IMG/VR virus record: IMGVR_UViG_3300030329_006607
Span: 1 to 50,861 of that record
DNA: 50,861 bases
Source: a virus
Reading direction: 5' to 3' (one strand)
The position numbers were made by a program, and so were the translations under genes. Positions 1 to 50,861 of this stretch are shown piece by piece (the first letter of the stretch is position 1; every line of letters starts with the position of its first letter). Under the pieces are notes generated by a model. The model was not told where the DNA came from. It searched no databases and saw nothing but the letters and a program-made list of their open reading frames with translations.

Positions 1-3000
1 GCTAAGTGTAGACTTAATAATTGCATCGTCAGGATACGCATTGAATTTAGCACGATAGAGAGAAAATCTCAAAATCTCATCGGTAATTTTTTGACCACCA
101 ATAAAGAGATTGCCAATTCCCGTACCCTTTGAACCCTTGTTCTGTTCCGTTTTCAGAGTTTGAATTTTATACTCAACGGAAGGTGTTACTATACCTATTG
201 CATATTTCCCACGTTTGAGATAAATCGTTTCGTCAAATGTAAACGTAACCGCAGTACCTGTTGAAAATGCAACAAAATCAGTTGGAATCTTAGAAACTAT
301 ACTATAAGGCAATACTTTATTGCTTGGTTTCCCATTTTCCATTTTTCTAATCTGAACTGTTACAGCACGATCAAATAAATCTTCTGCGGTAAAATATAGA
401 TCCAATTTGGTAATACATGTTTCCTCAAAAATCTCAAATTCTTGGAACATTGACTCATTGGTCTGGTCATCCCATGATAAATCATATGGTTTGGTTAAAT
501 AACCCTCATCATCGAATAACCCAACTGCATGATAGTAACCTTCTGCATAATTATCATTTCCACTAATAACAATTTTTTTGCTACCAGTTGTAAACTTAGT
601 AGAACCAACACCTTCGTCTGAATTTGGAATGATATAAGTTTTTGAAAATTTTCCATTATTATCAGTATATAATGAACCAGTAGGTGTCAAATAAGTACTA
701 ATTTCAATTCCATCAAATTTAACTGATGTAATTGCACAATTAGGTTTTAGACCATATGCATTAATCGTAATCGTTTTGCTCCTAATATAAGGAACATAAT
801 TTCCCTCGACTGTTTTATCATTTATCTCTTTTCCAGTTACATTATAGTAATTGGGTGATTTATCCAATTCATTATAATTCATATCTAATTTGGGATCAGC
901 AATATGACTGTCTTTGACACCATACCATTCTGTTTCCCATTCATTCCAAATAGTACCTTGTGCGTTAAATCCATCATCAATATAAGGAATGCTATCAAAA
1001 TCACCCTTTCTATTTTTAATCATTGGTCTGGATTTTGTAGATTTGAATGTATCCCATTCTTTGATATAGACAACACCATTATATGTAACAGCATCAGTAT
1101 TTCTCAAAGTTCTTTCAGCATTATAATTTAAGTTCTGAAGTTCTGCAAGATGTGTATAAGGTAAAGTTACTACATTTTTTGCAGTTCCATTATACTCTCC
1201 CACAGTCAATGTTGTAACATCTGCTGGTGTTGTGTGATTGACCCTAGAATGAGTTACAAGTGGTACAGATTCGACTTTATATCTTGGTCTTAACTCACCT
1301 TTTTGCATATCAATACTTGCAGAAAAATCTTTATCTGTTACATCTGCAAAATTATGTCCAACAAAAGGATCACTAAAGGTATTTCTACGAATTCTCCCGA
1401 CATTTAGATCATAATCCTTTGCGGATTTCTCTAAACTGGAAATAGCATCAAAATCTGTATCTCTTTGACCATCATCGAATAATGGTTGAACTACAATATC
1501 GTGTAAGTCATATGTGTAAGGTAGTAATTTAACATTATATAATGGAATTCCACCACTAGGATTGTCTGGTATAACTGGTTGAGAACTGGCAACACCAGAT
1601 TTGACTCTTAACGTTCCATCTGCACCCAAATAAATTTTATCAATTCTACCATAATATTGTACTATACCTGTCATACTCAAAGTTGCTTTATCAGGTACTG
1701 CCATTCCATTTGATCCACCACTATTAAAGGTATCATTCCCTGATTGGTCGTTTTTAACTGGTCTTAAATCAATGCAATCATTCAATCTGTATTTTTTACC
1801 AGTATTCACACTAGTATAAATTGGAACATCAGATAACCTATATGTAGTTCCACCATCAGCATTACTTACAAAAGGAACATTTCCATATGTGGTATTATTG
1901 CTCGTCTGAGCATCATTAACAGGATACGATTGTGCGTTAGTATAAATCCCTGCCCCTGATCCATAATACCAAAAAACGATCAAAACCCTTCCACTAGGAA
2001 ATGGTTGATTATCCTTTAATCTAATTTGACCAAAATCAATATAATCATCACGTTGACCTGTATCAAGTGTATATCTGCTTGTAATATCTGTTGCAGTTGA
2101 TACTTGTGGAACCACATTAAATGCACTAGACATATACACTTTCCAACTATACGGATGAACATTAGTTTTTGAAAGTGAAATTACTGTTTTCTGTACATCT
2201 TTCTTTTCATTAAGTGCATCATATTGTTGACTAAGATCCCTTGAAGCTCTTGTTGCAGTAGCAATTTTAACAGTTGCCACAACCGTATAAGATTCAGTTG
2301 CTATAAAATTACTATTTGATACAGTCAATGTATCAGTATCTGCACCAGTTATAGTCAGATCAGAACTGGAAAATAGAACATTAGGCCCACCACTAATATT
2401 ATTATCTCTACCATAAACTAAAACACTAGTTGTATCAACAAAAGATTGATTTGTCGCAGATATAGTTACAGTTTTCGTAGCACCACTGGTAACTGCATTA
2501 GCAGAAAAAGTTCTTCTAACCCTCGAAAAACTAAGTGTTCCTGATACACTTTCTATACCAGTATATGGCATTTCATGAAGTAATGCGTTCTTTTTAGTCT
2601 CTCTTAACGTGTTTAAGGCAACATCTTCACCACTAATTTCTCTTGTATTTTTGCTTCTATCAGTTTTTAAGTCGCAAATTTTAGTAGTAGATGCATATGA
2701 TTGACCTACTGATGACCAACGATGCAATGCCGAGACTTCTGAGAATATTTCACCAGTTTTTAATTGAATATCGAATAAATAGATTTTAAAATCCAGACCA
2801 TCTCGTTCTATTCCTCTAATTCTTGCTGTTCCGATAAACGAACCACTACCACTCGCAGATCCTGTAGTTTTTGCAAAATGAACCAACGGATACATAGCAC
2901 CACTTGCTGGTGCAAAATTTACTATTGAAGCAAATGTATCTGCATCTGCTTGCTGAGTTAAATTCCCATCCGTAATTACATAATTTCCTAGTTCAGCACC

Positions 3001-4101
3001 AGCATTAATAGTCGTAGAACTTTTGGTTATTGAAGTTCTCGGTTTATCAATTGTAAGATAAGTTTTTTCTTTCAGTCTGACTTCCTTTCCGTCTATTTTT
3101 CCTATACCAGAAGACACACCAAATGATAATTTATTTCCATTACCAGATGCACTAATCCCTGTAAGACCATTGACATCAGTTAAAGCAGATAAATTTTCAC
3201 GCATCTCATAGTCAAAACCACTAACTACAATTCGTTCTTTACTATCACTGGTAGAATTCTTGAGATTAATTGACCCCTTTACAACTTCACAGACTTCTAC
3301 AAATCCTTCAGTAGAATTTACAGTCAATGATCGTTTTGCCAATGTCAATTGTATTTTATGACGATCTGCGCCAGGAGCCTGATAATTATTGGATATAACA
3401 GCATTATCATTAAGTGATGTATCATCAGAAGATGTAGCAGTTGTTTCGGAAACATCAAACCCAATTTTATAGGAAGGTGAAGTGGTATATTTGTCAAGAA
3501 TTATAGTCTGATTTGGTACATAGGTCGCAAATCCATTAATATAGTAAATACCCGATTCTACCTGTGCTATCGAACCAGAACCAACATGTGTTGCTGGTGT
3601 GGTATAGGTAGATAACAACCCAACACGATTCCATGCAGTGGAAGAAATAGTTGTACCATCTGTAACTTCGTACAAATAATCATTAGTTGAAAAGGTACTA
3701 GATGTGGTTGTATTATCCAAATATGCAACATAAACAGTCAAAGATTCTAAATTCGTAATATTTTTTGGTGCAACTGCAACAATCTTTGCCTTGACACCAG
3801 TTCCATTTTGAACATTAGTAATTACTTTGCCAACAATGCTAGTCGCAGTTTCACTAGAAGTCAAATCAGTTTGTAAGGAAACATAAGCAATATTTGTATA
3901 AATATTAATTTGACCAGATGATATTGATTCACCATTTTCATAGGTAGAATGCTTATAGATCTGATCTTGTAAAATGGTTTGTGCTTGTGTTAATTCTCTT
4001 GCTTGAACCGCAAATTTCGGTTTAAACAAAATACGATGATACCCCTTAGTTTCATCAAAATCATCGTAATATGGTTGAATATTATAATCTTTTGTTGGCA
4101 T
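1..4101 (-). CDS. DUF4815-type large virion structural protein (C-terminus beyond window)
   Basis: The frame is open from an ATG at 4099-4101 to the left edge, so at least 1367 codons are present and the C-terminus is missing. The N-terminus (YYDDFDETKGYHRILFKP, then FAVQARELTQAQTILQDQI) is the signature start of DUF4815, a family of very large tail/baseplate-associated proteins in marine T4-like phages. The rest is Ser/Thr/Gly/Asn-rich beta-structure of the kind found in fibre-like proteins, with no enzymatic motif that I recognise. It is the last visible gene of the leftward late operon, 12 bp after gp8. A peripheral baseplate or fibre-attachment role is inferred from family and position, not shown by sequence. 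Confidence 0.8.
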   Translation of the reverse strand, partial: MPTKDYNIQPYYDDFDETKGYHRILFKPKFAVQARELTQAQTILQDQIYKHSTYENGESISSGQINIYTNIAYVSLQTDLTSSETATSIVGKVITNVQNGTGVKAKIVAVAPKNITNLESLTVYVAYLDNTTTSSTFSTNDYLYEVTDGTTISSTAWNRVGLLSTYTTPATHVGSGSIAQVESGIYYINGFATYVPNQTIILDKYTTSPSYKIGFDVSETTATSSDDTSLNDNAVISNNYQAPGADRHKIQLTLAKRSLTVNSTEGFVEVCEVVKGSINLKNSTSDSKERIVVSGFDYEMRENLSALTDVNGLTGISASGNGNKLSFGVSSGIGKIDGKEVRLKEKTYLTIDKPRTSITKSSTTINAGAELGNYVITDGNLTQQADADTFASIVNFAPASGAMYPLVHFAKTTGSASGSGSFIGTARIRGIERDGLDFKIYLFDIQLKTGEIFSEVSALHRWSSVGQSYASTTKICDLKTDRSKNTREISGEDVALNTLRETKKNALLHEMPYTGIESVSGTLSFSRVRRTFSANAVTSGATKTVTISATNQSFVDTTSVLVYGRDNNISGGPNVLFSSSDLTITGADTDTLTVSNSNFIATESYTVVATVKIATATRASRDLSQQYDALNEKKDVQKTVISLSKTNVHPYSWKVYMSSAFNVVPQVSTATDITSRYTLDTGQRDDYIDFGQIRLKDNQPFPSGRVLIVFWYYGSGAGIYTNAQSYPVNDAQTSNNTTYGNVPFVSNADGGTTYRLSDVPIYTSVNTGKKYRLNDCIDLRPVKNDQSGNDTFNSGGSNGMAVPDKATLSMTGIVQYYGRIDKIYLGADGTLRVKSGVASSQPVIPDNPSGGIPLYNVKLLPYTYDLHDIVVQPLFDDGQRDTDFDAISSLEKSAKDYDLNVGRIRRNTFSDPFVGHNFADVTDKDFSASIDMQKGELRPRYKVESVPLVTHSRVNHTTPADVTTLTVGEYNGTAKNVVTLPYTHLAELQNLNYNAERTLRNTDAVTYNGVVYIKEWDTFKSTKSRPMIKNRKGDFDSIPYIDDGFNAQGTIWNEWETEWYGVKDSHIADPKLDMNYNELDKSPNYYNVTGKEINDKTVEGNYVPYIRSKTITINAYGLKPNCAITSVKFDGIEISTYLTPTGSLYTDNNGKFSKTYIIPNSDEGVGSTKFTTGSKKIVISGNDNYAEGYYHAVGLFDDEGYLTKPYDLSWDDQTNESMFQEFEIFEETCITKLDLYFTAEDLFDRAVTVQIRKMENGKPSNKVLPYSIVSKIPTDFVAFSTGTAVTFTFDETIYLKRGKYAIGIVTPSVEYKIQTLKTEQNKGSKGTGIGNLFIGGQKITDEILRFSLYRAKFNAYPDDAIIKSTLS

Positions 4102-4113
4102 ATCTTATTCCCT

Positions 4114-5319
4114 TTAAAACTGAAGTACTATTCTTAATGTATCAGTGTTACTTGCATTCCTTGTAATTGTTGCTCTTTTGTCTATATATAAAATCCGACC
4201 ACTATATTTTAACATATTAGAAGTTATATACGAACCACCACTTGCTCTTGTACCAGAAGATATTGTTGTACCAGATGCTAAAACATCATCCTGACTGCTA
4301 CCAGAAATAATTGGATCGAGAATCAATCCAACTGTAGCATATCTAGGAATTTCTCCAGAACCCGTTCCTACTGTGAGATCCCCATTGGTTATTTTTGCAG
4401 TTACCATTACATCTTTAGCACCCAATTCTCTTTCTGCATCAAATCCATGTCCACTTATTGGACTTATAACAGCAGACAAACTATTATCAGTTACATTATT
4501 AACCTTTACTGCTGATACCTCTCTATATCCCGATCCTTCACTCAAACCAGAAGATTGAGTATCCACATATCTTTTATTTGTACCACCAATCTGTGCAATT
4601 TTCCCTGCAAAACTACTGCCTGTTGTTGAAGTTAGTGTTACATTTTCACCGACTGTATAATTAGCAAAACTTGCTGAATGTGTAATTATATCAACCGCAC
4701 CATCTACCGCATCAACTTGTACATTCCATTGTCTGAGATTTATTGTATCACTCGGTTTTGTTTTCAAAGTCTGAACTGGCATCCACTTAAAATTAGTGTC
4801 TGTCGTATAAAAAACACTCGTATCTGAAAACGAATACATATATTTCCAGAAGTAACCATCTCCTGCGGTATTTCTAATCAATGCAGAAGTGGTTGACCAA
4901 TCATCGTTTGATGATCCAGTTGTAGAAGTTGCATCTGAATTATTAAACAAGCACTTATATACATCTATATAAGACCCACTATCCCTAAATGCAACAAAAG
5001 GATTTGACGGGGATGTAAACAGATCAGTGCTATGCGAATATTGAGCATATCCCTGTCCAGAACTCCATTCCTTAATCGCAGTTCCAGTTCCATGTGGTAC
5101 AACCATTGATACATCTGATGAAGTAATTCTTTTAAAACCAGCTGCACTATCCCAAAAACTTTTCATATCAGAAAAACCCGTAAAAGTCGGTGTTGTTGCA
5201 GTCTGTGATTCGGCAGTATTCCCTATAACCGCATAAATTCTGTGCGTATTTCCCTTGACCAATTCCATGAACTGCCTTGCCAATGAATGAGAATATTCTC
5301 TTGTTATTATTTCTCCCAT
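4114..5319 (-). CDS. 8: Baseplate wedge protein gp8
   Basis: 401 aa, T4 gp8 family (T4 protein about 334 aa). Gp8 is a wedge subunit that dimerises and links gp7 and gp6 at the baseplate periphery. Seen here: N-terminal SHSLARQFMELVKGNTHRIY aligning with the start of T4 gp8, VYKCLFN (T4 VYRCLD), GDGYFWKYMYSFS (T4 GDGYVWEYLFEIP) and the C-terminal MLKYSGRILYIDKR block (T4 MRHSGEMIYMENR), with the protein ending in a hydrophobic ILVF-type strand as in T4. The centre (about 190-330) is a longer insertion than in T4. A purine-rich ribosome site (AAGGAA) lies upstream of the ATG. The gene sits between the gp7-like gene and DUF4815, matching the T4 6-7-8 order. Confidence 0.85.
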   Translation of the reverse strand: MGEIITREYSHSLARQFMELVKGNTHRIYAVIGNTAESQTATTPTFTGFSDMKSFWDSAAGFKRITSSDVSMVVPHGTGTAIKEWSSGQGYAQYSHSTDLFTSPSNPFVAFRDSGSYIDVYKCLFNNSDATSTTGSSNDDWSTTSALIRNTAGDGYFWKYMYSFSDTSVFYTTDTNFKWMPVQTLKTKPSDTINLRQWNVQVDAVDGAVDIITHSASFANYTVGENVTLTSTTGSSFAGKIAQIGGTNKRYVDTQSSGLSEGSGYREVSAVKVNNVTDNSLSAVISPISGHGFDAERELGAKDVMVTAKITNGDLTVGTGSGEIPRYATVGLILDPIISGSSQDDVLASGTTISSGTRASGGSYITSNMLKYSGRILYIDKRATITRNASNTDTLRIVLQF

Positions 5320-5330
5320 TATTCTATTCC

Positions 5331-7106
5331 TTATGGTGATGCATTTACTACCGTAGTTGATGTATCTGTTGTAATTGTTTTTGTCGTATCAATCAAATAA
5401 TCAGCAAAAACTTTCATTCCTGCTGGATGGGTGAATTTCTTCAATTGTTCTTTCCAAATCTCAGGTGGTTCTGAAGCACTAACTACATACGACCACCATG
5501 TGAAATAATCAGCATCTGTAATGGCAACTTCACCTTGACTTGGATTTGATTTAAATCTTGTATATTCCCCACCGTATGTTATTTCTGCTCCATAAGTAAC
5601 CGTACCAACTGCCCTAATATCATTAGTTCCTGATGATGTATCCCTAAATGTAACAGTTGAACTGGAACTAGCAAGTCCATATCTAATTATTTCCAATTCT
5701 TCTATTCCACCAATATCTGAACCATGTGGTTGTAAACTATCCGTAGATGAATTTGTAATATACATCTTTGGTAATGATGTATAACCAACGCCAGGCGATA
5801 TTATATTCGATTTTGTTCCTGTTGTTGATTCGGCAGTTGCTGTAACTTCACAAACTTTCACTATTTTGTCTGCTCTCATTCTAATATTTTCGTTTTTGGT
5901 CTTAGTGTCTAAATCATAGTAATATATTTCTTCTGAAGAATATTCACCACCCTTGACATGATCGGTTTTAAATGTTCCAGTGATGTTATCTATCCAGTAT
6001 TTATTCTCCCCAAACGTATTGTCTTTGAATCTCAAGACAGCAGTTGCACCACTTTCTGCACCAATTATTCCTTTTCCTACAACAAAAGTTCCTTCCATAC
6101 CATACACAGTTAAATAATCATTGACAAAATTAATAACGGAATTATCTGCACCAGTTGTAACCTTTATTCCATCAATTCCACCTTTGGTTAATTTTTTTAT
6201 TCTTGCTTCACTATTTGTCGATGACCCAAATGTTACTACATCATCTAAATAATAACCACTTCCACCATTGGATGCATCTGTAAAATTTACACCTTGAATA
6301 GAATTTTGTACAATTGCTTTTAATTGTATGGTTGTTCCTGTTTTATAAACAGGTGAACCCTCTTCAGTTTCTGCTAATAAAATCTCCCCTGCACTGAAAG
6401 TGCCTGACTGCGTAGGTTTGTCAATACCCAATTCTTTATAATTGATAGTTCCGATCCCTACATCACCCACTTCCGAAACTACAGATTTTGCACCAGAAGT
6501 TTGCCCCACCATATAGTAACCTTTAAATTGTGCCATATCACTAGCACTCAAAGTACTATCTGCCAAAACTCTAATTACACTCTTTTTCTCCCAATCATTA
6601 TCATTAGTCGTAAAAACATGATCCTGTTTCATTACAACCTTTGAAACTTTATCGAAAACAATATCAAAATACATTCTAAAAGCAGGGATCGTACCTCTAG
6701 CACGATTTAAATCTTTCATTCTCTTAACTAATTTTCTTCTATCTGCTAAAACATCCATTGGCAAATCTGGATTAAATTCTGATCTGATATATCGAAGTAA
6801 TGTTTCTTTAGCATTATCCACATCTTTCATATATTCAAGATTGATTATAGCATTCCACAAATTCCCATCTTCTGGACGTAAATGTGAAATCATAAAATCT
6901 TTATATGCCTTGATGGACTCTCTATTTAAATCACTGATAGTTGCTGGATAAGATTTTTCCAACCATTCATAATAAAGTTGCATAAATCGACCAAATTTAG
7001 AAATATTTGTACCAGCAAACTTATCATAATGCAATTCCACATAAAGTGGAAGTTGCGACTCAATGAAACTTGATATGGTCTTTTTTATTTTTTCGTTATG
7101 TAACAT
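5331..7106 (-). CDS. 7: Baseplate wedge gp7-like protein (matches the C-terminal half of T4 gp7)
   Basis: 591 aa, between gp6 and gp8, the place of gene 7 in T4. The first 130 residues (FIESQLPLYVELHYDKF, FGRFMQLYYEWLEK, RGTIPAFRMYFDIVFDKV) are helical and resemble the middle of T4 gp7, where a 'YIQYLSDGYGTQYNNL' helix is followed by the 'KGIEASYKFLFKVLYNEEV' block. Near the end WKEQLKKFTHPAGMKVFADYL parallels the T4 'IRFVHPVGFGFIA' block. T4 gp7 is 1032 aa, so the N-terminal half of the T4 protein is absent. The centre is beta-rich repeats (GSGYYLDDVVTFG-type, then GVGYTSLPKMYI). Overlaps the end of gp6 by 11 bp, suggesting translational coupling. Assignment rests on motif recall and synteny. 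Confidence 0.65.
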   Translation of the reverse strand: MLHNEKIKKTISSFIESQLPLYVELHYDKFAGTNISKFGRFMQLYYEWLEKSYPATISDLNRESIKAYKDFMISHLRPEDGNLWNAIINLEYMKDVDNAKETLLRYIRSEFNPDLPMDVLADRRKLVKRMKDLNRARGTIPAFRMYFDIVFDKVSKVVMKQDHVFTTNDNDWEKKSVIRVLADSTLSASDMAQFKGYYMVGQTSGAKSVVSEVGDVGIGTINYKELGIDKPTQSGTFSAGEILLAETEEGSPVYKTGTTIQLKAIVQNSIQGVNFTDASNGGSGYYLDDVVTFGSSTNSEARIKKLTKGGIDGIKVTTGADNSVINFVNDYLTVYGMEGTFVVGKGIIGAESGATAVLRFKDNTFGENKYWIDNITGTFKTDHVKGGEYSSEEIYYYDLDTKTKNENIRMRADKIVKVCEVTATAESTTGTKSNIISPGVGYTSLPKMYITNSSTDSLQPHGSDIGGIEELEIIRYGLASSSSTVTFRDTSSGTNDIRAVGTVTYGAEITYGGEYTRFKSNPSQGEVAITDADYFTWWSYVVSASEPPEIWKEQLKKFTHPAGMKVFADYLIDTTKTITTDTSTTVVNASP

Positions 7107-8949
7107 CTTCCACCATACTTACCGATATATCGGCATCTTGAATAGTTACTACTTGTCCTTTTACGACATGAACATCGTCCTCGTCTACATCAACTGTAAT
7201 ATAGACATAATCCAAACCTGATACAATAGTTCTTATACTCATAGAATTTATAACAACTTTTCCTGTTGTATAATCTATTGTACCAACATTTGAAATTATT
7301 TTTTGTCCATCTGATGATGATCCAGAAGAATCTACCAAATCTAAATTGCCCAAAGAATCATCTTTGAGAGAAACGGTATAGTCATATCCCAAATCAGTAC
7401 AAACTGTAAATTTATCAGAAGTAACCGTACCTTTCAGCAAGGATGTACTATATTTCAATATATAACCAAACGACTTCTTTAATGGTGGTTTGATGCGTTT
7501 TTTCAACTTGATTTTTGTTACATTGCTTTTTATTGCTTCGTCTGTATCATCAATTAGACCAACCAATACAGAATGTCTAAATGCACTATCAAAGGAATTG
7601 ATATAAGTGTTATTATAGGATGAAATGGTCGATTTTATATTATCAGAAAGTGCTTCTTTAGGATTTATTGACAAGGTAGTATCATAATATGCTGTTGTGT
7701 TGACAATTACAAATGTATAATCTGGATCAACAATTTTAGGTTGGATTGACATTACTTTATATTTTTTCAAAATATCCAATAAATCTTTTTTAGAAACATC
7801 AGTCAAAGTTAGTCCAGTTATGGGTCGAACTGCAATATAAACTGATCCATAATCAATTGGATCGTTATCCTCACCACCCCATGTTACGACAGAACTAGCA
7901 TTTGTATATTTATTGAGAACTATGGTTTTATAATCTTCTGTTGTAACTGCTCTATCCTGTGCTTTGAACGATTTTGGTGCATTGTATTTGATAGATTCTA
8001 GTGTCTCCGCACCAGTACCACCAGTTGCTGGATTAGTAACTGAGGTTACAACCGTAGGGTTGGAACTGGAATTGCTATATGATAATGTAGATGCCATTGT
8101 AAACGATCTAGCATCTGTAGCATCATTTCCACCAGCACCATTAGCAGATGCACCTTTAGAAGACATATATTCCATTTCTACAATATACCCTTCCTCTAAT
8201 TTTGCACCTAACGCACCATCACCAAAATAAACTTCAAATTTTCCATCTTCAACTTCTTGTAGGAAGTAAACTTTAGAGGTAGATTTTAAATCTGCAACAT
8301 TATCATATAAAGTATATATGTCATAAATCGTATCTGTTGCATTAGTCAAAACTTTAACTACTAATGTACTAGTGTCTACAGTAGGATCTGGAATAACATA
8401 TTTCTCCTCTAAACCTGTTTGATTAACCGTATATGACATTGTACCCAATTTTCCTTCTTTTAAAACTACATTTGGTAGGGTAAATGTCCTAGTATCATTA
8501 GATGTATTATCGACATAACTTGTTGCTGTATACGCCGTAGTTGTATAAAAATCATAACTAACATCATCTACTTTAGTAGTAAATTTAGTGTTCTTTGGAA
8601 CACTTATTGAAGAAGGCCAATTGCTATTAGTCGATTCGGTTGCAACAATAGACAATGAAACTGTGGCAGATGCAGAAGAAACAGATTTTGGTACATATCC
8701 AAGATGTTTTGCGATTGAAACCGCAGAACTTCTTCTCGAAGCACTGTCCAAAAACATTTCATTTGCTACCATATTGACATAATATGCCATATAATGGGTA
8801 TTATAGGCAAGCATATCCATCAAAACATTTAACCCTGAACCTGTAAAATCGTAATCCGTAAACTCGGATTGACTTTTCATGAAAGAGACAAGATTTGATT
8901 TGATGGTATCGAAATCTAATTCCGTTACTCGTAATTTACTATTTTGCAT
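7096..8949 (-). CDS. 6: Baseplate wedge protein gp6 (Baseplate_J family)
   Basis: 617 aa, similar in length to T4 gp6 (660 aa). Gp6 forms the continuous inner ring that holds the six wedges together. The N-terminus is diagnostic: LRVTELDFDTIKSNLVSFMK, DYDFTGSGLNVLMDMLAYNT, then YYVNMVANEMFLDSASRRSS and AKHLGYVPKS. The middle has ESIKYNAPKSFKAQDRAVTT followed by EDYKTIVLNKY, the conserved core of Baseplate_J proteins, and the region after it (DDEDNDPIDYGSVYIAV-like, KYKVMSIQPKIVDPDYTF) also matches. Starts 1 bp after the gp25 stop. Very secure. Confidence 0.93.
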   Translation of the reverse strand: MQNSKLRVTELDFDTIKSNLVSFMKSQSEFTDYDFTGSGLNVLMDMLAYNTHYMAYYVNMVANEMFLDSASRRSSAVSIAKHLGYVPKSVSSASATVSLSIVATESTNSNWPSSISVPKNTKFTTKVDDVSYDFYTTTAYTATSYVDNTSNDTRTFTLPNVVLKEGKLGTMSYTVNQTGLEEKYVIPDPTVDTSTLVVKVLTNATDTIYDIYTLYDNVADLKSTSKVYFLQEVEDGKFEVYFGDGALGAKLEEGYIVEMEYMSSKGASANGAGGNDATDARSFTMASTLSYSNSSSNPTVVTSVTNPATGGTGAETLESIKYNAPKSFKAQDRAVTTEDYKTIVLNKYTNASSVVTWGGEDNDPIDYGSVYIAVRPITGLTLTDVSKKDLLDILKKYKVMSIQPKIVDPDYTFVIVNTTAYYDTTLSINPKEALSDNIKSTISSYNNTYINSFDSAFRHSVLVGLIDDTDEAIKSNVTKIKLKKRIKPPLKKSFGYILKYSTSLLKGTVTSDKFTVCTDLGYDYTVSLKDDSLGNLDLVDSSGSSSDGQKIISNVGTIDYTTGKVVINSMSIRTIVSGLDYVYITVDVDEDDVHVVKGQVVTIQDADISVSMVEDVT

Positions 8950-8950
8950 T

Positions 8951-9376
8951 TTATCTTAACCACTCCAAGAAAAAGTCTATGGTTATTGGGTCGGGGTCAT
9001 TAATAAGCACAAAAGTTATTGAAATTTCATACCCATTTTTATCATAATCAGAAAAGCAATCAACCATTTTAACAACTGCTCTGGGTTCAAATGTATTTAT
9101 AATATTCTCAATAGTGGATTTGATAGTCATTGTTGTTGTGGGTTCTATATTATCAAACAACGAATTATAAACTTTTGAACCAATTTGCGGTTGAAATGGT
9201 CTTTCCTTTATTCGACTCAATACTAAATTTTTTACACTTTGCTTTATTGCAGAATCACCTTTTTTTGTTAGAATATCTTTAGTAAAGGGATTCAATCCAA
9301 AATTTAAATCTATATCAATATATTTTCTAGTTTGATATTTTAAATTTTCCTTCTCTGATTGATAATTGACTGACAT
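8951..9376 (-). CDS. 25: Baseplate wedge protein gp25 (GPW/gp25 family)
   Basis: 141 aa (T4 gp25 is 132 aa). GPW/gp25 proteins form the sheath-initiating sleeve in the baseplate. Visible family features: IDIDLNFGLNPFTKDILTKK, GDSAIKQSVKNLVLSRIKER (the conserved block that precedes the lysozyme-like fold core), FQPQIGSKVYNSLFDNI and the C-terminal beta-strand. It lies 4 bp downstream of the PAAR gene and immediately upstream of gp6, the usual marine T4-like order. Confidence 0.92.
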   Translation of the reverse strand: MSVNYQSEKENLKYQTRKYIDIDLNFGLNPFTKDILTKKGDSAIKQSVKNLVLSRIKERPFQPQIGSKVYNSLFDNIEPTTTMTIKSTIENIINTFEPRAVVKMVDCFSDYDKNGYEISITFVLINDPDPITIDFFLEWLR

Positions 9377-9380
9377 TTTT

Positions 9381-9803
9381 TTATTCTCCTATCATAACCG
9401 AAAGAGAAACACCAAATATTATTTTCGATCCACAGACTATTGGATCACCTAATCTGGCAGTTTGAACTCCATTAGTTTTTACAGTTTTGCTTCCTTCGGA
9501 TGTATGTGGCAAAAAACCACCTTTATATGCAGCTGCATTGTTTACTAATTCTGGTGTAAAAGGAGCTGATAGACTAATATGAGGTAGTCTTACATCATAT
9601 TGACGATGTATCCCCACACATTTTCCCATAAAACCAACTTTGACAGTACTTGTTGCTGAATATATATTCATTGGTGAACGTGTAGTTTCTCCAAATGGTG
9701 CTGGTGGCATCATTGCTGGTGTAGGTGGATAAGGCCCATGTCCAGAATCCAGATTTCCCCAAACAGCAACGGGTCTTGATATTTCTAACTTCGGAAGTCT
9801 CAT
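9381..9803 (-). CDS. PAAR-domain spike-tip protein (T4 gp5.4-like)
   Basis: 140 aa. PAAR proteins form a small conical, metal-binding tip on the central spike of contractile injection systems. The second half carries the PAAR-like arrangement (NGVQTARLGDPIVCGSKIIF, preceded by a 'TSEGSKTVKTNG' strand), and the N-terminus has the proline-rich VWGNLDSGHGPYPPTPAMMP stretch often found in phage PAAR proteins. Its operon partners are the gp5 spike upstream and gp25 downstream. Its ATG overlaps the preceding gene by 4 bp (coupled translation). Candidate metal ligands are the His residues near 22, 65, 75 and 100 plus Cys in DPIVCGS; I cannot tell which are used. Confidence 0.75.
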   Translation of the reverse strand: MRLPKLEISRPVAVWGNLDSGHGPYPPTPAMMPPAPFGETTRSPMNIYSATSTVKVGFMGKCVGIHRQYDVRLPHISLSAPFTPELVNNAAAYKGGFLPHTSEGSKTVKTNGVQTARLGDPIVCGSKIIFGVSLSVMIGE

Positions 9804-11110
9804 ACATTATTCTCCGTATTCAATTCTATATTTGATGATAAAGAATTTCCTGATACATTTCTGATAAAAGTAATATTACCATCAACTGCAATATCTGCTT
9901 CTGTTGTATCATTTTTTATAAGATCTAATTCGGCATATGAAATAACAATATTTTTTGCAGTTCCATTATTCTTAGTTAAAGGCAACTGAAAAAGTGTTAT
10001 ATACGAAGCATTTGGTGTATCACCATAATAATAAACTACCGAATTTTTGTTATATGTGCTATAATTCCCCTGATATGGCATCTCATATCTAGTTTGTTGA
10101 ATCATCTCATCCCTGATAGCATCATAATTTCGTCTAACATTAAGTGAAAATTCTTTTGTTTCGCAATAACCAGTGCCAGAAGCAGAACAAAGACCTAAAG
10201 TAAACGTACAAGTTTCCACATCATTATCAGAAATTGCTTGTGGATACCTAACCCTAACTTCATCAAATGTCGCAACGGTACAACCATCATTAGAAATCAA
10301 TTTCCCCTTCCAATCTTTATCGTGTTTTGTTTTATTAAACTCGTCAACATCTATTCTCTTATCATGATATTTAAATATTTTTAAATCATCAGTCATTTCA
10401 TCAACCACAAATCTTGTTCGGTTCTCACAATTTATAGTATATGTTTCAATGCATTTTAATGTAGTTGAATCTTTAGTTACATCATCTATGATCCAATCAC
10501 AGACGCAAAACTGATTACTTGATTCTGCATATTGGATATTACGAAATTCTATTTCCCTTCCTTTATATAAATCTTCAAAACTCACTTCACTCTGTGATTT
10601 TTTCATTTGCTCGTAAACAACATTTTGAGATTCTACCTCAAGATGGCAAGAAATATTTCCTGTCAAATTATCAGAAGTGGCATAACCCTCGATTACAAAA
10701 TTTCCATTTTCATTGGTTTTAAGTTCCAAACCTTTGGGTAAAGAACCAGCCGTTACTTCTATACATTCATCCGTCTTTCCGCTTATATTATAACACAATT
10801 CTTTGCAAAATTTCAAAGTATCCAATGCTCTTGTATCAGCAAAACTCGGTTTTACCATCACATCATCAATACGATAACCACCCTCACGAAAAACATTTAT
10901 ATTTTCGTTATTCAAAATACTAGTTGTAAAGGCAGTTAAAAAATCACCTACAGTCGCAGAATCACCAGTAGAAGAAAACATAAAAGAAATCGGAACATTC
11001 ACAGAAGTTCCATCTAATTTAAGAAAGGAAACATATAATATATTACTTATATTGGTCAAATTGAGAGATTGAGTGCTTCCATCTTGCAATGAAAAAGTTA
11101 TATCAGGCAT
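9800..11110 (-). CDS. Unknown cysteine-rich baseplate-operon protein
   Basis: 436 aa, not recognised. It starts with a beta-rich segment (ITFSLQDGSTQSLNLTNI) and contains 12 cysteines, many in short pairs such as FCKELC and FCVCDW, spread through the middle third to two thirds. No signal peptide, membrane segment or coiled coil is evident. It lies between the spike/97-aa pair and the PAAR gene with 4- and 8-bp overlaps at both ends, so it is firmly part of the late baseplate operon and probably a virion component. The gene for a spike-associated or hub protein would fit here, but that is inference from position only. Confidence 0.75.
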   Translation of the reverse strand: MPDITFSLQDGSTQSLNLTNISNILYVSFLKLDGTSVNVPISFMFSSTGDSATVGDFLTAFTTSILNNENINVFREGGYRIDDVMVKPSFADTRALDTLKFCKELCYNISGKTDECIEVTAGSLPKGLELKTNENGNFVIEGYATSDNLTGNISCHLEVESQNVVYEQMKKSQSEVSFEDLYKGREIEFRNIQYAESSNQFCVCDWIIDDVTKDSTTLKCIETYTINCENRTRFVVDEMTDDLKIFKYHDKRIDVDEFNKTKHDKDWKGKLISNDGCTVATFDEVRVRYPQAISDNDVETCTFTLGLCSASGTGYCETKEFSLNVRRNYDAIRDEMIQQTRYEMPYQGNYSTYNKNSVVYYYGDTPNASYITLFQLPLTKNNGTAKNIVISYAELDLIKNDTTEADIAVDGNITFIRNVSGNSLSSNIELNTENNV

Positions 11111-11396
11111 CTGTATCGAAAATCATCTCCCCATCCTCATCCTGTGCTGGATTTAACCAAATAGAATATGGATGGTTGATCCTTTCGTCCTCTTTTAGAC
11201 CACTTTTGATTATAACATGCTTATCACAATCAATTTCAACATTTCCTCTAAATTTCAATACCATATCAGTATTAAATACAATCCGATTGTTTTCTTCATC
11301 ATATTCTATAATATTTTTGTCTACTAACGTAGAAATTGCATCTATGACTTCACGATCTATTTCATTAAATATTTTTAGTAACTTTTGCATTAACAA
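11103..11396 (-). CDS. Small conserved-looking baseplate-operon protein
   Basis: 97 aa, unrecognised. An N-terminal helix (MQKLLKIFNEIDREVIDAISTLVD) is followed by beta-strands with alternating polar and hydrophobic residues (IEYDEENNRIVFNTDMVLKF, NVEIDCDKHVIIKSG), which look like beta-helix rungs similar to those in the spike encoded just upstream. It overlaps the spike gene by 7 bp. A spike- or needle-associated role is plausible from context and the beta-rung pattern. The codon two after the first Met is a second ATG, so the start could be 6 bp later. Confidence 0.7.
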   Translation of the reverse strand: MLMQKLLKIFNEIDREVIDAISTLVDKNIIEYDEENNRIVFNTDMVLKFRGNVEIDCDKHVIIKSGLKEDERINHPYSIWLNPAQDEDGEMIFDTDA

Positions 11397-13309
11397 TCAT
11401 CCTCACAATCTGATAGTTTGGGTGTAGCACCCTTTGTTCCTTTCATACCTACCATACCTTTCATGCCCCGTTCAACAATCGGATCATCATTGACTTTTTG
11501 TGTTCCATCTACATTTCCAAATTCTGCTATATTCGTAACAATATCATCATCTACAAAATCAGGAACTTTTCCATCAACAATCATCTTAACTGCTTCCTCG
11601 AAGGAAGATACAGTTGAAATATTTCCATCCTTGTCAGTGAATGATAAAGGATTTTCTAATACATCCAACATATCAAATTCACTATCTTGCATTACTATTG
11701 ATTTTGCGTTATCGTCTGTTAGCAAAGAATCTCTCATCATTTGCATCATAGCTGCACTTGCATCATCCAAATCACTTTCTTTAGATTGATTCAACATCAT
11801 TTTCAACAAGTCTGCTAAAGATAATGCCTTTAATAAAAACTTCAACCAGTTTAATTGCAACAAACTCTTACACATAGTGAAATTTCCCATCATTTTAAAT
11901 GATGCAAAAATTGCCTGTCTCATTGCAACTAATGGATTCGGAAATGAAAAATCTGGTAATTGTGGTAATTCTGGTATCTCTGGCAAAGAAGGCAAAGCAT
12001 CTCTCAATTCAGCATTTGCTGTATCTCTTGCTGTCTTTACTTTATCTGATATAGAAGTTTCTATATCTGTTATCTTCCCGATTGCCCCATCTATTGCACC
12101 TACCGATTTAGCAAGTTTGGATTTAACTTCCGATTTGATACTATCTGCTAATTTTTCTGCGGAATCAACTACATCTCCAACCTCATTTGCCACATCTGTT
12201 ATTGCATTGGTAACAGGATTTTCAGGTGTAGTTGCATCTTTTATATTTCCAACTGCATTTGAAGTTTCAGCAAAAGAATTTGTTGCCCCTGCTAAACTAG
12301 AATTGGCATTAGTAATACTACCTGAGAGATTCCCCAAAGCACCAGTTGATGGCAAACCCGAAGTTGTCATACTTGGAAGATCAGGGCCCATCACACCTTC
12401 TGGGGGTATCCCTGCTGGTAAAACAAATGGTTGACCTGTTGAACCATGCATTATTGCACCACCTAATTTAGGATCAGTACTCAAAAATGGAGCAGATACA
12501 AATGCACCAGTTGGTGATTCCAATAAAACACCTAAATTTCCTTTAATCCTAACTTGTGTTCCTTCTAAACGAATATATTTTCCTTTGATATTGACATCAC
12601 CATCAGCAGTAACATTGACATTCCCTTCTGCGTACAAATGTTTAGATTTCCCATCAACTATCAACTCATAATCATCACCCTTGACTTTAACCAAACGATG
12701 ACTACCAGTTATAACTTCCATTGTTCCATCTTTATGAATTCTAGTTATTTTTTCATTATTAGGTGTGTCATCAACCTCGAAAACATGACCTGATTGACTT
12801 TCTTCAACCTTGTTATACGGATATTCACCTTTTGATAAACTTGGTTCACTATATGGTCGATTCATTTTACCAGCAACTGCAATACCTGTTTTGGGTGTAT
12901 GGTCTGAAATATATGTATCTTCGTCTTCACCCCTTGATAAACGATTGGTATTTACTTCCCCTGTGGGTATTTCTCTTTTTCCACCCCAACTCGGAGCATT
13001 CTCTGGTGGTGTTGGATCATCCGCAGTCTTATAACCAGCATCAATAATGTGTGTCATTATTGGTTGCTGTGCATTTTTTCCATCCGCAAAGAACCCCATA
13101 ACCCATGTACCAACTGCGGGCCCAATGGGTGAATCACTTGGACGACTATTAATAGGCATTGCTGGATAGGCAAAAGGTAAATCTGAAGTAGGAATCTGTG
13201 CAGTATCATCAGAATGATACCCCAAAATTCTAACTTTAACACGACCCATCTTTAACGGGTCGGTTAGATCTTCAACTTTACCTTTCCACCATACAAATTC
13301 TGGATTCAT
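11390..13309 (-). CDS. 5: Central spike / baseplate hub gp5-like protein, without lysozyme domain
   Basis: 639 aa. Residues 5-95 are the gp5/VgrG OB-fold: FVWWKGKVEDLTDPLKMGRV aligns with T4 gp5 WFVGVVEDRMDPLKLGRV, followed by the 'GPAVGTWVMGFFADGKNAQQP' strand. T4 gp5 next has a lysozyme domain; here there is only a linker and then, at about 190-265, a beta-helix of short rungs (TMEVITGSHRLVKVKGDDYE, then NVNVTADGDVNIKGKYIRLE). About 330-480 is an Ala/Ser/Asn-rich helical segment, and the last 25 residues hold five Gly-X-Y triplets (GMK GMV GMK GTK GAT) ending in SDCEDDC. The protein would trimerise as the membrane-piercing needle with the PAAR protein at its tip. Peptidoglycan cleavage must be supplied elsewhere. 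Confidence 0.85.
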   Translation of the reverse strand: MNPEFVWWKGKVEDLTDPLKMGRVKVRILGYHSDDTAQIPTSDLPFAYPAMPINSRPSDSPIGPAVGTWVMGFFADGKNAQQPIMTHIIDAGYKTADDPTPPENAPSWGGKREIPTGEVNTNRLSRGEDEDTYISDHTPKTGIAVAGKMNRPYSEPSLSKGEYPYNKVEESQSGHVFEVDDTPNNEKITRIHKDGTMEVITGSHRLVKVKGDDYELIVDGKSKHLYAEGNVNVTADGDVNIKGKYIRLEGTQVRIKGNLGVLLESPTGAFVSAPFLSTDPKLGGAIMHGSTGQPFVLPAGIPPEGVMGPDLPSMTTSGLPSTGALGNLSGSITNANSSLAGATNSFAETSNAVGNIKDATTPENPVTNAITDVANEVGDVVDSAEKLADSIKSEVKSKLAKSVGAIDGAIGKITDIETSISDKVKTARDTANAELRDALPSLPEIPELPQLPDFSFPNPLVAMRQAIFASFKMMGNFTMCKSLLQLNWLKFLLKALSLADLLKMMLNQSKESDLDDASAAMMQMMRDSLLTDDNAKSIVMQDSEFDMLDVLENPLSFTDKDGNISTVSSFEEAVKMIVDGKVPDFVDDDIVTNIAEFGNVDGTQKVNDDPIVERGMKGMVGMKGTKGATPKLSDCEDDC

Positions 13310-13313
13310 TTAC

Positions 13314-14417
13314 TTATACTTCTTGTATATCACTGTTTTCTAAATATTTTGAAATTTCTGCCCACATACCAGCAGTTTTTGGTGAATTAGGTATGCTTTC
13401 AATCATCCAACGATAAAGTTGTTGCTGAACTCTATCTTCACCAACCCAAGAACCACCTTCATGTTTCAGAGTTAATGATTTGAAACCTTTGACCAATTTT
13501 TCACCCTTAGTGTTAGTAATCACATTGCCATCTGGGTCAGTCCAGAATACAGTATGATCCTTTCCACCTAGAATGACATAGATACCACCGTTTAGACCAG
13601 CAACACCACGACTTCTGACTATATCATACATGGTATTGGCAGCTCCAACGTGTGTTTTGAGCATAATTTCTGAAGAAACTACTCGTTCTCTATTTCTATT
13701 TTGCTCAACAGCAACTGCAAAATCAGAAAGAACCCAAACTAAATGGATACTGTCAGTATCATAACCAGCATCAATCAGTCTTGGTACTACTTCGGCAATA
13801 TCATCTAAATCTTTTAAAGTAATATCAAATACGATATTAGGTAGTTGATTTTTTCCACGACCAGCACGTTGACTGAGCAGAGCATCTAAAGTTTTATTCT
13901 TGATACCCAATTCTTTGATTGCTAAGTGTAAAATACCAACATGGTCTTGATTTTTGAGTACTAAATCACCTAATAGATAAACTTCTGTGTTATAACTCGT
14001 ATAATCCAATTTTGGTTTATTTTTTGTTACCTGTACTCTTTCAACTGCTTTTGGACTATCTTTACTATTTGAATCACGACTAACAATAACATGATAACTG
14101 TTATATCGTTCCATTTTTGATAATGCTTGGAATGCTAATTTATATTCATCAACATCTCTAATTTTATAGTTTGCAACATCCAAAAAATTCTTGGAAGCAA
14201 ACCCCTTACCAGAACCAGCACCACCAGCAAGAAAAACAACCTGTCCATATCTTGCTCGATTATTGAAGAAAATAATCTTTTCATCTAATGATTCATCACC
14301 ATTCATTTTACCAACTATGGCATCTAGTAAATTAGAAAAATTATTTTCTTGAAACTCCTCTCCAGTAGATACACCTCGGATAGTTTCGTGTAAATTCAAT
14401 TGTTTTATTCGTTCCAT
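13314..14417 (-). CDS. P-loop NTPase/kinase-like protein encoded inside the baseplate operon
   Basis: 367 aa. A Walker A loop, GGAGSGKG, sits at about residues 65-72 inside a hydrophobic strand (QVVFLAGGAGSGKGFASKNF), followed by a D-rich strand (YKIRDVDEYKLAF) and, at about 215-240, a strand with DSIHLVWVLSDFAVAVEQN RNRERVV, where the basic RNRER run resembles the lid of zeta-toxin/uridine-kinase-like enzymes. No virion protein of T4 corresponds to it. The nearest description is a zeta-toxin- or polynucleotide-kinase-like P-loop protein; the substrate is unknown. Gaps of 3 bp to gp27 upstream and 4 bp to the spike downstream show it is co-expressed with the late genes. Confidence 0.7.
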   Translation of the reverse strand: MERIKQLNLHETIRGVSTGEEFQENNFSNLLDAIVGKMNGDESLDEKIIFFNNRARYGQVVFLAGGAGSGKGFASKNFLDVANYKIRDVDEYKLAFQALSKMERYNSYHVIVSRDSNSKDSPKAVERVQVTKNKPKLDYTSYNTEVYLLGDLVLKNQDHVGILHLAIKELGIKNKTLDALLSQRAGRGKNQLPNIVFDITLKDLDDIAEVVPRLIDAGYDTDSIHLVWVLSDFAVAVEQNRNRERVVSSEIMLKTHVGAANTMYDIVRSRGVAGLNGGIYVILGGKDHTVFWTDPDGNVITNTKGEKLVKGFKSLTLKHEGGSWVGEDRVQQQLYRWMIESIPNSPKTAGMWAEISKYLENSDIQEV

Positions 14418-14420
14418 TTC

Positions 14421-15740
14421 TTATTTCCCCTTTGGCAATGCACTAAAATATGAATCTTTGACGACTTCCATATGCATAGAATGTCTATCATCTTTGATGG
14501 AATGTCGTAAACTCGTAACTAAATAATTCCCTGAATGTAATTTATCTTCGACTTGTTCCCCTGCTTGTATAGAATCCATATCAATCGTAACAATATCACC
14601 GACATTTCGTTTAACATCGCCTGGTAAAGTAATAGTATATTTTATATTTTGCAATTGTTGCATTTGTGAAACTCTTTTTTGTATAACCTTCTCGGTATAA
14701 TTGTTTTCTTTGTCAAAACGAACTATATGATATTGCTTTGATAATGGACTAGTGTTGTAATCATCTGCCTTTTCTCCAATCAGCATATTATTATCAAAGG
14801 GATTGACACCCTGTACTTCTTGTAAACCCCACCTATCTTTTCTTGGACTATTTTCTATATGTGAATGATCGGAAAATGATTTACTATAATCGAAATCCAA
14901 TGTTTCAGTTTTCCTCTGTATCATATCATGAACCACTACCCTACTCGCATACATACCAATCGGAATATTTTTCAACAGATCAAAGGTATTTGTTACCAAC
15001 ATAGTTTCTATTGTTTGTTGTGTATCATCTCGAACTACATTTCTTTGTGGTTCTACATCTGTTGAAGACATTTTTCTATTATATGTTTCTTGCGAAGGTT
15101 TTTCAACTAAAGATTCAATACTTTTAAAGTTAAACCCTTCTCTAGTTTCAAAAAACATAAAATTTGCACCTTCATTTGCTTCACCAATTGCTCTTTTTGA
15201 TAACCAATTAATCGCATCCAACGGTTTCAGGTTTGGTATTACTATATTATGGTTATTTTTAGTGTTATCTGATGATAATTTCTTTTCACTATCCAAATCA
15301 GAAGAAAAAATTCCTTGAACCATATTTGATATAGTCCTATTAGAAAATGACCGACTGATACTAGTTTTCATACTAGTCAGAAGTTCTTCCGAAACAAAAT
15401 TGATAATATACGTTCTAATATCTTGTCTGGGAGCATTTATATTGCTGAGATTATAAACACGAAATGTCTTTTTAATCTCGACATCTTCTTGTTGTGGATC
15501 AAAAAGAACTATATCCAACTTTTCATGCCCAACAATGGGAAAATTTGAAATTAAATTCGCAGATTCTTGTACTACTATATTTCCTGTCATGACATTAGTA
15601 AACATATTTTCAAATATAGAAACTTCACCCATTATATCCATCAAACTAACCCGTTTATTGATTAGTGTAGAATACAATGACAAATCTCTCAATTTATACT
15701 CAAAGGGATATTTTATATTTTCTTGCGATCTAATCAGCAC
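14421..15740 (-). CDS. 27: Baseplate hub protein gp27-like
   Basis: 439 aa (T4 gp27 is 391 aa). Gp27 forms the trimeric hub ring that seats the gp5 spike. The fold is suggested by an N-terminal tube-like strand pattern (LSLYSTLINKRVSLMDIMGE, VSIFENMFTNVMTGNIVVQE), a segment on nested domain junctions (RVYNLSNINAPRQDIRTYII) and a C-terminal block (GDVKRNVGDIVTIDMDSI, then LHSGNYLVTSLRHSIKDDRH) that is the hallmark of gp27/gpD/VgrG-N hubs. The hub-then-spike order with gp53 upstream matches related phages. The last 10 codons of gp53 overlap its start. Overall identity to T4 is too low for a certain call from inspection. Confidence 0.7.
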   Translation of the reverse strand: MLIRSQENIKYPFEYKLRDLSLYSTLINKRVSLMDIMGEVSIFENMFTNVMTGNIVVQESANLISNFPIVGHEKLDIVLFDPQQEDVEIKKTFRVYNLSNINAPRQDIRTYIINFVSEELLTSMKTSISRSFSNRTISNMVQGIFSSDLDSEKKLSSDNTKNNHNIVIPNLKPLDAINWLSKRAIGEANEGANFMFFETREGFNFKSIESLVEKPSQETYNRKMSSTDVEPQRNVVRDDTQQTIETMLVTNTFDLLKNIPIGMYASRVVVHDMIQRKTETLDFDYSKSFSDHSHIENSPRKDRWGLQEVQGVNPFDNNMLIGEKADDYNTSPLSKQYHIVRFDKENNYTEKVIQKRVSQMQQLQNIKYTITLPGDVKRNVGDIVTIDMDSIQAGEQVEDKLHSGNYLVTSLRHSIKDDRHSMHMEVVKDSYFSALPKGK

Positions 15741-16506
15741 TTGTCAATAACCTCTTCAATTCGTTCTCAAATTGGGGTAAATATTGCTCTCTAAGTGTAA
15801 GAACTTCTCTCTTTTTGTCATTTTCTACAACTTCAAAATCTGCATTGGTTACAGCAGTTGCTCCTGTAGCAGTTCTACCAACTTGTATACCATCACTATT
15901 TTCGTAATGATGAACTGCTTCCCTCTCGTTAGTAATACTAGATATTTTCCCGACAGCACCTGATTCTTCACCTTTAACGAAATTGTCAACATTCCAAGAC
16001 ACAGGTGTTGTGGTACTAATATTTAACTGTATTAATGATGCCTGAAAACTCTTAACTGTTCCTGTAGCATCCAATTTAGTACCGTCTGCTTGATATTCAT
16101 TGACAGTTTCGTTTTCAACAAAAAAACGTTTAACGTTGCTATCAACCGCACCATATGTTGTATCTGAAAAATGGGTATTTACTAAAGATATAGATCTGTC
16201 AGGATATTTTCTATCAATATGCTGTTCTAAAACTTGATTTTGCATAACCCAATCATGGTATGGATCAACAATATTATTTAGCATCATATTAACCCAGTGA
16301 TAATATGTATGTTCATACATATCAAACGCAAATAAATCAGGTCTTTGATCGTTATGAACAACTTCTTTATAATATGTAGGCAAATATTTGTTGAAATCAC
16401 CTCTAATACCAACCCTACGCATAATATCTATCACATTTTTTGGTCTGTTATTTTGCTCAATATCATAATCAATTCTCGGAAAATGTTCAAAATATTTTGT
16501 TGGCAT
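15730..16506 (-). CDS. 53: Baseplate wedge protein gp53
   Basis: 258 aa (T4 gp53 is 196 aa). Gp53 clamps adjacent wedges together in the assembled baseplate. Family features: YFEHFPRIDYDIEQNNRPKN, IMRRVGIRGDFNKYLPTYY, RPDLFAFDMYEHTYYHWVNM (T4: 'RPEELANAIYGNPQLYWVLL') and MLNNIVDPYHDWVMQ (T4 'MCNDNYDPYYGWIT'). The centre holds an extra beta-domain of about 60 residues (around 130-220) not found in T4, and the C-terminal helix (REQYLPQFENELKRLLTSAD) matches the T4 C-terminal helix in position. Stop overlaps the gp27 start. Confidence 0.88.
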   Translation of the reverse strand: MPTKYFEHFPRIDYDIEQNNRPKNVIDIMRRVGIRGDFNKYLPTYYKEVVHNDQRPDLFAFDMYEHTYYHWVNMMLNNIVDPYHDWVMQNQVLEQHIDRKYPDRSISLVNTHFSDTTYGAVDSNVKRFFVENETVNEYQADGTKLDATGTVKSFQASLIQLNISTTTPVSWNVDNFVKGEESGAVGKISSITNEREAVHHYENSDGIQVGRTATGATAVTNADFEVVENDKKREVLTLREQYLPQFENELKRLLTSAD

Positions 16507-16511
16507 ATTAC

Positions 16512-17363
16512 TTACCCCTCTGGATATGCTCTCGAAGCATAATGATCTTTATATACAAGTTGAACTTCTTTAAATTGCAATGATAATTCAATGTCAACTG
16601 GAGCTCCATTTGCAAAAGTTGTCCATCCATCACTTGCGGTATGGTTGACTTCAACATTCTCTAATACGGAACGGGTAATAATTGGCAACCATTTGTTCCT
16701 TTCTCCATCTTCACCAATATTAAATCGAATATTGAATTGTGATGGATATGTCATTCTATATCCCTTTTTACTTAAACTAGGTGAAGCATGATATTTAAAT
16801 GCATTTATCATGCGATGGATTGTTTCAGTATCTTTTTCTTCAAATGCCATCAATTTATGCCGAAACTGAAATGATCTAAACCCAATACCCTCAAAAAATT
16901 GCTCCAAATAAGGATTGGGTACTGATCCCATTGTCTTATTGACAGAATTTTGAACATCTTCTGCCGAAATATCAAATGCCTTACCGAGCAAACTACCTTC
17001 TACCATATCCCCCAATAAATTTGCTCCTACTGTTGTTCCTCTTTCAGCGGCATGTTGCTTTACTGATTCTATCATTCCTTTGCCATCAAACTTTCCACTA
17101 GTCAGTCCAGAAATTCCTTTCATAATATCTGACCCAATACTACCAAGTTTTGCTAAAGCAGAAGAACCATCTGCATAACTTGCTTCAACCGAAGATTCGA
17201 TCTGATGTGGCATGTGTATATTCCATACAGTTCCACTATCATGGGTTACATTCTGCGTTCCTCCACCATGTGTATATGCTTCATAAGTAATCCAACCCAT
17301 TGTGGTTTCACCGTCTCTGCCCATACCATTTGACCCACTTGGATTATAATTAAACTCTGCCAT
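16512..17363 (-). CDS. 48: Baseplate tail-tube cap protein gp48-like (T4_tail_cap family)
   Basis: 283 aa. Tail-cap proteins gp48/gp54 sit on the baseplate hub and start polymerisation of the tail tube. Seen: NPYLEQFFEGIGFRSFQFRH, then KLMAFEEKDTETIHRMINAF with KYHASPSLS and QFNIRFNIG, the typical tail-cap C-terminal half (VNHTASDGWTTFANGAPVDI, ELSLQFKEVQLV). The first 130 residues are Gly/Ser/Ala-rich and helical. It is the first gene of the leftward late operon, its ATG 24 bp downstream of the proximal TATAAATA late-promoter box. gp54 is the alternative name; the neighbouring 195-aa protein on the other strand is the better tube-initiator candidate. Confidence 0.8.
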   Translation of the reverse strand: MAEFNYNPSGSNGMGRDGETTMGWITYEAYTHGGGTQNVTHDSGTVWNIHMPHQIESSVEASYADGSSALAKLGSIGSDIMKGISGLTSGKFDGKGMIESVKQHAAERGTTVGANLLGDMVEGSLLGKAFDISAEDVQNSVNKTMGSVPNPYLEQFFEGIGFRSFQFRHKLMAFEEKDTETIHRMINAFKYHASPSLSKKGYRMTYPSQFNIRFNIGEDGERNKWLPIITRSVLENVEVNHTASDGWTTFANGAPVDIELSLQFKEVQLVYKDHYASRAYPEG

Positions 17364-17386
17364 TTGATAATTCTCCTATGTCAAGA

Positions 17387-17410
17387 TATTTATAATTATA
17401 AGTATTTATA
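17387..17410 (-). promoter_or_regulatory. Tandem T4-type late promoters for the leftward baseplate operon
   Basis: Reading left, two perfect TATAAATA boxes lie at 17403-17410 and 17387-17394 in the 72-bp divergent gap. TATAAATA is the T4 late (gp55/gp33-dependent) -10 element and needs no -35. Reading right, TATAAGTA at 17397-17404 is one mismatch off and may serve gp4. The gp33 gene in this window supports the presence of this late system. Confidence 0.7.
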
Positions 17411-17435
17411 TAACAATAAAACGTGGAGTATCTTT

Positions 17436-17867
17436 ATGCCTTATCGTGGAACATACATTCCTAACAATCCAAATAAATATAAAGGAACAAAGAAAATTAT
17501 TTGGAGATCGTCTTGGGAACTGAAATTTATGAAATATTGTGATCGGGAACCCAATATCATAGAATGGATAAGTGAACCATTCCCAATAAGTTACTATTTA
17601 CCAACAGACAGAAAATGGCATCGGTACTATCCCGACTTTTTGGTAAAAACCAAAACCAAAGATAACCAATATAAAACAACATTGGTAGAAATAAAACCCG
17701 AAAAACAAACAAAACCCCCAATTAAAGGGAAGAAAAAGAGAAAAACTATTCTCAACGAACAAAAAACTTGGGTAATGAATCAGAGCAAATGGAAATTTGC
17801 AAAAGATTTTTGTAATCGTCAAGGAATAGAGTTCAAAATTCTAACCGAGAAGGAATTACTAATCTAA
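17436..17867 (+). CDS. 4: Head completion protein gp4
   Basis: 143 aa from ATG 17436, with GGAG at 17425-17428 as ribosome site; an upstream in-frame Met at 17364 would add 24 residues that cross the promoter region and is rejected. T4 gp4 is 150 aa and opens 'MAYSGKWVPKNISKYRGDPK'; here the start is MPYRGTYIPNNPNKYKGTKK. Further matches are YRSNWEKFF (here WRSSWELKFM), the acidic strand in front of IIEWISEPFPISYY, and VEIKPEKQTKPPIKGKK (T4 IEIKPKKETQPPVKPAH). The D...E-x-K arrangement (YPDFLV ... LVEIKPEK) is nuclease-like. Gp4 is needed to complete DNA-filled heads. First gene of the rightward late operon; its stop overlaps the next ATG by 1 bp. Confidence 0.9.
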   Translation: MPYRGTYIPNNPNKYKGTKKIIWRSSWELKFMKYCDREPNIIEWISEPFPISYYLPTDRKWHRYYPDFLVKTKTKDNQYKTTLVEIKPEKQTKPPIKGKKKRKTILNEQKTWVMNQSKWKFAKDFCNRQGIEFKILTEKELLI

Positions 17868-18439
17868 TGGCAATACTAGACGGTCTAAGAACAACTAGCA
17901 AAAATTCAATTTCATGGTTTAAGGATAACGTTAGAAAACTGATGAATGATAAACGTTTTAGTCGGATTAGTCGTAACGACCTAATGAGAGATACTGACTA
18001 TATGACAACCAGATTAGAGTTGGGAAAAATGTATTTATTCCAATATGACCCCAAACATAAAAGAACATTGCCATATTATGACACATATCCGTTGACCATA
18101 CCCATAGAAAGATATAACGATGGATTTCTAGGTTTAAATCTTCATTATCTACCACCAAAATTAAGACTCACTCTCTTAGAACAGTTACTTAAATTGGTTA
18201 ATACGAAAAATATGTCAGAAAGAACTAAAATAGTTGCAACTTATAATCTACTCAGTTCAAGTGCTAAATATAAATTCATGAAACCAACGATCAAAAGATA
18301 CCTAAATAATCACATAAGAAGTCCATATATACAGATAAAACCAGAAGATTGGAAAATAGCAATATTTCTACCATACGAAGGATTTAAAAAAGCATCTAAA
18401 AACAATGTATGGAAGGATTCAACGAGGATGGTTAGATGA
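17867..18439 (+). CDS. Conserved T4-like protein next to gp4 (possibly a DNA-end/neck or hub-assembly protein)
   Basis: 190 aa. I recognise the motif GKMYLFQYDPKHKRTLPYYD and the following GFLGLNLHYLPPKLRLTLLE as a block repeatedly encoded in marine T4-like phages, but not a secure function. In T4 gene 2 (DNA end protector) is adjacent to gene 4, so gp2 is a positional candidate only. The protein is basic and soluble with no signal peptide. It overlaps gp4 by 1 bp and the next gene by 4 bp (ATGA), so all three are translationally coupled. Confidence 0.75.
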   Translation: MAILDGLRTTSKNSISWFKDNVRKLMNDKRFSRISRNDLMRDTDYMTTRLELGKMYLFQYDPKHKRTLPYYDTYPLTIPIERYNDGFLGLNLHYLPPKLRLTLLEQLLKLVNTKNMSERTKIVATYNLLSSSAKYKFMKPTIKRYLNNHIRSPYIQIKPEDWKIAIFLPYEGFKKASKNNVWKDSTRMVR

Positions 18440-19023
18440 ACATCGAAAAATTCATTAGTAAAATAAAGAAAGAAGGAATTGGCAGAACAAATCGTTTTAA
18501 AATGGACATTGCAATTCCAAACATCTTGTTGGGCAAACTACCAAATGGTCTGACTCAATCAACTATGAAAGAACACATAGAAATTATGGTTGCCAATGCT
18601 TCTATACCAAGCAAAACCATTTCTACCAATTCAGTTCTTGCGCCGGGAGCAGAGCAAAAATATCCTTATGCACCTGAAATGGAAGATATAACAATATCCT
18701 TCATGTGTACCAGAGAATTTGTAGAAAGAAAATTCATTGATGCTTGGATGAATGAAGTCGTACAGATGGATGGGGGAAGTTTTACTATCGGATATAGAAA
18801 TGAGTACAATACCGAATTAAAACTCCGAGTTTTCGATGACAAAAACACCCAAATAGACCAAATAGATTTTTCTGCATGTTTTCCATTATCTGTAAGTGCA
18901 ATAGAATTGACACATGAAGAACAATCCGAAATTCCAACATTTGAAGTTGTATTCCAGATAGATTATTGGAATAGACCAGAACGTTCATTGTGGTTAGACA
19001 AACTTCCAAAAGACGAAAACTAA
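18436..19023 (+). CDS. Tail-tube-fold protein (gp54/gp19-like tube initiator)
   Basis: 195 aa. The layout matches the tail-tube fold: TNRFKMDIAIPNILLG opening strand, IEIMVANASIPSKTIST loop, PYAPEMEDITISFMCTREF, then a helix (ERKFIDAWMNEVVQ), IGYRNEYNTELKLRVFDD, and the closing strands FSACFPLSVSAIELTHEE and TFEVVFQIDYWNRPE. Tube proteins (gp19) and the tube initiator (gp54) share this fold. As the full tube gene normally lies near the sheath gene outside this window, a gp54-type initiator role is more likely, but this is inference. Downstream there is a 40-bp gap to gp26. Confidence 0.65.
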   Translation: MNIEKFISKIKKEGIGRTNRFKMDIAIPNILLGKLPNGLTQSTMKEHIEIMVANASIPSKTISTNSVLAPGAEQKYPYAPEMEDITISFMCTREFVERKFIDAWMNEVVQMDGGSFTIGYRNEYNTELKLRVFDDKNTQIDQIDFSACFPLSVSAIELTHEEQSEIPTFEVVFQIDYWNRPERSLWLDKLPKDEN

Positions 19024-19063
19024 ACCACAGTTTCAGCACTTTTATAAACGAGGAATATAAATT

Positions 19064-19762
19064 ATGGCATTACCAAAAATAAATGTACCAACATATGAAT
19101 TGACTATACCGTCTACGCAACAACAAGTTACTTATAGACCCTTTTTGGTCAAAGAAGAAAAAATATTGCTAATGGCAAATCAAGATGAAAATGATACAGA
19201 TCAAATGATTCGTGCAATGCGTCAAATAATAAATAACTGCATTTTAATGAATAATTTTGACTCTGAACAGTTGCCAATATTTGACATAGAATATATTTTC
19301 CTAAAATTAAGAGCAAAATCAGTAGGTGAAATATCTGAAGTTGGGTTTAGATGTCCAAAATGCGAAACAATCAATAAAGTAGAAATTAATTTAGAACAAG
19401 TAGAAGTAAAGACCTTTGAAGATCATACAAATCAAATACAATTAACTGACACCATTGGTGTGATTTTAAAATATCCAGATATGGACAGCATCTCTGGTGA
19501 AACAGAAGTAGAAAATGTAATGAATATTTTATCCAAAAGCATTGAGTCCATATATGAAAAGGATGAAATACATAGTGCATCTGATTATAAACCAGAAGAA
19601 ATTTCGGAATTTATAGATGGTCTAACACAAGATCAATTTGAAAAAATGCAAAAGTTCTTTGAAACAATGCCTAAACTATCACATGAAACAGAATATGTAT
19701 GTAGTAATTGCAATCATCACCAAAAACTGGTTATAGAAGGATTGCAAAATTTTTTCGGATAG
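19064..19762 (+). CDS. 26: Baseplate hub assembly protein gp26-like, with zinc-ribbon cysteines
   Basis: 232 aa (T4 gp26 208 aa), T4_baseplate family. Opening PTYELTIPSTQQQVTYRPFL VKEEKILL and the repeated helices (AMRQIINNCI, DIEYIFLKLRAKSVGE) match. Four cysteines in two pairs, CPKC (97/100) and CSNC (213/216), form a likely zinc ribbon. Ribosome site GAGGAA precedes the ATG. The gene ends in LQNFFG-stop at 19760-19762; overlapping slippery heptamers and a pseudoknot span this end (see 19747-19841), so a fraction of ribosomes is predicted to continue into the gp51-like frame, giving a 291-aa fusion. Gp26 helps build the hub around the tape-measure protein gp29 in T4; here the tape-measure gene follows four genes later. 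Confidence 0.8.
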   Translation: MALPKINVPTYELTIPSTQQQVTYRPFLVKEEKILLMANQDENDTDQMIRAMRQIINNCILMNNFDSEQLPIFDIEYIFLKLRAKSVGEISEVGFRCPKCETINKVEINLEQVEVKTFEDHTNQIQLTDTIGVILKYPDMDSISGETEVENVMNILSKSIESIYEKDEIHSASDYKPEEISEFIDGLTQDQFEKMQKFFETMPKLSHETEYVCSNCNHHQKLVIEGLQNFFG

Positions 19763-19938
19763 CATTAGGGCATAATTCATTAGAAAACGTTTATCTGACA
19801 AACTTTGCCCTAATGCAACATCATAAATATAGTTTGTCAGAATTAGAAGAAATGATTCCATTTGAACGAGAAATATATATTGCCCTTCTCAAAAATTGGA
19901 TCAAAGAAGAAAACGAAAGAATAAAACAGGAGAAGTAA
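19708..19938 (+). CDS. gp51-like tail-chaperone frame, probably expressed by -1 frameshift from gp26
   Basis: The -1 frame relative to gp26 is open from 19708 to the TAA at 19936-19938. The only in-frame start before the conserved part is a TTG at 19708 with no ribosome site. The conserved part, IALGHNSLENVYLTNFALMQ then YSLSELEEMIPFEREIYIAL LKNWIKEENERI, resembles the small gp51 hub-assembly proteins of marine T4-like phages and, in architecture, the T domain of lambda-type tail chaperones (short, acidic/aromatic, helical, ending in a charged helix). From the slip codons the extension adds 60 residues to gp26. A ribosome site (AGGAG) at 19928-19932 already belongs to the next gene. If not by frameshift, expression would depend on an unlikely TTG start. 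Confidence 0.7.
   Translation: MQSSPKTGYRRIAKFFRIALGHNSLENVYLTNFALMQHHKYSLSELEEMIPFEREIYIALLKNWIKEENERIKQEK
19747..19841 (+). promoter_or_regulatory. Programmed -1 frameshift signal: slippery site plus H-type pseudoknot
   Basis: In gp26 reading frame, U UUU UUC at 19750-19756 overlaps A AAU UUU at 19747-19753, both X XXY YYZ heptamers. After a 5-nt spacer (from the U-type site; 8 nt from the A-type) stem 1 pairs 19762-19772 (GCATTAGGGCA) with 19806-19816, a perfect 11 bp. Its loop contains 19794-19804 (TCTGACAAACT), which pairs with 19831-19841, also a perfect 11 bp. Loop 1 is 21 nt, the stem junction 1 nt, loop 3 14 nt: a classical H-type pseudoknot. Two perfect 11-bp helices in this order in AT-rich DNA are very unlikely by chance. 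The zero-frame stop (19760-19762) is at the foot of stem 1. Confidence 0.85.
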
Positions 19939-19939
19939 T

Positions 19940-20179
19940 GTGGATCAAATCAACGAATACGTCAAGGAACTCGATGAACTCCAGAAAATGAGTTCACCAT
20001 CATATAGAGGAAAGGCATCTGTTGTTCGTGGTGGATTGGCAATGACTGATGAAAGACTTGGAAAAATGCGTATTATGATGAGAAATATTGTTAGAAATGA
20101 AGGAGCAGATACGTTAGCAGACGAACTAAAATCCGCACTCAGTGCATCAGAGATTAAACAACTAAAAAATATGTTGTAA
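19940..20179 (+). CDS. Small helical protein between the chaperone and tape-measure genes
   Basis: 79 aa from a GTG at 19940, with AGGAGAAG at 19928-19935 as ribosome site; an overlapping ATG at 19938 is in another, short frame. The protein is helical: an acidic start (INEYVKELDELQKMSS), a Gly/basic patch (YRGKASVVRGGLAMTDERLG KMR), and a C-terminal helix. Unrecognised. Two bp after the previous stop and 8 bp before the next gene's start region. Position suggests a tail-assembly role, unproved. Confidence 0.65.
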   Translation: MDQINEYVKELDELQKMSSPSYRGKASVVRGGLAMTDERLGKMRIMMRNIVRNEGADTLADELKSALSASEIKQLKNML

Positions 20180-20189
20180 GGAGAACATT

Positions 20190-20966
20190 ATCAAAATCGT
20201 ACCCTATTTATTATGTTTATTGTTACTACTACCATTTGCTTCGGCAAAGGATTATTACACAACTGATAAATTATTGTACATGTGGAATTTTGATAACGAA
20301 AGAAATTTTTTGATGGATATTAAGTCGAATACAATTGCACATAAAAGAGGAACTGTCAGGTGGATTCCAAGAGAATATTCATATCATAATTCACCTGTTA
20401 TTCATATACATGGGAACATAGACCCAAAATCTAGTTTTACTATCCCTGCTCGTTATCTTGAACGGGAATTAACCGAATGGACACTCGATTTTGAATTTGG
20501 TGTTGGTTCTCACGATTTAGACCATACAGTTAGGGATAACGGAAAGTTGATGCCGTTTGGACAGATACTTAGATGGGGTGAGTTGAGAATTTTATTCTAT
20601 CAAGATTCTGGTCAGGCATGGAAAGGAATTGTTAGAATAGTATATCAGGGTGAAACGAGAACTATTGAGTATTTACGGGGATTTAAGTATTACTATATGG
20701 CAGTCAGGTCAGAAACAAACGGAATTTCAATTTGGTTAGATTCATATTGTACTGATTACATCGAAATACCCAAAAGTTCTATGGTAGGTCAACCCATTTT
20801 TTTCGGTGGAAATGGTTTTGCTGGTAGATTCGATGATATTAAATTGTACAATAAGAGATTATGGCCATGGGAAATAACAGCAAACTATTGGGGTAAAGAA
20901 TTGAAAGTGAAACCCAAAGGAAAACAATCATTGCAATGGGCAGAAATAAGATCAAAACGATTATAG
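20190..20966 (+). CDS. Secreted LamG/concanavalin-A-like domain protein, non-AUG start
   Basis: About 258 aa. No ATG or GTG precedes the conserved part in frame. A strong ribosome site, AAGGAG at 20178-20183, is followed in frame by ATT (20187) and ATC (20190); the latter has normal 6-nt spacing. From there the protein begins with a typical signal peptide, KIVPYLLCLLLLLPFASA followed by KDYY, so cleavage after ASA is likely. A TTG at 20220 would remove the basic n-region. The C-terminal third (FFGGNGFAGRFDDIKLYNKR LWPWEI) is the LamG-fold ending, which in other proteins binds glycans. A periplasmic or surface carbohydrate-binding protein is the best guess, encoded between tail chaperones and the tape-measure gene. 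Confidence 0.65.
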   Translation: MKIVPYLLCLLLLLPFASAKDYYTTDKLLYMWNFDNERNFLMDIKSNTIAHKRGTVRWIPREYSYHNSPVIHIHGNIDPKSSFTIPARYLERELTEWTLDFEFGVGSHDLDHTVRDNGKLMPFGQILRWGELRILFYQDSGQAWKGIVRIVYQGETRTIEYLRGFKYYYMAVRSETNGISIWLDSYCTDYIEIPKSSMVGQPIFFGGNGFAGRFDDIKLYNKRLWPWEITANYWGKELKVKPKGKQSLQWAEIRSKRL

Positions 20967-21184
20967 CATTATTGAAATACGGATGGAAAGTCCGAAGAAA
21001 AAACTGGTGGTGTAGGTTTCCATTTATACCTATACCACCTAAAAACTGGTTACTATGGAGATTTGAAACTGCATGGGGTATTAATTCAATGAATCCAAAG
21101 TGGGAAGATTTCCCACCAATTAAACACATCATAAGGGATATATGGAAATTCGGTAAATGGTTGAACCATATGAACCACAGATAA
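20936..21184 (+). CDS. Small tryptophan-rich basic protein
   Basis: 82 aa, starting inside the LamG gene (31-bp overlap) and ending 15 bp before the tape-measure gene. It has ten tryptophans, many basic residues, and an aromatic PFIPIPPKNWLLWRFETAW segment. No membrane helix or known domain is evident. The overlap and spacing suggest coupled translation in the tail operon. A GGxxCW-type repeat or toxin motif was looked for and not seen. Whether it is truly translated is less certain than for its neighbours. Confidence 0.55.
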   Translation: MGRNKIKTIIALLKYGWKVRRKNWWCRFPFIPIPPKNWLLWRFETAWGINSMNPKWEDFPPIKHIIRDIWKFGKWLNHMNHR

Positions 21185-21199
21185 AAAAGGTTTACTAAA

Positions 21200-23479
21200 A
21201 TGGCAGACGAAAGAAGTATAGAACAAATAAAAGGTGAACTTCGGCAAGAAGAAGAAAATCTACAAGCATTGCGTAAAAAATATCTTGGTACTGCCATCAA
21301 AGATTACGAAGATAGCATTCGTGATTTAGAAAAAATAAAGGCAGAAGAAGAAGCATATACCAAAGCAGTTACAGATGCCTTGATAGAAAAAACCATTGCT
21401 CAAGACGTATTAAAAGATCAACAAGATGAACTTGCAAAGGCACAACAAGAAAATGATGAAGCAAAAATATCTCAACTTCAAACTGAAATAAGTAACTCGC
21501 AACGAGAAGTCGATCTGGCAAGTCAGGCACATACAATTGCAGTTGAATCACAGAAGAAAGAACAAGAACAAAGAGAAAAATTAGCAGAAAATTTAGAAAA
21601 AAATGTAGCATCTATGGATGCTCAACTTCGTAAGAAGAAAGATTTCGTAGAACAAGAACAAAAAATATCTGGTCTGCAAACAGAACAACAAGAATCAGAA
21701 GATTTTTCCGATTCTATCAGTACCTTCGGTGAAACTATTGATAACTTTTATCAAACTTTACAAGGAACTTCTCTTGCTTCCAATGAAGAGGAACCGTCAT
21801 GGGTCAAAGTAATCGTTGGAGCAATTTTATCCGCATCACCACAATCCGATCCATTTCGTTTAGAAAAGGCAAGAGAAGAACAAACAGCAAGAGCAAATAC
21901 ACAACAAACCATTGAAGAAATAAGAGATAATACAGAAGACATTGCTGATTCTATAGACGATATAGATACAGATGTAGGTGGAAAAGGTATTAGTGGATTC
22001 TTGGCACTTCTTGCTGGAGCTGCTTTTGGTTTTATTTCAGAAATTGTAAAGCAAGTTTGGGCAGTAGCAAAAGGTCTTGGTAAATTATTTAAACTTATTG
22101 GTGGTGGTATAAAAACTGCATTCACCAAAGTCTTTGGTGGACTGATTACTAAAATAAAGAGTTTCATACCTCAATCAGTTTTTGACAAAATTGATGAAGG
22201 GGTAGACATTTTCAGGGGATTTGTGAGTAGAATTCGCAACTTCTTTGGTAGATTTATGCCAATCGCAAATGCAGCTGATGATGTCGGGGATGCCGCTAAA
22301 GGTGGTTTGGGCATTTTTAAAAGAATAAAGGGATTTTTCAGTATTTTTGATGACCTGATAAAACCCCTCAGATCAATGTTTAAATTGGGTGCTAGTGTAG
22401 GTACAAAAATAGGTAGGGTTTTAGGCCCAATAGGATTGATAATTACTGTAATAGACGCAACCTTTAAAGGTGTAAAGGGTTTAATATCAGGATTCAAAGA
22501 AGATGGTATTCTTGGTGGAATCAAAGGTGCAATAATGGGAATTTTTGATTCTTTAGTCGGAAGTGTTGTCAATCTTGGTGCAGATATAATAGGATGGATG
22601 GTAAAGAAGTTAGGATTTGAAAATACGGGTCAGAAAATCATGGATTTCGATTTCATGAATATCGTAAGTGGATTACTTGATGCTATATTGACTCCATTTA
22701 GAACAATCCAAGAGATAAGTGCATTAATAACACAAACCTTTGCTGGATTCAATCCACTAGATGCGATCAAAAATGCTATTGTTGCACTAACCCCTAATAT
22801 ATTCGGTTTAAAGGAGTTTGTTGCAACTCAAATGGGAACAACAGTTGAAGAAGCAACGGCAAAAAATGAAGAAAATAAAGAAAAATTTGTAGAATTTGGT
22901 AGTAAAGTCAAAGAAATCATTGCAAGACGAATTGTCAACCTTGTACCAAAAGCATTTGGCATAAGAGAAAAATTTGCAGAACTTCTTAATGTTCCCCTCG
23001 ATGATACTGGTAGTGCTATTAATCAAAGTGAAATAAAACGAGAAAACGATCTTGAAAATTTTGTTACGAATAGAATAAAAGAAGCAGAAGCAAAGGCACA
23101 AGCAGAAGGTGCAACAGAAGAAGAGATGATACTGGTAAAGTCCTTTGCAAAAGCAGATGCAAAAAAACAATTCGATGACAATTATGATAAATGGCAACAA
23201 GAAGGAAAAAACATAGTAAAAGAATCTGCCAATGCACTGAAAATAACTCAGGAAGAAATAGCAGATACACAAAAAAATATAATAGAAAAACATCAAGAAA
23301 ATGTAGAAGGAAAAGAAAAGGCACAACGAAGTGGTTCTACAGCAATTAATGCACCAACGAATGTCAATAACACCAATACTACAGTTTCGTCTGATACAAT
23401 TGCTGTGCCTAGTGCTGTACAGGATGCACAATTTCTCCAAAACATGGCAGGGGATTTAGTAACTTCTCTAGGATGGTAA
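21200..23479 (+). CDS. Tail tape-measure protein (gp29 counterpart)
   Basis: 759 aa, last gene of the rightward operon. Residues 1-160 are a long charged coiled coil (SIEQIKGELRQEEENLQALR and following heptads). The middle, about 265-480, is hydrophobic Gly/Ala/Ile-rich helices with repeated GG and FGG motifs (SGFLALLAGAAFGFISEIV, LGKLFKLIGGGIKTAFTKVF, IGRVLGPIGLIITVIDATFK), as in tape-measure proteins that later pass into the host membrane. Residues 620-720 are a second coiled coil. T4 gp29 is 590 aa and occupies the equivalent place after the hub chaperones. The length should set tail length. Ends just before a hairpin that terminates transcription from the opposite strand. Confidence 0.8.
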   Translation: MADERSIEQIKGELRQEEENLQALRKKYLGTAIKDYEDSIRDLEKIKAEEEAYTKAVTDALIEKTIAQDVLKDQQDELAKAQQENDEAKISQLQTEISNSQREVDLASQAHTIAVESQKKEQEQREKLAENLEKNVASMDAQLRKKKDFVEQEQKISGLQTEQQESEDFSDSISTFGETIDNFYQTLQGTSLASNEEEPSWVKVIVGAILSASPQSDPFRLEKAREEQTARANTQQTIEEIRDNTEDIADSIDDIDTDVGGKGISGFLALLAGAAFGFISEIVKQVWAVAKGLGKLFKLIGGGIKTAFTKVFGGLITKIKSFIPQSVFDKIDEGVDIFRGFVSRIRNFFGRFMPIANAADDVGDAAKGGLGIFKRIKGFFSIFDDLIKPLRSMFKLGASVGTKIGRVLGPIGLIITVIDATFKGVKGLISGFKEDGILGGIKGAIMGIFDSLVGSVVNLGADIIGWMVKKLGFENTGQKIMDFDFMNIVSGLLDAILTPFRTIQEISALITQTFAGFNPLDAIKNAIVALTPNIFGLKEFVATQMGTTVEEATAKNEENKEKFVEFGSKVKEIIARRIVNLVPKAFGIREKFAELLNVPLDDTGSAINQSEIKRENDLENFVTNRIKEAEAKAQAEGATEEEMILVKSFAKADAKKQFDDNYDKWQQEGKNIVKESANALKITQEEIADTQKNIIEKHQENVEGKEKAQRSGSTAINAPTNVNNTNTTVSSDTIAVPSAVQDAQFLQNMAGDLVTSLGW

Positions 23480-23506
23480 AAAAATGCCCACCATTTCTGG
23501 TGGGCA
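23478..23506 (-). terminator. Rho-independent terminator of the gp32 transcript
   Basis: Reading left, an 8-bp perfect stem TGCCCACC/GGTGGGCA (23485-23492 with 23499-23506, 6-nt loop) is followed by seven T residues. It lies 30 bp after the gp32 stop and overlaps the last codons of the tape-measure gene. Reading right there is no T-run, so it is one-directional. Confidence 0.85.
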
Positions 23507-23535
23507 TCCGAAAATATTTAGAAATTATATGAATG

Positions 23536-24405
23536 TTATACGTTATCTGCCAATTTCTCAAAATACGATAATGTATCTTCAGAACCTTCAGCAGTTGATG
23601 AATAATTATCCGAAACTGATTCTAATAAATCTTCTTCTGGTGTTGGTTCTGGTGCAGAGAATGAGGTAGTCTGCAAACCAAGCACACGATCAAGTTTACT
23701 TTTCAGTTCGTCATAAGGTTTAAACTTATCCTCTGAAACGAGTTCCTGTAACTTATATTGTTTGTTCCAAACTTCCTCTAATTTGGCATCATCGTCAAAC
23801 AAAGCAGTTGGTCGATCAAATTCCGAACGGTCATAATTCGGCCAACCATCCAATTGTCGAATCTTCAACCTAAAATTTGCACCTTCCCATAAATCAAACG
23901 GATTGACAGGTGTTTCATCCGCAAATTCTGGACTCATAATATCGGTAATTTTTTCGTGGATCTTCTTTCCATATTTAAACAGTTTCACCTGACCATTATT
24001 TGCTGGATTTGCAGGATCTTCGAGAACAAGTATGTTACTATAATACTCTAACCTACGTTTCTGCTTTCTTGCCTGATCTTTCCCTGCATCAGTACCATTA
24101 TTCCACAATGAACTATTAAATTCACTAACTGGATCTTTTTCATTGAGAGTTGTTCGAGAATTCTCGATATACCAACCTCCTGGCCCTTGAAATCCATGTG
24201 TAAATAAACGAACCCAAGGCGTGTTCTCACCATCTGATGGTGGAAGGAAACGAATAATTGCAGAACCAGTACCAGACTTATCTCTAGTTACTTTCCACAT
24301 CCGTTCGTCTTCGTAATTATTTGTTTGCTGAGATTTTTCCAACTGTTGGGTAAGATTTGCTAGTTGGGATTGACGATTTTTCTTTAATGATTGAAATCCT
24401 GACAT
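23536..24405 (-). CDS. 32: Single-stranded DNA-binding protein gp32, lacking the zinc-binding cysteines
   Basis: 289 aa (T4 gp32 301 aa). It coats ssDNA during phage replication and recombination. Family blocks: KKNRQSQLANLTQQLEKS (basic N-terminal cooperativity region), WKVTRDKSGTGSAIIRFLPP, FNSSLWNNG, ARKQKRRLEYYSNILVLEDP (T4 KRKTSYWANILVVKDP), KYGKKIHEKI, NPFDLWEGANFRLKIRQLDG and an acidic C-terminal tail (TPEEDLLESVSDNYSS, EGSEDTLSYFEKLADNV). T4 gp32 binds zinc through one His and three Cys; this protein has no cysteine at all, with serine/aspartate at the site (NEKDPVSEFNSS where cyanophages have CPVC-type residues). It has its own sigma70-type promoter and a repeat-containing leader. 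Confidence 0.93.
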   Translation of the reverse strand: MSGFQSLKKNRQSQLANLTQQLEKSQQTNNYEDERMWKVTRDKSGTGSAIIRFLPPSDGENTPWVRLFTHGFQGPGGWYIENSRTTLNEKDPVSEFNSSLWNNGTDAGKDQARKQKRRLEYYSNILVLEDPANPANNGQVKLFKYGKKIHEKITDIMSPEFADETPVNPFDLWEGANFRLKIRQLDGWPNYDRSEFDRPTALFDDDAKLEEVWNKQYKLQELVSEDKFKPYDELKSKLDRVLGLQTTSFSAPEPTPEEDLLESVSDNYSSTAEGSEDTLSYFEKLADNV

Positions 24406-24422
24406 GTTATATACCTCTTATT

Positions 24423-24458
24423 TGCGTTGTATGCGTTATATACGTTGTGTACGAATTG
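24423..24458 (-). repeat. 9-nt tandem repeats in the gp32 mRNA leader
   Basis: Reading left the leader contains consecutive 9-nt units CACAACGTA, TATAACGCA, TACAACGCA, preceded by a diverged CAATTCGTA, and directly followed by AATAAGAGG and the gp32 ATG. T4 gp32 represses its own translation by binding cooperatively to a leader sequence, so these unstructured repeats are a candidate operator. Confidence 0.55.
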
Positions 24459-24483
24459 TCCAAATCAATTTTTGAACATTACT

Positions 24484-24512
24484 ATTATATCACAAAAATC
24501 CCTGAAAGTCAA
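24484..24512 (-). promoter_or_regulatory. Sigma70-type promoter of gp32
   Basis: Reading left: TTGACT (24507-24512), 17 nt, TATAAT (24484-24489), with TG at -15/-14 (TGATATAAT). Start of transcription would be about 70 nt upstream of the gp32 ATG, placing the tandem repeats in the leader. A TATAAATA late box at 24597-24604, inside gp33, might add late expression. Confidence 0.85.
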
Positions 24513-24519
24513 GGTTAAT

Positions 24520-24780
24520 TTAAATGGGCAAACTAGTCGTTCTTGGGAGCAGATTCAATGCCCTTGCTTCTGCTTCAAGTTTTTGTTTTAACGTTATATT
24601 TATAAGTTTCGGTACAATATCCAATTCAATTTCATGTTCATCTGAATAACCTATAACCGCATCAATATAACTTACATCATGTGTTTGAACGTATTGTTCA
24701 ACACCAACCGCAAAACTGCTTGGTTGGTGTTGAGTTGTGATTTCCACGAATTCAGATTCGGTCAAACCTTTACTATTCAT
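24520..24780 (-). CDS. 33: Late-transcription coactivator gp33
   Basis: 86 aa. Gp33 bridges RNA polymerase to the sliding clamp and is needed for late promoters. Family block: SYIDAVIGYSDEHEIELDIV, PKLINITLKQKLEAEARALN and LLPRTTSLPI, the standard C-terminal 60 residues of marine T4-like gp33. Located just upstream of gp32, as in relatives (T4 has gene 59 between). Starts 2 bp after the flagellin stop, so it is co-translated from that operon. The late TATAAATA boxes of this genome are its expected targets. Confidence 0.88.
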   Translation of the reverse strand: MNSKGLTESEFVEITTQHQPSSFAVGVEQYVQTHDVSYIDAVIGYSDEHEIELDIVPKLINITLKQKLEAEARALNLLPRTTSLPI

Positions 24781-24782
24781 TA

Positions 24783-25676
24783 TTATCCTTGTAGAAGTTG
24801 AAGTACACCAGCAGATAGTTGTTGTGCTTGTGCCATCAACGCAATTGCTGTTTGTTGTTCAATTCGATAACCTGTCAATTTTGCCATTTCAGATGCTTCA
24901 TCGAAGTCATTGATAGTGGAAATTGCTTCTTCGTTTATTCCAATCATTCTCTCCATATGTGAAATAGTAAAGTCAAACCGTTCGATTTTAGAAATCTGGT
25001 TAGACCGTTCTAGTTCTAACGTATCTAGTGCGTCCTCTAATCGAGAAACAGCATTTTGTGCATTCTCTACACTATTAAGTGTTGCAACGGGAACATTAAT
25101 TTCATCACCTTCAGCATAAACACCACCATTTCCATTGTCTTGACCTATTAATGGATTATTTGCTTCTAATGTATGAGTATATGCACCAATACCCAAACCA
25201 CTCAAAGTCAAATCACCTAATGAAACATCAATCGTTTGATCTTCATTAGCACCATCAATAGTAATTTGCCTAGAACCAAAGGAACCGTCAATCAATTCAG
25301 TTCCGTCATATTCGGTATTCTTTGCTACATAATCAATCTCTTTTAACAGTTCATTGAATTCTGTAACAAGACTTGCACGATGCGTATCTGTTATCTGGTC
25401 ATCCTGTGCTTTAGTTGCCAGTTCTTTTAATTTGGTTACAACTGATGTTATCGAATCCGTACCAGCAAGTGCTGTCTGTAACAAATCCTGATTTGTCTTG
25501 ACAACTCTATTGGCAGTCTGTAAAGTATGAATGGTATTATTAATTCTACCCAACTTTACTTTATCAGCAGAACTTAGGTCTGCTGTTCCTGATGCCAACT
25601 TTTCCATGCTCTTTTCGATCATTTTAGTTGCTTCTTGATACCGACCTAATGTTTTTGCTGTCAAACCACTTAGCAT
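24783..25676 (-). CDS. Flagellin homologue encoded by the phage
   Basis: 297 aa from the ATG at 25676, chosen because GGAG (25683-25686) lies 6 nt upstream; an earlier ATG at 25694 overlaps that site. The N-terminal half follows bacterial flagellin D0/D1: IEKSMEKLASGTADLSSADK, TIHTLQTANRVVKTNQDLLQ TALAGTDSITSVV, KLKELATKAQDD, RASLVTEFNELLKEIDYVAK NTEYDGTELIDG. The C-terminal half does too: AQNAVSRLEDALDTLELERS, KIERFDFTISHMERM, INDFDEASEMAKLTGYRIEQ QTAIALMAQAQQLSAGVLQLL. Both coils needed for filament packing are present, with a short D2/D3-free middle. Residues differ from typical SSG and R-rich motifs, so it is diverged. Operon with a PQ-loop gene and a 69-aa gene upstream and gp33 downstream. 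Function in the phage is unknown. Confidence 0.85.
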   Translation of the reverse strand: MLSGLTAKTLGRYQEATKMIEKSMEKLASGTADLSSADKVKLGRINNTIHTLQTANRVVKTNQDLLQTALAGTDSITSVVTKLKELATKAQDDQITDTHRASLVTEFNELLKEIDYVAKNTEYDGTELIDGSFGSRQITIDGANEDQTIDVSLGDLTLSGLGIGAYTHTLEANNPLIGQDNGNGGVYAEGDEINVPVATLNSVENAQNAVSRLEDALDTLELERSNQISKIERFDFTISHMERMIGINEEAISTINDFDEASEMAKLTGYRIEQQTAIALMAQAQQLSAGVLQLLQG

Positions 25677-25708
25677 ACAATTCTCCGCTTTCATTTGTTT
25701 TTATGTTG

Positions 25709-25918
25709 TTATACCGTAACATCTAATAGACTACCCACAGACTTCACACCACCACTAGTACTAGTTTCCTGTACTGATTCTTGGTGCTTTTCACGTTCGT
25801 GAGTTGCCAGTTCTACTTTCATGTTCAATCGTGCAGCTTGTTTTGCCGATTGAACCTCTTGATACACTTCATAGTAATCTACCGCAGTAGTTTTTCGTAA
25901 CCCGTAAGTGTTTATCAT
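25709..25918 (-). CDS. Small protein in the flagellin operon
   Basis: 69 aa, unrecognised. It has an aromatic N-terminus (MINTYGLRKTTAVDYYEVYQ), a charged helix (QSAKQAARLNMKVELATHER EKHQE) and a Ser/Thr/Gly tail ending VGSLLDVTV. It overlaps the PQ-loop gene by 4 bp (ATGA) and lies 32 bp before the flagellin. By position a flagellin chaperone or FlaF/FlaG-like accessory is conceivable; no such family motif was found. Confidence 0.65.
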   Translation of the reverse strand: MINTYGLRKTTAVDYYEVYQEVQSAKQAARLNMKVELATHEREKHQESVQETSTSGGVKSVGSLLDVTV

Positions 25919-26178
25919 ATTCTCTCCTTATAGATATACCAAGTTATGACACATACTACTGTCATAATAAAACCTGATGAATAATTGAACGTCAACCAAA
26001 ATGCATCCAACCCTTTCATCAATACATATCCTAGACCACATAAGTAACCTAGACCATTTATCAAAAGCATAATCAGACTAACATCGTCCGATTTTTTTCT
26101 TCGGATCATTTTTACAATTTGCGGTACATATGCAATGCTAAATGATACCGATAAAATTATACCTAATATATTTGCCAT
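25915..26178 (-). CDS. PQ-loop (SemiSWEET/MtN3-like) membrane protein
   Basis: 87 aa with three predicted membrane helices (about 4-22, 36-56, 61-82), the size of bacterial SemiSWEET half-transporters. The first helix ends in the PQ motif, SIAYVPQIVKMIRRKKSDDV S, with the basic cytoplasmic loop and the polar S-x-x-M-L-L second helix start seen in the family. SemiSWEETs dimerise and move sugars across membranes by facilitated diffusion. First gene of the flagellin operon, 15 bp downstream of a palindrome. As an auxiliary metabolic gene it would act in the host inner membrane; the substrate cannot be inferred. Confidence 0.8.
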   Translation of the reverse strand: MANILGIILSVSFSIAYVPQIVKMIRRKKSDDVSLIMLLINGLGYLCGLGYVLMKGLDAFWLTFNYSSGFIMTVVCVITWYIYKERI

Positions 26179-26193
26179 ATGTTTTTAAATCGT

Positions 26194-26225
26194 GCCACAC
26201 TATTATATCCCATAGGTAGTGTGGC
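26194..26225 (-). promoter_or_regulatory. Palindrome with TATAAT before the PQ-loop/flagellin operon
   Basis: A perfect 9-bp inverted repeat, GCCACACTA (26194-26202) and TAGTGTGGC (26217-26225), 14-nt centre. Reading left the centre and arm contain TATAAT (26202-26207) with poor -35 (GGTAAG, 17 nt). It can be an operator overlapping a -10, an RNA hairpin (no T-run follows), or both. Confidence 0.55.
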
Positions 26226-26272
26226 TTACCTTCGTTATACCGCTTGGGTTGCTATAACTCTTGGGGTACAAC

Positions 26273-26545
26273 TTAAAATGTATTCCCTTCGGAATCCATT
26301 TCATAATCAGACGATGAGATAGTAATCTCTTTGTCTGAAATCGGTGAAACTTGAAAATTGGAAGATGGTGTAATTGTCAAATCAGGCAAAACAGAAGTGT
26401 TCGTGGTTGTCTGTGGTGTACGAATATTGACAATTGCATAATCAAGCAATTCCTTAACCTCTTGTACATTGTTTGCTTGTATCTCTACCTCAAATTTGGG
26501 ATTCATCGCATCAATTCTCATTGAGATTTTTGAATCATTTTCCAT
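26273..26545 (-). CDS. Hypothetical protein with own early promoter
   Basis: 90 aa from the ATG at 26545, chosen because GGGGAG lies about 10 nt upstream; the ATG at 26566 overlaps that site. Beta/alpha N-terminal half (KISMRIDAMNPKFEVEIQAN, then a helix VQEVKELLDYAIVNI), followed by a Thr/Ser-rich tail (RTPQTTTNTSVLPDLTITPS). Unrecognised. It is preceded by a sigma70 promoter whose spacer also holds a TATAAATA late box. Confidence 0.6.
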   Translation of the reverse strand: MENDSKISMRIDAMNPKFEVEIQANNVQEVKELLDYAIVNIRTPQTTTNTSVLPDLTITPSSNFQVSPISDKEITISSSDYEMDSEGNTF

Positions 26546-26573
26546 TTTTTTATTTCTCCCCTTCAACGACTAT

Positions 26574-26602
26574 ATTATACCATATTTATATGTCGTTGTC
26601 AA
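26574..26602 (-). promoter_or_regulatory. Sigma70-type promoter with embedded late box
   Basis: Reading left: TTGACA (26597-26602), 17 nt, TATAAT (26574-26579), with TGG in front of TATAAT. The spacer contains TATAAATA (26583-26590), so early and late transcription of the 90-aa gene may both start here. Confidence 0.8.
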
Positions 26603-26614
26603 GAAAAATCGACT

Positions 26615-27073
26615 TTACTTGCCAACTTTTTTTGTCGGTGAATCTTCTAAACTATATTGGTATTTCTTTTCCAGTGATTCCAAATCTTTCAACATCATAT
26701 CAAATTCATAATCAGATAGTTCAACACTATCAGGATGATTATAATAAAGGTTATTGTGATAATTCAATTCTTTGGTAAGTTCTTCTATTCGTTTTTTTGC
26801 TGTAGGACTGTCCATATCAGCAATATTAGAATCAAAATTTGCTTGGGTTTCTGACCCTACAACCTTTGATTCCTGTTTCTTTAATGGTGGTGGATCAAAA
26901 ACTGCTGGTTTGTTCTGTTTTAGTTCTTCAACAAACTGATCGAAGTAATCATTACCTTTTATTTCAATCAATCTCTGAATCCAAATATTTCCTTTGACTA
27001 GATTCTGCATCCCACCATGATCGTAGACTTCTTTTATTAGTGATTTAACATAACTAACTTCATCAATTTTCAT
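26615..27073 (-). CDS. Stand-alone NAD+-DNA-ligase domain Ia fused to an unknown N-terminal region
   Basis: 152 aa. The last 60 residues (KKRIEELTKELNYHNNLYYN, LSDYEFDMMLKDLESLEKKY, DSPTKKVG) match domain Ia of LigA, which contacts the nicotinamide-mononucleotide half of NAD+ and is normally followed by the adenylation domain. Here the frame ends right after the domain (KKVGK-stop), and the next 40 bp hold only a promoter, so the adenylation, OB and zinc parts are absent, not shifted. The first 85 residues (YVKSLIKEVYDHGGMQNLV, IWIQRLIEIKGNDYFDQFV) are helical and unknown. It could bind NAD+/NMN or regulate host LigA. A class II promoter lies just upstream. Confidence 0.8.
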   Translation of the reverse strand: MKIDEVSYVKSLIKEVYDHGGMQNLVKGNIWIQRLIEIKGNDYFDQFVEELKQNKPAVFDPPPLKKQESKVVGSETQANFDSNIADMDSPTAKKRIEELTKELNYHNNLYYNHPDSVELSDYEFDMMLKDLESLEKKYQYSLEDSPTKKVGK

Positions 27074-27095
27074 ATTCTATAACCCTTACCCCTTA

Positions 27096-27133
27096 CATTA
27101 TATTAGACGCACAAACTGCCCAAAAGGTTTAGG
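27096..27133 (-). promoter_or_regulatory. Class II bipartite promoter element, copy A
   Basis: Reading left: CTAAACCTTT (27123-27132), 13 nt, CGTCTAATATAATG. TAATAT is at 27100-27105, 17 nt from the box. An A-rich tract precedes the box and GTAAGGGGTAAGGG follows the -10. It drives the ligase-domain gene, whose ATG is 23 bp downstream. Confidence 0.65.
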
Positions 27134-27148
27134 TCTTTTTCACTTTTT

Positions 27149-27475
27149 TTAAAAATCGTGTAGATATTTTGAATTGGTTCTACGTTCTCTTTTTTCCTCA
27201 ATCCGTTCTATGTCCTTTTCTTGTTCTTCGTTTAGGTGCTTTTTATGTTCATCTCGCAAATCCCCTGCCATAGCAGTAACTCTACCAATTTTCATTAGAA
27301 TTACAAACACTGAAGCGGCACTTGCTCCACCAACACCCATAAAAAATTCTTCACCTACACCCTCGAACTCAGACATTACAGGTAGGAGCAATGCAATCCA
27401 ACCTGTAATCCCTGCAGCTCCATGCCAATCAGACTTATGGGTCTTATCTATCTTTTCCTCTAAATGTTTTGGCAT
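27149..27475 (-). CDS. Two-helix membrane protein, holin candidate
   Basis: 108 aa. A short hydrophilic N-terminus (ten charged residues in the first 17), two membrane helices at about 19-38 (WHGAAGITGWIALLLPV) and 44-62 (EFFMGVGGASAASVFVILM), and a long charged C-terminal helix (EQEKDIERIEEKRERRTNSK). This is a typical class II holin layout. It lies in the same leftward operon as the GH108 endolysin at 28546-29343. Other small membrane proteins in the window (35134-35589, 48488-48703) are alternatives. Confidence 0.6.
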   Translation of the reverse strand: MPKHLEEKIDKTHKSDWHGAAGITGWIALLLPVMSEFEGVGEEFFMGVGGASAASVFVILMKIGRVTAMAGDLRDEHKKHLNEEQEKDIERIEEKRERRTNSKYLHDF

Positions 27476-27484
27476 GATTCATCA

Positions 27485-27880
27485 CTATTCACCTCTGGTA
27501 ACAGTCAAAATCTTCTGAATTTGTGCTTCAACAATCTCTTTCCTGTTAGGCCAGTGTATATAAGGATTGGTATCCGAATTTTTTGCTAGATTTAGTAGTA
27601 AAGGAATGGTTAATTTTTCGACTTGTTTCATTCGTTCTGCATAAGCAGTATAAAGTTCTTGTTTTTTCATATCAATCTCTTCTTGATTTTTTAGTTCAAG
27701 AACAGATTTCATATATTCCAATGTATTTTCAATATCACCTAAACGTTGAGTTACACCTTCAGAACTGGCAGATACCTGTTCTAGTTTTTCCGTCTGCATC
27801 TTATTCTGTTCAACTTGATCTGAACTAACAGAAGTAATACCAAAATCGAAATCTGTATCAAAATCTAAATTAAAGTCCAT
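27485..27880 (-). CDS. Conserved hypothetical protein, coiled coil
   Basis: 131 aa. An acidic-aromatic start (NLDFDTDFDFGITSVS), a coiled coil (about 20-85, QVEQNKMQTEKLEQVSASSE and following helices), then KNSDTNPYIHWPNRKEIVEA QIQKIL, a block I associate with an unnamed marine T4-like family ('YIxWPNR'). It overlaps the exonuclease gene by 11 bp. Function unknown; no cysteine or catalytic motif. Confidence 0.7.
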   Translation of the reverse strand: MDFNLDFDTDFDFGITSVSSDQVEQNKMQTEKLEQVSASSEGVTQRLGDIENTLEYMKSVLELKNQEEIDMKKQELYTAYAERMKQVEKLTIPLLLNLAKNSDTNPYIHWPNRKEIVEAQIQKILTVTRGE

Positions 27881-28541
27881 TTGAATATACCTCGTAATAG
27901 TACTTGATAGAACCTAATAGATGTTCCGACCAATTATCACGATGCTCTAGGAAAATCTGTGGATTATCATCCGCAACTGTGATAAGAACAACTAACTGTG
28001 TAATAGGAATACCCGTTCTTTCTTCCCACATGATAGAATACGCACATGCTTGTTGGAAATAATCGGTAATCCATTCTCGTTTTTTGGGTTTTTTCGATGT
28101 TTTAAAATCTATAATCGACAATTTTCCATTATACTCAGCAACACAGTCAACACGACCAGCAGTTTTTAAGTAATCTGACCACAAACAAACTTCCTGTGCA
28201 TGTATGTTGTTAATATTTTCTTTAAGAATCGGCATCAATGGTGTAAACATATCCATTGATATAAAATCATTTTCATTTTCAAAATCGAAATCATTATTCA
28301 AATAATCCTCTACCATTTCATGAACTTTAGAACCAACTCTCAATGAACGAGTAGAAATTTTATCTGCCTTTTCCTCTCCGACTCGTTTCTTCCACTTTTT
28401 AATACCGTCTATTTTATCAGGATTTTTACCCAATATGGTAGTGATGGATGGGTACTTTTCAGTACCCACCACATAATGTCTATTTCCGTTTATCTCCTCA
28501 GTTAGTAATTCATCCAAAGAGTGTCCAACATGTTTAAACAT
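27870..28541 (-). CDS. PD-(D/E)XK exonuclease (Cas4/RecB-like)
   Basis: 223 aa. Motifs: RSLRVGSKVHEMVEDYL (helix with conserved H), KTAGRVDCVAEYNGKLSIID FKTSKK (motif II/III, D...DxK: GRVD then IIDFKTS), and a downstream Q-x-x-x-Y helix (YFQQACAYSIMWEER). These are the hallmarks of the Cas4/RecB nuclease family, used by phages for recombination and DNA processing. Family members in marine T4-like phages have about this length. Four bp downstream of the endolysin. Confidence 0.85.
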   Translation of the reverse strand: MFKHVGHSLDELLTEEINGNRHYVVGTEKYPSITTILGKNPDKIDGIKKWKKRVGEEKADKISTRSLRVGSKVHEMVEDYLNNDFDFENENDFISMDMFTPLMPILKENINNIHAQEVCLWSDYLKTAGRVDCVAEYNGKLSIIDFKTSKKPKKREWITDYFQQACAYSIMWEERTGIPITQLVVLITVADDNPQIFLEHRDNWSEHLLGSIKYYYEVYSNGL

Positions 28542-28545
28542 ATTA

Positions 28546-29343
28546 TTATCCTAAATTGAAACAACGTCTAATCCAACCCCTAATAAATTTCTGCTGAGAA
28601 TTTCTTTTTCCGTAAAAAGACCCAACAAATACTAAGTTCCAATAAAACCCTGACCGTTCGACTTGAACTTCCCAAAGTTTCAACTTGGATGCTTCTCTTA
28701 TTGTATTCGGGCCAATAGCACCATCAACATCAATGTTCCCACCCTTCGCATTGACAGCAGTTTGTAGAATCTTGACTGCATTCCGTTGACCATGATTGAC
28801 ACACATATCGAAGTAAATCTCTCTGATTTCTTCGGGTAGTTTTTCTGCCTGTGATGGAATCCAGAATTCTTCTTTGTACAATGCAATTGCTTGTTCTCTG
28901 GTAAAATTTCGTACATCTTCACTAGTGAATTCATCCTCAAGGTGGTCTTCCCATACTGCTTGAGTTACGCCCCAATTAGTAGCTCCGCCTCGGTCATCTG
29001 GATCGTCCACAAAACCGCCTTCATGTGCTAATACCACTTCAATAATTTCTTCAAATGTTGTTTTCATTGTATTATCTCCTTTACTATATTCAACGATTGG
29101 TTCTGGTTCTGGTGCAGAATAATAATTTTCTGGTTCTGGCCAATCTGGTGCAGAATAATAATTTTCTTTCAGTTTTCTCAATACTGGATTTTCTTCTAAA
29201 TGTCCTAACCATTGCTTTTCTGACATCTGACCCGATAACCAACAAGTTAATAGGTCTTGTGCATTCTGTTCAGGACTTGGTTTTAAAACACCTTCTAATT
29301 TTTCAACCAACTTCTTCGATATTCTCTCCGATAGTAATTCCAT
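28546..29343 (-). CDS. Endolysin, GH108 muramidase, with an N-terminal extension and internal start
   Basis: 265 aa; a second ATG at 29067 is preceded by GGAG (29076-29079, 8-nt spacing) and would yield a 173-aa protein starting MKTTFEEIIEVVLAHEGGF, i.e. exactly the GH108 domain. The catalytic Glu is that of HEGG; DDRGGATNWGVTQ, EFWIPSQAEKLPEEIREIYF DMCVNHGQRNAVKILQ and the C-terminal DVDGAIGPNTIREASKL (peptidoglycan-binding half) are standard. The first 92 residues are unrelated, with a duplicated NYYSAPxxPEPE segment. No signal peptide is visible in either form. Acts on peptidoglycan at lysis. Confidence 0.88.
   Translation of the reverse strand: MELLSERISKKLVEKLEGVLKPSPEQNAQDLLTCWLSGQMSEKQWLGHLEENPVLRKLKENYYSAPDWPEPENYYSAPEPEPIVEYSKGDNTMKTTFEEIIEVVLAHEGGFVDDPDDRGGATNWGVTQAVWEDHLEDEFTSEDVRNFTREQAIALYKEEFWIPSQAEKLPEEIREIYFDMCVNHGQRNAVKILQTAVNAKGGNIDVDGAIGPNTIREASKLKLWEVQVERSGFYWNLVFVGSFYGKRNSQQKFIRGWIRRCFNLG
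29108..29167 (-). repeat. 24-bp direct repeat in the endolysin N-terminal extension
   Basis: Two identical 24-bp copies (29108-29131 and 29144-29167; period 36 bp) encode the duplicated ENYYSAP segment. The identity at DNA level suggests a recent duplication. Confidence 0.85.
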
Positions 29344-29344
29344 A

Positions 29345-29620
29345 CTATACCTCAGTTATATTTTGACCATGACGACCCTGTTTCATATTCGGATGTGCTT
29401 TTTGTATTTCACGCAATCGGTTTTGTACATCACTTGGTGGTTTCGTTACACCCATTCTGATACTATCAACAATTGCTGGTTGTCCAATCACCAATATAAT
29501 GTTATCGGACGTACCGCAATTTGGACAAGGATTGTATCTAGGAACATTACGACTGTCAACACTCTGTTGTTCTTCCCAAGTGTAGTCGCATTCCTTACAT
29601 TTATAATCATAAAATGGCAT
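29345..29620 (-). CDS. FmdB-type zinc-ribbon protein
   Basis: 91 aa. Starts MPFYDYKCKECDYTWEEQQS, then NPCPNCGTSDNIIL. The two Cys-x-x-Cys pairs spaced about 25 residues apart are the FmdB/CxxC_CxxC_SSSS zinc ribbon. The C-terminal half (GVTKPPSDVQNRLREIQKAH PNMKQG) is typical of the marine phage form. Role unknown; a translation or packaging-associated zinc ribbon is suspected. Located between the endolysin and FkbM genes with 1-2 bp gaps. Confidence 0.8.
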   Translation of the reverse strand: MPFYDYKCKECDYTWEEQQSVDSRNVPRYNPCPNCGTSDNIILVIGQPAIVDSIRMGVTKPPSDVQNRLREIQKAHPNMKQGRHGQNITEV

Positions 29621-29622
29621 TA

Positions 29623-30396
29623 CTATTTCTCCCTCTTTGCATAAAAAACATATTTTTCTTCCCCACCTTGCATTTGCCTTTGTCTGCTCACAACAGTGTG
29701 TTTATCAAACCTGTCAGTAAGTAATTTAGACTTTTCTTCAAAGGTATCAGTAGGATAAAAAGAGCAATCATGTAACTCTCCTACAAAAAGACCAATATCA
29801 TCTGATGTCAATGAAGTCTTTTTAAAAAAATCGTATTCTGCTTCTTGAATATCCAACTTCAAAATATCTATATAATCAATTTCTAAAAAATTCATAATAT
29901 CTTCTATCTTATACACATCTATACCTTCGTCTTTATGTATATACGGTTCATCCATCAGAAGACTTTCTTGATAATATTTCTCAACCTTTGTATCGTAGTA
30001 ACCCATTGTTTCTCCAACAAACTTGCTAGAAGTTTTGGTATACTCATTTCTGGTAAAATATTTTGGTTTCTTATCACCATACCAGATTCCACCTTCTATA
30101 AAGATTGAATTGTTTTTAGATACTTGTTGTATATTTTCTTTTGCTATTTCCAGAGAATAAAAATTTGGTTCAATTAAAACCGTCAAGGAATCTGGCCATA
30201 AAGATTTTGCCACATAACTAAATGCACCTATATGACTCCCACAATCAAAAATCACTTTAGGTATTGAATTTATAATATTTTTATCCCTCAGACCATATTG
30301 ATCTTCTATAACATTCCTTTGGAAAACATCCATATCATCAGGTTGATTTACTTCATGAGCATCCACAAAAAAATCATACCCATCTATTTTTTTCAA
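29623..30396 (-). CDS. FkbM-family SAM-dependent methyltransferase, TTG start
   Basis: 257 aa. Motif I is KVIFDCGSHIGAFSYVAKSL, motif II LIEPNFYSLEIAKENIQQV, and the FkbM-specific acidic motif IDILKLDIQEAEYDFFK follows. FkbM enzymes methylate hydroxyls, mostly on glycans. The start is a TTG at 30394-30396 preceded by AGGAG at 7 nt, with no in-frame ATG nearby; the TTG overlaps the stop of the 58-aa gene. In a phage it may alter host surface sugars or virion glycans; the target is unknown. Confidence 0.82.
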   Translation of the reverse strand: MKKIDGYDFFVDAHEVNQPDDMDVFQRNVIEDQYGLRDKNIINSIPKVIFDCGSHIGAFSYVAKSLWPDSLTVLIEPNFYSLEIAKENIQQVSKNNSIFIEGGIWYGDKKPKYFTRNEYTKTSSKFVGETMGYYDTKVEKYYQESLLMDEPYIHKDEGIDVYKIEDIMNFLEIDYIDILKLDIQEAEYDFFKKTSLTSDDIGLFVGELHDCSFYPTDTFEEKSKLLTDRFDKHTVVSRQRQMQGGEEKYVFYAKREK

Positions 30397-30569
30397 TCAT
30401 CATCTCCTAACCCATCTAGGATTTTGTCTATTAATTTATCAACAATTTGCTCAATAAATTCATCACCTTCTTCAAGCAATTTCTCAATCATCTTATCAAC
30501 TAAATCATCAGTGCTTTCCAAAATCTGTTCCAGCACCCGATTTGCGATTTCTCTGACTAGACCTTTCAT
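30393..30569 (-). CDS. Small amphipathic helical protein
   Basis: 58 aa, ATG at 30569 with GAGGTG 5 nt upstream, stop overlapping the FkbM start. The sequence is a continuous amphipathic helix with a VLEQILEST-like heptad and a strongly acidic tail (IDKILDGLGDDD). It resembles the short coiled-coil proteins often adjacent to phage lysis or surface-modification genes, but I do not recognise it. Confidence 0.65.
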   Translation of the reverse strand: MKGLVREIANRVLEQILESTDDLVDKMIEKLLEEGDEFIEQIVDKLIDKILDGLGDDD

Positions 30570-30626
30570 ATTTCACCTCTCTGACCTTATACCTTCTAGG
30601 TTTAGGTTTATCCTTAATTTCACGAC

Positions 30627-30650
30627 AAAAAATGGGGTATAACCACCCCA
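30627..30650 (-). terminator. Rho-independent terminator after the heptose-kinase-like gene
   Basis: Reading left: TGGGGT/ACCCCA 6-bp stem (30633-30638 with 30645-30650), 6-nt loop, then six T residues. It is 34 bp after the stop at 30684 and separates that operon from the FkbM group. Confidence 0.75.
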
Positions 30651-30683
30651 TATATTTAGTTGACCCTATAATGTTACTTATTC

Positions 30684-31637
30684 TCATAATAGTGTATCAA
30701 ACTCTACAATCTCTCCATATTTAACTCGACCACAACCAAGTTGTTCGACTGAAAGACCAGCTGCTTTATTGGCATAATGAACAGACTTCCTCAAATCATT
30801 TTCCATTATCAAACTCATTGCAATGGTAGATACCACTATATCACCAGCACCTGTAACATCAATGATTTGTCTTTTATCTGCACCAAAATATATTTGACCA
30901 TTGTTAATCAACGTCATTCCTTTATCACCATCAGTTACTACATAATTCTCACACTTTATTCTAGTATTAACTTCGGCAATCATACTATAAGTATCAGCAT
31001 CAATATCATTATATTCGACAAAACGTTTTCCTAATTTGTAATACAATGCACCCTTTAATTCTCTCATATTTGGTTTGAAAATTGTTGCCTTTTCATATTC
31101 CCAAAAATTATCAAATTTGGGATCAACTATAGTCGTGATGTCATTCTCATTACAATATTCAATAATCAAACGTATAGTTTGTGGATTCAATGCCCCTTTA
31201 TCATAATCGGACATTATTACTATCTCCGAATCTTCTAAAATAGCACCTACATTATGACTAGAAACAACATTATGCTCAATAATTTCCTCACGATCAACAC
31301 GCAACAACTGCTTATTTTTGTTTAGGTATCGTGTCTTTAATGTTGTTGGATGTCCTTCTATCTTATGTATGATATATGGATTTACTCCTGATTGGAAACA
31401 GAGAAGTTCTACCTTCTCTGCTTCTGCATCGGTTCCGAGTATACCAACGAGTTGAACATCAACGGTCTTTTCACCCATATATTTTAGAGCAGATGCTACA
31501 TTGGCAGCTCCACCCAAACGGTATTCAACCTGATTCTGTTCAAGAATCGGAATTGGTGCTTCTGGTGATGTTCTAGTTACATCACCATGAACATACTGAT
31601 CTAATATAATATCACCTATAACAACGACTTTTTTCAT
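30684..31637 (-). CDS. PfkB-family kinase, HldA/RfaE-N-like (heptose-7-phosphate kinase)
   Basis: 317 aa, the length of HldE kinase domains. Opening VVVIGDIILDQYVHGDVTRT SPEAPIPI and the RLGGAANVASALKYMGE block are characteristic of HldE domain I (D-glycero-D-manno-heptose-7-phosphate 1-kinase) rather than of ribokinase. The C-terminal IIDVTGAGDIVVSTIAMSL contains the catalytic D of GAGD. There is no nucleotidyltransferase half. The reaction feeds ADP-heptose synthesis for LPS; a phage copy could change host LPS or produce heptose-phosphate products. Its start overlaps the preceding 73-aa gene by 26 bp. Confidence 0.82.
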   Translation of the reverse strand: MKKVVVIGDIILDQYVHGDVTRTSPEAPIPILEQNQVEYRLGGAANVASALKYMGEKTVDVQLVGILGTDAEAEKVELLCFQSGVNPYIIHKIEGHPTTLKTRYLNKNKQLLRVDREEIIEHNVVSSHNVGAILEDSEIVIMSDYDKGALNPQTIRLIIEYCNENDITTIVDPKFDNFWEYEKATIFKPNMRELKGALYYKLGKRFVEYNDIDADTYSMIAEVNTRIKCENYVVTDGDKGMTLINNGQIYFGADKRQIIDVTGAGDIVVSTIAMSLIMENDLRKSVHYANKAAGLSVEQLGCGRVKYGEIVEFDTLL

Positions 31638-31833
31638 TTTTCTTTAACCACCTTGTAACCTCAGTATTTTTCTCAATCCAAGAGATGGCCTCTTGTTTGT
31701 TTCCCATTACAGTTACTAATCTATGATCTCCTGTGTTGGCACGAACTGTCCAAAATTTCTTTTTCCCGTACCCTACACTTTCGTGCCTTAAACAATATAG
31801 GGGAACTTCGTCATCTCCAAAAAAGTTCTTCAT
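31612..31833 (-). CDS. Small unknown protein between thyX and the PfkB kinase
   Basis: 73 aa from ATG 31833, GGAG at about 14 nt upstream. Longer upstream in-frame sequence overlaps thyX and was not used. Sequence has an aromatic, basic character (GYGKKKFWTVRANTGDHRLV, then WIEKNTEVTRWLKKNE). Unrecognised. Confidence 0.6.
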   Translation of the reverse strand: MKNFFGDDEVPLYCLRHESVGYGKKKFWTVRANTGDHRLVTVMGNKQEAISWIEKNTEVTRWLKKNEKSRCYR

Positions 31834-31853
31834 TTCTGTTTTGTCTCCTTTTA

Positions 31854-32480
31854 CTACTCCCGTAGTGCCTTCCAAGAAACTGGAAATTCTTTCGATGCTA
31901 TAGCATCTATCTGATTGCCAATTTCTTGTGTTTCTAATTGGGCATCTGGTTTGCACCTGAGATTACAAACCCTAGCAAATGCCATTAACGTTCCCGACCA
32001 ATACCATTCTGTCATCATACTCTGTGGTAGAAGCATTCGTGCCTGTTCTGGACAAATGTCTTCGTCAATCATTCTATTGTAGAGATGGGTGATTCTCTCC
32101 AATAGATGTGGATATTCTGATGTAAAGATATTTTCAACGTTACTATCAGGATCAGAACCTTGCTTCTTATCCTTAACTCGTTGTCTCCATGCATCAGGAA
32201 TATGATATTCTGGTTCAGAATCTACATATCTTCGTGATACCTCATTCCAAACCAAACCTACTTGGTGTTTAACTAACTGCCTTGCAACAAATACTGGAGC
32301 AACAATGTGGAACTGTAAAGAACAGTGGCCAAAAGGAGTCCAATGATTGTGCCTAGCAAGATAGTCAATAAGTCTAGTATCCGCATCCGTAAACTTCTTT
32401 TTCTTTTTACCAAAACTAACCCTCGCCGCATTCACAACTGTCAAATCCGTACCCATCTTATCAATTAATGTTACTTCCAT
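31854..32480 (-). CDS. thyX: FAD-dependent thymidylate synthase ThyX
   Basis: 208 aa from the second Met at 32480, matching the usual ThyX opening (MEVTLIDKMGTDLTVVNAAR VSFG); an ATG at 32492 would add four residues. ThyX converts dUMP to dTMP using FAD and methylene-tetrahydrofolate. The signature motif is KHQVGLVWNEVSRRY, a variant of RHRxxSxNExSxR with Lys, Gln and Val-Gly replacements, and catalytic residues in HNHWTPFGHCSLQFHI and ARMLLPQSMMTEWYWSG are present. It lies in the Mom-like operon, consistent with thymidine supply for an AT-rich genome. Confidence 0.92.
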   Translation of the reverse strand: MEVTLIDKMGTDLTVVNAARVSFGKKKKKFTDADTRLIDYLARHNHWTPFGHCSLQFHIVAPVFVARQLVKHQVGLVWNEVSRRYVDSEPEYHIPDAWRQRVKDKKQGSDPDSNVENIFTSEYPHLLERITHLYNRMIDEDICPEQARMLLPQSMMTEWYWSGTLMAFARVCNLRCKPDAQLETQEIGNQIDAIASKEFPVSWKALRE

Positions 32481-32485
32481 ATGAC

Positions 32486-33244
32486 CTACCATTTCTGAAA
32501 ATTATGTTTAAATATGTCCATGTTAAAATCGGGTTTTTCAATCTCCTCAAACTTACCTCTGGATATTCGTTTTTGAAAAACTAAATCTGCATCTTTAGGG
32601 TTTTTGTTATTCATATACTCAGGATACGATTTTAATATTTTCTTTGCTGTTTTATTCAACGGATAGATATAACGAAACATCAACCCATTAATCTTATCAA
32701 TTCCTTTATGCTCACAGAAATCATGAGTCAACCAAAATACCTTTTTCTTACCTTCCCACTGTGCATTCTCAATACATAACTGTTTAGCACTACGTGGATG
32801 TATTTTTTCTCCACTTTTTCTATCATAGTAAACACTAGTTGAAAAATTACCGATATAGTGAAAGTTAGATGCCTGATATACATATCCACATTTACCCATG
32901 ATACCATCTGCCAGTGTATATAAAAACATAATATCAGTTTCTTTCTTCAACCATTTCACCAACAACGAAATTATACGACTACCATAATTAGATTGATTGA
33001 TTTCTGGTGTAAAACACATCTTACCAATCTCAAAATAATCATCACTAGTCAATTCATGATTACTAAAAATCTTTCTAATAGTCTGTAATGGTTGTGTTCC
33101 CCAACCCAACGTTATAACACCAATCAGTTCACCGTTATCCACTACACCGAGATATTTCTTAGTCAGTCTAGGAAGTATTTTGCTATAATGATAATTGTGG
33201 ATAAATGGAACAGCATCACCTTTTTTCAATTCAGTTATAACCAC
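32486..33244 (-). CDS. Mom-like DNA adenine-modification protein
   Basis: 252 aa from GTG 33244 (GAGGAG 8 nt upstream). The GNAT-type fold is suggested by NYHYSKILPRLTKKYLGVVD, LIGVITLGWGTQPLQTIRKI, YFEIGKMCFTPEINQSNYGS RII, MFLYTLADGIMGKCGYVYQA SNFHYIG. This set, especially the HYSK opening and the IYQASNFxYxG motif, is that of the phage Mu Mom family, which adds a methylcarbamoyl group to adenine N6 and protects phage DNA from restriction. Overlaps the ThyX start by a few bases. Preceded by a sigma70 promoter, so expressed early. Confidence 0.75.
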   Translation of the reverse strand: MVITELKKGDAVPFIHNYHYSKILPRLTKKYLGVVDNGELIGVITLGWGTQPLQTIRKIFSNHELTSDDYFEIGKMCFTPEINQSNYGSRIISLLVKWLKKETDIMFLYTLADGIMGKCGYVYQASNFHYIGNFSTSVYYDRKSGEKIHPRSAKQLCIENAQWEGKKKVFWLTHDFCEHKGIDKINGLMFRYIYPLNKTAKKILKSYPEYMNNKNPKDADLVFQKRISRGKFEEIEKPDFNMDIFKHNFQKW

Positions 33245-33269
33245 TCAAAGACTCCTCATTTTCAAACAT

Positions 33270-33298
33270 ATTATACCACATTTTTAGAAGAAAGTCAA
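33270..33298 (-). promoter_or_regulatory. Sigma70-type promoter for the Mom-like/thyX operon
   Basis: Reading left: TTGACT (33293-33298), 17 nt, TATAAT (33270-33275), TGG before TATAAT. It lies 12 bp after the stop of the frameshifted gene (33311) and 25 bp before the Mom-like start. Confidence 0.85.
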
Positions 33299-33310
33299 GA
33301 AAAAACATTA

Positions 33311-33627
33311 CTATCTCCGTCTATTTCCTGTTTTATTATTCCACCTATCAACAACTGCTTCGTATTTCCGTCTTATAGCATCATTTTTTTGCTGTATCAA
33401 TTTCTGCTTATCTTCTATTTCTAACCTTTTTTCCTCTCTTATTAAAAGAGTATTTCGTTCAGATTCCGCCCTACGGACGGATTCAACTTTTTTACATATC
33501 TATCCCGTTGCCTTTCCAGAAAACGATATTCATCGTACCATCCTTTATCTGGCATATCTTCTTTGGTACGAATCATGATATTCATTTTTTTAAATATTTT
33601 CCGTAGCACTCTAATTTCTTCTCTCAT
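33311..33627 (-). CDS. Small coiled-coil protein with a predicted -1 frameshift (61-aa and 105-aa products)
   Basis: Zero frame: 33627 to 33442, 61 aa (MREEIRVLRKIFKKMN ... NEILF). At A AAA AAG (33487-33493, in frame), a -1 shift leads after residue 47 into a frame ending at TAG 33311-33313, giving 105 aa. The extension (VESVRRAESERNTLLIREEK and RLEIEDKQKLIQQKNDAIRR KYEAVVDRWNN) is highly charged, helical and clearly coding-like, and it has no ATG or GTG of its own. It also fills the otherwise empty gap up to the next promoter. CAGGAG precedes the ATG. The upstream neighbours are lipoprotein and membrane proteins. An alternative is a real frameshift mutation or assembly error. Confidence 0.7.
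33465..33493 (-). promoter_or_regulatory. -1 frameshift signal A AAA AAG with hairpin
   Basis: Reading left: A AAA AAG at 33493-33487 in the zero frame, spacer TTGAA (33486-33482), then the stem TCCGTCC / GGGCGGA (7 bp with one G-T pair, 3-nt loop; 33481-33475 and 33471-33465). The A AAA AAG plus 5-nt spacer plus GC-rich hairpin layout is that of dnaX and IS3-family sites. Confidence 0.75.
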
Positions 33628-33632
33628 ATTAC

Positions 33633-33989
33633 TTACTCCTGTGGATGCTTATCTGTCTTAGACCAATAATTTCTTTTATGAATTCTAACACCGTTATGCT
33701 TCCTACGAATGATGTGTCTACGAATTCCCCTTCGATTGGGATTATAGGTATTTCTACCTATTCTCATTTGTGGATGTCTGTGTCTCATCATCTCCATTTG
33801 AAATCTAATACGTTGTCTATTCTTCCAGTTCCAAAGATGTCTTTCCAATCTTTGCTGTTCCAATAACTGGGATTCTGTAATCACCGTTGACCTAATAACA
33901 GTACGTCCTTCTACTAGAAACTCAGGTTTTACCGCACATGAAGACAAAAGCATCAATAGCATTCCCATTACTAATAGTCTGATTTTCAT
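33633..33989 (-). CDS. Lipoprotein, Arg/His-rich
   Basis: 118 aa. Signal peptide MKIRLLVMGMLLMLLSSCAV K with a lipobox LSSC (Cys about 18), so an inner/outer-membrane lipoprotein. The mature part is very basic, rich in Arg and His (RHRHPQMRIGRNTYNPNRRG IRRHIIRRKHNG). It could pair with the coiled-coil membrane protein encoded just upstream as a spanin-type lysis complex, or be surface-active. No family recognised. Overlaps the upstream gene by 4 bp. Confidence 0.72.
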   Translation of the reverse strand: MKIRLLVMGMLLMLLSSCAVKPEFLVEGRTVIRSTVITESQLLEQQRLERHLWNWKNRQRIRFQMEMMRHRHPQMRIGRNTYNPNRRGIRRHIIRRKHNGVRIHKRNYWSKTDKHPQE

Positions 33990-34363
33990 TGGTTGACAAC
34001 TCCTTCTCTTTCCTTTTGTGTTTTGTTAGATTTCTCAGGTGTTTTATTTATAGAAATTAGTATTGGATTTTCTTTGAGAGAATCTTTCTTTGCTTGATCG
34101 ACCTTTTCATCTATTTGATCTTCCCGACACAACAGCATCAATTCCAATCTCTTATTTTGTTCTTGAGCAATTTTCAACTGATTGGCAAGTAACTGCATAT
34201 CCTTATTCTTCTCTCGAATTTCATCAGTGAAAATATCGGTCTGTTCCCTGATAACAGCATTTTCTCTAAAATCACAACCTGTCAAAAAACTACTGATTAC
34301 AAACAAACATGCAGTCAGAATAAAAACTAGAAAACACAACCCAACTATTTTTGATTCAAACAT
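33986..34363 (-). CDS. Membrane-anchored coiled-coil protein, i-spanin candidate
   Basis: 125 aa. One N-terminal hydrophobic helix (IVGLCFLVFILTACLFVISS FLTG) followed by a coiled coil (REQTDIFTDEIREKNKDMQLL ANQLKIAQEQNKRLEL) and a Glu/Lys-rich C-terminus. The layout resembles an inner-membrane spanin (Rz), which would reach across the periplasm to a lipoprotein such as the next gene. The two are coupled by an ATGA overlap. Cys-29 (TGCD) near the end of the helix might instead make this a lipoprotein. Confidence 0.65.
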   Translation of the reverse strand: MFESKIVGLCFLVFILTACLFVISSFLTGCDFRENAVIREQTDIFTDEIREKNKDMQLLANQLKIAQEQNKRLELMLLCREDQIDEKVDQAKKDSLKENPILISINKTPEKSNKTQKEREGVVNQ

Positions 34364-34364
34364 A

Positions 34365-34628
34365 TTACTTTACCCTATATGCGTTTAGATTGCGAACATT
34401 GTTAAAACCTTCTGGTAGGCAATATTTGAATTTGGTGTACGGATCAACATAAAGTGTTGAACCATCCCTACACTTAATGGGTTCTAAAATTTCTCGTTCT
34501 TCCCAAGCATCACCATACGGATCATCGAGATTTTGGATACTAGTTGACCAAACAACTCTCATATCACTATTGTACTCTGAACAACCACCAATTAACACAA
34601 CAACCATCATAACAAAAATCAATCTCAT
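34365..34628 (-). CDS. Small lipoprotein
   Basis: 87 aa, signal peptide MRLIFVMMVVVLIGGCSEYN with lipobox IGGC (Cys 16). The mature part has a YVDPYTKFKYCLPEG-type loop with two cysteines (KCRDG and KYCLPEG), possibly a disulphide. Small phage lipoproteins often act in superinfection exclusion or lysis; no family recognised. Confidence 0.7.
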   Translation of the reverse strand: MRLIFVMMVVVLIGGCSEYNSDMRVVWSTSIQNLDDPYGDAWEEREILEPIKCRDGSTLYVDPYTKFKYCLPEGFNNVRNLNAYRVK

Positions 34629-34632
34629 ATTA

Positions 34633-34866
34633 CTATACCTCTACCAATTCGACTGTATCGTCTTGAACGTGAACCTCATATTCCATTGACAAATTTGCCA
34701 AGTGTAATCTATCATAAGTTTTTTTGAACATGATACCACCACGAATCTGGTCAACCATTTCCGTAGGTGTAATACTATGATCGGTAATGGCATCTAGTTC
34801 AATCAACAAGACCACCTTGTAATTTCTGGTATCTAATCTCACCTTACCATCATCATCAAATTTCAT
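34633..34866 (-). CDS. Hypothetical protein
   Basis: 77 aa, soluble, mixed alpha/beta (VRLDTRNYKVVLLIELDAIT, then MVDQIRGGIMFKKTYDRLHL ANL, then a C-terminal strand). Not recognised. Sits 4 bp from the lipoprotein gene and 2 bp from the next one, in a chain of translationally coupled small genes. Confidence 0.6.
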   Translation of the reverse strand: MKFDDDGKVRLDTRNYKVVLLIELDAITDHSITPTEMVDQIRGGIMFKKTYDRLHLANLSMEYEVHVQDDTVELVEV

Positions 34867-34868
34867 AT

Positions 34869-35120
34869 TTATTCACTTAATAATTTTGGACTATTATCAC
34901 CCATCAAGTTATCAATTACTTCTAAATTATCTTCTGCATCTGCAATCTGTTCAACAAATGCCAAAACTTCAGCAACTAAGTCAGTATGCTCACCGATACC
35001 CACAGGTTTATTCAACAAAACTCGTAAATTTGCCCTTGCTTTTAATGCCTTTGCAGTCTGTTCTGCCCTGACTGCTTCCATCAAATCCATACCATGTTCA
35101 GATGCAATTGTCAATTTCAT
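34869..35120 (-). CDS. Hypothetical helical protein
   Basis: 83 aa from the ATG at 35120 (GGAA about 9 nt upstream); upstream Met codons overlap the preceding membrane-protein gene and were rejected. Alpha-helical (DLMEAVRAEQTAKALKARANL, then a C-terminal helix DLVAEVLAFVEQIADAEDNL EV). Unrecognised. Confidence 0.6.
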   Translation of the reverse strand: MKLTIASEHGMDLMEAVRAEQTAKALKARANLRVLLNKPVGIGEHTDLVAEVLAFVEQIADAEDNLEVIDNLMGDNSPKLLSE

Positions 35121-35133
35121 ATTTTCATTTCCT

Positions 35134-35589
35134 TTATCCAGTATCTTCTGGTCGTTTGCCATTGCCATTCCCATTACCGTTTCCATTAGAACCCCCATTT
35201 TTGCTTGTATTCAAAGTAAAGTTACGGACATCAAAGAAACTAGACACAGCACCACCAACAATGCCAATTAGAACCAAAATGATCCTTTCAAAAAATGCCA
35301 TTTCTCTTTCAATTGATGTTTGATTGGTGAACCAACCAACAAAAACCAAAGACCACATAGCAATAATAATAGAAAGAACACCGTAAAAAACGTGTTTTAA
35401 TAATGCTTGTTGTGCTGAAAGTTTTTCATGAAATGCGAGTTGCTCACTGGTTTCATTATAACTTGCCTGTGTTTCTATCAGTTGTTTTTCGAGTTGGTCT
35501 TCCCTACTACCCAATTCCTCGATTTCTTTCTTGAGTAGTAATATCATCTCATGGTCATTTTCCACCTCATTTTCTAATTCATCTGTCAT
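35134..35589 (-). CDS. Coiled-coil membrane protein with (GN)n tail
   Basis: 151 aa. N-terminal coiled coil (about 15-65), two membrane helices (about 66-88 KHVFYGVLSIIIAMWSLVFV G and 102-122 RIILVLIGIVGGAVSSFFDV), then a low-complexity tail NGGSNGNGNGNGNGK. Two helices with a cytoplasmic coiled coil are compatible with a holin- or membrane-docking role. Not recognised beyond that. Confidence 0.65.
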   Translation of the reverse strand: MTDELENEVENDHEMILLLKKEIEELGSREDQLEKQLIETQASYNETSEQLAFHEKLSAQQALLKHVFYGVLSIIIAMWSLVFVGWFTNQTSIEREMAFFERIILVLIGIVGGAVSSFFDVRNFTLNTSKNGGSNGNGNGNGNGKRPEDTG

Positions 35590-35616
35590 TATTTAATCTC
35601 TCCTTTGTTCAACAAT

Positions 35617-36186
35617 TTATTTTCTTCCCCTTCCTTGTCTAAATTCTTTAATCATGCGTTCCCTTTCTTCGGGTGTTGCGGATTGAAACGACTCCCATCT
35701 CTTCCTAAGATTTTCCCGACTTCTGCCAGTGCGGTTTGAAGTTTGCCTTCTAGTTCTTCCTTCTCTTTTGCTAACTTGTGATTCTGATCGCACAGTCGTT
35801 GAACTTCGGATCGAAGAACGTTTATCTCTTTTATCAGTTCGTGTGAGGAATTCAGTTGCTGGTAACTCATAAATATCTCCATTTTCCATAACCACCTTAC
35901 GAGTAGTAATTTCCTTGACGGTTGTACCATCTATATTATTACCGACTCGTAATGCATTAATAACATAACGATTTCCGTCTAAACTCATGTATGCCCATGC
36001 ACTTCCATCGTCATTGACTCTCGTACCTATCAATTTATATTTAGGTTTTTTATTTGGTTCAGTCCACCCTAATGGACGAAAAAGACTACCCTTTACAATA
36101 ATTTCATAAAAACTTATATCATCTGTAACCTGTGATGATGCTGTCAGACTGATTGCCACCATTAGTATCATAATAATATTTTTCAT
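35617..36186 (-). CDS. Secreted protein with Arg/Glu-rich C-terminal region
   Basis: 189 aa, signal peptide MKNIIMILMVAISLTASSQV (Ser-rich cleavage region), then a beta-domain (ISFYEIIVKGSLFRPLGW, then SAWAYMSLDGNRYVINAL, VGNNIDGTTVKEITTRKVVM) and a highly charged C-terminal 60 residues ending RWESFQSATPEERERMIKEF RQGRGRK, which resembles the DUF3106-type 'PEERERM' helical tail. A periplasmic protein is likely. The charged tail overlaps a second frame that encodes a leucine zipper (see next entry). Confidence 0.7.
   Translation of the reverse strand: MKNIIMILMVAISLTASSQVTDDISFYEIIVKGSLFRPLGWTEPNKKPKYKLIGTRVNDDGSAWAYMSLDGNRYVINALRVGNNIDGTTVKEITTRKVVMENGDIYELPATEFLTRTDKRDKRSSIRSSTTVRSESQVSKREGRTRRQTSNRTGRSRENLRKRWESFQSATPEERERMIKEFRQGRGRK
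35652..35870 (-). CDS. Leucine-zipper protein overprinted in another frame
   Basis: 72 aa, ATG at 35870 preceded by GGAG 6 nt upstream. The central helix (HELIKEINVLRSEVQRLCDQ, then NHKLAKEKEELEGKLQTALA and EVGKIL) has an unbroken 3-4 hydrophobic spacing over some 36 residues (Leu, Val, Leu, Asn, Leu, Lys, Leu, Leu, Ala, Val, Ile), including Asn and Lys at zipper 'a' sites. A frame with that spacing is hard to produce by chance. The other frame encodes the tail of the secreted protein, so the two genes share about 219 bp, like Rz/Rz1. Confidence 0.6.
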   Translation of the reverse strand: MSYQQLNSSHELIKEINVLRSEVQRLCDQNHKLAKEKEELEGKLQTALAEVGKILGRDGSRFNPQHPKKGNA

Positions 36187-36187
36187 T

Positions 36188-36346
36188 TTAAAATCTCCAC
36201 AATTCGGTGTTTAACCATGTTTTGAAACGATCCCATTTGGTCTGTTTCTTGATTACTATATTCTTCTTTTTCTTCTGACGTACCTTTGTTCTGACAGGTG
36301 CTTCGGCTGCTCGTTGCTTTAATGATTTTTTTCTCTCGAATTTCAT
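36188..36346 (-). CDS. Small basic protein
   Basis: 52 aa, ATG 36346, GGAG 8 nt upstream overlapping the end of the preceding gene. Very lysine/arginine-rich (KFERKKSLKQRAAEAPVRTK, then KKKKNIVIKKQTKWDRFKT). A nucleic-acid or membrane-peptide interaction is likely. Not recognised. Confidence 0.65.
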   Translation of the reverse strand: MKFERKKSLKQRAAEAPVRTKVRQKKKKNIVIKKQTKWDRFKTWLNTELWRF

Positions 36347-36347
36347 T

Positions 36348-36563
36348 CTACCACTCCGTATCTGAAAATTCCTTAATGTCTAAATCCTTTGAATTTTGCT
36401 CTACCCATTGACCGTAGAAAACCATTGCGATTTTCCACCAATCATCTTTTAAATCATCTGCGACATTATACCCTGTAAATTTCTGACCCTTTTCAGCAAG
36501 TTGATTACAGTAAGTAAATATCTTGTCTTTGAGATATTCGTCTACACTAATTTTCGATTTCAC
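36348..36563 (-). CDS. Hypothetical small protein
   Basis: 71 aa from a GTG at 36563, which overlaps the upstream stop by 17 bp; an ATG at 36614 would overlap it by 68 bp. Helical (SVDEYLKDKIFTYCNQLAEK GQKFT), then WWKIAMVFYGQWVEQNSKDL. Unrecognised; start uncertain. Confidence 0.55.
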   Translation of the reverse strand: MKSKISVDEYLKDKIFTYCNQLAEKGQKFTGYNVADDLKDDWWKIAMVFYGQWVEQNSKDLDIKEFSDTEW

Positions 36564-36750
36564 CGTTTGCCCATGCCTTTCTAAGTTTTTCACCATATTC
36601 GTAACACTCAACATCTCTACGCAATTTTGTCAGTTCCCGTTCAGCATCTTCTAACTTTTTTGACTGTTTAATAAGTTTCTTTTCCAACATTTCGATGTAA
36701 TTCTCTATGCTTTGCAATTCTTTTTTAACCCCATGTGTGCAATTTTTCAT
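36547..36750 (-). CDS. Small coiled-coil protein
   Basis: 67 aa. Continuous coiled-coil heptads (ELQSIENYIEMLEKKLIKQS, then KKLEDAERELTKLRRDVECY) with a short basic N-terminus. Overlaps the next gene by 4 bp at the start side. A structural or scaffold role is possible; nothing recognised. Confidence 0.62.
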   Translation of the reverse strand: MKNCTHGVKKELQSIENYIEMLEKKLIKQSKKLEDAERELTKLRRDVECYEYGEKLRKAWANGEIEN

Positions 36751-37070
36751 AATTTTTTCACCTTTATGGTGAAAACTTCACCATCGTAGTCGATGATCGA
36801 CCCTTTGAGTTTACTATAATCGTCTTCTGAAACAGCAATTGCTAACCCGTCTACCTTCTTAATTATCTGTAAAACATGATTAATAGGGTTGCTACGGTAC
36901 TGAATACCCATACCAAAACCAGAATCGTTGACAAAAACCAGCAAATAAACCTGAATTAGAATCATATTTTCTTCTAATATTCGGTCTTTTATGACTCTAA
37001 TTGCCTGTTCTGTAATGGTTAAATCGTATTCTTGGGTAATAAACAGGTCATAAACAGGTGCTTTTAACAC
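36747..37070 (-). CDS. Hypothetical protein
   Basis: 107 aa, mixed alpha/beta, no signal (LKAPVYDLFITQEYDLTITE, then GMGIQYRSNPINHVLQIIKK VDGLA and a C-terminal strand pair YDGEVFTIKVKKL). Unrecognised. 2 bp gap to the next gene. Confidence 0.6.
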   Translation of the reverse strand: MLKAPVYDLFITQEYDLTITEQAIRVIKDRILEENMILIQVYLLVFVNDSGFGMGIQYRSNPINHVLQIIKKVDGLAIAVSEDDYSKLKGSIIDYDGEVFTIKVKKL

Positions 37071-37072
37071 TA

Positions 37073-37240
37073 TTAGTTATATCGAATTTCATATTCAAGG
37101 TTTTCAAAATAAGCATCTTCAGATAAACTTTCCATAATGGTTTCTATCTGATCGACATTCTGGTCAAGTAACATCATCATTTCTTCAATGTCTGCTTCTT
37201 GAATATCTAAGACATCTTCAAAGTTTATCGTAGAATTCAT
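37073..37240 (-). CDS. Hypothetical acidic helical protein
   Basis: 55 aa from the ATG at 37240; the upstream reading (37309) lies within the previous gene and is a shadow. Acidic and helical (FEDVLDIQEADIEEMMMLLD QNVDQIETI). Overlaps the previous gene by 23 bp. Confidence 0.55.
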   Translation of the reverse strand: MNSTINFEDVLDIQEADIEEMMMLLDQNVDQIETIMESLSEDAYFENLEYEIRYN

Positions 37241-37481
37241 CTCTAAATCGGTCAAGTTTTTGGGCAATTTCTTCGAGTTTGTCAAATTCTTCTTCATTTT
37301 TATCATCAATTTCCTTTATAACCTTGTCTAAAACCACTGATAATTCTACACAATCATTGACATGTTCAACAAATTCCATGAACCAACGCAACGGTACACC
37401 CATCACTTCGGTAACGTACCGATAATTGACCCTTGCATTGGAATCTTTTTTTGGTTCTACCTCATACGGTTCATCATTCAT
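37218..37481 (-). CDS. Hypothetical acidic protein
   Basis: 87 aa, helical and acidic (VTEVMGVPLRWFMEFVEHVN, then IKEIDDKNEEEFDKLEEIAQ KLD). Overlaps the membrane protein upstream by 8 bp. Unrecognised. Confidence 0.6.
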   Translation of the reverse strand: MNDEPYEVEPKKDSNARVNYRYVTEVMGVPLRWFMEFVEHVNDCVELSVVLDKVIKEIDDKNEEEFDKLEEIAQKLDRFRDEFYDKL

Positions 37482-37725
37482 CTTTACTATCCGACCACCT
37501 AATTGCCTGTTCTAATTTTTTTTCTGCCCATTCTTGATTGACTAATGAAGCAAATCCCAAGAATGAGACATAGACTGAACCACACACCATACCAACTAAA
37601 TCCACGACCAGAGATAATATCTGCCACAAGACCAAAAATGCTAACTGTAAACCCAACGCAAAAAATAGACAACCCGTAAAGACCCAGAATAACATATCGG
37701 CAAGAAACTCTTTTATTTTTTTCAT
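37474..37725 (-). CDS. Small membrane protein, two helices
   Basis: 83 aa. Two hydrophobic helices (about 9-31, DMLFWVFTGCLFFALGLQLA FL, and 34-58, LWQILSLVVDLVGMVCGSVY VSFLG) and a charged C-terminus. ATG overlaps the stop of the upstream gene (ATGA). An alternative frame at 37499-37738 is also hydrophobic but lacks a good start. Possible role: membrane modifier or holin. Confidence 0.62.
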   Translation of the reverse strand: MKKIKEFLADMLFWVFTGCLFFALGLQLAFLVLWQILSLVVDLVGMVCGSVYVSFLGFASLVNQEWAEKKLEQAIRWSDSKDE

Positions 37726-37913
37726 TCAGATTGCCCATTTACTTCCTTTTCAAATTCCTGTTGGAGAATTTTCTCGATTGCATTTGACTTAACTTTTCGA
37801 TCTACCATTTTACGAGATGACTTTGACCGAAGATATTTTTCGGAACGTTTCTTATTGCGATACCGAATTGACTTCGGTGTTCTATTATTTAGCATTCTAA
37901 TGATATTTCCCAT
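37722..37913 (-). CDS. Small basic protein
   Basis: 63 aa, very basic (RMLNNRTPKSIRYRNKKRSE KYLRSKSSRKMVDRKVKSN), then an amphipathic helix ending in NGQSE. Likely nucleic-acid binding. Unrecognised. Preceded by a 32-aa frame and its ribosome site (GGAG). Confidence 0.65.
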   Translation of the reverse strand: MGNIIRMLNNRTPKSIRYRNKKRSEKYLRSKSSRKMVDRKVKSNAIEKILQQEFEKEVNGQSE

Positions 37914-37925
37914 AATATAATTCTC

Positions 37926-38024
37926 CTAATAATCAGATTGATATGTTATAGGTGAAGCAGGAATTGGGTTTCCTGCTTCATCAAACCCTGCATCATAAAT
38001 GTCATGATATTCACCACGTTGCAT
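37926..38024 (-). CDS. Very small conserved-looking protein
   Basis: 32 aa (MQRGEYHDIYDAGFDEAGNP, then IPASPITYQSDY), stop followed at once by the ribosome site of the next gene. Purine-rich but weak ribosome site (GAAAGAAAAAGAAA). The frame carries a perfect 10-bp hairpin. Coding status is supported only by spacing. Confidence 0.5.
   Translation of the reverse strand: MQRGEYHDIYDAGFDEAGNPIPASPITYQSDY
37954..37979 (-). promoter_or_regulatory. Perfect 10-bp hairpin
   Basis: GAAGCAGGAA (37954-37963) and TTCCTGCTTC (37970-37979), 6-nt loop, within the 32-aa frame and 60 bp after the ATPase stop. No T-run, so rather an RNA-processing or attenuation hairpin than a terminator. Confidence 0.6.
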
Positions 38025-38036
38025 TTTCTTTTTCTT

Positions 38037-39245
38037 TCAGAATGGGATGTCTTCTTTATCGACTGACGATGTTACTTCAGCATCAACCTTCTCATACAAG
38101 TCTTTGAATGCTTCTTTGGTTTCATCATCAAACCGAGCAATACACAATTCGATTGCTTTGATACGAACCTTACCCACGTCTTTGCTAGTGTTCTGAAAAA
38201 TGGAATAGGCATTTGCTATATGAACCAATCGTCTGGTGGAAATTATTTCGTCAATTCCACCATCATAAAAAGTCTTACGAATCATATCTGCCCAATCGAC
38301 TAGGTTTTTAGCAAAACCATCATCAGCAATACCTTTAGAAGCAAATTCACCTTGCAAGATTTTAGTCTCAACTGCAACAGACGGATATTCCTGTTCCATA
38401 GTAATTGAGAATCTCTCAAGGAATGCTTCATTAAGAATGTTAGTTCCAACAAAAGCACCAGAGTCTGAACCTTTGCCTTTAGTATTGGCAGTAGCAATCA
38501 CTGTAAAACCATCTGCTGGTCGAACCCACTGATTAATCTTTTTGAGATAGACACCCTTACCTTCAAGCACTGGTTGTAGACACAAAATTTTATTGGATGC
38601 TAGGTCAACTTCGTCCAACAAAAGAACAGCACCACTTTCCATTGCTTCGACCACAGGGCCCTTGTGGAACTTGGTTTCACCATTTTCCAATCTGAATCCA
38701 CCAAGCAAATCATCTTCATCAGTCTCAATAGTAATGTTGACACGAACCATCTCACGTTTGAGATTGGCACAAACATTTTCGACCATCAAGGTTTTTCCAT
38801 TGCCACTCAGACCAGTGATAAAGATTGGGAAAAACATACCCGACTTGACCACGTTCTCTACGTCCTTGTAATGACCATGCTTGACAAAGTTTGGTGTTGC
38901 TTCAGGTATCATCGACAGACGATGTACCACAGGGGAAGTACTCTCAACATTGTTCTCAATTTTTTTCTGAGAAATTTTTTGAGATTTTTTCGTAGGAACT
39001 TTACTTACCTTGACTGTCTTTTTGGTTTCTTTCTTTGGTACAGAATTTTCTAACAGACTTGCATCAGGAATTGTAAATAATCCACCACCTAATTTGAAAT
39101 CATCATTTTGCATAATCCACCATGCTGGTGCAAGACCATGCTTGGCACATGCTTTTGTAATCTCAGATTGTCTCAGAGTTTTTGCATTGGGATGTTCGGT
39201 AAGAATAGCAGTGAGAGATTCAATTCGTTTGGCAGTCATTTTCAT
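38037..39245 (-). CDS. CobS-like AAA+ ATPase (MoxR type)
   Basis: 402 aa. Walker A at GLSGNGKTLMVENVC, Walker B at VLLLDEVDLASNK, sensor IATANTKGKGSDSGAFVGTN, an arginine-finger-type helix (FLERFSITMEQEYPSV). The N-terminal 130 residues are a basic linker with Lys-rich stretches and a helix-turn-helix-like start (IESLTAILTEHPNAKTLRQS). This is the CobS-like protein of marine T4-like phages, paired with the VWA protein at 44370-46589, and by analogy works as a MoxR-VWA chaperone pair. The name CobS reflects homology; cobalt chelation here is unproved. Preceded by a class II promoter and two leader hairpins. Confidence 0.85.
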   Translation of the reverse strand: MKMTAKRIESLTAILTEHPNAKTLRQSEITKACAKHGLAPAWWIMQNDDFKLGGGLFTIPDASLLENSVPKKETKKTVKVSKVPTKKSQKISQKKIENNVESTSPVVHRLSMIPEATPNFVKHGHYKDVENVVKSGMFFPIFITGLSGNGKTLMVENVCANLKREMVRVNITIETDEDDLLGGFRLENGETKFHKGPVVEAMESGAVLLLDEVDLASNKILCLQPVLEGKGVYLKKINQWVRPADGFTVIATANTKGKGSDSGAFVGTNILNEAFLERFSITMEQEYPSVAVETKILQGEFASKGIADDGFAKNLVDWADMIRKTFYDGGIDEIISTRRLVHIANAYSIFQNTSKDVGKVRIKAIELCIARFDDETKEAFKDLYEKVDAEVTSSVDKEDIPF

Positions 39246-39330
39246 AATCTAATTGTATTCCTTTTGGAAAAGGTTAATCGTTGGTTTGCCTATTTAGCAA
39301 ACTAGTAGGTTACTGAAAAGGGATTCCTTG

Positions 39331-39361
39331 TTGGGTTGACTGTCTTTTTGCCAACCCAACC
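39331..39361 (-). promoter_or_regulatory. 5' leader hairpin of the CobS-like gene
   Basis: GTTGGGTTG (39331-39339) and CAACCCAAC (39353-39361), a perfect 9-bp stem with 13-nt loop just downstream of class II promoter B. A second, smaller palindrome (GTTTGC/GCAAAC) is at 39284-39302. In the transcript they would form a capped 5' structure. Confidence 0.6.
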
Positions 39362-39373
39362 CTTACCCCTTAC

Positions 39374-39411
39374 ACTATATTAGACGCACGAACCACTTGA
39401 AAGGTTTAGGT
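39374..39411 (-). promoter_or_regulatory. Class II bipartite promoter element, copy B
   Basis: Reading left: CTAAACCTTT (39401-39410), 13 nt, CGTCTAATATAGTG, TAATAT at 39378-39383, followed by GTAAGGGGTAAGGG. The -10 overlaps the stop of the 114-aa gene. Drives the CobS-like ATPase. Confidence 0.65.
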
Positions 39412-39724
39412 TATTTTCATTTTTATTTAAACTTTTTTTTGGATTGGGGTCAACAATCACACAACCCAACGTGATGGTAGTGCCATGCTCTAATGCCAAT
39501 CGAACAGCACTCAGTACTACATGGTCGAACTTGGTTAGGTCAGTGCTTGAGGTGATTGTCTCAACAGTCCAATCAGATAAGTCATGCACCTCAATCGGTG
39601 TAGTTACTTCTATGCGATTCAGTGAAACTTTCTTAGACCTTGCGTTTTGGTGTGCTTCCCACCTGCGTGCCTGTGCTTGACTTTTAAATCTCATATGTGC
39701 TTTTTCTCCGTTTGTGAATTTCAT
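39380..39724 (-). CDS. Hypothetical protein overlapping promoter B
   Basis: 114 aa from the ATG at 39724 (AGGAG 5 nt upstream). Basic N-terminal part (NGEKAHMRFKSQAQARRWEA HQNARSKKV), a beta/alpha core (HVVLSAVRLALEHGTTITLG CVIVD), and a low-complexity tail. Unrecognised. Its 3' end is the CTAAACCTTT region, so the tail is constrained by promoter function. Confidence 0.65.
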   Translation of the reverse strand: MKFTNGEKAHMRFKSQAQARRWEAHQNARSKKVSLNRIEVTTPIEVHDLSDWTVETITSSTDLTKFDHVVLSAVRLALEHGTTITLGCVIVDPNPKKSLNKNENNLNLSSGSCV

Positions 39725-39779
39725 GTTCTCTCCTAATGATTTAAAATTATCTAACCGATTTCTCAACCTTACAATACAT

Positions 39780-39808
39780 ATTATACCACATGGTCAAGTC
39801 AAAGTCAA
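39780..39808 (-). promoter_or_regulatory. Sigma70-type promoter for the 114-aa gene
   Basis: Reading left: TTGACT (39803-39808), 17 nt, TATAAT (39780-39785), TGG in front of TATAAT. Class II copy C lies 70 bp upstream. Confidence 0.85.
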
Positions 39809-39860
39809 GGTTGTTTTCACTTTTTTTTAAACTTTTTTTGTGTGTGCCATAATTCTATTG

Positions 39861-39995
39861 CCCCTTCGCAATGCCAACACCTATTTAGACGCACTGGGTT
39901 TAGAAAGGTTTAGGTCAAAATGCATTTTTTTTAAAGTTTTTTTGTGGGTGTGGTGTGCAGAAAATCATACAGGTGTTGGCAGACATGCGAAGGGG
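39861..39995. repeat. Interrupted 21-bp inverted repeat enclosing class II promoter C
   Basis: 39861-39870 pairs with 39986-39995 (10 bp) and 39872-39882 pairs with 39971-39981 (11 bp), with 1 nt versus 4 nt unpaired; the loop is 88 nt and holds the CTAAACCTTT box. This is in the 39767-40135 stretch, in which I see no convincing gene on either strand. A nested hairpin lies further right at 40084-40120. Confidence 0.7.
39881..39914 (-). promoter_or_regulatory. Class II bipartite promoter element, copy C
   Basis: Reading left: CTAAACCTTT (39904-39913), 12 nt, CGTCTAAATAGGTGTTGG, TAAATA at 39882-39887. The 12-nt gap is one shorter than in the other copies. The -10 lies at the edge of the inverted repeat. 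Confidence 0.6.
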
Positions 39996-40083
39996 AATGG
40001 GCAAGTCATGATTTGCAACTTCGGGTGTGCTAAGAACCGCAGAGAATTATATTTATTTTACGTTTTTCCAAATATGCACCAAA

Positions 40084-40120
40084 TGGGGCAGATCTCTCCA
40101 AATGTTGGAAAGTTGCCCCA
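40084..40120. repeat. Nested hairpin
   Basis: TGGGGCA (40084-40090) pairs with TGCCCCA (40114-40120), and inside it TCCAA (40097-40101) pairs with TTGGA (40105-40109), 3-nt loop. No T-run on either strand. It is 16 bp after the 170-aa gene and may mark its 3' end. Confidence 0.55.
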
Positions 40121-40135
40121 TACGGTACGAAAGGT

Positions 40136-40648
40136 TTATTTCCAGAGAGGAATATCAACCTTGTGCCACATATCAGTTTTATAGACATGTTCGACAAATT
40201 CTTTATACCTTTTGTAATCTGGATTCCTTCTATTTTTTATGATATTGATTTCTGTCCGAATATTATATTTTCTCTGTTCTTTTTCAGACAAATTTCTTAC
40301 AACCCAATCATTAGACTTAATATCAGGATAAATATCATCGTCCATCATTACAAATCCATGAACTATATCAGTGAACCCATGATAATCACAATAATTATCA
40401 GGATTGGTAAAATTCTTACAATATAGTTCAGGAAACATATCACCTTCTTTATGAGTCCAATGCGTTTCATCAGGACAAACAAATATCTCATTACAACCCA
40501 AGCATCTAACTCGAAAAGACCTAACCGTTATTCCTTCTTTATAATAGGTCGGATACAGATCAATTTTTTCTGGTAGATTATAATTTAGATCATTAGCAGA
40601 TATAGTTGAATCCACTTCTTTCATGATTGTCTCATTAATTTCAAACAT
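40136..40648 (-). CDS. Hypothetical protein with zinc-finger-like cysteines
   Basis: 170 aa. A CLGCNEIFVCPDETHW segment and two further Cys/His near YCKNFTNPDNYCDYHGF suggest one zinc site. Beta/alpha otherwise (DWVVRNLSEKEQRKYNIRTE, then KRYKEFVEHVYKTDMWHKV). Unrecognised. Ribosome site AAAGGA lies about 10 nt upstream. Confidence 0.65.
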   Translation of the reverse strand: MFEINETIMKEVDSTISANDLNYNLPEKIDLYPTYYKEGITVRSFRVRCLGCNEIFVCPDETHWTHKEGDMFPELYCKNFTNPDNYCDYHGFTDIVHGFVMMDDDIYPDIKSNDWVVRNLSEKEQRKYNIRTEINIIKNRRNPDYKRYKEFVEHVYKTDMWHKVDIPLWK

Positions 40649-40662
40649 TATATTATATCCTT

Positions 40663-41076
40663 TTATCTAGGAAGCATCATACCATCTCTAAAATTCTGTG
40701 GAAGTTTAGGTTTCCGCAACCACCGTTTCTTGACACTTTCACTAAAGTCAATCAATTCTCGATTTTCACTTATATACCACCAATTTCCTACTTTGCATCT
40801 AAGTTTCCATTGAGATTCAATTGCTTTTAATGCTTTATTGATTGCCACTTGCTTATGACAAGTGTTATTAGGAGGAATATGTTCACCTAAAGTATCAATC
40901 ATAACCATATCATGCTCTAGTTCCCATTTCACTATTGGTTTTTTTTCATCAGTCCGAGAATGAAAAATTTTCCAACAATTTAAATCTGAAGAAACTTCAT
41001 AATCTATCCAAGCATTCTCTTTTTCTATATTGATTGTAAAATTTCTCTGTTTCAACAACCAATCAATTCTATCCAT
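40663..41076 (-). CDS. Hypothetical protein
   Basis: 137 aa, basic, with aromatic surface patches (RIDWLLKQRNFTINIEKENA WIDYEV, then GNWWYISENRELIDFSESVK KRWLRK). Unrecognised. 14 bp before the previous gene and 19 bp after the HAD gene. Confidence 0.6.
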   Translation of the reverse strand: MDRIDWLLKQRNFTINIEKENAWIDYEVSSDLNCWKIFHSRTDEKKPIVKWELEHDMVMIDTLGEHIPPNNTCHKQVAINKALKAIESQWKLRCKVGNWWYISENRELIDFSESVKKRWLRKPKLPQNFRDGMMLPR

Positions 41077-41095
41077 ATTAAATTCCTTTTTTTGT

Positions 41096-41530
41096 CTAAC
41101 CTAATATCTGCCATAGGTATTGCTTGCCATCTCTCATAAGTTTCATGAAGTCATATCTTAGTATGTCATTGAAACCTTTATTGCGTTCTACGTTGATAGC
41201 ATATGCAGTTGGTTTAGTTTTTTTCAGGGTTGGGTCATCCTGTGCAAATGGTGGTTTGATGTCATTGATTAGGATTCTTTCCTCACTACCTAGATCAAAA
41301 ATGATATGATGATACGGTATCTCAAATTTTTTAAGCATTGCTTCCGTAACTTCTTGATCTCTTGATAGTCTAGCAGTTGTTAGAACCACAAAATGACCTT
41401 CATTATAAATTGTTTGCACGAATTGGGGAGCATCTGGTAGTACCTGTTCTTCAACACCCTCGTATATTTGGTCATTAGAAAGGTGGTTGACCAGTGTTCC
41501 GTCAATGTCAATGAAAAATGTTTTTGCCAT
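41096..41530 (-). CDS. HAD-superfamily phosphatase
   Basis: 144 aa. Motif I FFIDIDGTLV (nucleophile Asp and acid Asp), motif II VVLTTAR, and the acidic motif RILINDIKPPF. Family length and the 'DxDGT' are like polynucleotide 3'-phosphatase and other phage HAD proteins. The Lys of motif III (KKTKPTAYAINVERNKGFND) is nearby. Substrate unknown; a nucleotide or polynucleotide repair role is plausible. Confidence 0.8.
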   Translation of the reverse strand: MAKTFFIDIDGTLVNHLSNDQIYEGVEEQVLPDAPQFVQTIYNEGHFVVLTTARLSRDQEVTEAMLKKFEIPYHHIIFDLGSEERILINDIKPPFAQDDPTLKKTKPTAYAINVERNKGFNDILRYDFMKLMRDGKQYLWQILG

Positions 41531-41547
41531 AATTTTATCTCATCCTT

Positions 41548-42012
41548 TCATTTAGGTACGATCATGTGATCTTCAGGTATTAAATTTGGAAAGGCACGAT
41601 TGGCAATCTTTGCCGTTAGTCCTTTATAGGGTAGTTTTTTCTTGACCATCTCTATTACGATATTTGCTTCAGTTGGATGTAGTCCTTCTAGCAATTGGAT
41701 ATAGAGTTGTTCTAATCTTAACTTATTCAAACCTTGAGATTGATTGGTATCTCTGCCTTCAAATGTGGCAAATCTTCCAAGTGTTCTTGCTTCTCTGACT
41801 AAATGTAGGTCAGCAAGATCATAGTCTGGTGCAGTTGACTCGGTGTAAGGTGGTTTTCCTGTGGGTAGTTTCCATTCTATTCTGGTATCAAATGCACCTC
41901 TCAGAATGGTTTTTAGTCCATCGGTTTCATACTCTTTTAATTTTTCTGCCTTTGCCTTATAGGACTTTGCTTGTTCGACTTCTGTAAATATTTCATGTAA
42001 TGATTTTTCCAT
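41548..42012 (-). CDS. Conserved DUF6433-like protein
   Basis: 154 aa. LRLEQLYIQLLEGLHPTEAN, then VIEMVKKKLPYKGLTAKIAN RAFPNLIP, a block recurring in marine T4-like phages (DUF6433-type). I do not know the function. Just downstream of RNase H (2 bp). Confidence 0.65.
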   Translation of the reverse strand: MEKSLHEIFTEVEQAKSYKAKAEKLKEYETDGLKTILRGAFDTRIEWKLPTGKPPYTESTAPDYDLADLHLVREARTLGRFATFEGRDTNQSQGLNKLRLEQLYIQLLEGLHPTEANIVIEMVKKKLPYKGLTAKIANRAFPNLIPEDHMIVPK

Positions 42013-42013
42013 T

Positions 42014-42874
42014 CTAAAATTCCTCCAAGTTTTCCATTAAATTTTTCAATCGGTGTTTTATCATATAAGCAAAAATCTTGCTTCGATCTTGTCCTTTTGT
42101 ATTTAGGTATTGTTCCTTGATAGTTTCGACTAGGTTAATAGGTACTAAGGTTAGGTCAACCAATCTCTGGTTTCGTTTGTAATTTTGCAGAGTCTTTTGA
42201 TCGGCAAAAATCTCTGGTTCTAGGTCTAACCATTTTTCTACCTTTGCACCTGATAATGGGGATTGACGTTTTTCCTCATTGATGATGGCATCGTCATCTG
42301 AGAGAATATTAGGAATTCCGTCTGATTTATCTCCCCTTAGAATATGTTCTTTCAGTTGCTTTGCTGGATCTTCAGCAACTAGAAATTTCTTTTGCATGGG
42401 TGAATATTGAGAGACATTCTCAAATCTCTGCAATTGCATAAAATCCTTATCACCAGAAAGTATTAGAGTTTGACCATTTTTAAAATTAGAGACAATCACA
42501 GCAATGATGTCATCTGCTTCACAGGTCTTAACTTCTAGTACTTTATAAGGAAAATTTTCTTTCAGTTCAGATTTAACCATGTGTAGTCCATCGAAAATTC
42601 CGTTCCAATCGAAATCTGATGTCATACGCATTTTCTTACGGTTTGCTTTGTAATGGGGAAAAATGGATTTTCTCCAATAGTTGTGGTTATCACAGCATAT
42701 CACCAGTTCACCATATTCCTTGTGATATTTGCTCCGATACATGCGAATTTGATTGAGTACGATGTGTCTGACTAGATCAACTTGCACACCATCACGCATT
42801 AGGTTGGGTTGTTTCATCAGACCACTGATAAAGACTTGGTTGTAGTCCACTAATATTGCCATATTTTTATTCAT
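42014..42874 (-). CDS. rnh: T4-type RNase H (FEN-like 5'-nuclease)
   Basis: 286 aa (T4 305 aa). It removes RNA primers from lagging-strand fragments together with gp32. Active-site Asps: MAILVDYNQVF, ELVICCDNHNYWRKSIFPHY KANRKK, KTCEADDIIAVIVSNFKNGQ TLILSGDKDFMQLQ, RGDKSDGIPNILSDDD. The start at 42862 (second Met) fits the family better and has AAGGAT a few nt upstream; 42874 is the first Met. Two bp before the DUF6433 gene. Confidence 0.9.
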   Translation of the reverse strand: MNKNMAILVDYNQVFISGLMKQPNLMRDGVQVDLVRHIVLNQIRMYRSKYHKEYGELVICCDNHNYWRKSIFPHYKANRKKMRMTSDFDWNGIFDGLHMVKSELKENFPYKVLEVKTCEADDIIAVIVSNFKNGQTLILSGDKDFMQLQRFENVSQYSPMQKKFLVAEDPAKQLKEHILRGDKSDGIPNILSDDDAIINEEKRQSPLSGAKVEKWLDLEPEIFADQKTLQNYKRNQRLVDLTLVPINLVETIKEQYLNTKGQDRSKIFAYMIKHRLKNLMENLEEF

Positions 42875-43154
42875 CCTTTATTGGATTGTCAATTATATTT
42901 AGTGGGTTTTGTTGACCTAAACCAACCTGCAATTCATGATTTACACCCAGTTGTCCAAATAAAATCGCACGCACAAATTCAACAACAATCCGAAAATCCT
43001 TTTGAAAATCTGAATCTGCCACATCAAAACCATGTGCATCCAAAACATCAATCATCAGTGGAAGCATTTCATTGAGACAATCTTCGGCAATTGGTGTTGG
43101 GTCTGCCATTAATTTTGGTGTAGACGGATGTTGTAAAACTTTGCTATTTTTCAT
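42867..43154 (-). CDS. Hypothetical protein, RNase H neighbour
   Basis: 95 aa. Central helix-rich block (CLNEMLPLMIDVLDAHGFDV, then FRIVVEFVRAILFGQLGVNH ELQV). Unrecognised. Overlaps RNase H by 8 bp and the 259-aa gene by 4 bp (ATGA), so co-expressed with replication proteins. Confidence 0.65.
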   Translation of the reverse strand: MKNSKVLQHPSTPKLMADPTPIAEDCLNEMLPLMIDVLDAHGFDVADSDFQKDFRIVVEFVRAILFGQLGVNHELQVGLGQQNPLNIIDNPIKDE

Positions 43155-43930
43155 AGGGTTGTTAAATGTTGTTCTAAGGTTGCCATTGTTTCGGAACCTT
43201 TGGATTTTTTGGTCTTTCTAGGTTTCCGAGTTTGTTTTTTGCCAGTGGTATATTCTTCGCAATCCTTGACAAAACTCTCGATCAATTTGATATATCGTTT
43301 TCTCTGTGGTACAGTCATATATCCGTATGCTTCTTTGATGTCTTTATTGGCAACACCCTTAGCACCCATTGCAATCGAGAGTTGCAATTCCTTTAGTTGT
43401 CTACGATACCACATTCGTATTTTGCTAACTATACCCTGTTTAGGGTTATGACCTAGCAAAAACTTTCTTAACGAAAAATCTGTCTTGCAGTTGCTGTCCA
43501 GAAATTTGTCAATCTCAAATTCAATTTCACCAATCAATCGAGAAACAATTTGCACTGGTTGCTGATTGATTGGTTTTTCTTTGACTTCCTTAACTTCTGG
43601 TTTTGGTTTTGGTTTGACCTGTAATTCCTCGACAAACTTCAGTGCATAGTTATGAATTTTGTCTTGGTGTTTTTCGGGTAAGACATAACCATCTGCAATC
43701 ATTTTAGCAACGATTGAATAGGTGGGGTCAACCACATACTCATTAACCCCTTTGAAGTTTTTTTTGCCTTTGAGAAGTCCGAATTTTTCGATGTATTGCT
43801 TCATGTAACCCTTATGCAATTTATCACTGGTATTGTTATAATACCAGTTTAGTGCTTGGGTTACATCTTGCTCATTCATTGGATTGTTGAACGTCTTAAC
43901 AGATTTTTGAACTTTTTTGCGTCTTGCCAT
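43151..43930 (-). CDS. Conserved basic protein
   Basis: 259 aa, very Lys-rich, helical, with a KPKPKPEVKEVKEKPINQQP linker at about 115 and a GKKQTRKPRKTKKSKGSET tail. A helical core (RLIGEIEFEIDKFLDSNCKT DFSLRKFLLG) recurs, I believe, in marine phages, with no function known. Nucleic-acid association is likely from composition. Confidence 0.65.
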   Translation of the reverse strand: MARRKKVQKSVKTFNNPMNEQDVTQALNWYYNNTSDKLHKGYMKQYIEKFGLLKGKKNFKGVNEYVVDPTYSIVAKMIADGYVLPEKHQDKIHNYALKFVEELQVKPKPKPEVKEVKEKPINQQPVQIVSRLIGEIEFEIDKFLDSNCKTDFSLRKFLLGHNPKQGIVSKIRMWYRRQLKELQLSIAMGAKGVANKDIKEAYGYMTVPQRKRYIKLIESFVKDCEEYTTGKKQTRKPRKTKKSKGSETMATLEQHLTTL

Positions 43931-43938
43931 ATATCTCC

Positions 43939-44358
43939 CTATTGCCCAAATTTAAAGTTTCCAGTTTCAACTGGTGTATCAGTTTCATCACTTTCGGTAT
44001 CAGTTGTACTTTCACCGAATTCAAAATTTCCAGTATCAGAAATCTGATCTGGATTTATTTTTCGTTGCTCACGTTCCTCACTTTTCTGTCTTGCGAGTTC
44101 TTCAGCAACAACTCTATCCATTTTTTCTTTCAATTCATCGTTTCCACTTATACCCCATGACTTTCCATATTCATTTGGGTCTAATTGATCTACGAATTTT
44201 GTCAAATCCGTTTCATCATTGATCTCTACTTTGCGGAAATTTTTCATTGCTGATAATTGTTGTGCTAGTTGAGTCTTTTGGATTTGTCTTTGCTTACGTT
44301 TCTGCTTGGAAACCATTGACCGTTTTGCACGTTTCTGTTGGACTTTTCTGCTAACCAT
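43939..44358 (-). CDS. Hypothetical protein with C-terminal repeat
   Basis: 139 aa, basic N-terminus (KVQQKRAKRSMVSKQKRKQR), helical middle (DELKEKMDRVVAEELARQKS EEREQRK), and a duplicated motif TGNFEFGE ... TGNFKFGQ in an acidic tail. Unrecognised. 11 bp from the VWA gene. Confidence 0.65.
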   Translation of the reverse strand: MVSRKVQQKRAKRSMVSKQKRKQRQIQKTQLAQQLSAMKNFRKVEINDETDLTKFVDQLDPNEYGKSWGISGNDELKEKMDRVVAEELARQKSEEREQRKINPDQISDTGNFEFGESTTDTESDETDTPVETGNFKFGQ

Positions 44359-44369
44359 AATACCCCCTG

Positions 44370-46589
44370 TTAGGCAATCAATTCGATAAATCGAGACAAC
44401 ATAACTCGATTTTCTAATCTGGACTTGGTGTGCTTCTTGAATGCGGTTGTCATTTTCCGTTTTGAAGCACCTTCCTCGACACTAAAACCATTATCATCAA
44501 CATCCATATCTTTTCCACCTTTGATGATGAAAAATTCAGTATACCCTTCGTGGTCTTCAATTGAGATGAACTTTTCACGATTCAATTTTTTGACTAATGG
44601 TTTATAACCATCAGACCATCTGTCAAAATTGCTATGTCTTTGTATTGCGTTCACGCAATCATGCGCTCGGTTGCCAATAAAATACCCAATCGTATTGACA
44701 TTGTGTCTATCTGATAAAGACTGCAATAGAGCATTTGTCAGATCATAACGATTGCCAATCGGGTATGACTTGCGAGTTATTCTATCCTCAAGAATCGAGG
44801 AATCTGGTGAATACCAACTACCACTACCAAATGTCGAAACGTTTCCGTTTTCATCTTTAACACCACTAACCGAATTAGAATCACCGTCTGTAACGAATAC
44901 CGTATTGATAATCTCAACACCGTACTTTTTCCGAAACTTGGCAAGAATGTCATTAGCAACGATAATTGTATCATTCAACGGAGTTCCACCCAACTGGAAA
45001 CCTCTAGGAACTGAATAAGCACTTTCCTTGAATGATGCCGATAGACCATAAATATTTCTCAATTGTTCATCGAATTTTTTGGTCTTGACTGTACTAGACA
45101 ACAAGTGCAACAATTGAAACTCACTAATGACTAAATCACCAGAGTCGAACTGTTGACTAAACCTTGCTAATCTATCCTCATAGGTTTCATCATATTTTTT
45201 ATTGATTGAATTATCAGAGAAACCATAAACATCGAATGGAATATTGATTTTTCGACAGAACATAACCATCTCAATTATCCGTTCGAGTCCAGAACCAATC
45301 GAATCAGCAAATGAACTAGACCAATCGACAAACATAACCAAACCATGATTTTTTCCATTCGGCACAGTTGTAACACGTTTGAATAGGTCTTCGTTGAATT
45401 TGTAAGAATGCAATTTATTTATGTCAATCACACCAGTTTTAGAAACAGATGCCCTTGCCATTTGTTCAGCATTCTTTTTGAGTTCAAATTCCTTGACCAG
45501 ATAGTTGACAGTTTTCGTAACTGACTTTTTAAACTTCCGATAGTTTTCGGTAGTTTCATCAATCAGACTAGGATAATTGTAATACTCACTAAGTTCTTCG
45601 TGAACATTAGATAATGGTCGAATATAATCATCTGCATCTAATGTAGGTATTGCACCATAAAACGATTCTACACTATTTTCATCGACAAATTCTTCTGCAA
45701 TTGCATCAGACAAATTGGTTTCAGTTTCTGCACCAGACGGTTTAGTCGCATTTCCACTACGACCATCAGAAGATTTATCAGAACCATCATCTGGTGTTTC
45801 TTCACCAGCACCAGTACTAATAGATTCATCACCATTTTCGTCTGTATCATCAGCACCAGCAGATTGTGAACCAGAATCATCATCTGAATCATTGCTACCA
45901 TCAGACTTGGAATCTGCAACACCATCATTATCACCAGAATCATCATCATAATCAGCATTATCATCACCATAATCTGGTGTGGTATGATCGTCTGTTTCAG
46001 ATGATTCAGAATTGTAAATTTCACGAACAACATCAAGCACAGAATCAAATGATTCTGCTTTGTCAATCTTTTCTAACCAGTGCTTTTCATGCTCGAAAAA
46101 CGGAACTTCTAACAGAGAACCAACTTTGTAATGAATGTTAATTCGGTCAATCAGACTAAACGATAGAATATCTCTATCCTTCAGACCAAAAAAATCACGA
46201 TCAAGAAGTTCCTTGTATCCATTATAAAAGTTCTTACGCAAACCAGCAAACTTCCGTTTGATTTTGCGTTCAATTCTAGCATCTTCGATAACGTTGATAA
46301 ATGAATGGACTGCACCAGCATTTGCTGAATCGACTTCGTTGATAAAATCCTCGATTGCATCATTTGGTGTATATAATGCGTGTCCTACCTCATGCCCAAC
46401 CAATAGGTCGAAAACATCTTTAGAAGCATTATCCCAATTAGGCAAACCGAGAACACGATTTTGCACATCGAAATAAGCAGTTGGAATGTTTTTGTGAACA
46501 ACGGAAATATTTTCAGTGGCAAGAAGTTTGGCAAGATTTGCTTTTCTTGCTCTATTTTCTGTATCACTAATACTGACTTGGTTTCTCAT
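44370..46589 (-). CDS. VWA-domain, metallopeptidase-like partner of the CobS-like ATPase
   Basis: 739 aa. Residues 55-75 hold LLVGHEVGHALYTPND, an HEXXH zinc site. An acidic linker (about 205-300, DDNADYDDDSGDNDGVADSK and following Ser/Asp runs) leads to a VWA domain with MIDAS DWSSSFADS (D-x-S-x-S), then VMFCRKINIPFDVYGFSDNS and TVFVTDGDSNS. This is the CobT/DUF2201-like VWA protein of marine T4-like phages. With the MoxR ATPase it would form a chaperone-like complex. Class II promoter D lies 58 bp upstream of its start. Whether the HEXXH cleaves anything is unknown. Confidence 0.82.
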   Translation of the reverse strand: MRNQVSISDTENRARKANLAKLLATENISVVHKNIPTAYFDVQNRVLGLPNWDNASKDVFDLLVGHEVGHALYTPNDAIEDFINEVDSANAGAVHSFINVIEDARIERKIKRKFAGLRKNFYNGYKELLDRDFFGLKDRDILSFSLIDRINIHYKVGSLLEVPFFEHEKHWLEKIDKAESFDSVLDVVREIYNSESSETDDHTTPDYGDDNADYDDDSGDNDGVADSKSDGSNDSDDDSGSQSAGADDTDENGDESISTGAGEETPDDGSDKSSDGRSGNATKPSGAETETNLSDAIAEEFVDENSVESFYGAIPTLDADDYIRPLSNVHEELSEYYNYPSLIDETTENYRKFKKSVTKTVNYLVKEFELKKNAEQMARASVSKTGVIDINKLHSYKFNEDLFKRVTTVPNGKNHGLVMFVDWSSSFADSIGSGLERIIEMVMFCRKINIPFDVYGFSDNSINKKYDETYEDRLARFSQQFDSGDLVISEFQLLHLLSSTVKTKKFDEQLRNIYGLSASFKESAYSVPRGFQLGGTPLNDTIIVANDILAKFRKKYGVEIINTVFVTDGDSNSVSGVKDENGNVSTFGSGSWYSPDSSILEDRITRKSYPIGNRYDLTNALLQSLSDRHNVNTIGYFIGNRAHDCVNAIQRHSNFDRWSDGYKPLVKKLNREKFISIEDHEGYTEFFIIKGGKDMDVDDNGFSVEEGASKRKMTTAFKKHTKSRLENRVMLSRFIELIA

Positions 46590-46646
46590 TTGACCTCACT
46601 TGAACATTAATAATTGACTAACAACACCCGACCCGACACCCGACAC

Positions 46647-46681
46647 CTATTTAGACGTATGAGACACCCAAAAGGTTTAGG
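46647..46681 (-). promoter_or_regulatory. Class II bipartite promoter element, copy D
   Basis: Reading left: CTAAACCTTT (46671-46680), 13 nt, CGTCTAAATAGGTGTCGGG, TAAATA at 46648-46653, then GTGTCGG repeats. Drives the VWA gene. The box touches the stop of the upstream 59-aa frame. Confidence 0.65.
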
Positions 46682-46861
46682 TCAAAGTGAAGTTTTTTTC
46701 AACTTTTTTTCAGTTATTTTAAACCCAATGGTTGGACGTTCAAAGTCTGGGTTCATCTTTTTCATGACATCTTCGGGCAATATATCGAAAATATTGAAAT
46801 CTAACGCAATTGAAGCACTATGCAACTTTTCGATGGTCTTGATTCGTTTCTTATTTTTCAC
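46682..46861 (-). CDS. Small basic protein between promoters D and E
   Basis: 59 aa from a GTG at 46861 (GGAG 8 nt upstream), stop at 46682. Basic ends (KNKKRIKTIEKLHSASIALD and KITEKKLKKTSL) and a hydrophobic centre (FNIFDILPEDVMKKM). Unrecognised, but it explains the 180 bp between two class II promoters. Its C-terminal residues are set by promoter D's A-rich tract. Confidence 0.5.
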   Translation of the reverse strand: MKNKKRIKTIEKLHSASIALDFNIFDILPEDVMKKMNPDFERPTIGFKITEKKLKKTSL

Positions 46862-46921
46862 TCAACACTCCATTATCTAACTGTTCAATATTGACTGAGA
46901 ACTCCTCAACCTTACCCCTTA

Positions 46922-46959
46922 CACTATATTAGACGCACAAACCACCTAAAAGGTTTAGG
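46922..46959 (-). promoter_or_regulatory. Class II bipartite promoter element, copy E
   Basis: Reading left: CTAAACCTTT (46949-46958), 13 nt, CGTCTAATATAGTG, TAATAT at 46926-46931, followed by GTAAGGGGTAAGG. Drives the 59-aa gene, then by readthrough the VWA gene. Confidence 0.65.
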
Positions 46960-46986
46960 TCTTTTTCACTTTTTTTTGATTTTTTT

Positions 46987-47202
46987 TCAACTTTTTTCAT
47001 AACTAACAGTTCCTTTTCGATTGACTGAGAGTTTTAGTTCATTTTCTGCTCTTGCTTTTAACACAGACTCGGAAAGATCATCTACCCCATGATGAGAAAA
47101 ATAATAACCGAGATGCTCACCATTCTCATCTAACACCTCATAGGTGCTGTAGATGCTCCAATTATTGATTCTCGTTTTGATGAAACGGTAGGTTTTCTTC
47201 AT
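46987..47202 (-). CDS. Hypothetical protein
   Basis: 71 aa from the ATG at 47202, GGAGAG upstream. Beta-rich (YRFIKTRINNWSIYSTYEVL DENGEHLGYY), with a helix RENELKLSV near the end. Unrecognised. A 1-bp overlap couples it to the LPD29-like gene. Confidence 0.6.
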   Translation of the reverse strand: MKKTYRFIKTRINNWSIYSTYEVLDENGEHLGYYFSHHGVDDLSESVLKARAENELKLSVNRKGTVSYEKS

Positions 47203-47561
47203 TATGAACTCTCTCCTTTCAATACATACGGTTTGTTCCAACGTCCGATATTGACATCAACATACCAACCAACATTGAAATAGTCGGTTTGAATACAAGA
47301 CTCATCATAGTTGCCACTGTTCAGCACTGGCAAAACTTCACCAAGAAACGCAGTTGCTTTCTCGTTACCTGAAAATTGATTTTCCCAGTGATAAGTGTTG
47401 ATGTTGCCTTCAAAATTAAAATCAATCGAACCACTCGCAACGTTCAGTTGAACGGTGGAATGATGTCGAACAGACAAGGTTGCTTTGATACCATGTCGTT
47501 TACAGATTTCTTTGATTTTGGGTTGAATTGCTTTCTTTTGGTCTTGTGTAAATAATGCCAT
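47202..47561 (-). CDS. LPD29-like protein
   Basis: 119 aa from the ATG at 47561 (GGAG 9 nt upstream). Residues IKEICKRHGIKATLSVRHHS TVQL, NFEGNINTYHWENQFSGNEK and the ending GWYVDVNIGRWNKPYVL look like the LPD29 domain found in phage and plasmid polyvalent proteins and in anti-restriction contexts. Resemblance is by eye. It follows a sigma70 promoter. Confidence 0.55.
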   Translation of the reverse strand: MALFTQDQKKAIQPKIKEICKRHGIKATLSVRHHSTVQLNVASGSIDFNFEGNINTYHWENQFSGNEKATAFLGEVLPVLNSGNYDESCIQTDYFNVGWYVDVNIGRWNKPYVLKGESS

Positions 47562-47631
47562 TGTAACTGACTCCATAATGTAAAAGGTTTTTCAAACGGG
47601 GAAGAACTTTTCTCCCCCTTGTTACGTCTAT

Positions 47632-47661
47632 ATTATACCATATTCGTCATGTGCGTGTCAA
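47632..47661 (-). promoter_or_regulatory. Sigma70-type promoter for the LPD29-like gene
   Basis: Reading left: TTGACA (47656-47661), 18 nt, TATAAT (47632-47637), TGG before TATAAT. The one copy with an 18-nt spacer. Confidence 0.8.
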
Positions 47662-47782
47662 GAAAAAAGCACTCAAAATCCAACTTTTTTTTTGTGTTTT
47701 GGTCTTTTTTTCCTTTTATTCTCAAAAATCTTTGCTGGTGGGGCAGTTGGAATTCGACCCCTGTCAATTTTCTTTTTTCCAT
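47633..47782 (-). CDS. Possible small protein overlapping the LPD29 promoter
   Basis: 49 aa from ATG 47782 (GAGG 5 nt upstream) to a TAA inside the sigma70 promoter. The first half (EKRKLTGVEFQLPHQQRFLR IKG) looks coding; the second is dictated by the promoter sequence. It fits the only gap downstream of class II copy F, but coding status is weak. Confidence 0.35.
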   Translation of the reverse strand: MEKRKLTGVEFQLPHQQRFLRIKGKKDQNTKKKLDFECFFLDTHMTNMV

Positions 47783-47828
47783 GTATCCTCGTTGGTCTGT
47801 GTTTTCTTCTCATAACCCTTACCCCTTA

Positions 47829-47866
47829 CACTATATTAGACGCATGAGACACCCAAAAGGTTTAGT
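47829..47866 (-). promoter_or_regulatory. Class II bipartite promoter element, copy F
   Basis: Reading left: CTAAACCTTT (47856-47865), 13 nt, CGTCTAATATAGTG, TAATAT at 47833-47838, then GTAAGGGGTAAGGG. Starts 25 bp after the 114-aa gene at 47891. Upstream partner of the sigma70 promoter at 47632-47661. Confidence 0.65.
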
Positions 47867-47890
47867 CCATATTGAAGTTTTTTTTTCATT

Positions 47891-48235
47891 CTAGGGAATA
47901 TTTTTTCCCTTTCTCAAGTTTTCTCGTTTTTTGCTCAGTTCCAATTCTTTTCTCAGTTCGTCTATGCTATTTCGATATTCTCTGTAATCCCAATTTTCCC
48001 AGTGTGGTCTTGGCAACGGATCATTTTTTTCATCTTCTATTTGTTTTTTGATCTCGTTTTCTCGTTTTATTTTTTCTTCCGATGCCTTCAACCAACTTGC
48101 AAATGCCGTTGGGCCCTTTTTCTTATCTGCCAGTTCCGCCGCATGAGGATTTTTATTTAGATATTCATCCTCATACTTTGGAACCTCAAAATCGGTAACG
48201 GACTTATTTAATGTCCGTTCCTTCTTCTTTTTCAT
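47891..48235 (-). CDS. Hypothetical charged protein
   Basis: 114 aa from the ATG at 48235 (GGGAG about 8 nt upstream). Charged and helical (KKKKERTLNKSVTDFEVPKY, then KKGPTAFASWLKASEEKIKR ENEI, then ELRKELELSKKRENLRK). Unrecognised. Overlaps the upstream gene by 32 bp. Confidence 0.6.
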   Translation of the reverse strand: MKKKKERTLNKSVTDFEVPKYEDEYLNKNPHAAELADKKKGPTAFASWLKASEEKIKRENEIKKQIEDEKNDPLPRPHWENWDYREYRNSIDELRKELELSKKRENLRKGKNIP

Positions 48236-48476
48236 GACTTTTCTCCCACTCATTAAAGAGTTTTCGTAATTCATCTGCGTGATAACTGTTCCAAAGTTCA
48301 AGCATTTGTCGATCCTTTTTATTTTTATCTGCTATAGTGAAATAGGTGGTTCTAATAACATTATTAGTGTAGACATTATCAATTTCCATAACATTTCCTT
48401 TCATATCAGTGATAGCAACATCATAATCACCATACCGTTCAACATCTATCAGTTCGAGAAATTCATTCAGTTTCAT
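48204..48476 (-). CDS. Hypothetical protein
   Basis: 90 aa. A beta-hairpin region (GDYDVAITDMKGNVMEIDNV YTNN) and a C-terminal helix (ELRKLFNEWEKSHEKEEGTD). The start is like small phage DNA-mimic or inhibitor proteins (LNEFLELIDVERYGDYDVAI), but nothing specific recognised. Confidence 0.6.
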   Translation of the reverse strand: MKLNEFLELIDVERYGDYDVAITDMKGNVMEIDNVYTNNVIRTTYFTIADKNKKDRQMLELWNSYHADELRKLFNEWEKSHEKEEGTDIK

Positions 48477-48487
48477 ATTTTAACTCC

Positions 48488-48703
48488 TTATCGGTATAAC
48501 CAACGATTTTGTCTCTGTTCTTGAATTGCTTCTTCGATTGCCTGTCTTTTAAGACGATTAATCGTACCATCAAAAAATGCCCACAGGAAAATAGCAAAAC
48601 CAAAAGATGCAAAAAATAATGCACCCATTGGTGATAGACTTGACAGTTCCATACCACCAGCAGAACCAATTACCAAAAAGAACCCGACAAATATTCTAAT
48701 CAT
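48488..48703 (-). CDS. Small membrane protein
   Basis: 71 aa, two membrane helices (about 2-20 and 27-49, with an intervening SLSPMGALFFASFGFAIFLW AFF), then a basic amphipathic C-terminus (NRLKRQAIEEAIQEQRQNRW). Possible holin-like or membrane-inhibitor protein. Unrecognised. Confidence 0.62.
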   Translation of the reverse strand: MIRIFVGFFLVIGSAGGMELSSLSPMGALFFASFGFAIFLWAFFDGTINRLKRQAIEEAIQEQRQNRWLYR

Positions 48704-48705
48704 TA

Positions 48706-48903
48706 TTATTTAGTCTCCTTATCTGATAAAGCATGTTCAATTTTTTCAATCGTAATTTCTACCACATCATCATCAACCAAATATCTACCAGACGTAGAAC
48801 CGAGATACCTAGAAACAATAATATCCCTGATTGACGTTTCACCATCACCAAGATGTCGTTTTTCGACACTTCCATCACTACGTTTAATCGTTATCAAAAC
48901 CAT
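48706..48903 (-). CDS. Hypothetical small protein
   Basis: 65 aa, beta-strands with a helix (VLITIKRSDGSVEKRHLGDG ETSIRDIIVSRYL, then VVEITIEKIEHALSDKETK). A small nucleic-acid- or protein-binding beta-grasp is conceivable. 2-bp gap to the upstream gene. Confidence 0.6.
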   Translation of the reverse strand: MVLITIKRSDGSVEKRHLGDGETSIRDIIVSRYLGSTSGRYLVDDDVVEITIEKIEHALSDKETK

Positions 48904-48904
48904 A

Positions 48905-49171
48905 TTATGAGAGTCTCCAATTCAATTTTCCGTCAATCCCAATTGCACCGTCTTCTTCTAATTGCTTGAATTCGGCATCAATTTGTTTTTCTTCTTCACC
49001 ATCTAACATTGCTCTAATCTCATCAAATGTCATGTCTGGATGCGTCCAAACGAACCATTTCTCAACCTTAGTCAACGGACTACCTTTTTCTTCAGTTGCT
49101 GTTTTCATCAACTCGGAATGGGTCATCATCCCTCGGTTTTGTCGTTCTAGGTTGGTCATCATAATTTTCAC
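48905..49171 (-). CDS. Hypothetical protein, GTG start
   Basis: 88 aa from a GTG at 49171 (GGAG 9 nt upstream), because the longer upstream frame crosses a sigma70 promoter. Begins MKIMMTNLERQNRGMMTHSE, then KVEKWFVWTHPDMTFDEIRA ML and an acidic C-terminus. Unrecognised; a T4-like early inhibitor is possible from location. Confidence 0.6.
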   Translation of the reverse strand: MKIMMTNLERQNRGMMTHSELMKTATEEKGSPLTKVEKWFVWTHPDMTFDEIRAMLDGEEEKQIDAEFKQLEEDGAIGIDGKLNWRLS

Positions 49172-49198
49172 TTTTTTTCTCTCCTTTGTTATGTCTAT

Positions 49199-49227
49199 AT
49201 TATACCACATTTTCATGTGTGTGTCAA
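49199..49227 (-). promoter_or_regulatory. Sigma70-type promoter for the 88-aa gene
   Basis: Reading left: TTGACA (49222-49227), 17 nt, TATAAT (49199-49204), TGG before TATAAT. Confidence 0.85.
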
Positions 49228-49288
49228 GACTAATTTCGCACCCAACCAAAAAAAAATAGGTGCTGAATGTCTCACCGACACCCGACAC

Positions 49289-49323
49289 CTATTTAGACGT
49301 ATGAACTACCCAAAAGGTTTAGG
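49289..49323 (-). promoter_or_regulatory. Class II bipartite promoter element, copy G
   Basis: Reading left: CTAAACCTTT (49313-49322), 13 nt, CGTCTAAATAGGTGTCGGG, TAAATA at 49290-49295. Starts 7 bp after the 55-aa gene. Paired with the sigma70 promoter at 49199-49227. Confidence 0.65.
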
Positions 49324-49330
49324 TAGTTGA

Positions 49331-49498
49331 CTACTTTTTTTTGTTATAATCACGAAATTTTTTAGGTTTCCTACCCCTACCCCGAATTTCATCAGTTTTA
49401 AATTTTTTGACCTTTTTCTTACCAGTTGGTCTATCGTAAGAAACCTCATCCAACTCATCGAGTTGGTCTAAATTTAGTTGGTTTAGGTTAATTTTCAT
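49331..49498 (-). CDS. Small basic protein, GIY-YIG neighbour
   Basis: 55 aa, ATG 49498 (AAAGGAG 4 nt upstream), stop 49331. Acidic start (NLNQLNLDQLDELDEVSYDR) then very basic (TGKKKVKKFKTDEIRGRGRK, PKKFRDYNKKK). Overlaps the GIY-YIG gene by 11 bp. A DNA-binding or accessory role is plausible. Confidence 0.65.
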   Translation of the reverse strand: MKINLNQLNLDQLDELDEVSYDRPTGKKKVKKFKTDEIRGRGRKPKKFRDYNKKK

Positions 49499-49937
49499 CG
49501 TTCTCCTTTTGTGCGAACCATCTATTCATTATGTTTGAGTTATAATATTTGCGTGATCCATTATCGAATCTCGCATCTAGTACATCTTCTTTGAACTGGT
49601 ACATTGTTTCAGTGTACCCTAAATCTCGTTTGGTTAAACAAAACTTCAGTATTTCAAAATCAAATTCCCCCTTACCAAGTTTTTTTATTTCCTTATTCAG
49701 TTCCTCACACGAACCTGTATAAGTTCTCCATTTAGATTCCTTTCGTACTCGTTTTCGATTCGTTCGACCAGCAACCCGTTTTCTATGCACACTGAACAAT
49801 TGCTTCTTTCCTATGTAAGATCTGCCTGTCTCTTTTCGTGTAATTCGATAGACAAACCCAAAATATTGTTCTGGATCAAACTCCTCTCCTAACAATTCTT
49901 TGTTGTAGTTCCAATGTCCATTCATTTCTCTCACCAA
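49488..49937 (-). CDS. GIY-YIG-type endonuclease-like protein
   Basis: 149 aa. YFGFVYRITRKETGRSYIGK KQLFSV is the GIY-YIG core (G-x-V-Y ... Y-I-G-K), followed by RTYTGSCEELNKEIKKLGKG EFDFEILKFC, and a Glu in TETMYQF. This small single-domain version is common in marine T4-like phages and could be a homing or repair nuclease. The start may be at the second Met (49925). Confidence 0.75.
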   Translation of the reverse strand: MVREMNGHWNYNKELLGEEFDPEQYFGFVYRITRKETGRSYIGKKQLFSVHRKRVAGRTNRKRVRKESKWRTYTGSCEELNKEIKKLGKGEFDFEILKFCLTKRDLGYTETMYQFKEDVLDARFDNGSRKYYNSNIMNRWFAQKENDEN

Positions 49938-50293
49938 TAATAATGATATTTTTCCTTATCTTCGGTTATTGTAAAACCTGTATTGAGACTCATAAACACA
50001 TCTAAGTCTAAAAACTCTCTAGGCATTTTAACCTCAAAATCGTATATAGGATCATCATAATACGTTTCGGCAATTATCTCATTTGGATAGACTCCAATTG
50101 TCCATGTTGTATTATCCTTTATAACCCTTCTATATGTATACTGAGAATTTCGAGATTGCCAATTCACAACATTTCGTGTAACCATTCTTTTATTGGAATA
50201 AGGATTGATATTTAGAGAAATCATCATCAGTTCTTCTTTGAATTCAGGATCATCACGTTCCCATATTTCATCAAATTGATATAAATCACGCAT
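49931..50293 (-). CDS. Hypothetical protein
   Basis: 120 aa, soluble, aromatic-rich (DEIWERDDPEFKEELMMISL, then NSQYTYRRVIKDNTTWTIGV and YDDPIYDFEVKMPREFLDLD). Unrecognised; overlaps its neighbours by 7 and 8 bp. Confidence 0.6.
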   Translation of the reverse strand: MRDLYQFDEIWERDDPEFKEELMMISLNINPYSNKRMVTRNVVNWQSRNSQYTYRRVIKDNTTWTIGVYPNEIIAETYYDDPIYDFEVKMPREFLDLDVFMSLNTGFTITEDKEKYHYYW

Positions 50294-50861
50294 AATAAGG
50301 ATTTTCCCCTGCTTCGTGATTTGTGGTATCTATAATTTGCTTTATCTCAGGAAATTGCGATTTGATTTGTTGATCTACCGCATGTTGTAATGTATATTGA
50401 GATGCAGAACAACCCTGACACCCACCCAACATTTCGATATATAAAATACCAGCATCAATACCGACAACTTGAATGTTTCCACCATGCGATGCAATTTGGG
50501 GATTGACTGTTGAATCAATCAATTCCATTATACGTTCTTCTAAATCACTTGCTTCTGGTTTGTTTGGGTTGATAATATCAAATCCCTGTACATTCAAATC
50601 CTCTTTATAATCAACTGTAGCACCATCCAGTACTCTTAATGACCGTTCATCTACAATCATACTGAATTTTTCTAAATCAAAGAATGATTCGGTTTCGGTA
50701 TAATCATCCTTCCGAAATTCTAATCCAATTCCATACTTGTAATCAGTTGCAGTTTTCCCCGTAACCTGAATTCTGAATAGGGTAGTCTCAGCAGAATAAT
50801 CATCATCACTTTCGATAATACCAGAAATTTTCTCGATTGCCTTCTCTGTAACTTCAATCAT
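50286..50861 (-). CDS. NfuA-like Fe-S scaffold protein
   Basis: 191 aa. N-terminal 100 residues are a degenerate A-type (IscA/HesB) domain (IEVTEKAIEKISGIIESDDD, then TTLFRIQVTGKTATDYKYGI GLEF) without the usual cysteines, followed by the NifU C-terminal domain (MELIDSTVNPQIASHGGNIQ VVGIDAGILYIEMLGGCQGC SAS) with the CxxC cluster ligands. That combination defines NfuA. The ATG is the last codon in the window, so the start is probably correct but cannot be verified upstream. It would help assemble Fe-S clusters in infected cells. Confidence 0.85.
   Translation of the reverse strand: MIEVTEKAIEKISGIIESDDDYSAETTLFRIQVTGKTATDYKYGIGLEFRKDDYTETESFFDLEKFSMIVDERSLRVLDGATVDYKEDLNVQGFDIINPNKPEASDLEERIMELIDSTVNPQIASHGGNIQVVGIDAGILYIEMLGGCQGCSASQYTLQHAVDQQIKSQFPEIKQIIDTTNHEAGENPYYA

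Follow-up and report, generated by a model that had tools for sequence, protein, structure and literature searches.

Probable programmed −1 ribosomal frameshifting in the gp26 putative tail chaperone gene of a T4-like phage and its relatives

Results

A marine T4-like phage very probably produces two forms of a putative tail assembly chaperone, of 232 and 291 aa, from its single gp26 gene by programmed −1 ribosomal frameshifting on a U_UUU_UUC slip site, a reading drawn from the sequence of the phage and its relatives. The sequence is the 50,861-nt stretch of IMG/VR record IMGVR_UViG_3300030329_006607 (positions 1 to 50,861), hereafter the window; the tail tube, gp26 and probable tape measure genes and the elements around the slip site lie on its plus strand. 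The sequence itself, the frame relation, the homology of the encoded peptides, their conservation and the non-random structure around the slip site are matters of direct observation.

Gene order at the gp26 locus

The gp26 gene (19064 to 19762, with its TAG stop at 19760 to 19762) has an SD-like GAGGAA 5' of its ATG and encodes 232 aa corresponding to the short chaperone form (TAC-N), with matches to phrog_150 (E = 4e-73) and PF12322 (E = 7e-70). Directly 5' of it is the tail tube protein gene (18436 to 19023; phrog_45 tail tube, E = 6e-31, and a weak PF06841 gp19 match), and downstream is a 759-aa ORF (21200 to 23479) taken as the probable tape measure protein on position and length. Pfam and PHROG-type searches with this ORF returned no significant family match and BLAST gave nothing usable; the record of phage HTVC008M carries a “putative tail tape measure” annotation at the equivalent position. 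The order of tail tube, gp26 and long tape-measure-like ORF is thus the one expected of a G/GT-type chaperone, with the tape measure assigned by position. Between the chaperone gene and the probable tape measure gene lies a 248-aa ORF (20220 to 20966) with no Pfam or PHROG matches.

Assembly or sequencing error as the source of the frame break was ruled out. The locus is not an assembly slip, since its sequence recurs in a separate IMG/VR contig (L083/L167) at 100% identity over 6.7 kb and 99.98% over 13.2 kb, and the frame relation is repeated in 162 relatives.

Slip site and −1-frame peptide

The zero-frame codons at the end of gp26 read CAA AAT TTT TTC GGA TAG, which places the slippery heptamer T_TTT_TTC (U_UUU_UUC) at 19750 to 19756 in the zero-frame register. 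The first-pass annotation had named two overlapping heptamers, and a codon check confirms that both are in register; A_AAT_TTT (19747 to 19753) is found in only 25 of 163 loci and is incidental. The 5-nt spacer it gave (19757 to 19761) was confirmed by a letter check, and the zero-frame stop, placed there three codons after the slip, is actually the second codon past the heptamer (GGA, then TAG).

Past the slip, the −1 frame (19756 to 19938) adds 60 residues and a stop, and these are gp51-like as had been suggested, being homologous to the C-terminal end of gp51 in T4. Counted from the second Phe, the 61-residue peptide has a match to phrog_634 (“baseplate hub assembly catalyst,” i.e., gp51) with E = 7e-27, it also matches the end of the phrog_150 (gp26) profile, and a profile match to residues 207–247 of T4-type gp51 has E = 2e-6. 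The frame would therefore encode the C-domain of a long form (TAC-C).

The composition of gp51 in T4-type phages clarifies this relationship. The gp51 of T2 consists of PF12322 over residues 1–201 (E = 4e-55) and a C-terminal stretch of about 48 residues with which the −1-frame peptide aligns, and therefore T4-type gp51 is a gp26 paralogue with the C-domain attached, that is, a long form with a gene of its own; the gp51 proteins of T2, CHI14 and Acj9 all combine a gp26 domain with a C-domain as a separate gene. In profile comparisons (hhalign), the window's gp26 family aligns with T4-type gp26 at E = 3.5e-27 and with T4-type gp51 at E = 2e-13. The window locus thus has both the PF12322 domain and the C-domain common to gp51 that mark the T4 gp26/gp51 family, and this composition, taken with the gene order, upholds the earlier proposal that gp26/gp51 are the T4-like version of G/GT.

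An AlphaFold model of the chaperone (pLDDT 87) returned no significant PDB matches. The HK97 tail assembly chaperone 2ob9_B had the highest probability (0.28) with E = 1.9, a weak and non-significant fold match that may offer a hint, and only a hint, of a chaperone role. No sequence similarity of gp26 to solved chaperone structures was detectable.

Conservation of the frame and slip site

By tblastn, 773 phage records have gp26 and 528 have the −1 peptide. Each of the 162 relatives that were fetched has its C-domain in the −1 frame relative to gp26, and an in-register TTTTTTN heptamer is present at all 163 loci when the window is counted. In a later-fetched set the heptamer is found in 174 of 175 loci, including every one of 108 new distinct loci. 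These counts agree with the proposal that gp26 is extended by −1 frameshifting into the gp51-like frame. The sole relative without the T6 heptamer (L208, about 1490–1510) reads GTGTTTTCG there, which is either a true loss or a sequence error.

Removal of sequences at least 90% identical from the first set leaves 126 distinct loci, all with TTTTTTN. At each of these the codon before the first Phe of the heptamer ends in T (126/126, against a background of 37%) and the first Phe codon is TTT (126/126, background 77%). A run of T6 to T8 occurs in every distinct locus of this set, as would also be expected from RNA polymerase slippage on the T6 run, in which mRNAs with an added base would encode the fusion. 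We consider this extremely improbable, as the run is usually exactly six and keeps a fixed codon register, with its first T in the third position of the codon before the first Phe (an earlier start is seen in 0 of 234 distinct loci); polymerase slippage is indifferent to codon register and predicts neither a stem 5 nt downstream nor an SD-like element upstream, both of which are described below.

The heptamer cassette also occurs in KVP40, VH7D, PX29, phiN3, Atu_ph04, OLIVR5, Melnitz, Mosig, HTVC008M, P-HM1, four other cyanophages and Pseudomonas phage pf16. It was looked for in the gp26 genes of T2 and Acj9 and is absent from both, which use two divergent genes. In the Ackermannviridae phages KFM-TASP06 (L179:3290-3400) and Ds25CZ (L181:3240-3402), a C-domain-like peptide in the −1 frame directly follows gp26 without a canonical heptamer.

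None of the fetched phage records annotates a joined gp26-C-domain gene; some lack the C-domain, some truncate it to an internal ATG, and some list it as a separate ORF. In four public cyanophage records (L185, L186, L187 and L188) about 170 nt past gp26 are unannotated, yet they encode the conserved C-domain in the −1 frame.

The −1 frame had been described as having no ATG. ATGs do occur inside the domain (the first at 19813), and the description is correct for the point where the conserved domain begins. There is also an upstream −1-frame TTG at 19708; neither it nor any of the domain-internal ATGs has a Shine-Dalgarno sequence, and the −1 frame has no plausible start of its own. This bears directly on the reading implied by most public annotations, in which the gp51-like frame forms an independent gene that has a start codon for itself, perhaps reached by coupled re-initiation at the gp26 stop. 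Public records do annotate short ORFs from internal ATGs, and in KVP40 a TAATG overlaps the gp26 stop. However, the annotated starts omit about 20 conserved residues that run gap-free from the heptamer, the window has no Shine-Dalgarno-bearing start before the conserved domain, and in 112 of the 126 distinct loci the interval that would have to supply an ATG, from the upstream −1-frame stop to the early C-domain, contains none. Separate initiation fails because such starts are lacking, and it would also leave the invariant in-register U6, the SD-like element and the stem unexplained; we regard it as highly unlikely. The TAATG is found besides the heptamer in both KVP40 (L171:2505-2515), where it is the annotated gp51 start, and VH7D (L184), so that these two phages could use frameshifting, re-initiation or both.

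Stimulatory elements around the slip site

Cassettes of the dnaX type have an upstream Shine-Dalgarno sequence. In the window, an SD-like GAAGGA (19736 to 19741), 8 nt upstream of the heptamer, is a candidate 5' stimulator, and family-wide an SD-like GAGGA placed 8–10 nt 5' of the heptamer is favored beyond what the protein constrains. Pairing to the anti-SD averages −5.81 kcal/mol across the family vs. −4.39 kcal/mol in synonymous recodings, and at the codons of the site Glu is GAG in 86/135 cases (background 21%) and Gly is GGA or GGG in 137/227 (background 33%); these contrasts, and those for the stems below, ignore shared ancestry.

Downstream, the excess of folding over synonymous recodings peaks 5 nt past the heptamer, with a mean z of −1.37 ± 0.14 compared to −0.06 to −0.56 elsewhere (126 loci). 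A stem of −9 kcal/mol or lower starting 3–10 nt past the heptamer is present in 93 of 124 loci (36 ± 5 in recodings), and one of at least 9 bp about 5 nt past it in 33 of 121 (11 ± 2 when shuffled), with a similar result in the hold-out loci (33/104 vs. 14 ± 2.5). The downstream partner of the stem varies by lineage, giving loops of 5, 13, 34, 62 or, most often, 84–94 nt.

The long-range version of the stem pairs the codons of ALSH with those of PWERE, at 41 loci vs. 2.8 expected. In L027, L077, L139, L157 and other loci it joins the start of the −1 frame (6–17 nt past the heptamer) to its middle (102–113 nt past it), and third codon positions face each other. Among 4,560 12-pair windows it has the top rank for Watson-Crick covariation, in the hold-out two of its pairs between third codon positions come 4th and 18th of 6,903, and in neither set does any of the 300 column-wise codon shuffles reach its frequency. 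A sister-pair test, with 17 double Watson-Crick changes vs. 3–16 in wrong registers, did not add to this support. The long-range stem is probably a real element, although this is not proved. Taken together, the SD-like element, the heptamer and the stem make up what is predicted to be a complete −1 frameshift cassette of the bacterial type.

The pseudoknot of the window

The window carries its own version of the downstream structure, which the first-pass annotation had read as a perfect H-type pseudoknot, and every base that it reported is present. Stem 1 pairs GCATTAGGGCA (19762 to 19772) with TGCCCTAATGC (19806 to 19816), stem 2 pairs TCTGACAAACT (19794 to 19804) with AGTTTGTCAGA (19831 to 19841), and each has 11 of 11 bp. 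A single nucleotide (19805) forms the junction, loops 1 and 3 measure 21 and 14 nt, respectively, and stem 1 opens with the G of the gp26 stop TAG. When the −1-frame protein was held fixed and recoded with the phage's own codon usage, the pseudoknot stacking energy of −41.1 kcal/mol (loops not scored) was reached by 0 of 20,000 synonymous recodings, and the energy of stem 1 alone by 6 of 20,000.

The same two stems are not kept in relatives, so that the pseudoknot does not stand as a conserved element. In the nearest relative (L084), 8+2 bp remain of stem 1 and 6 of stem 2; L166 and L168–L170 have a different 7-bp stem. Of the two features to be looked for in an alignment of relatives, the conserved heptamer was found (163/163) and compensatory changes in both stems were not, none being found in the window's own stems among the seven other loci with the pattern. 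Because no compensatory change is seen, what argues for the pseudoknot is its improbability and its position. Searches with Rfam gave zero matches at the gathering score for the window, with chance-level miRNA-type matches only. The perfect pseudoknot is private to the window phage and is an unusually strong version of the downstream structure.

It is also important to consider that −1 frameshifting may be real while the stimulator in the window is a simple or nested hairpin on stem 1, with stem 2 unused. Plain folding of 19740–19860 (z = −3.5) gives stem 1 with a nested hairpin, an alternative fold to the pseudoknot, and L163 and L165, as read from their sequences, retain stem 1 apart from a mismatch and two G-U pairs, while their stem 2 is lost and a hairpin within the loop takes its place. 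However, both stems of the window are complete at 11/11 in the classic H-type arrangement, none of the 20,000 recodings equals them, and L084 retains 6 bp of stem 2, which makes a stimulator of stem 1 alone seem unlikely, and the pseudoknot the preferred reading.

Discussion

In the mechanism that we propose, most ribosomes would terminate at the TAG to give the short form of 232 aa. Some would stall at the downstream pseudoknot while the upstream SD-like element pairs with 16S rRNA, and these stalled ribosomes would slip by −1 on U_UUU_UUC to give a long form of 231 + 60 = 291 aa with the gp51-like C-domain. The lambda proteins gpG and gpGT suggest, by analogy, that the short form may coat the tape measure protein and the C-domain may recruit tail-tube subunits. 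We infer the slipping of the ribosome and its rate, the action of the window pseudoknot as stimulator, and the chaperone role, for which the grounds are homology to T4 gp26/gp51, gene order and the lambda analogy. Counted against the proposal are the lack of conservation of the window pseudoknot, L208 and the gp26 genes of T2 and Acj9 without the heptamer, and the nested-hairpin alternative.

In lambda and other long-tailed phages (Xu, Hendrix and Duda, 2004), the chaperone has a short (G) and a long (GT) form, to which gp26 and the gp26-51 fusion correspond, and on the sequence evidence a slippery site close to the 3' end of the short-form gene would let a −1 frameshift extend the product. 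The window system differs from lambda-type chaperones in that gp26 has 232 aa with two CxxC motifs, the heptamer is U UUU UUC, and the downstream structures are strong. With T4 and the Tevenvirinae it shares gp26 as the short form and a gp51 made of a gp26-like domain and the same C-domain; there, two divergent genes are used and the heptamer is absent. Bacterial −1 cassettes of the dnaX, IS911 and IS3411 class have in common with it a slippery heptamer and a downstream stem-loop or pseudoknot, some with distant partners, according to a 2016 review (PMC5009743), whereas in the T4-like group the partner of the downstream stem changes between lineages.

The same review describes the tail-chaperone frameshift as general in long-tailed phages “except T4” (PMC5009743). 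The first-pass annotation knew of no description of the frameshift in T4-like phages, which overstated its novelty. Vladimirov, Gautam and Davidson (Virology 2022, pmid 34826709) are reported to have identified tail-assembly chaperone genes of T4-like phages, under a title that stresses a mechanism other than frameshifting. They are cited in PMC10274946 for T4-like phages carrying short and fused long genes, and are credited in PMC12846349 with poly-T slippery sites in T4-like short-form genes. The non-frameshift mechanism of the title suits T4-type phages, in which gp26 and gp51 have a gene each, but not the group to which the window belongs. Going by these citations, frameshifting at the gp26 gene of some T4-like phages has probably been described already. 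In the chaperone locus of Vandenendeviridae and Andersonviridae, other phage families, PMC12846349 likewise reports a −1 frame open in every genome and a conserved poly-T motif ending the short form, there GTTTTT; its passage on this locus gives no analysis of structure. We found no description, with overlap with Vladimirov et al. (2022) judged from its title and citing papers, of the near-invariance in Kyanoviridae and outside them, the cassette as a whole, the swapping of downstream stems between lineages or the window pseudoknot.

A broader proposition, to which we give about even odds, is that most T4-like phages outside the enteric T4 group share a universal −1 cassette (SD-like element, U_UUU_UUN and a stem 5 nt on), with the downstream stem swapped between lineages as a compact pseudoknot, a local hairpin, or a long-range stem with its arms offset by about 96 nt in C-domain codons, third position facing third. 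On this view T4 would have gained its separate gp51 secondarily, as a hard-wired substitute for the frameshift product. The T4-like group would provide one fixed slip site with a natural series of interchangeable frameshift stimulators, and the annotation of gp26/gp51 in hundreds of public phage genomes is probably incomplete. Among marine T4-like phages, which are abundant, the chaperone frameshift appears close to universal, whereas T4 itself uses two genes, and the replacement of one solution by the other therefore becomes testable.
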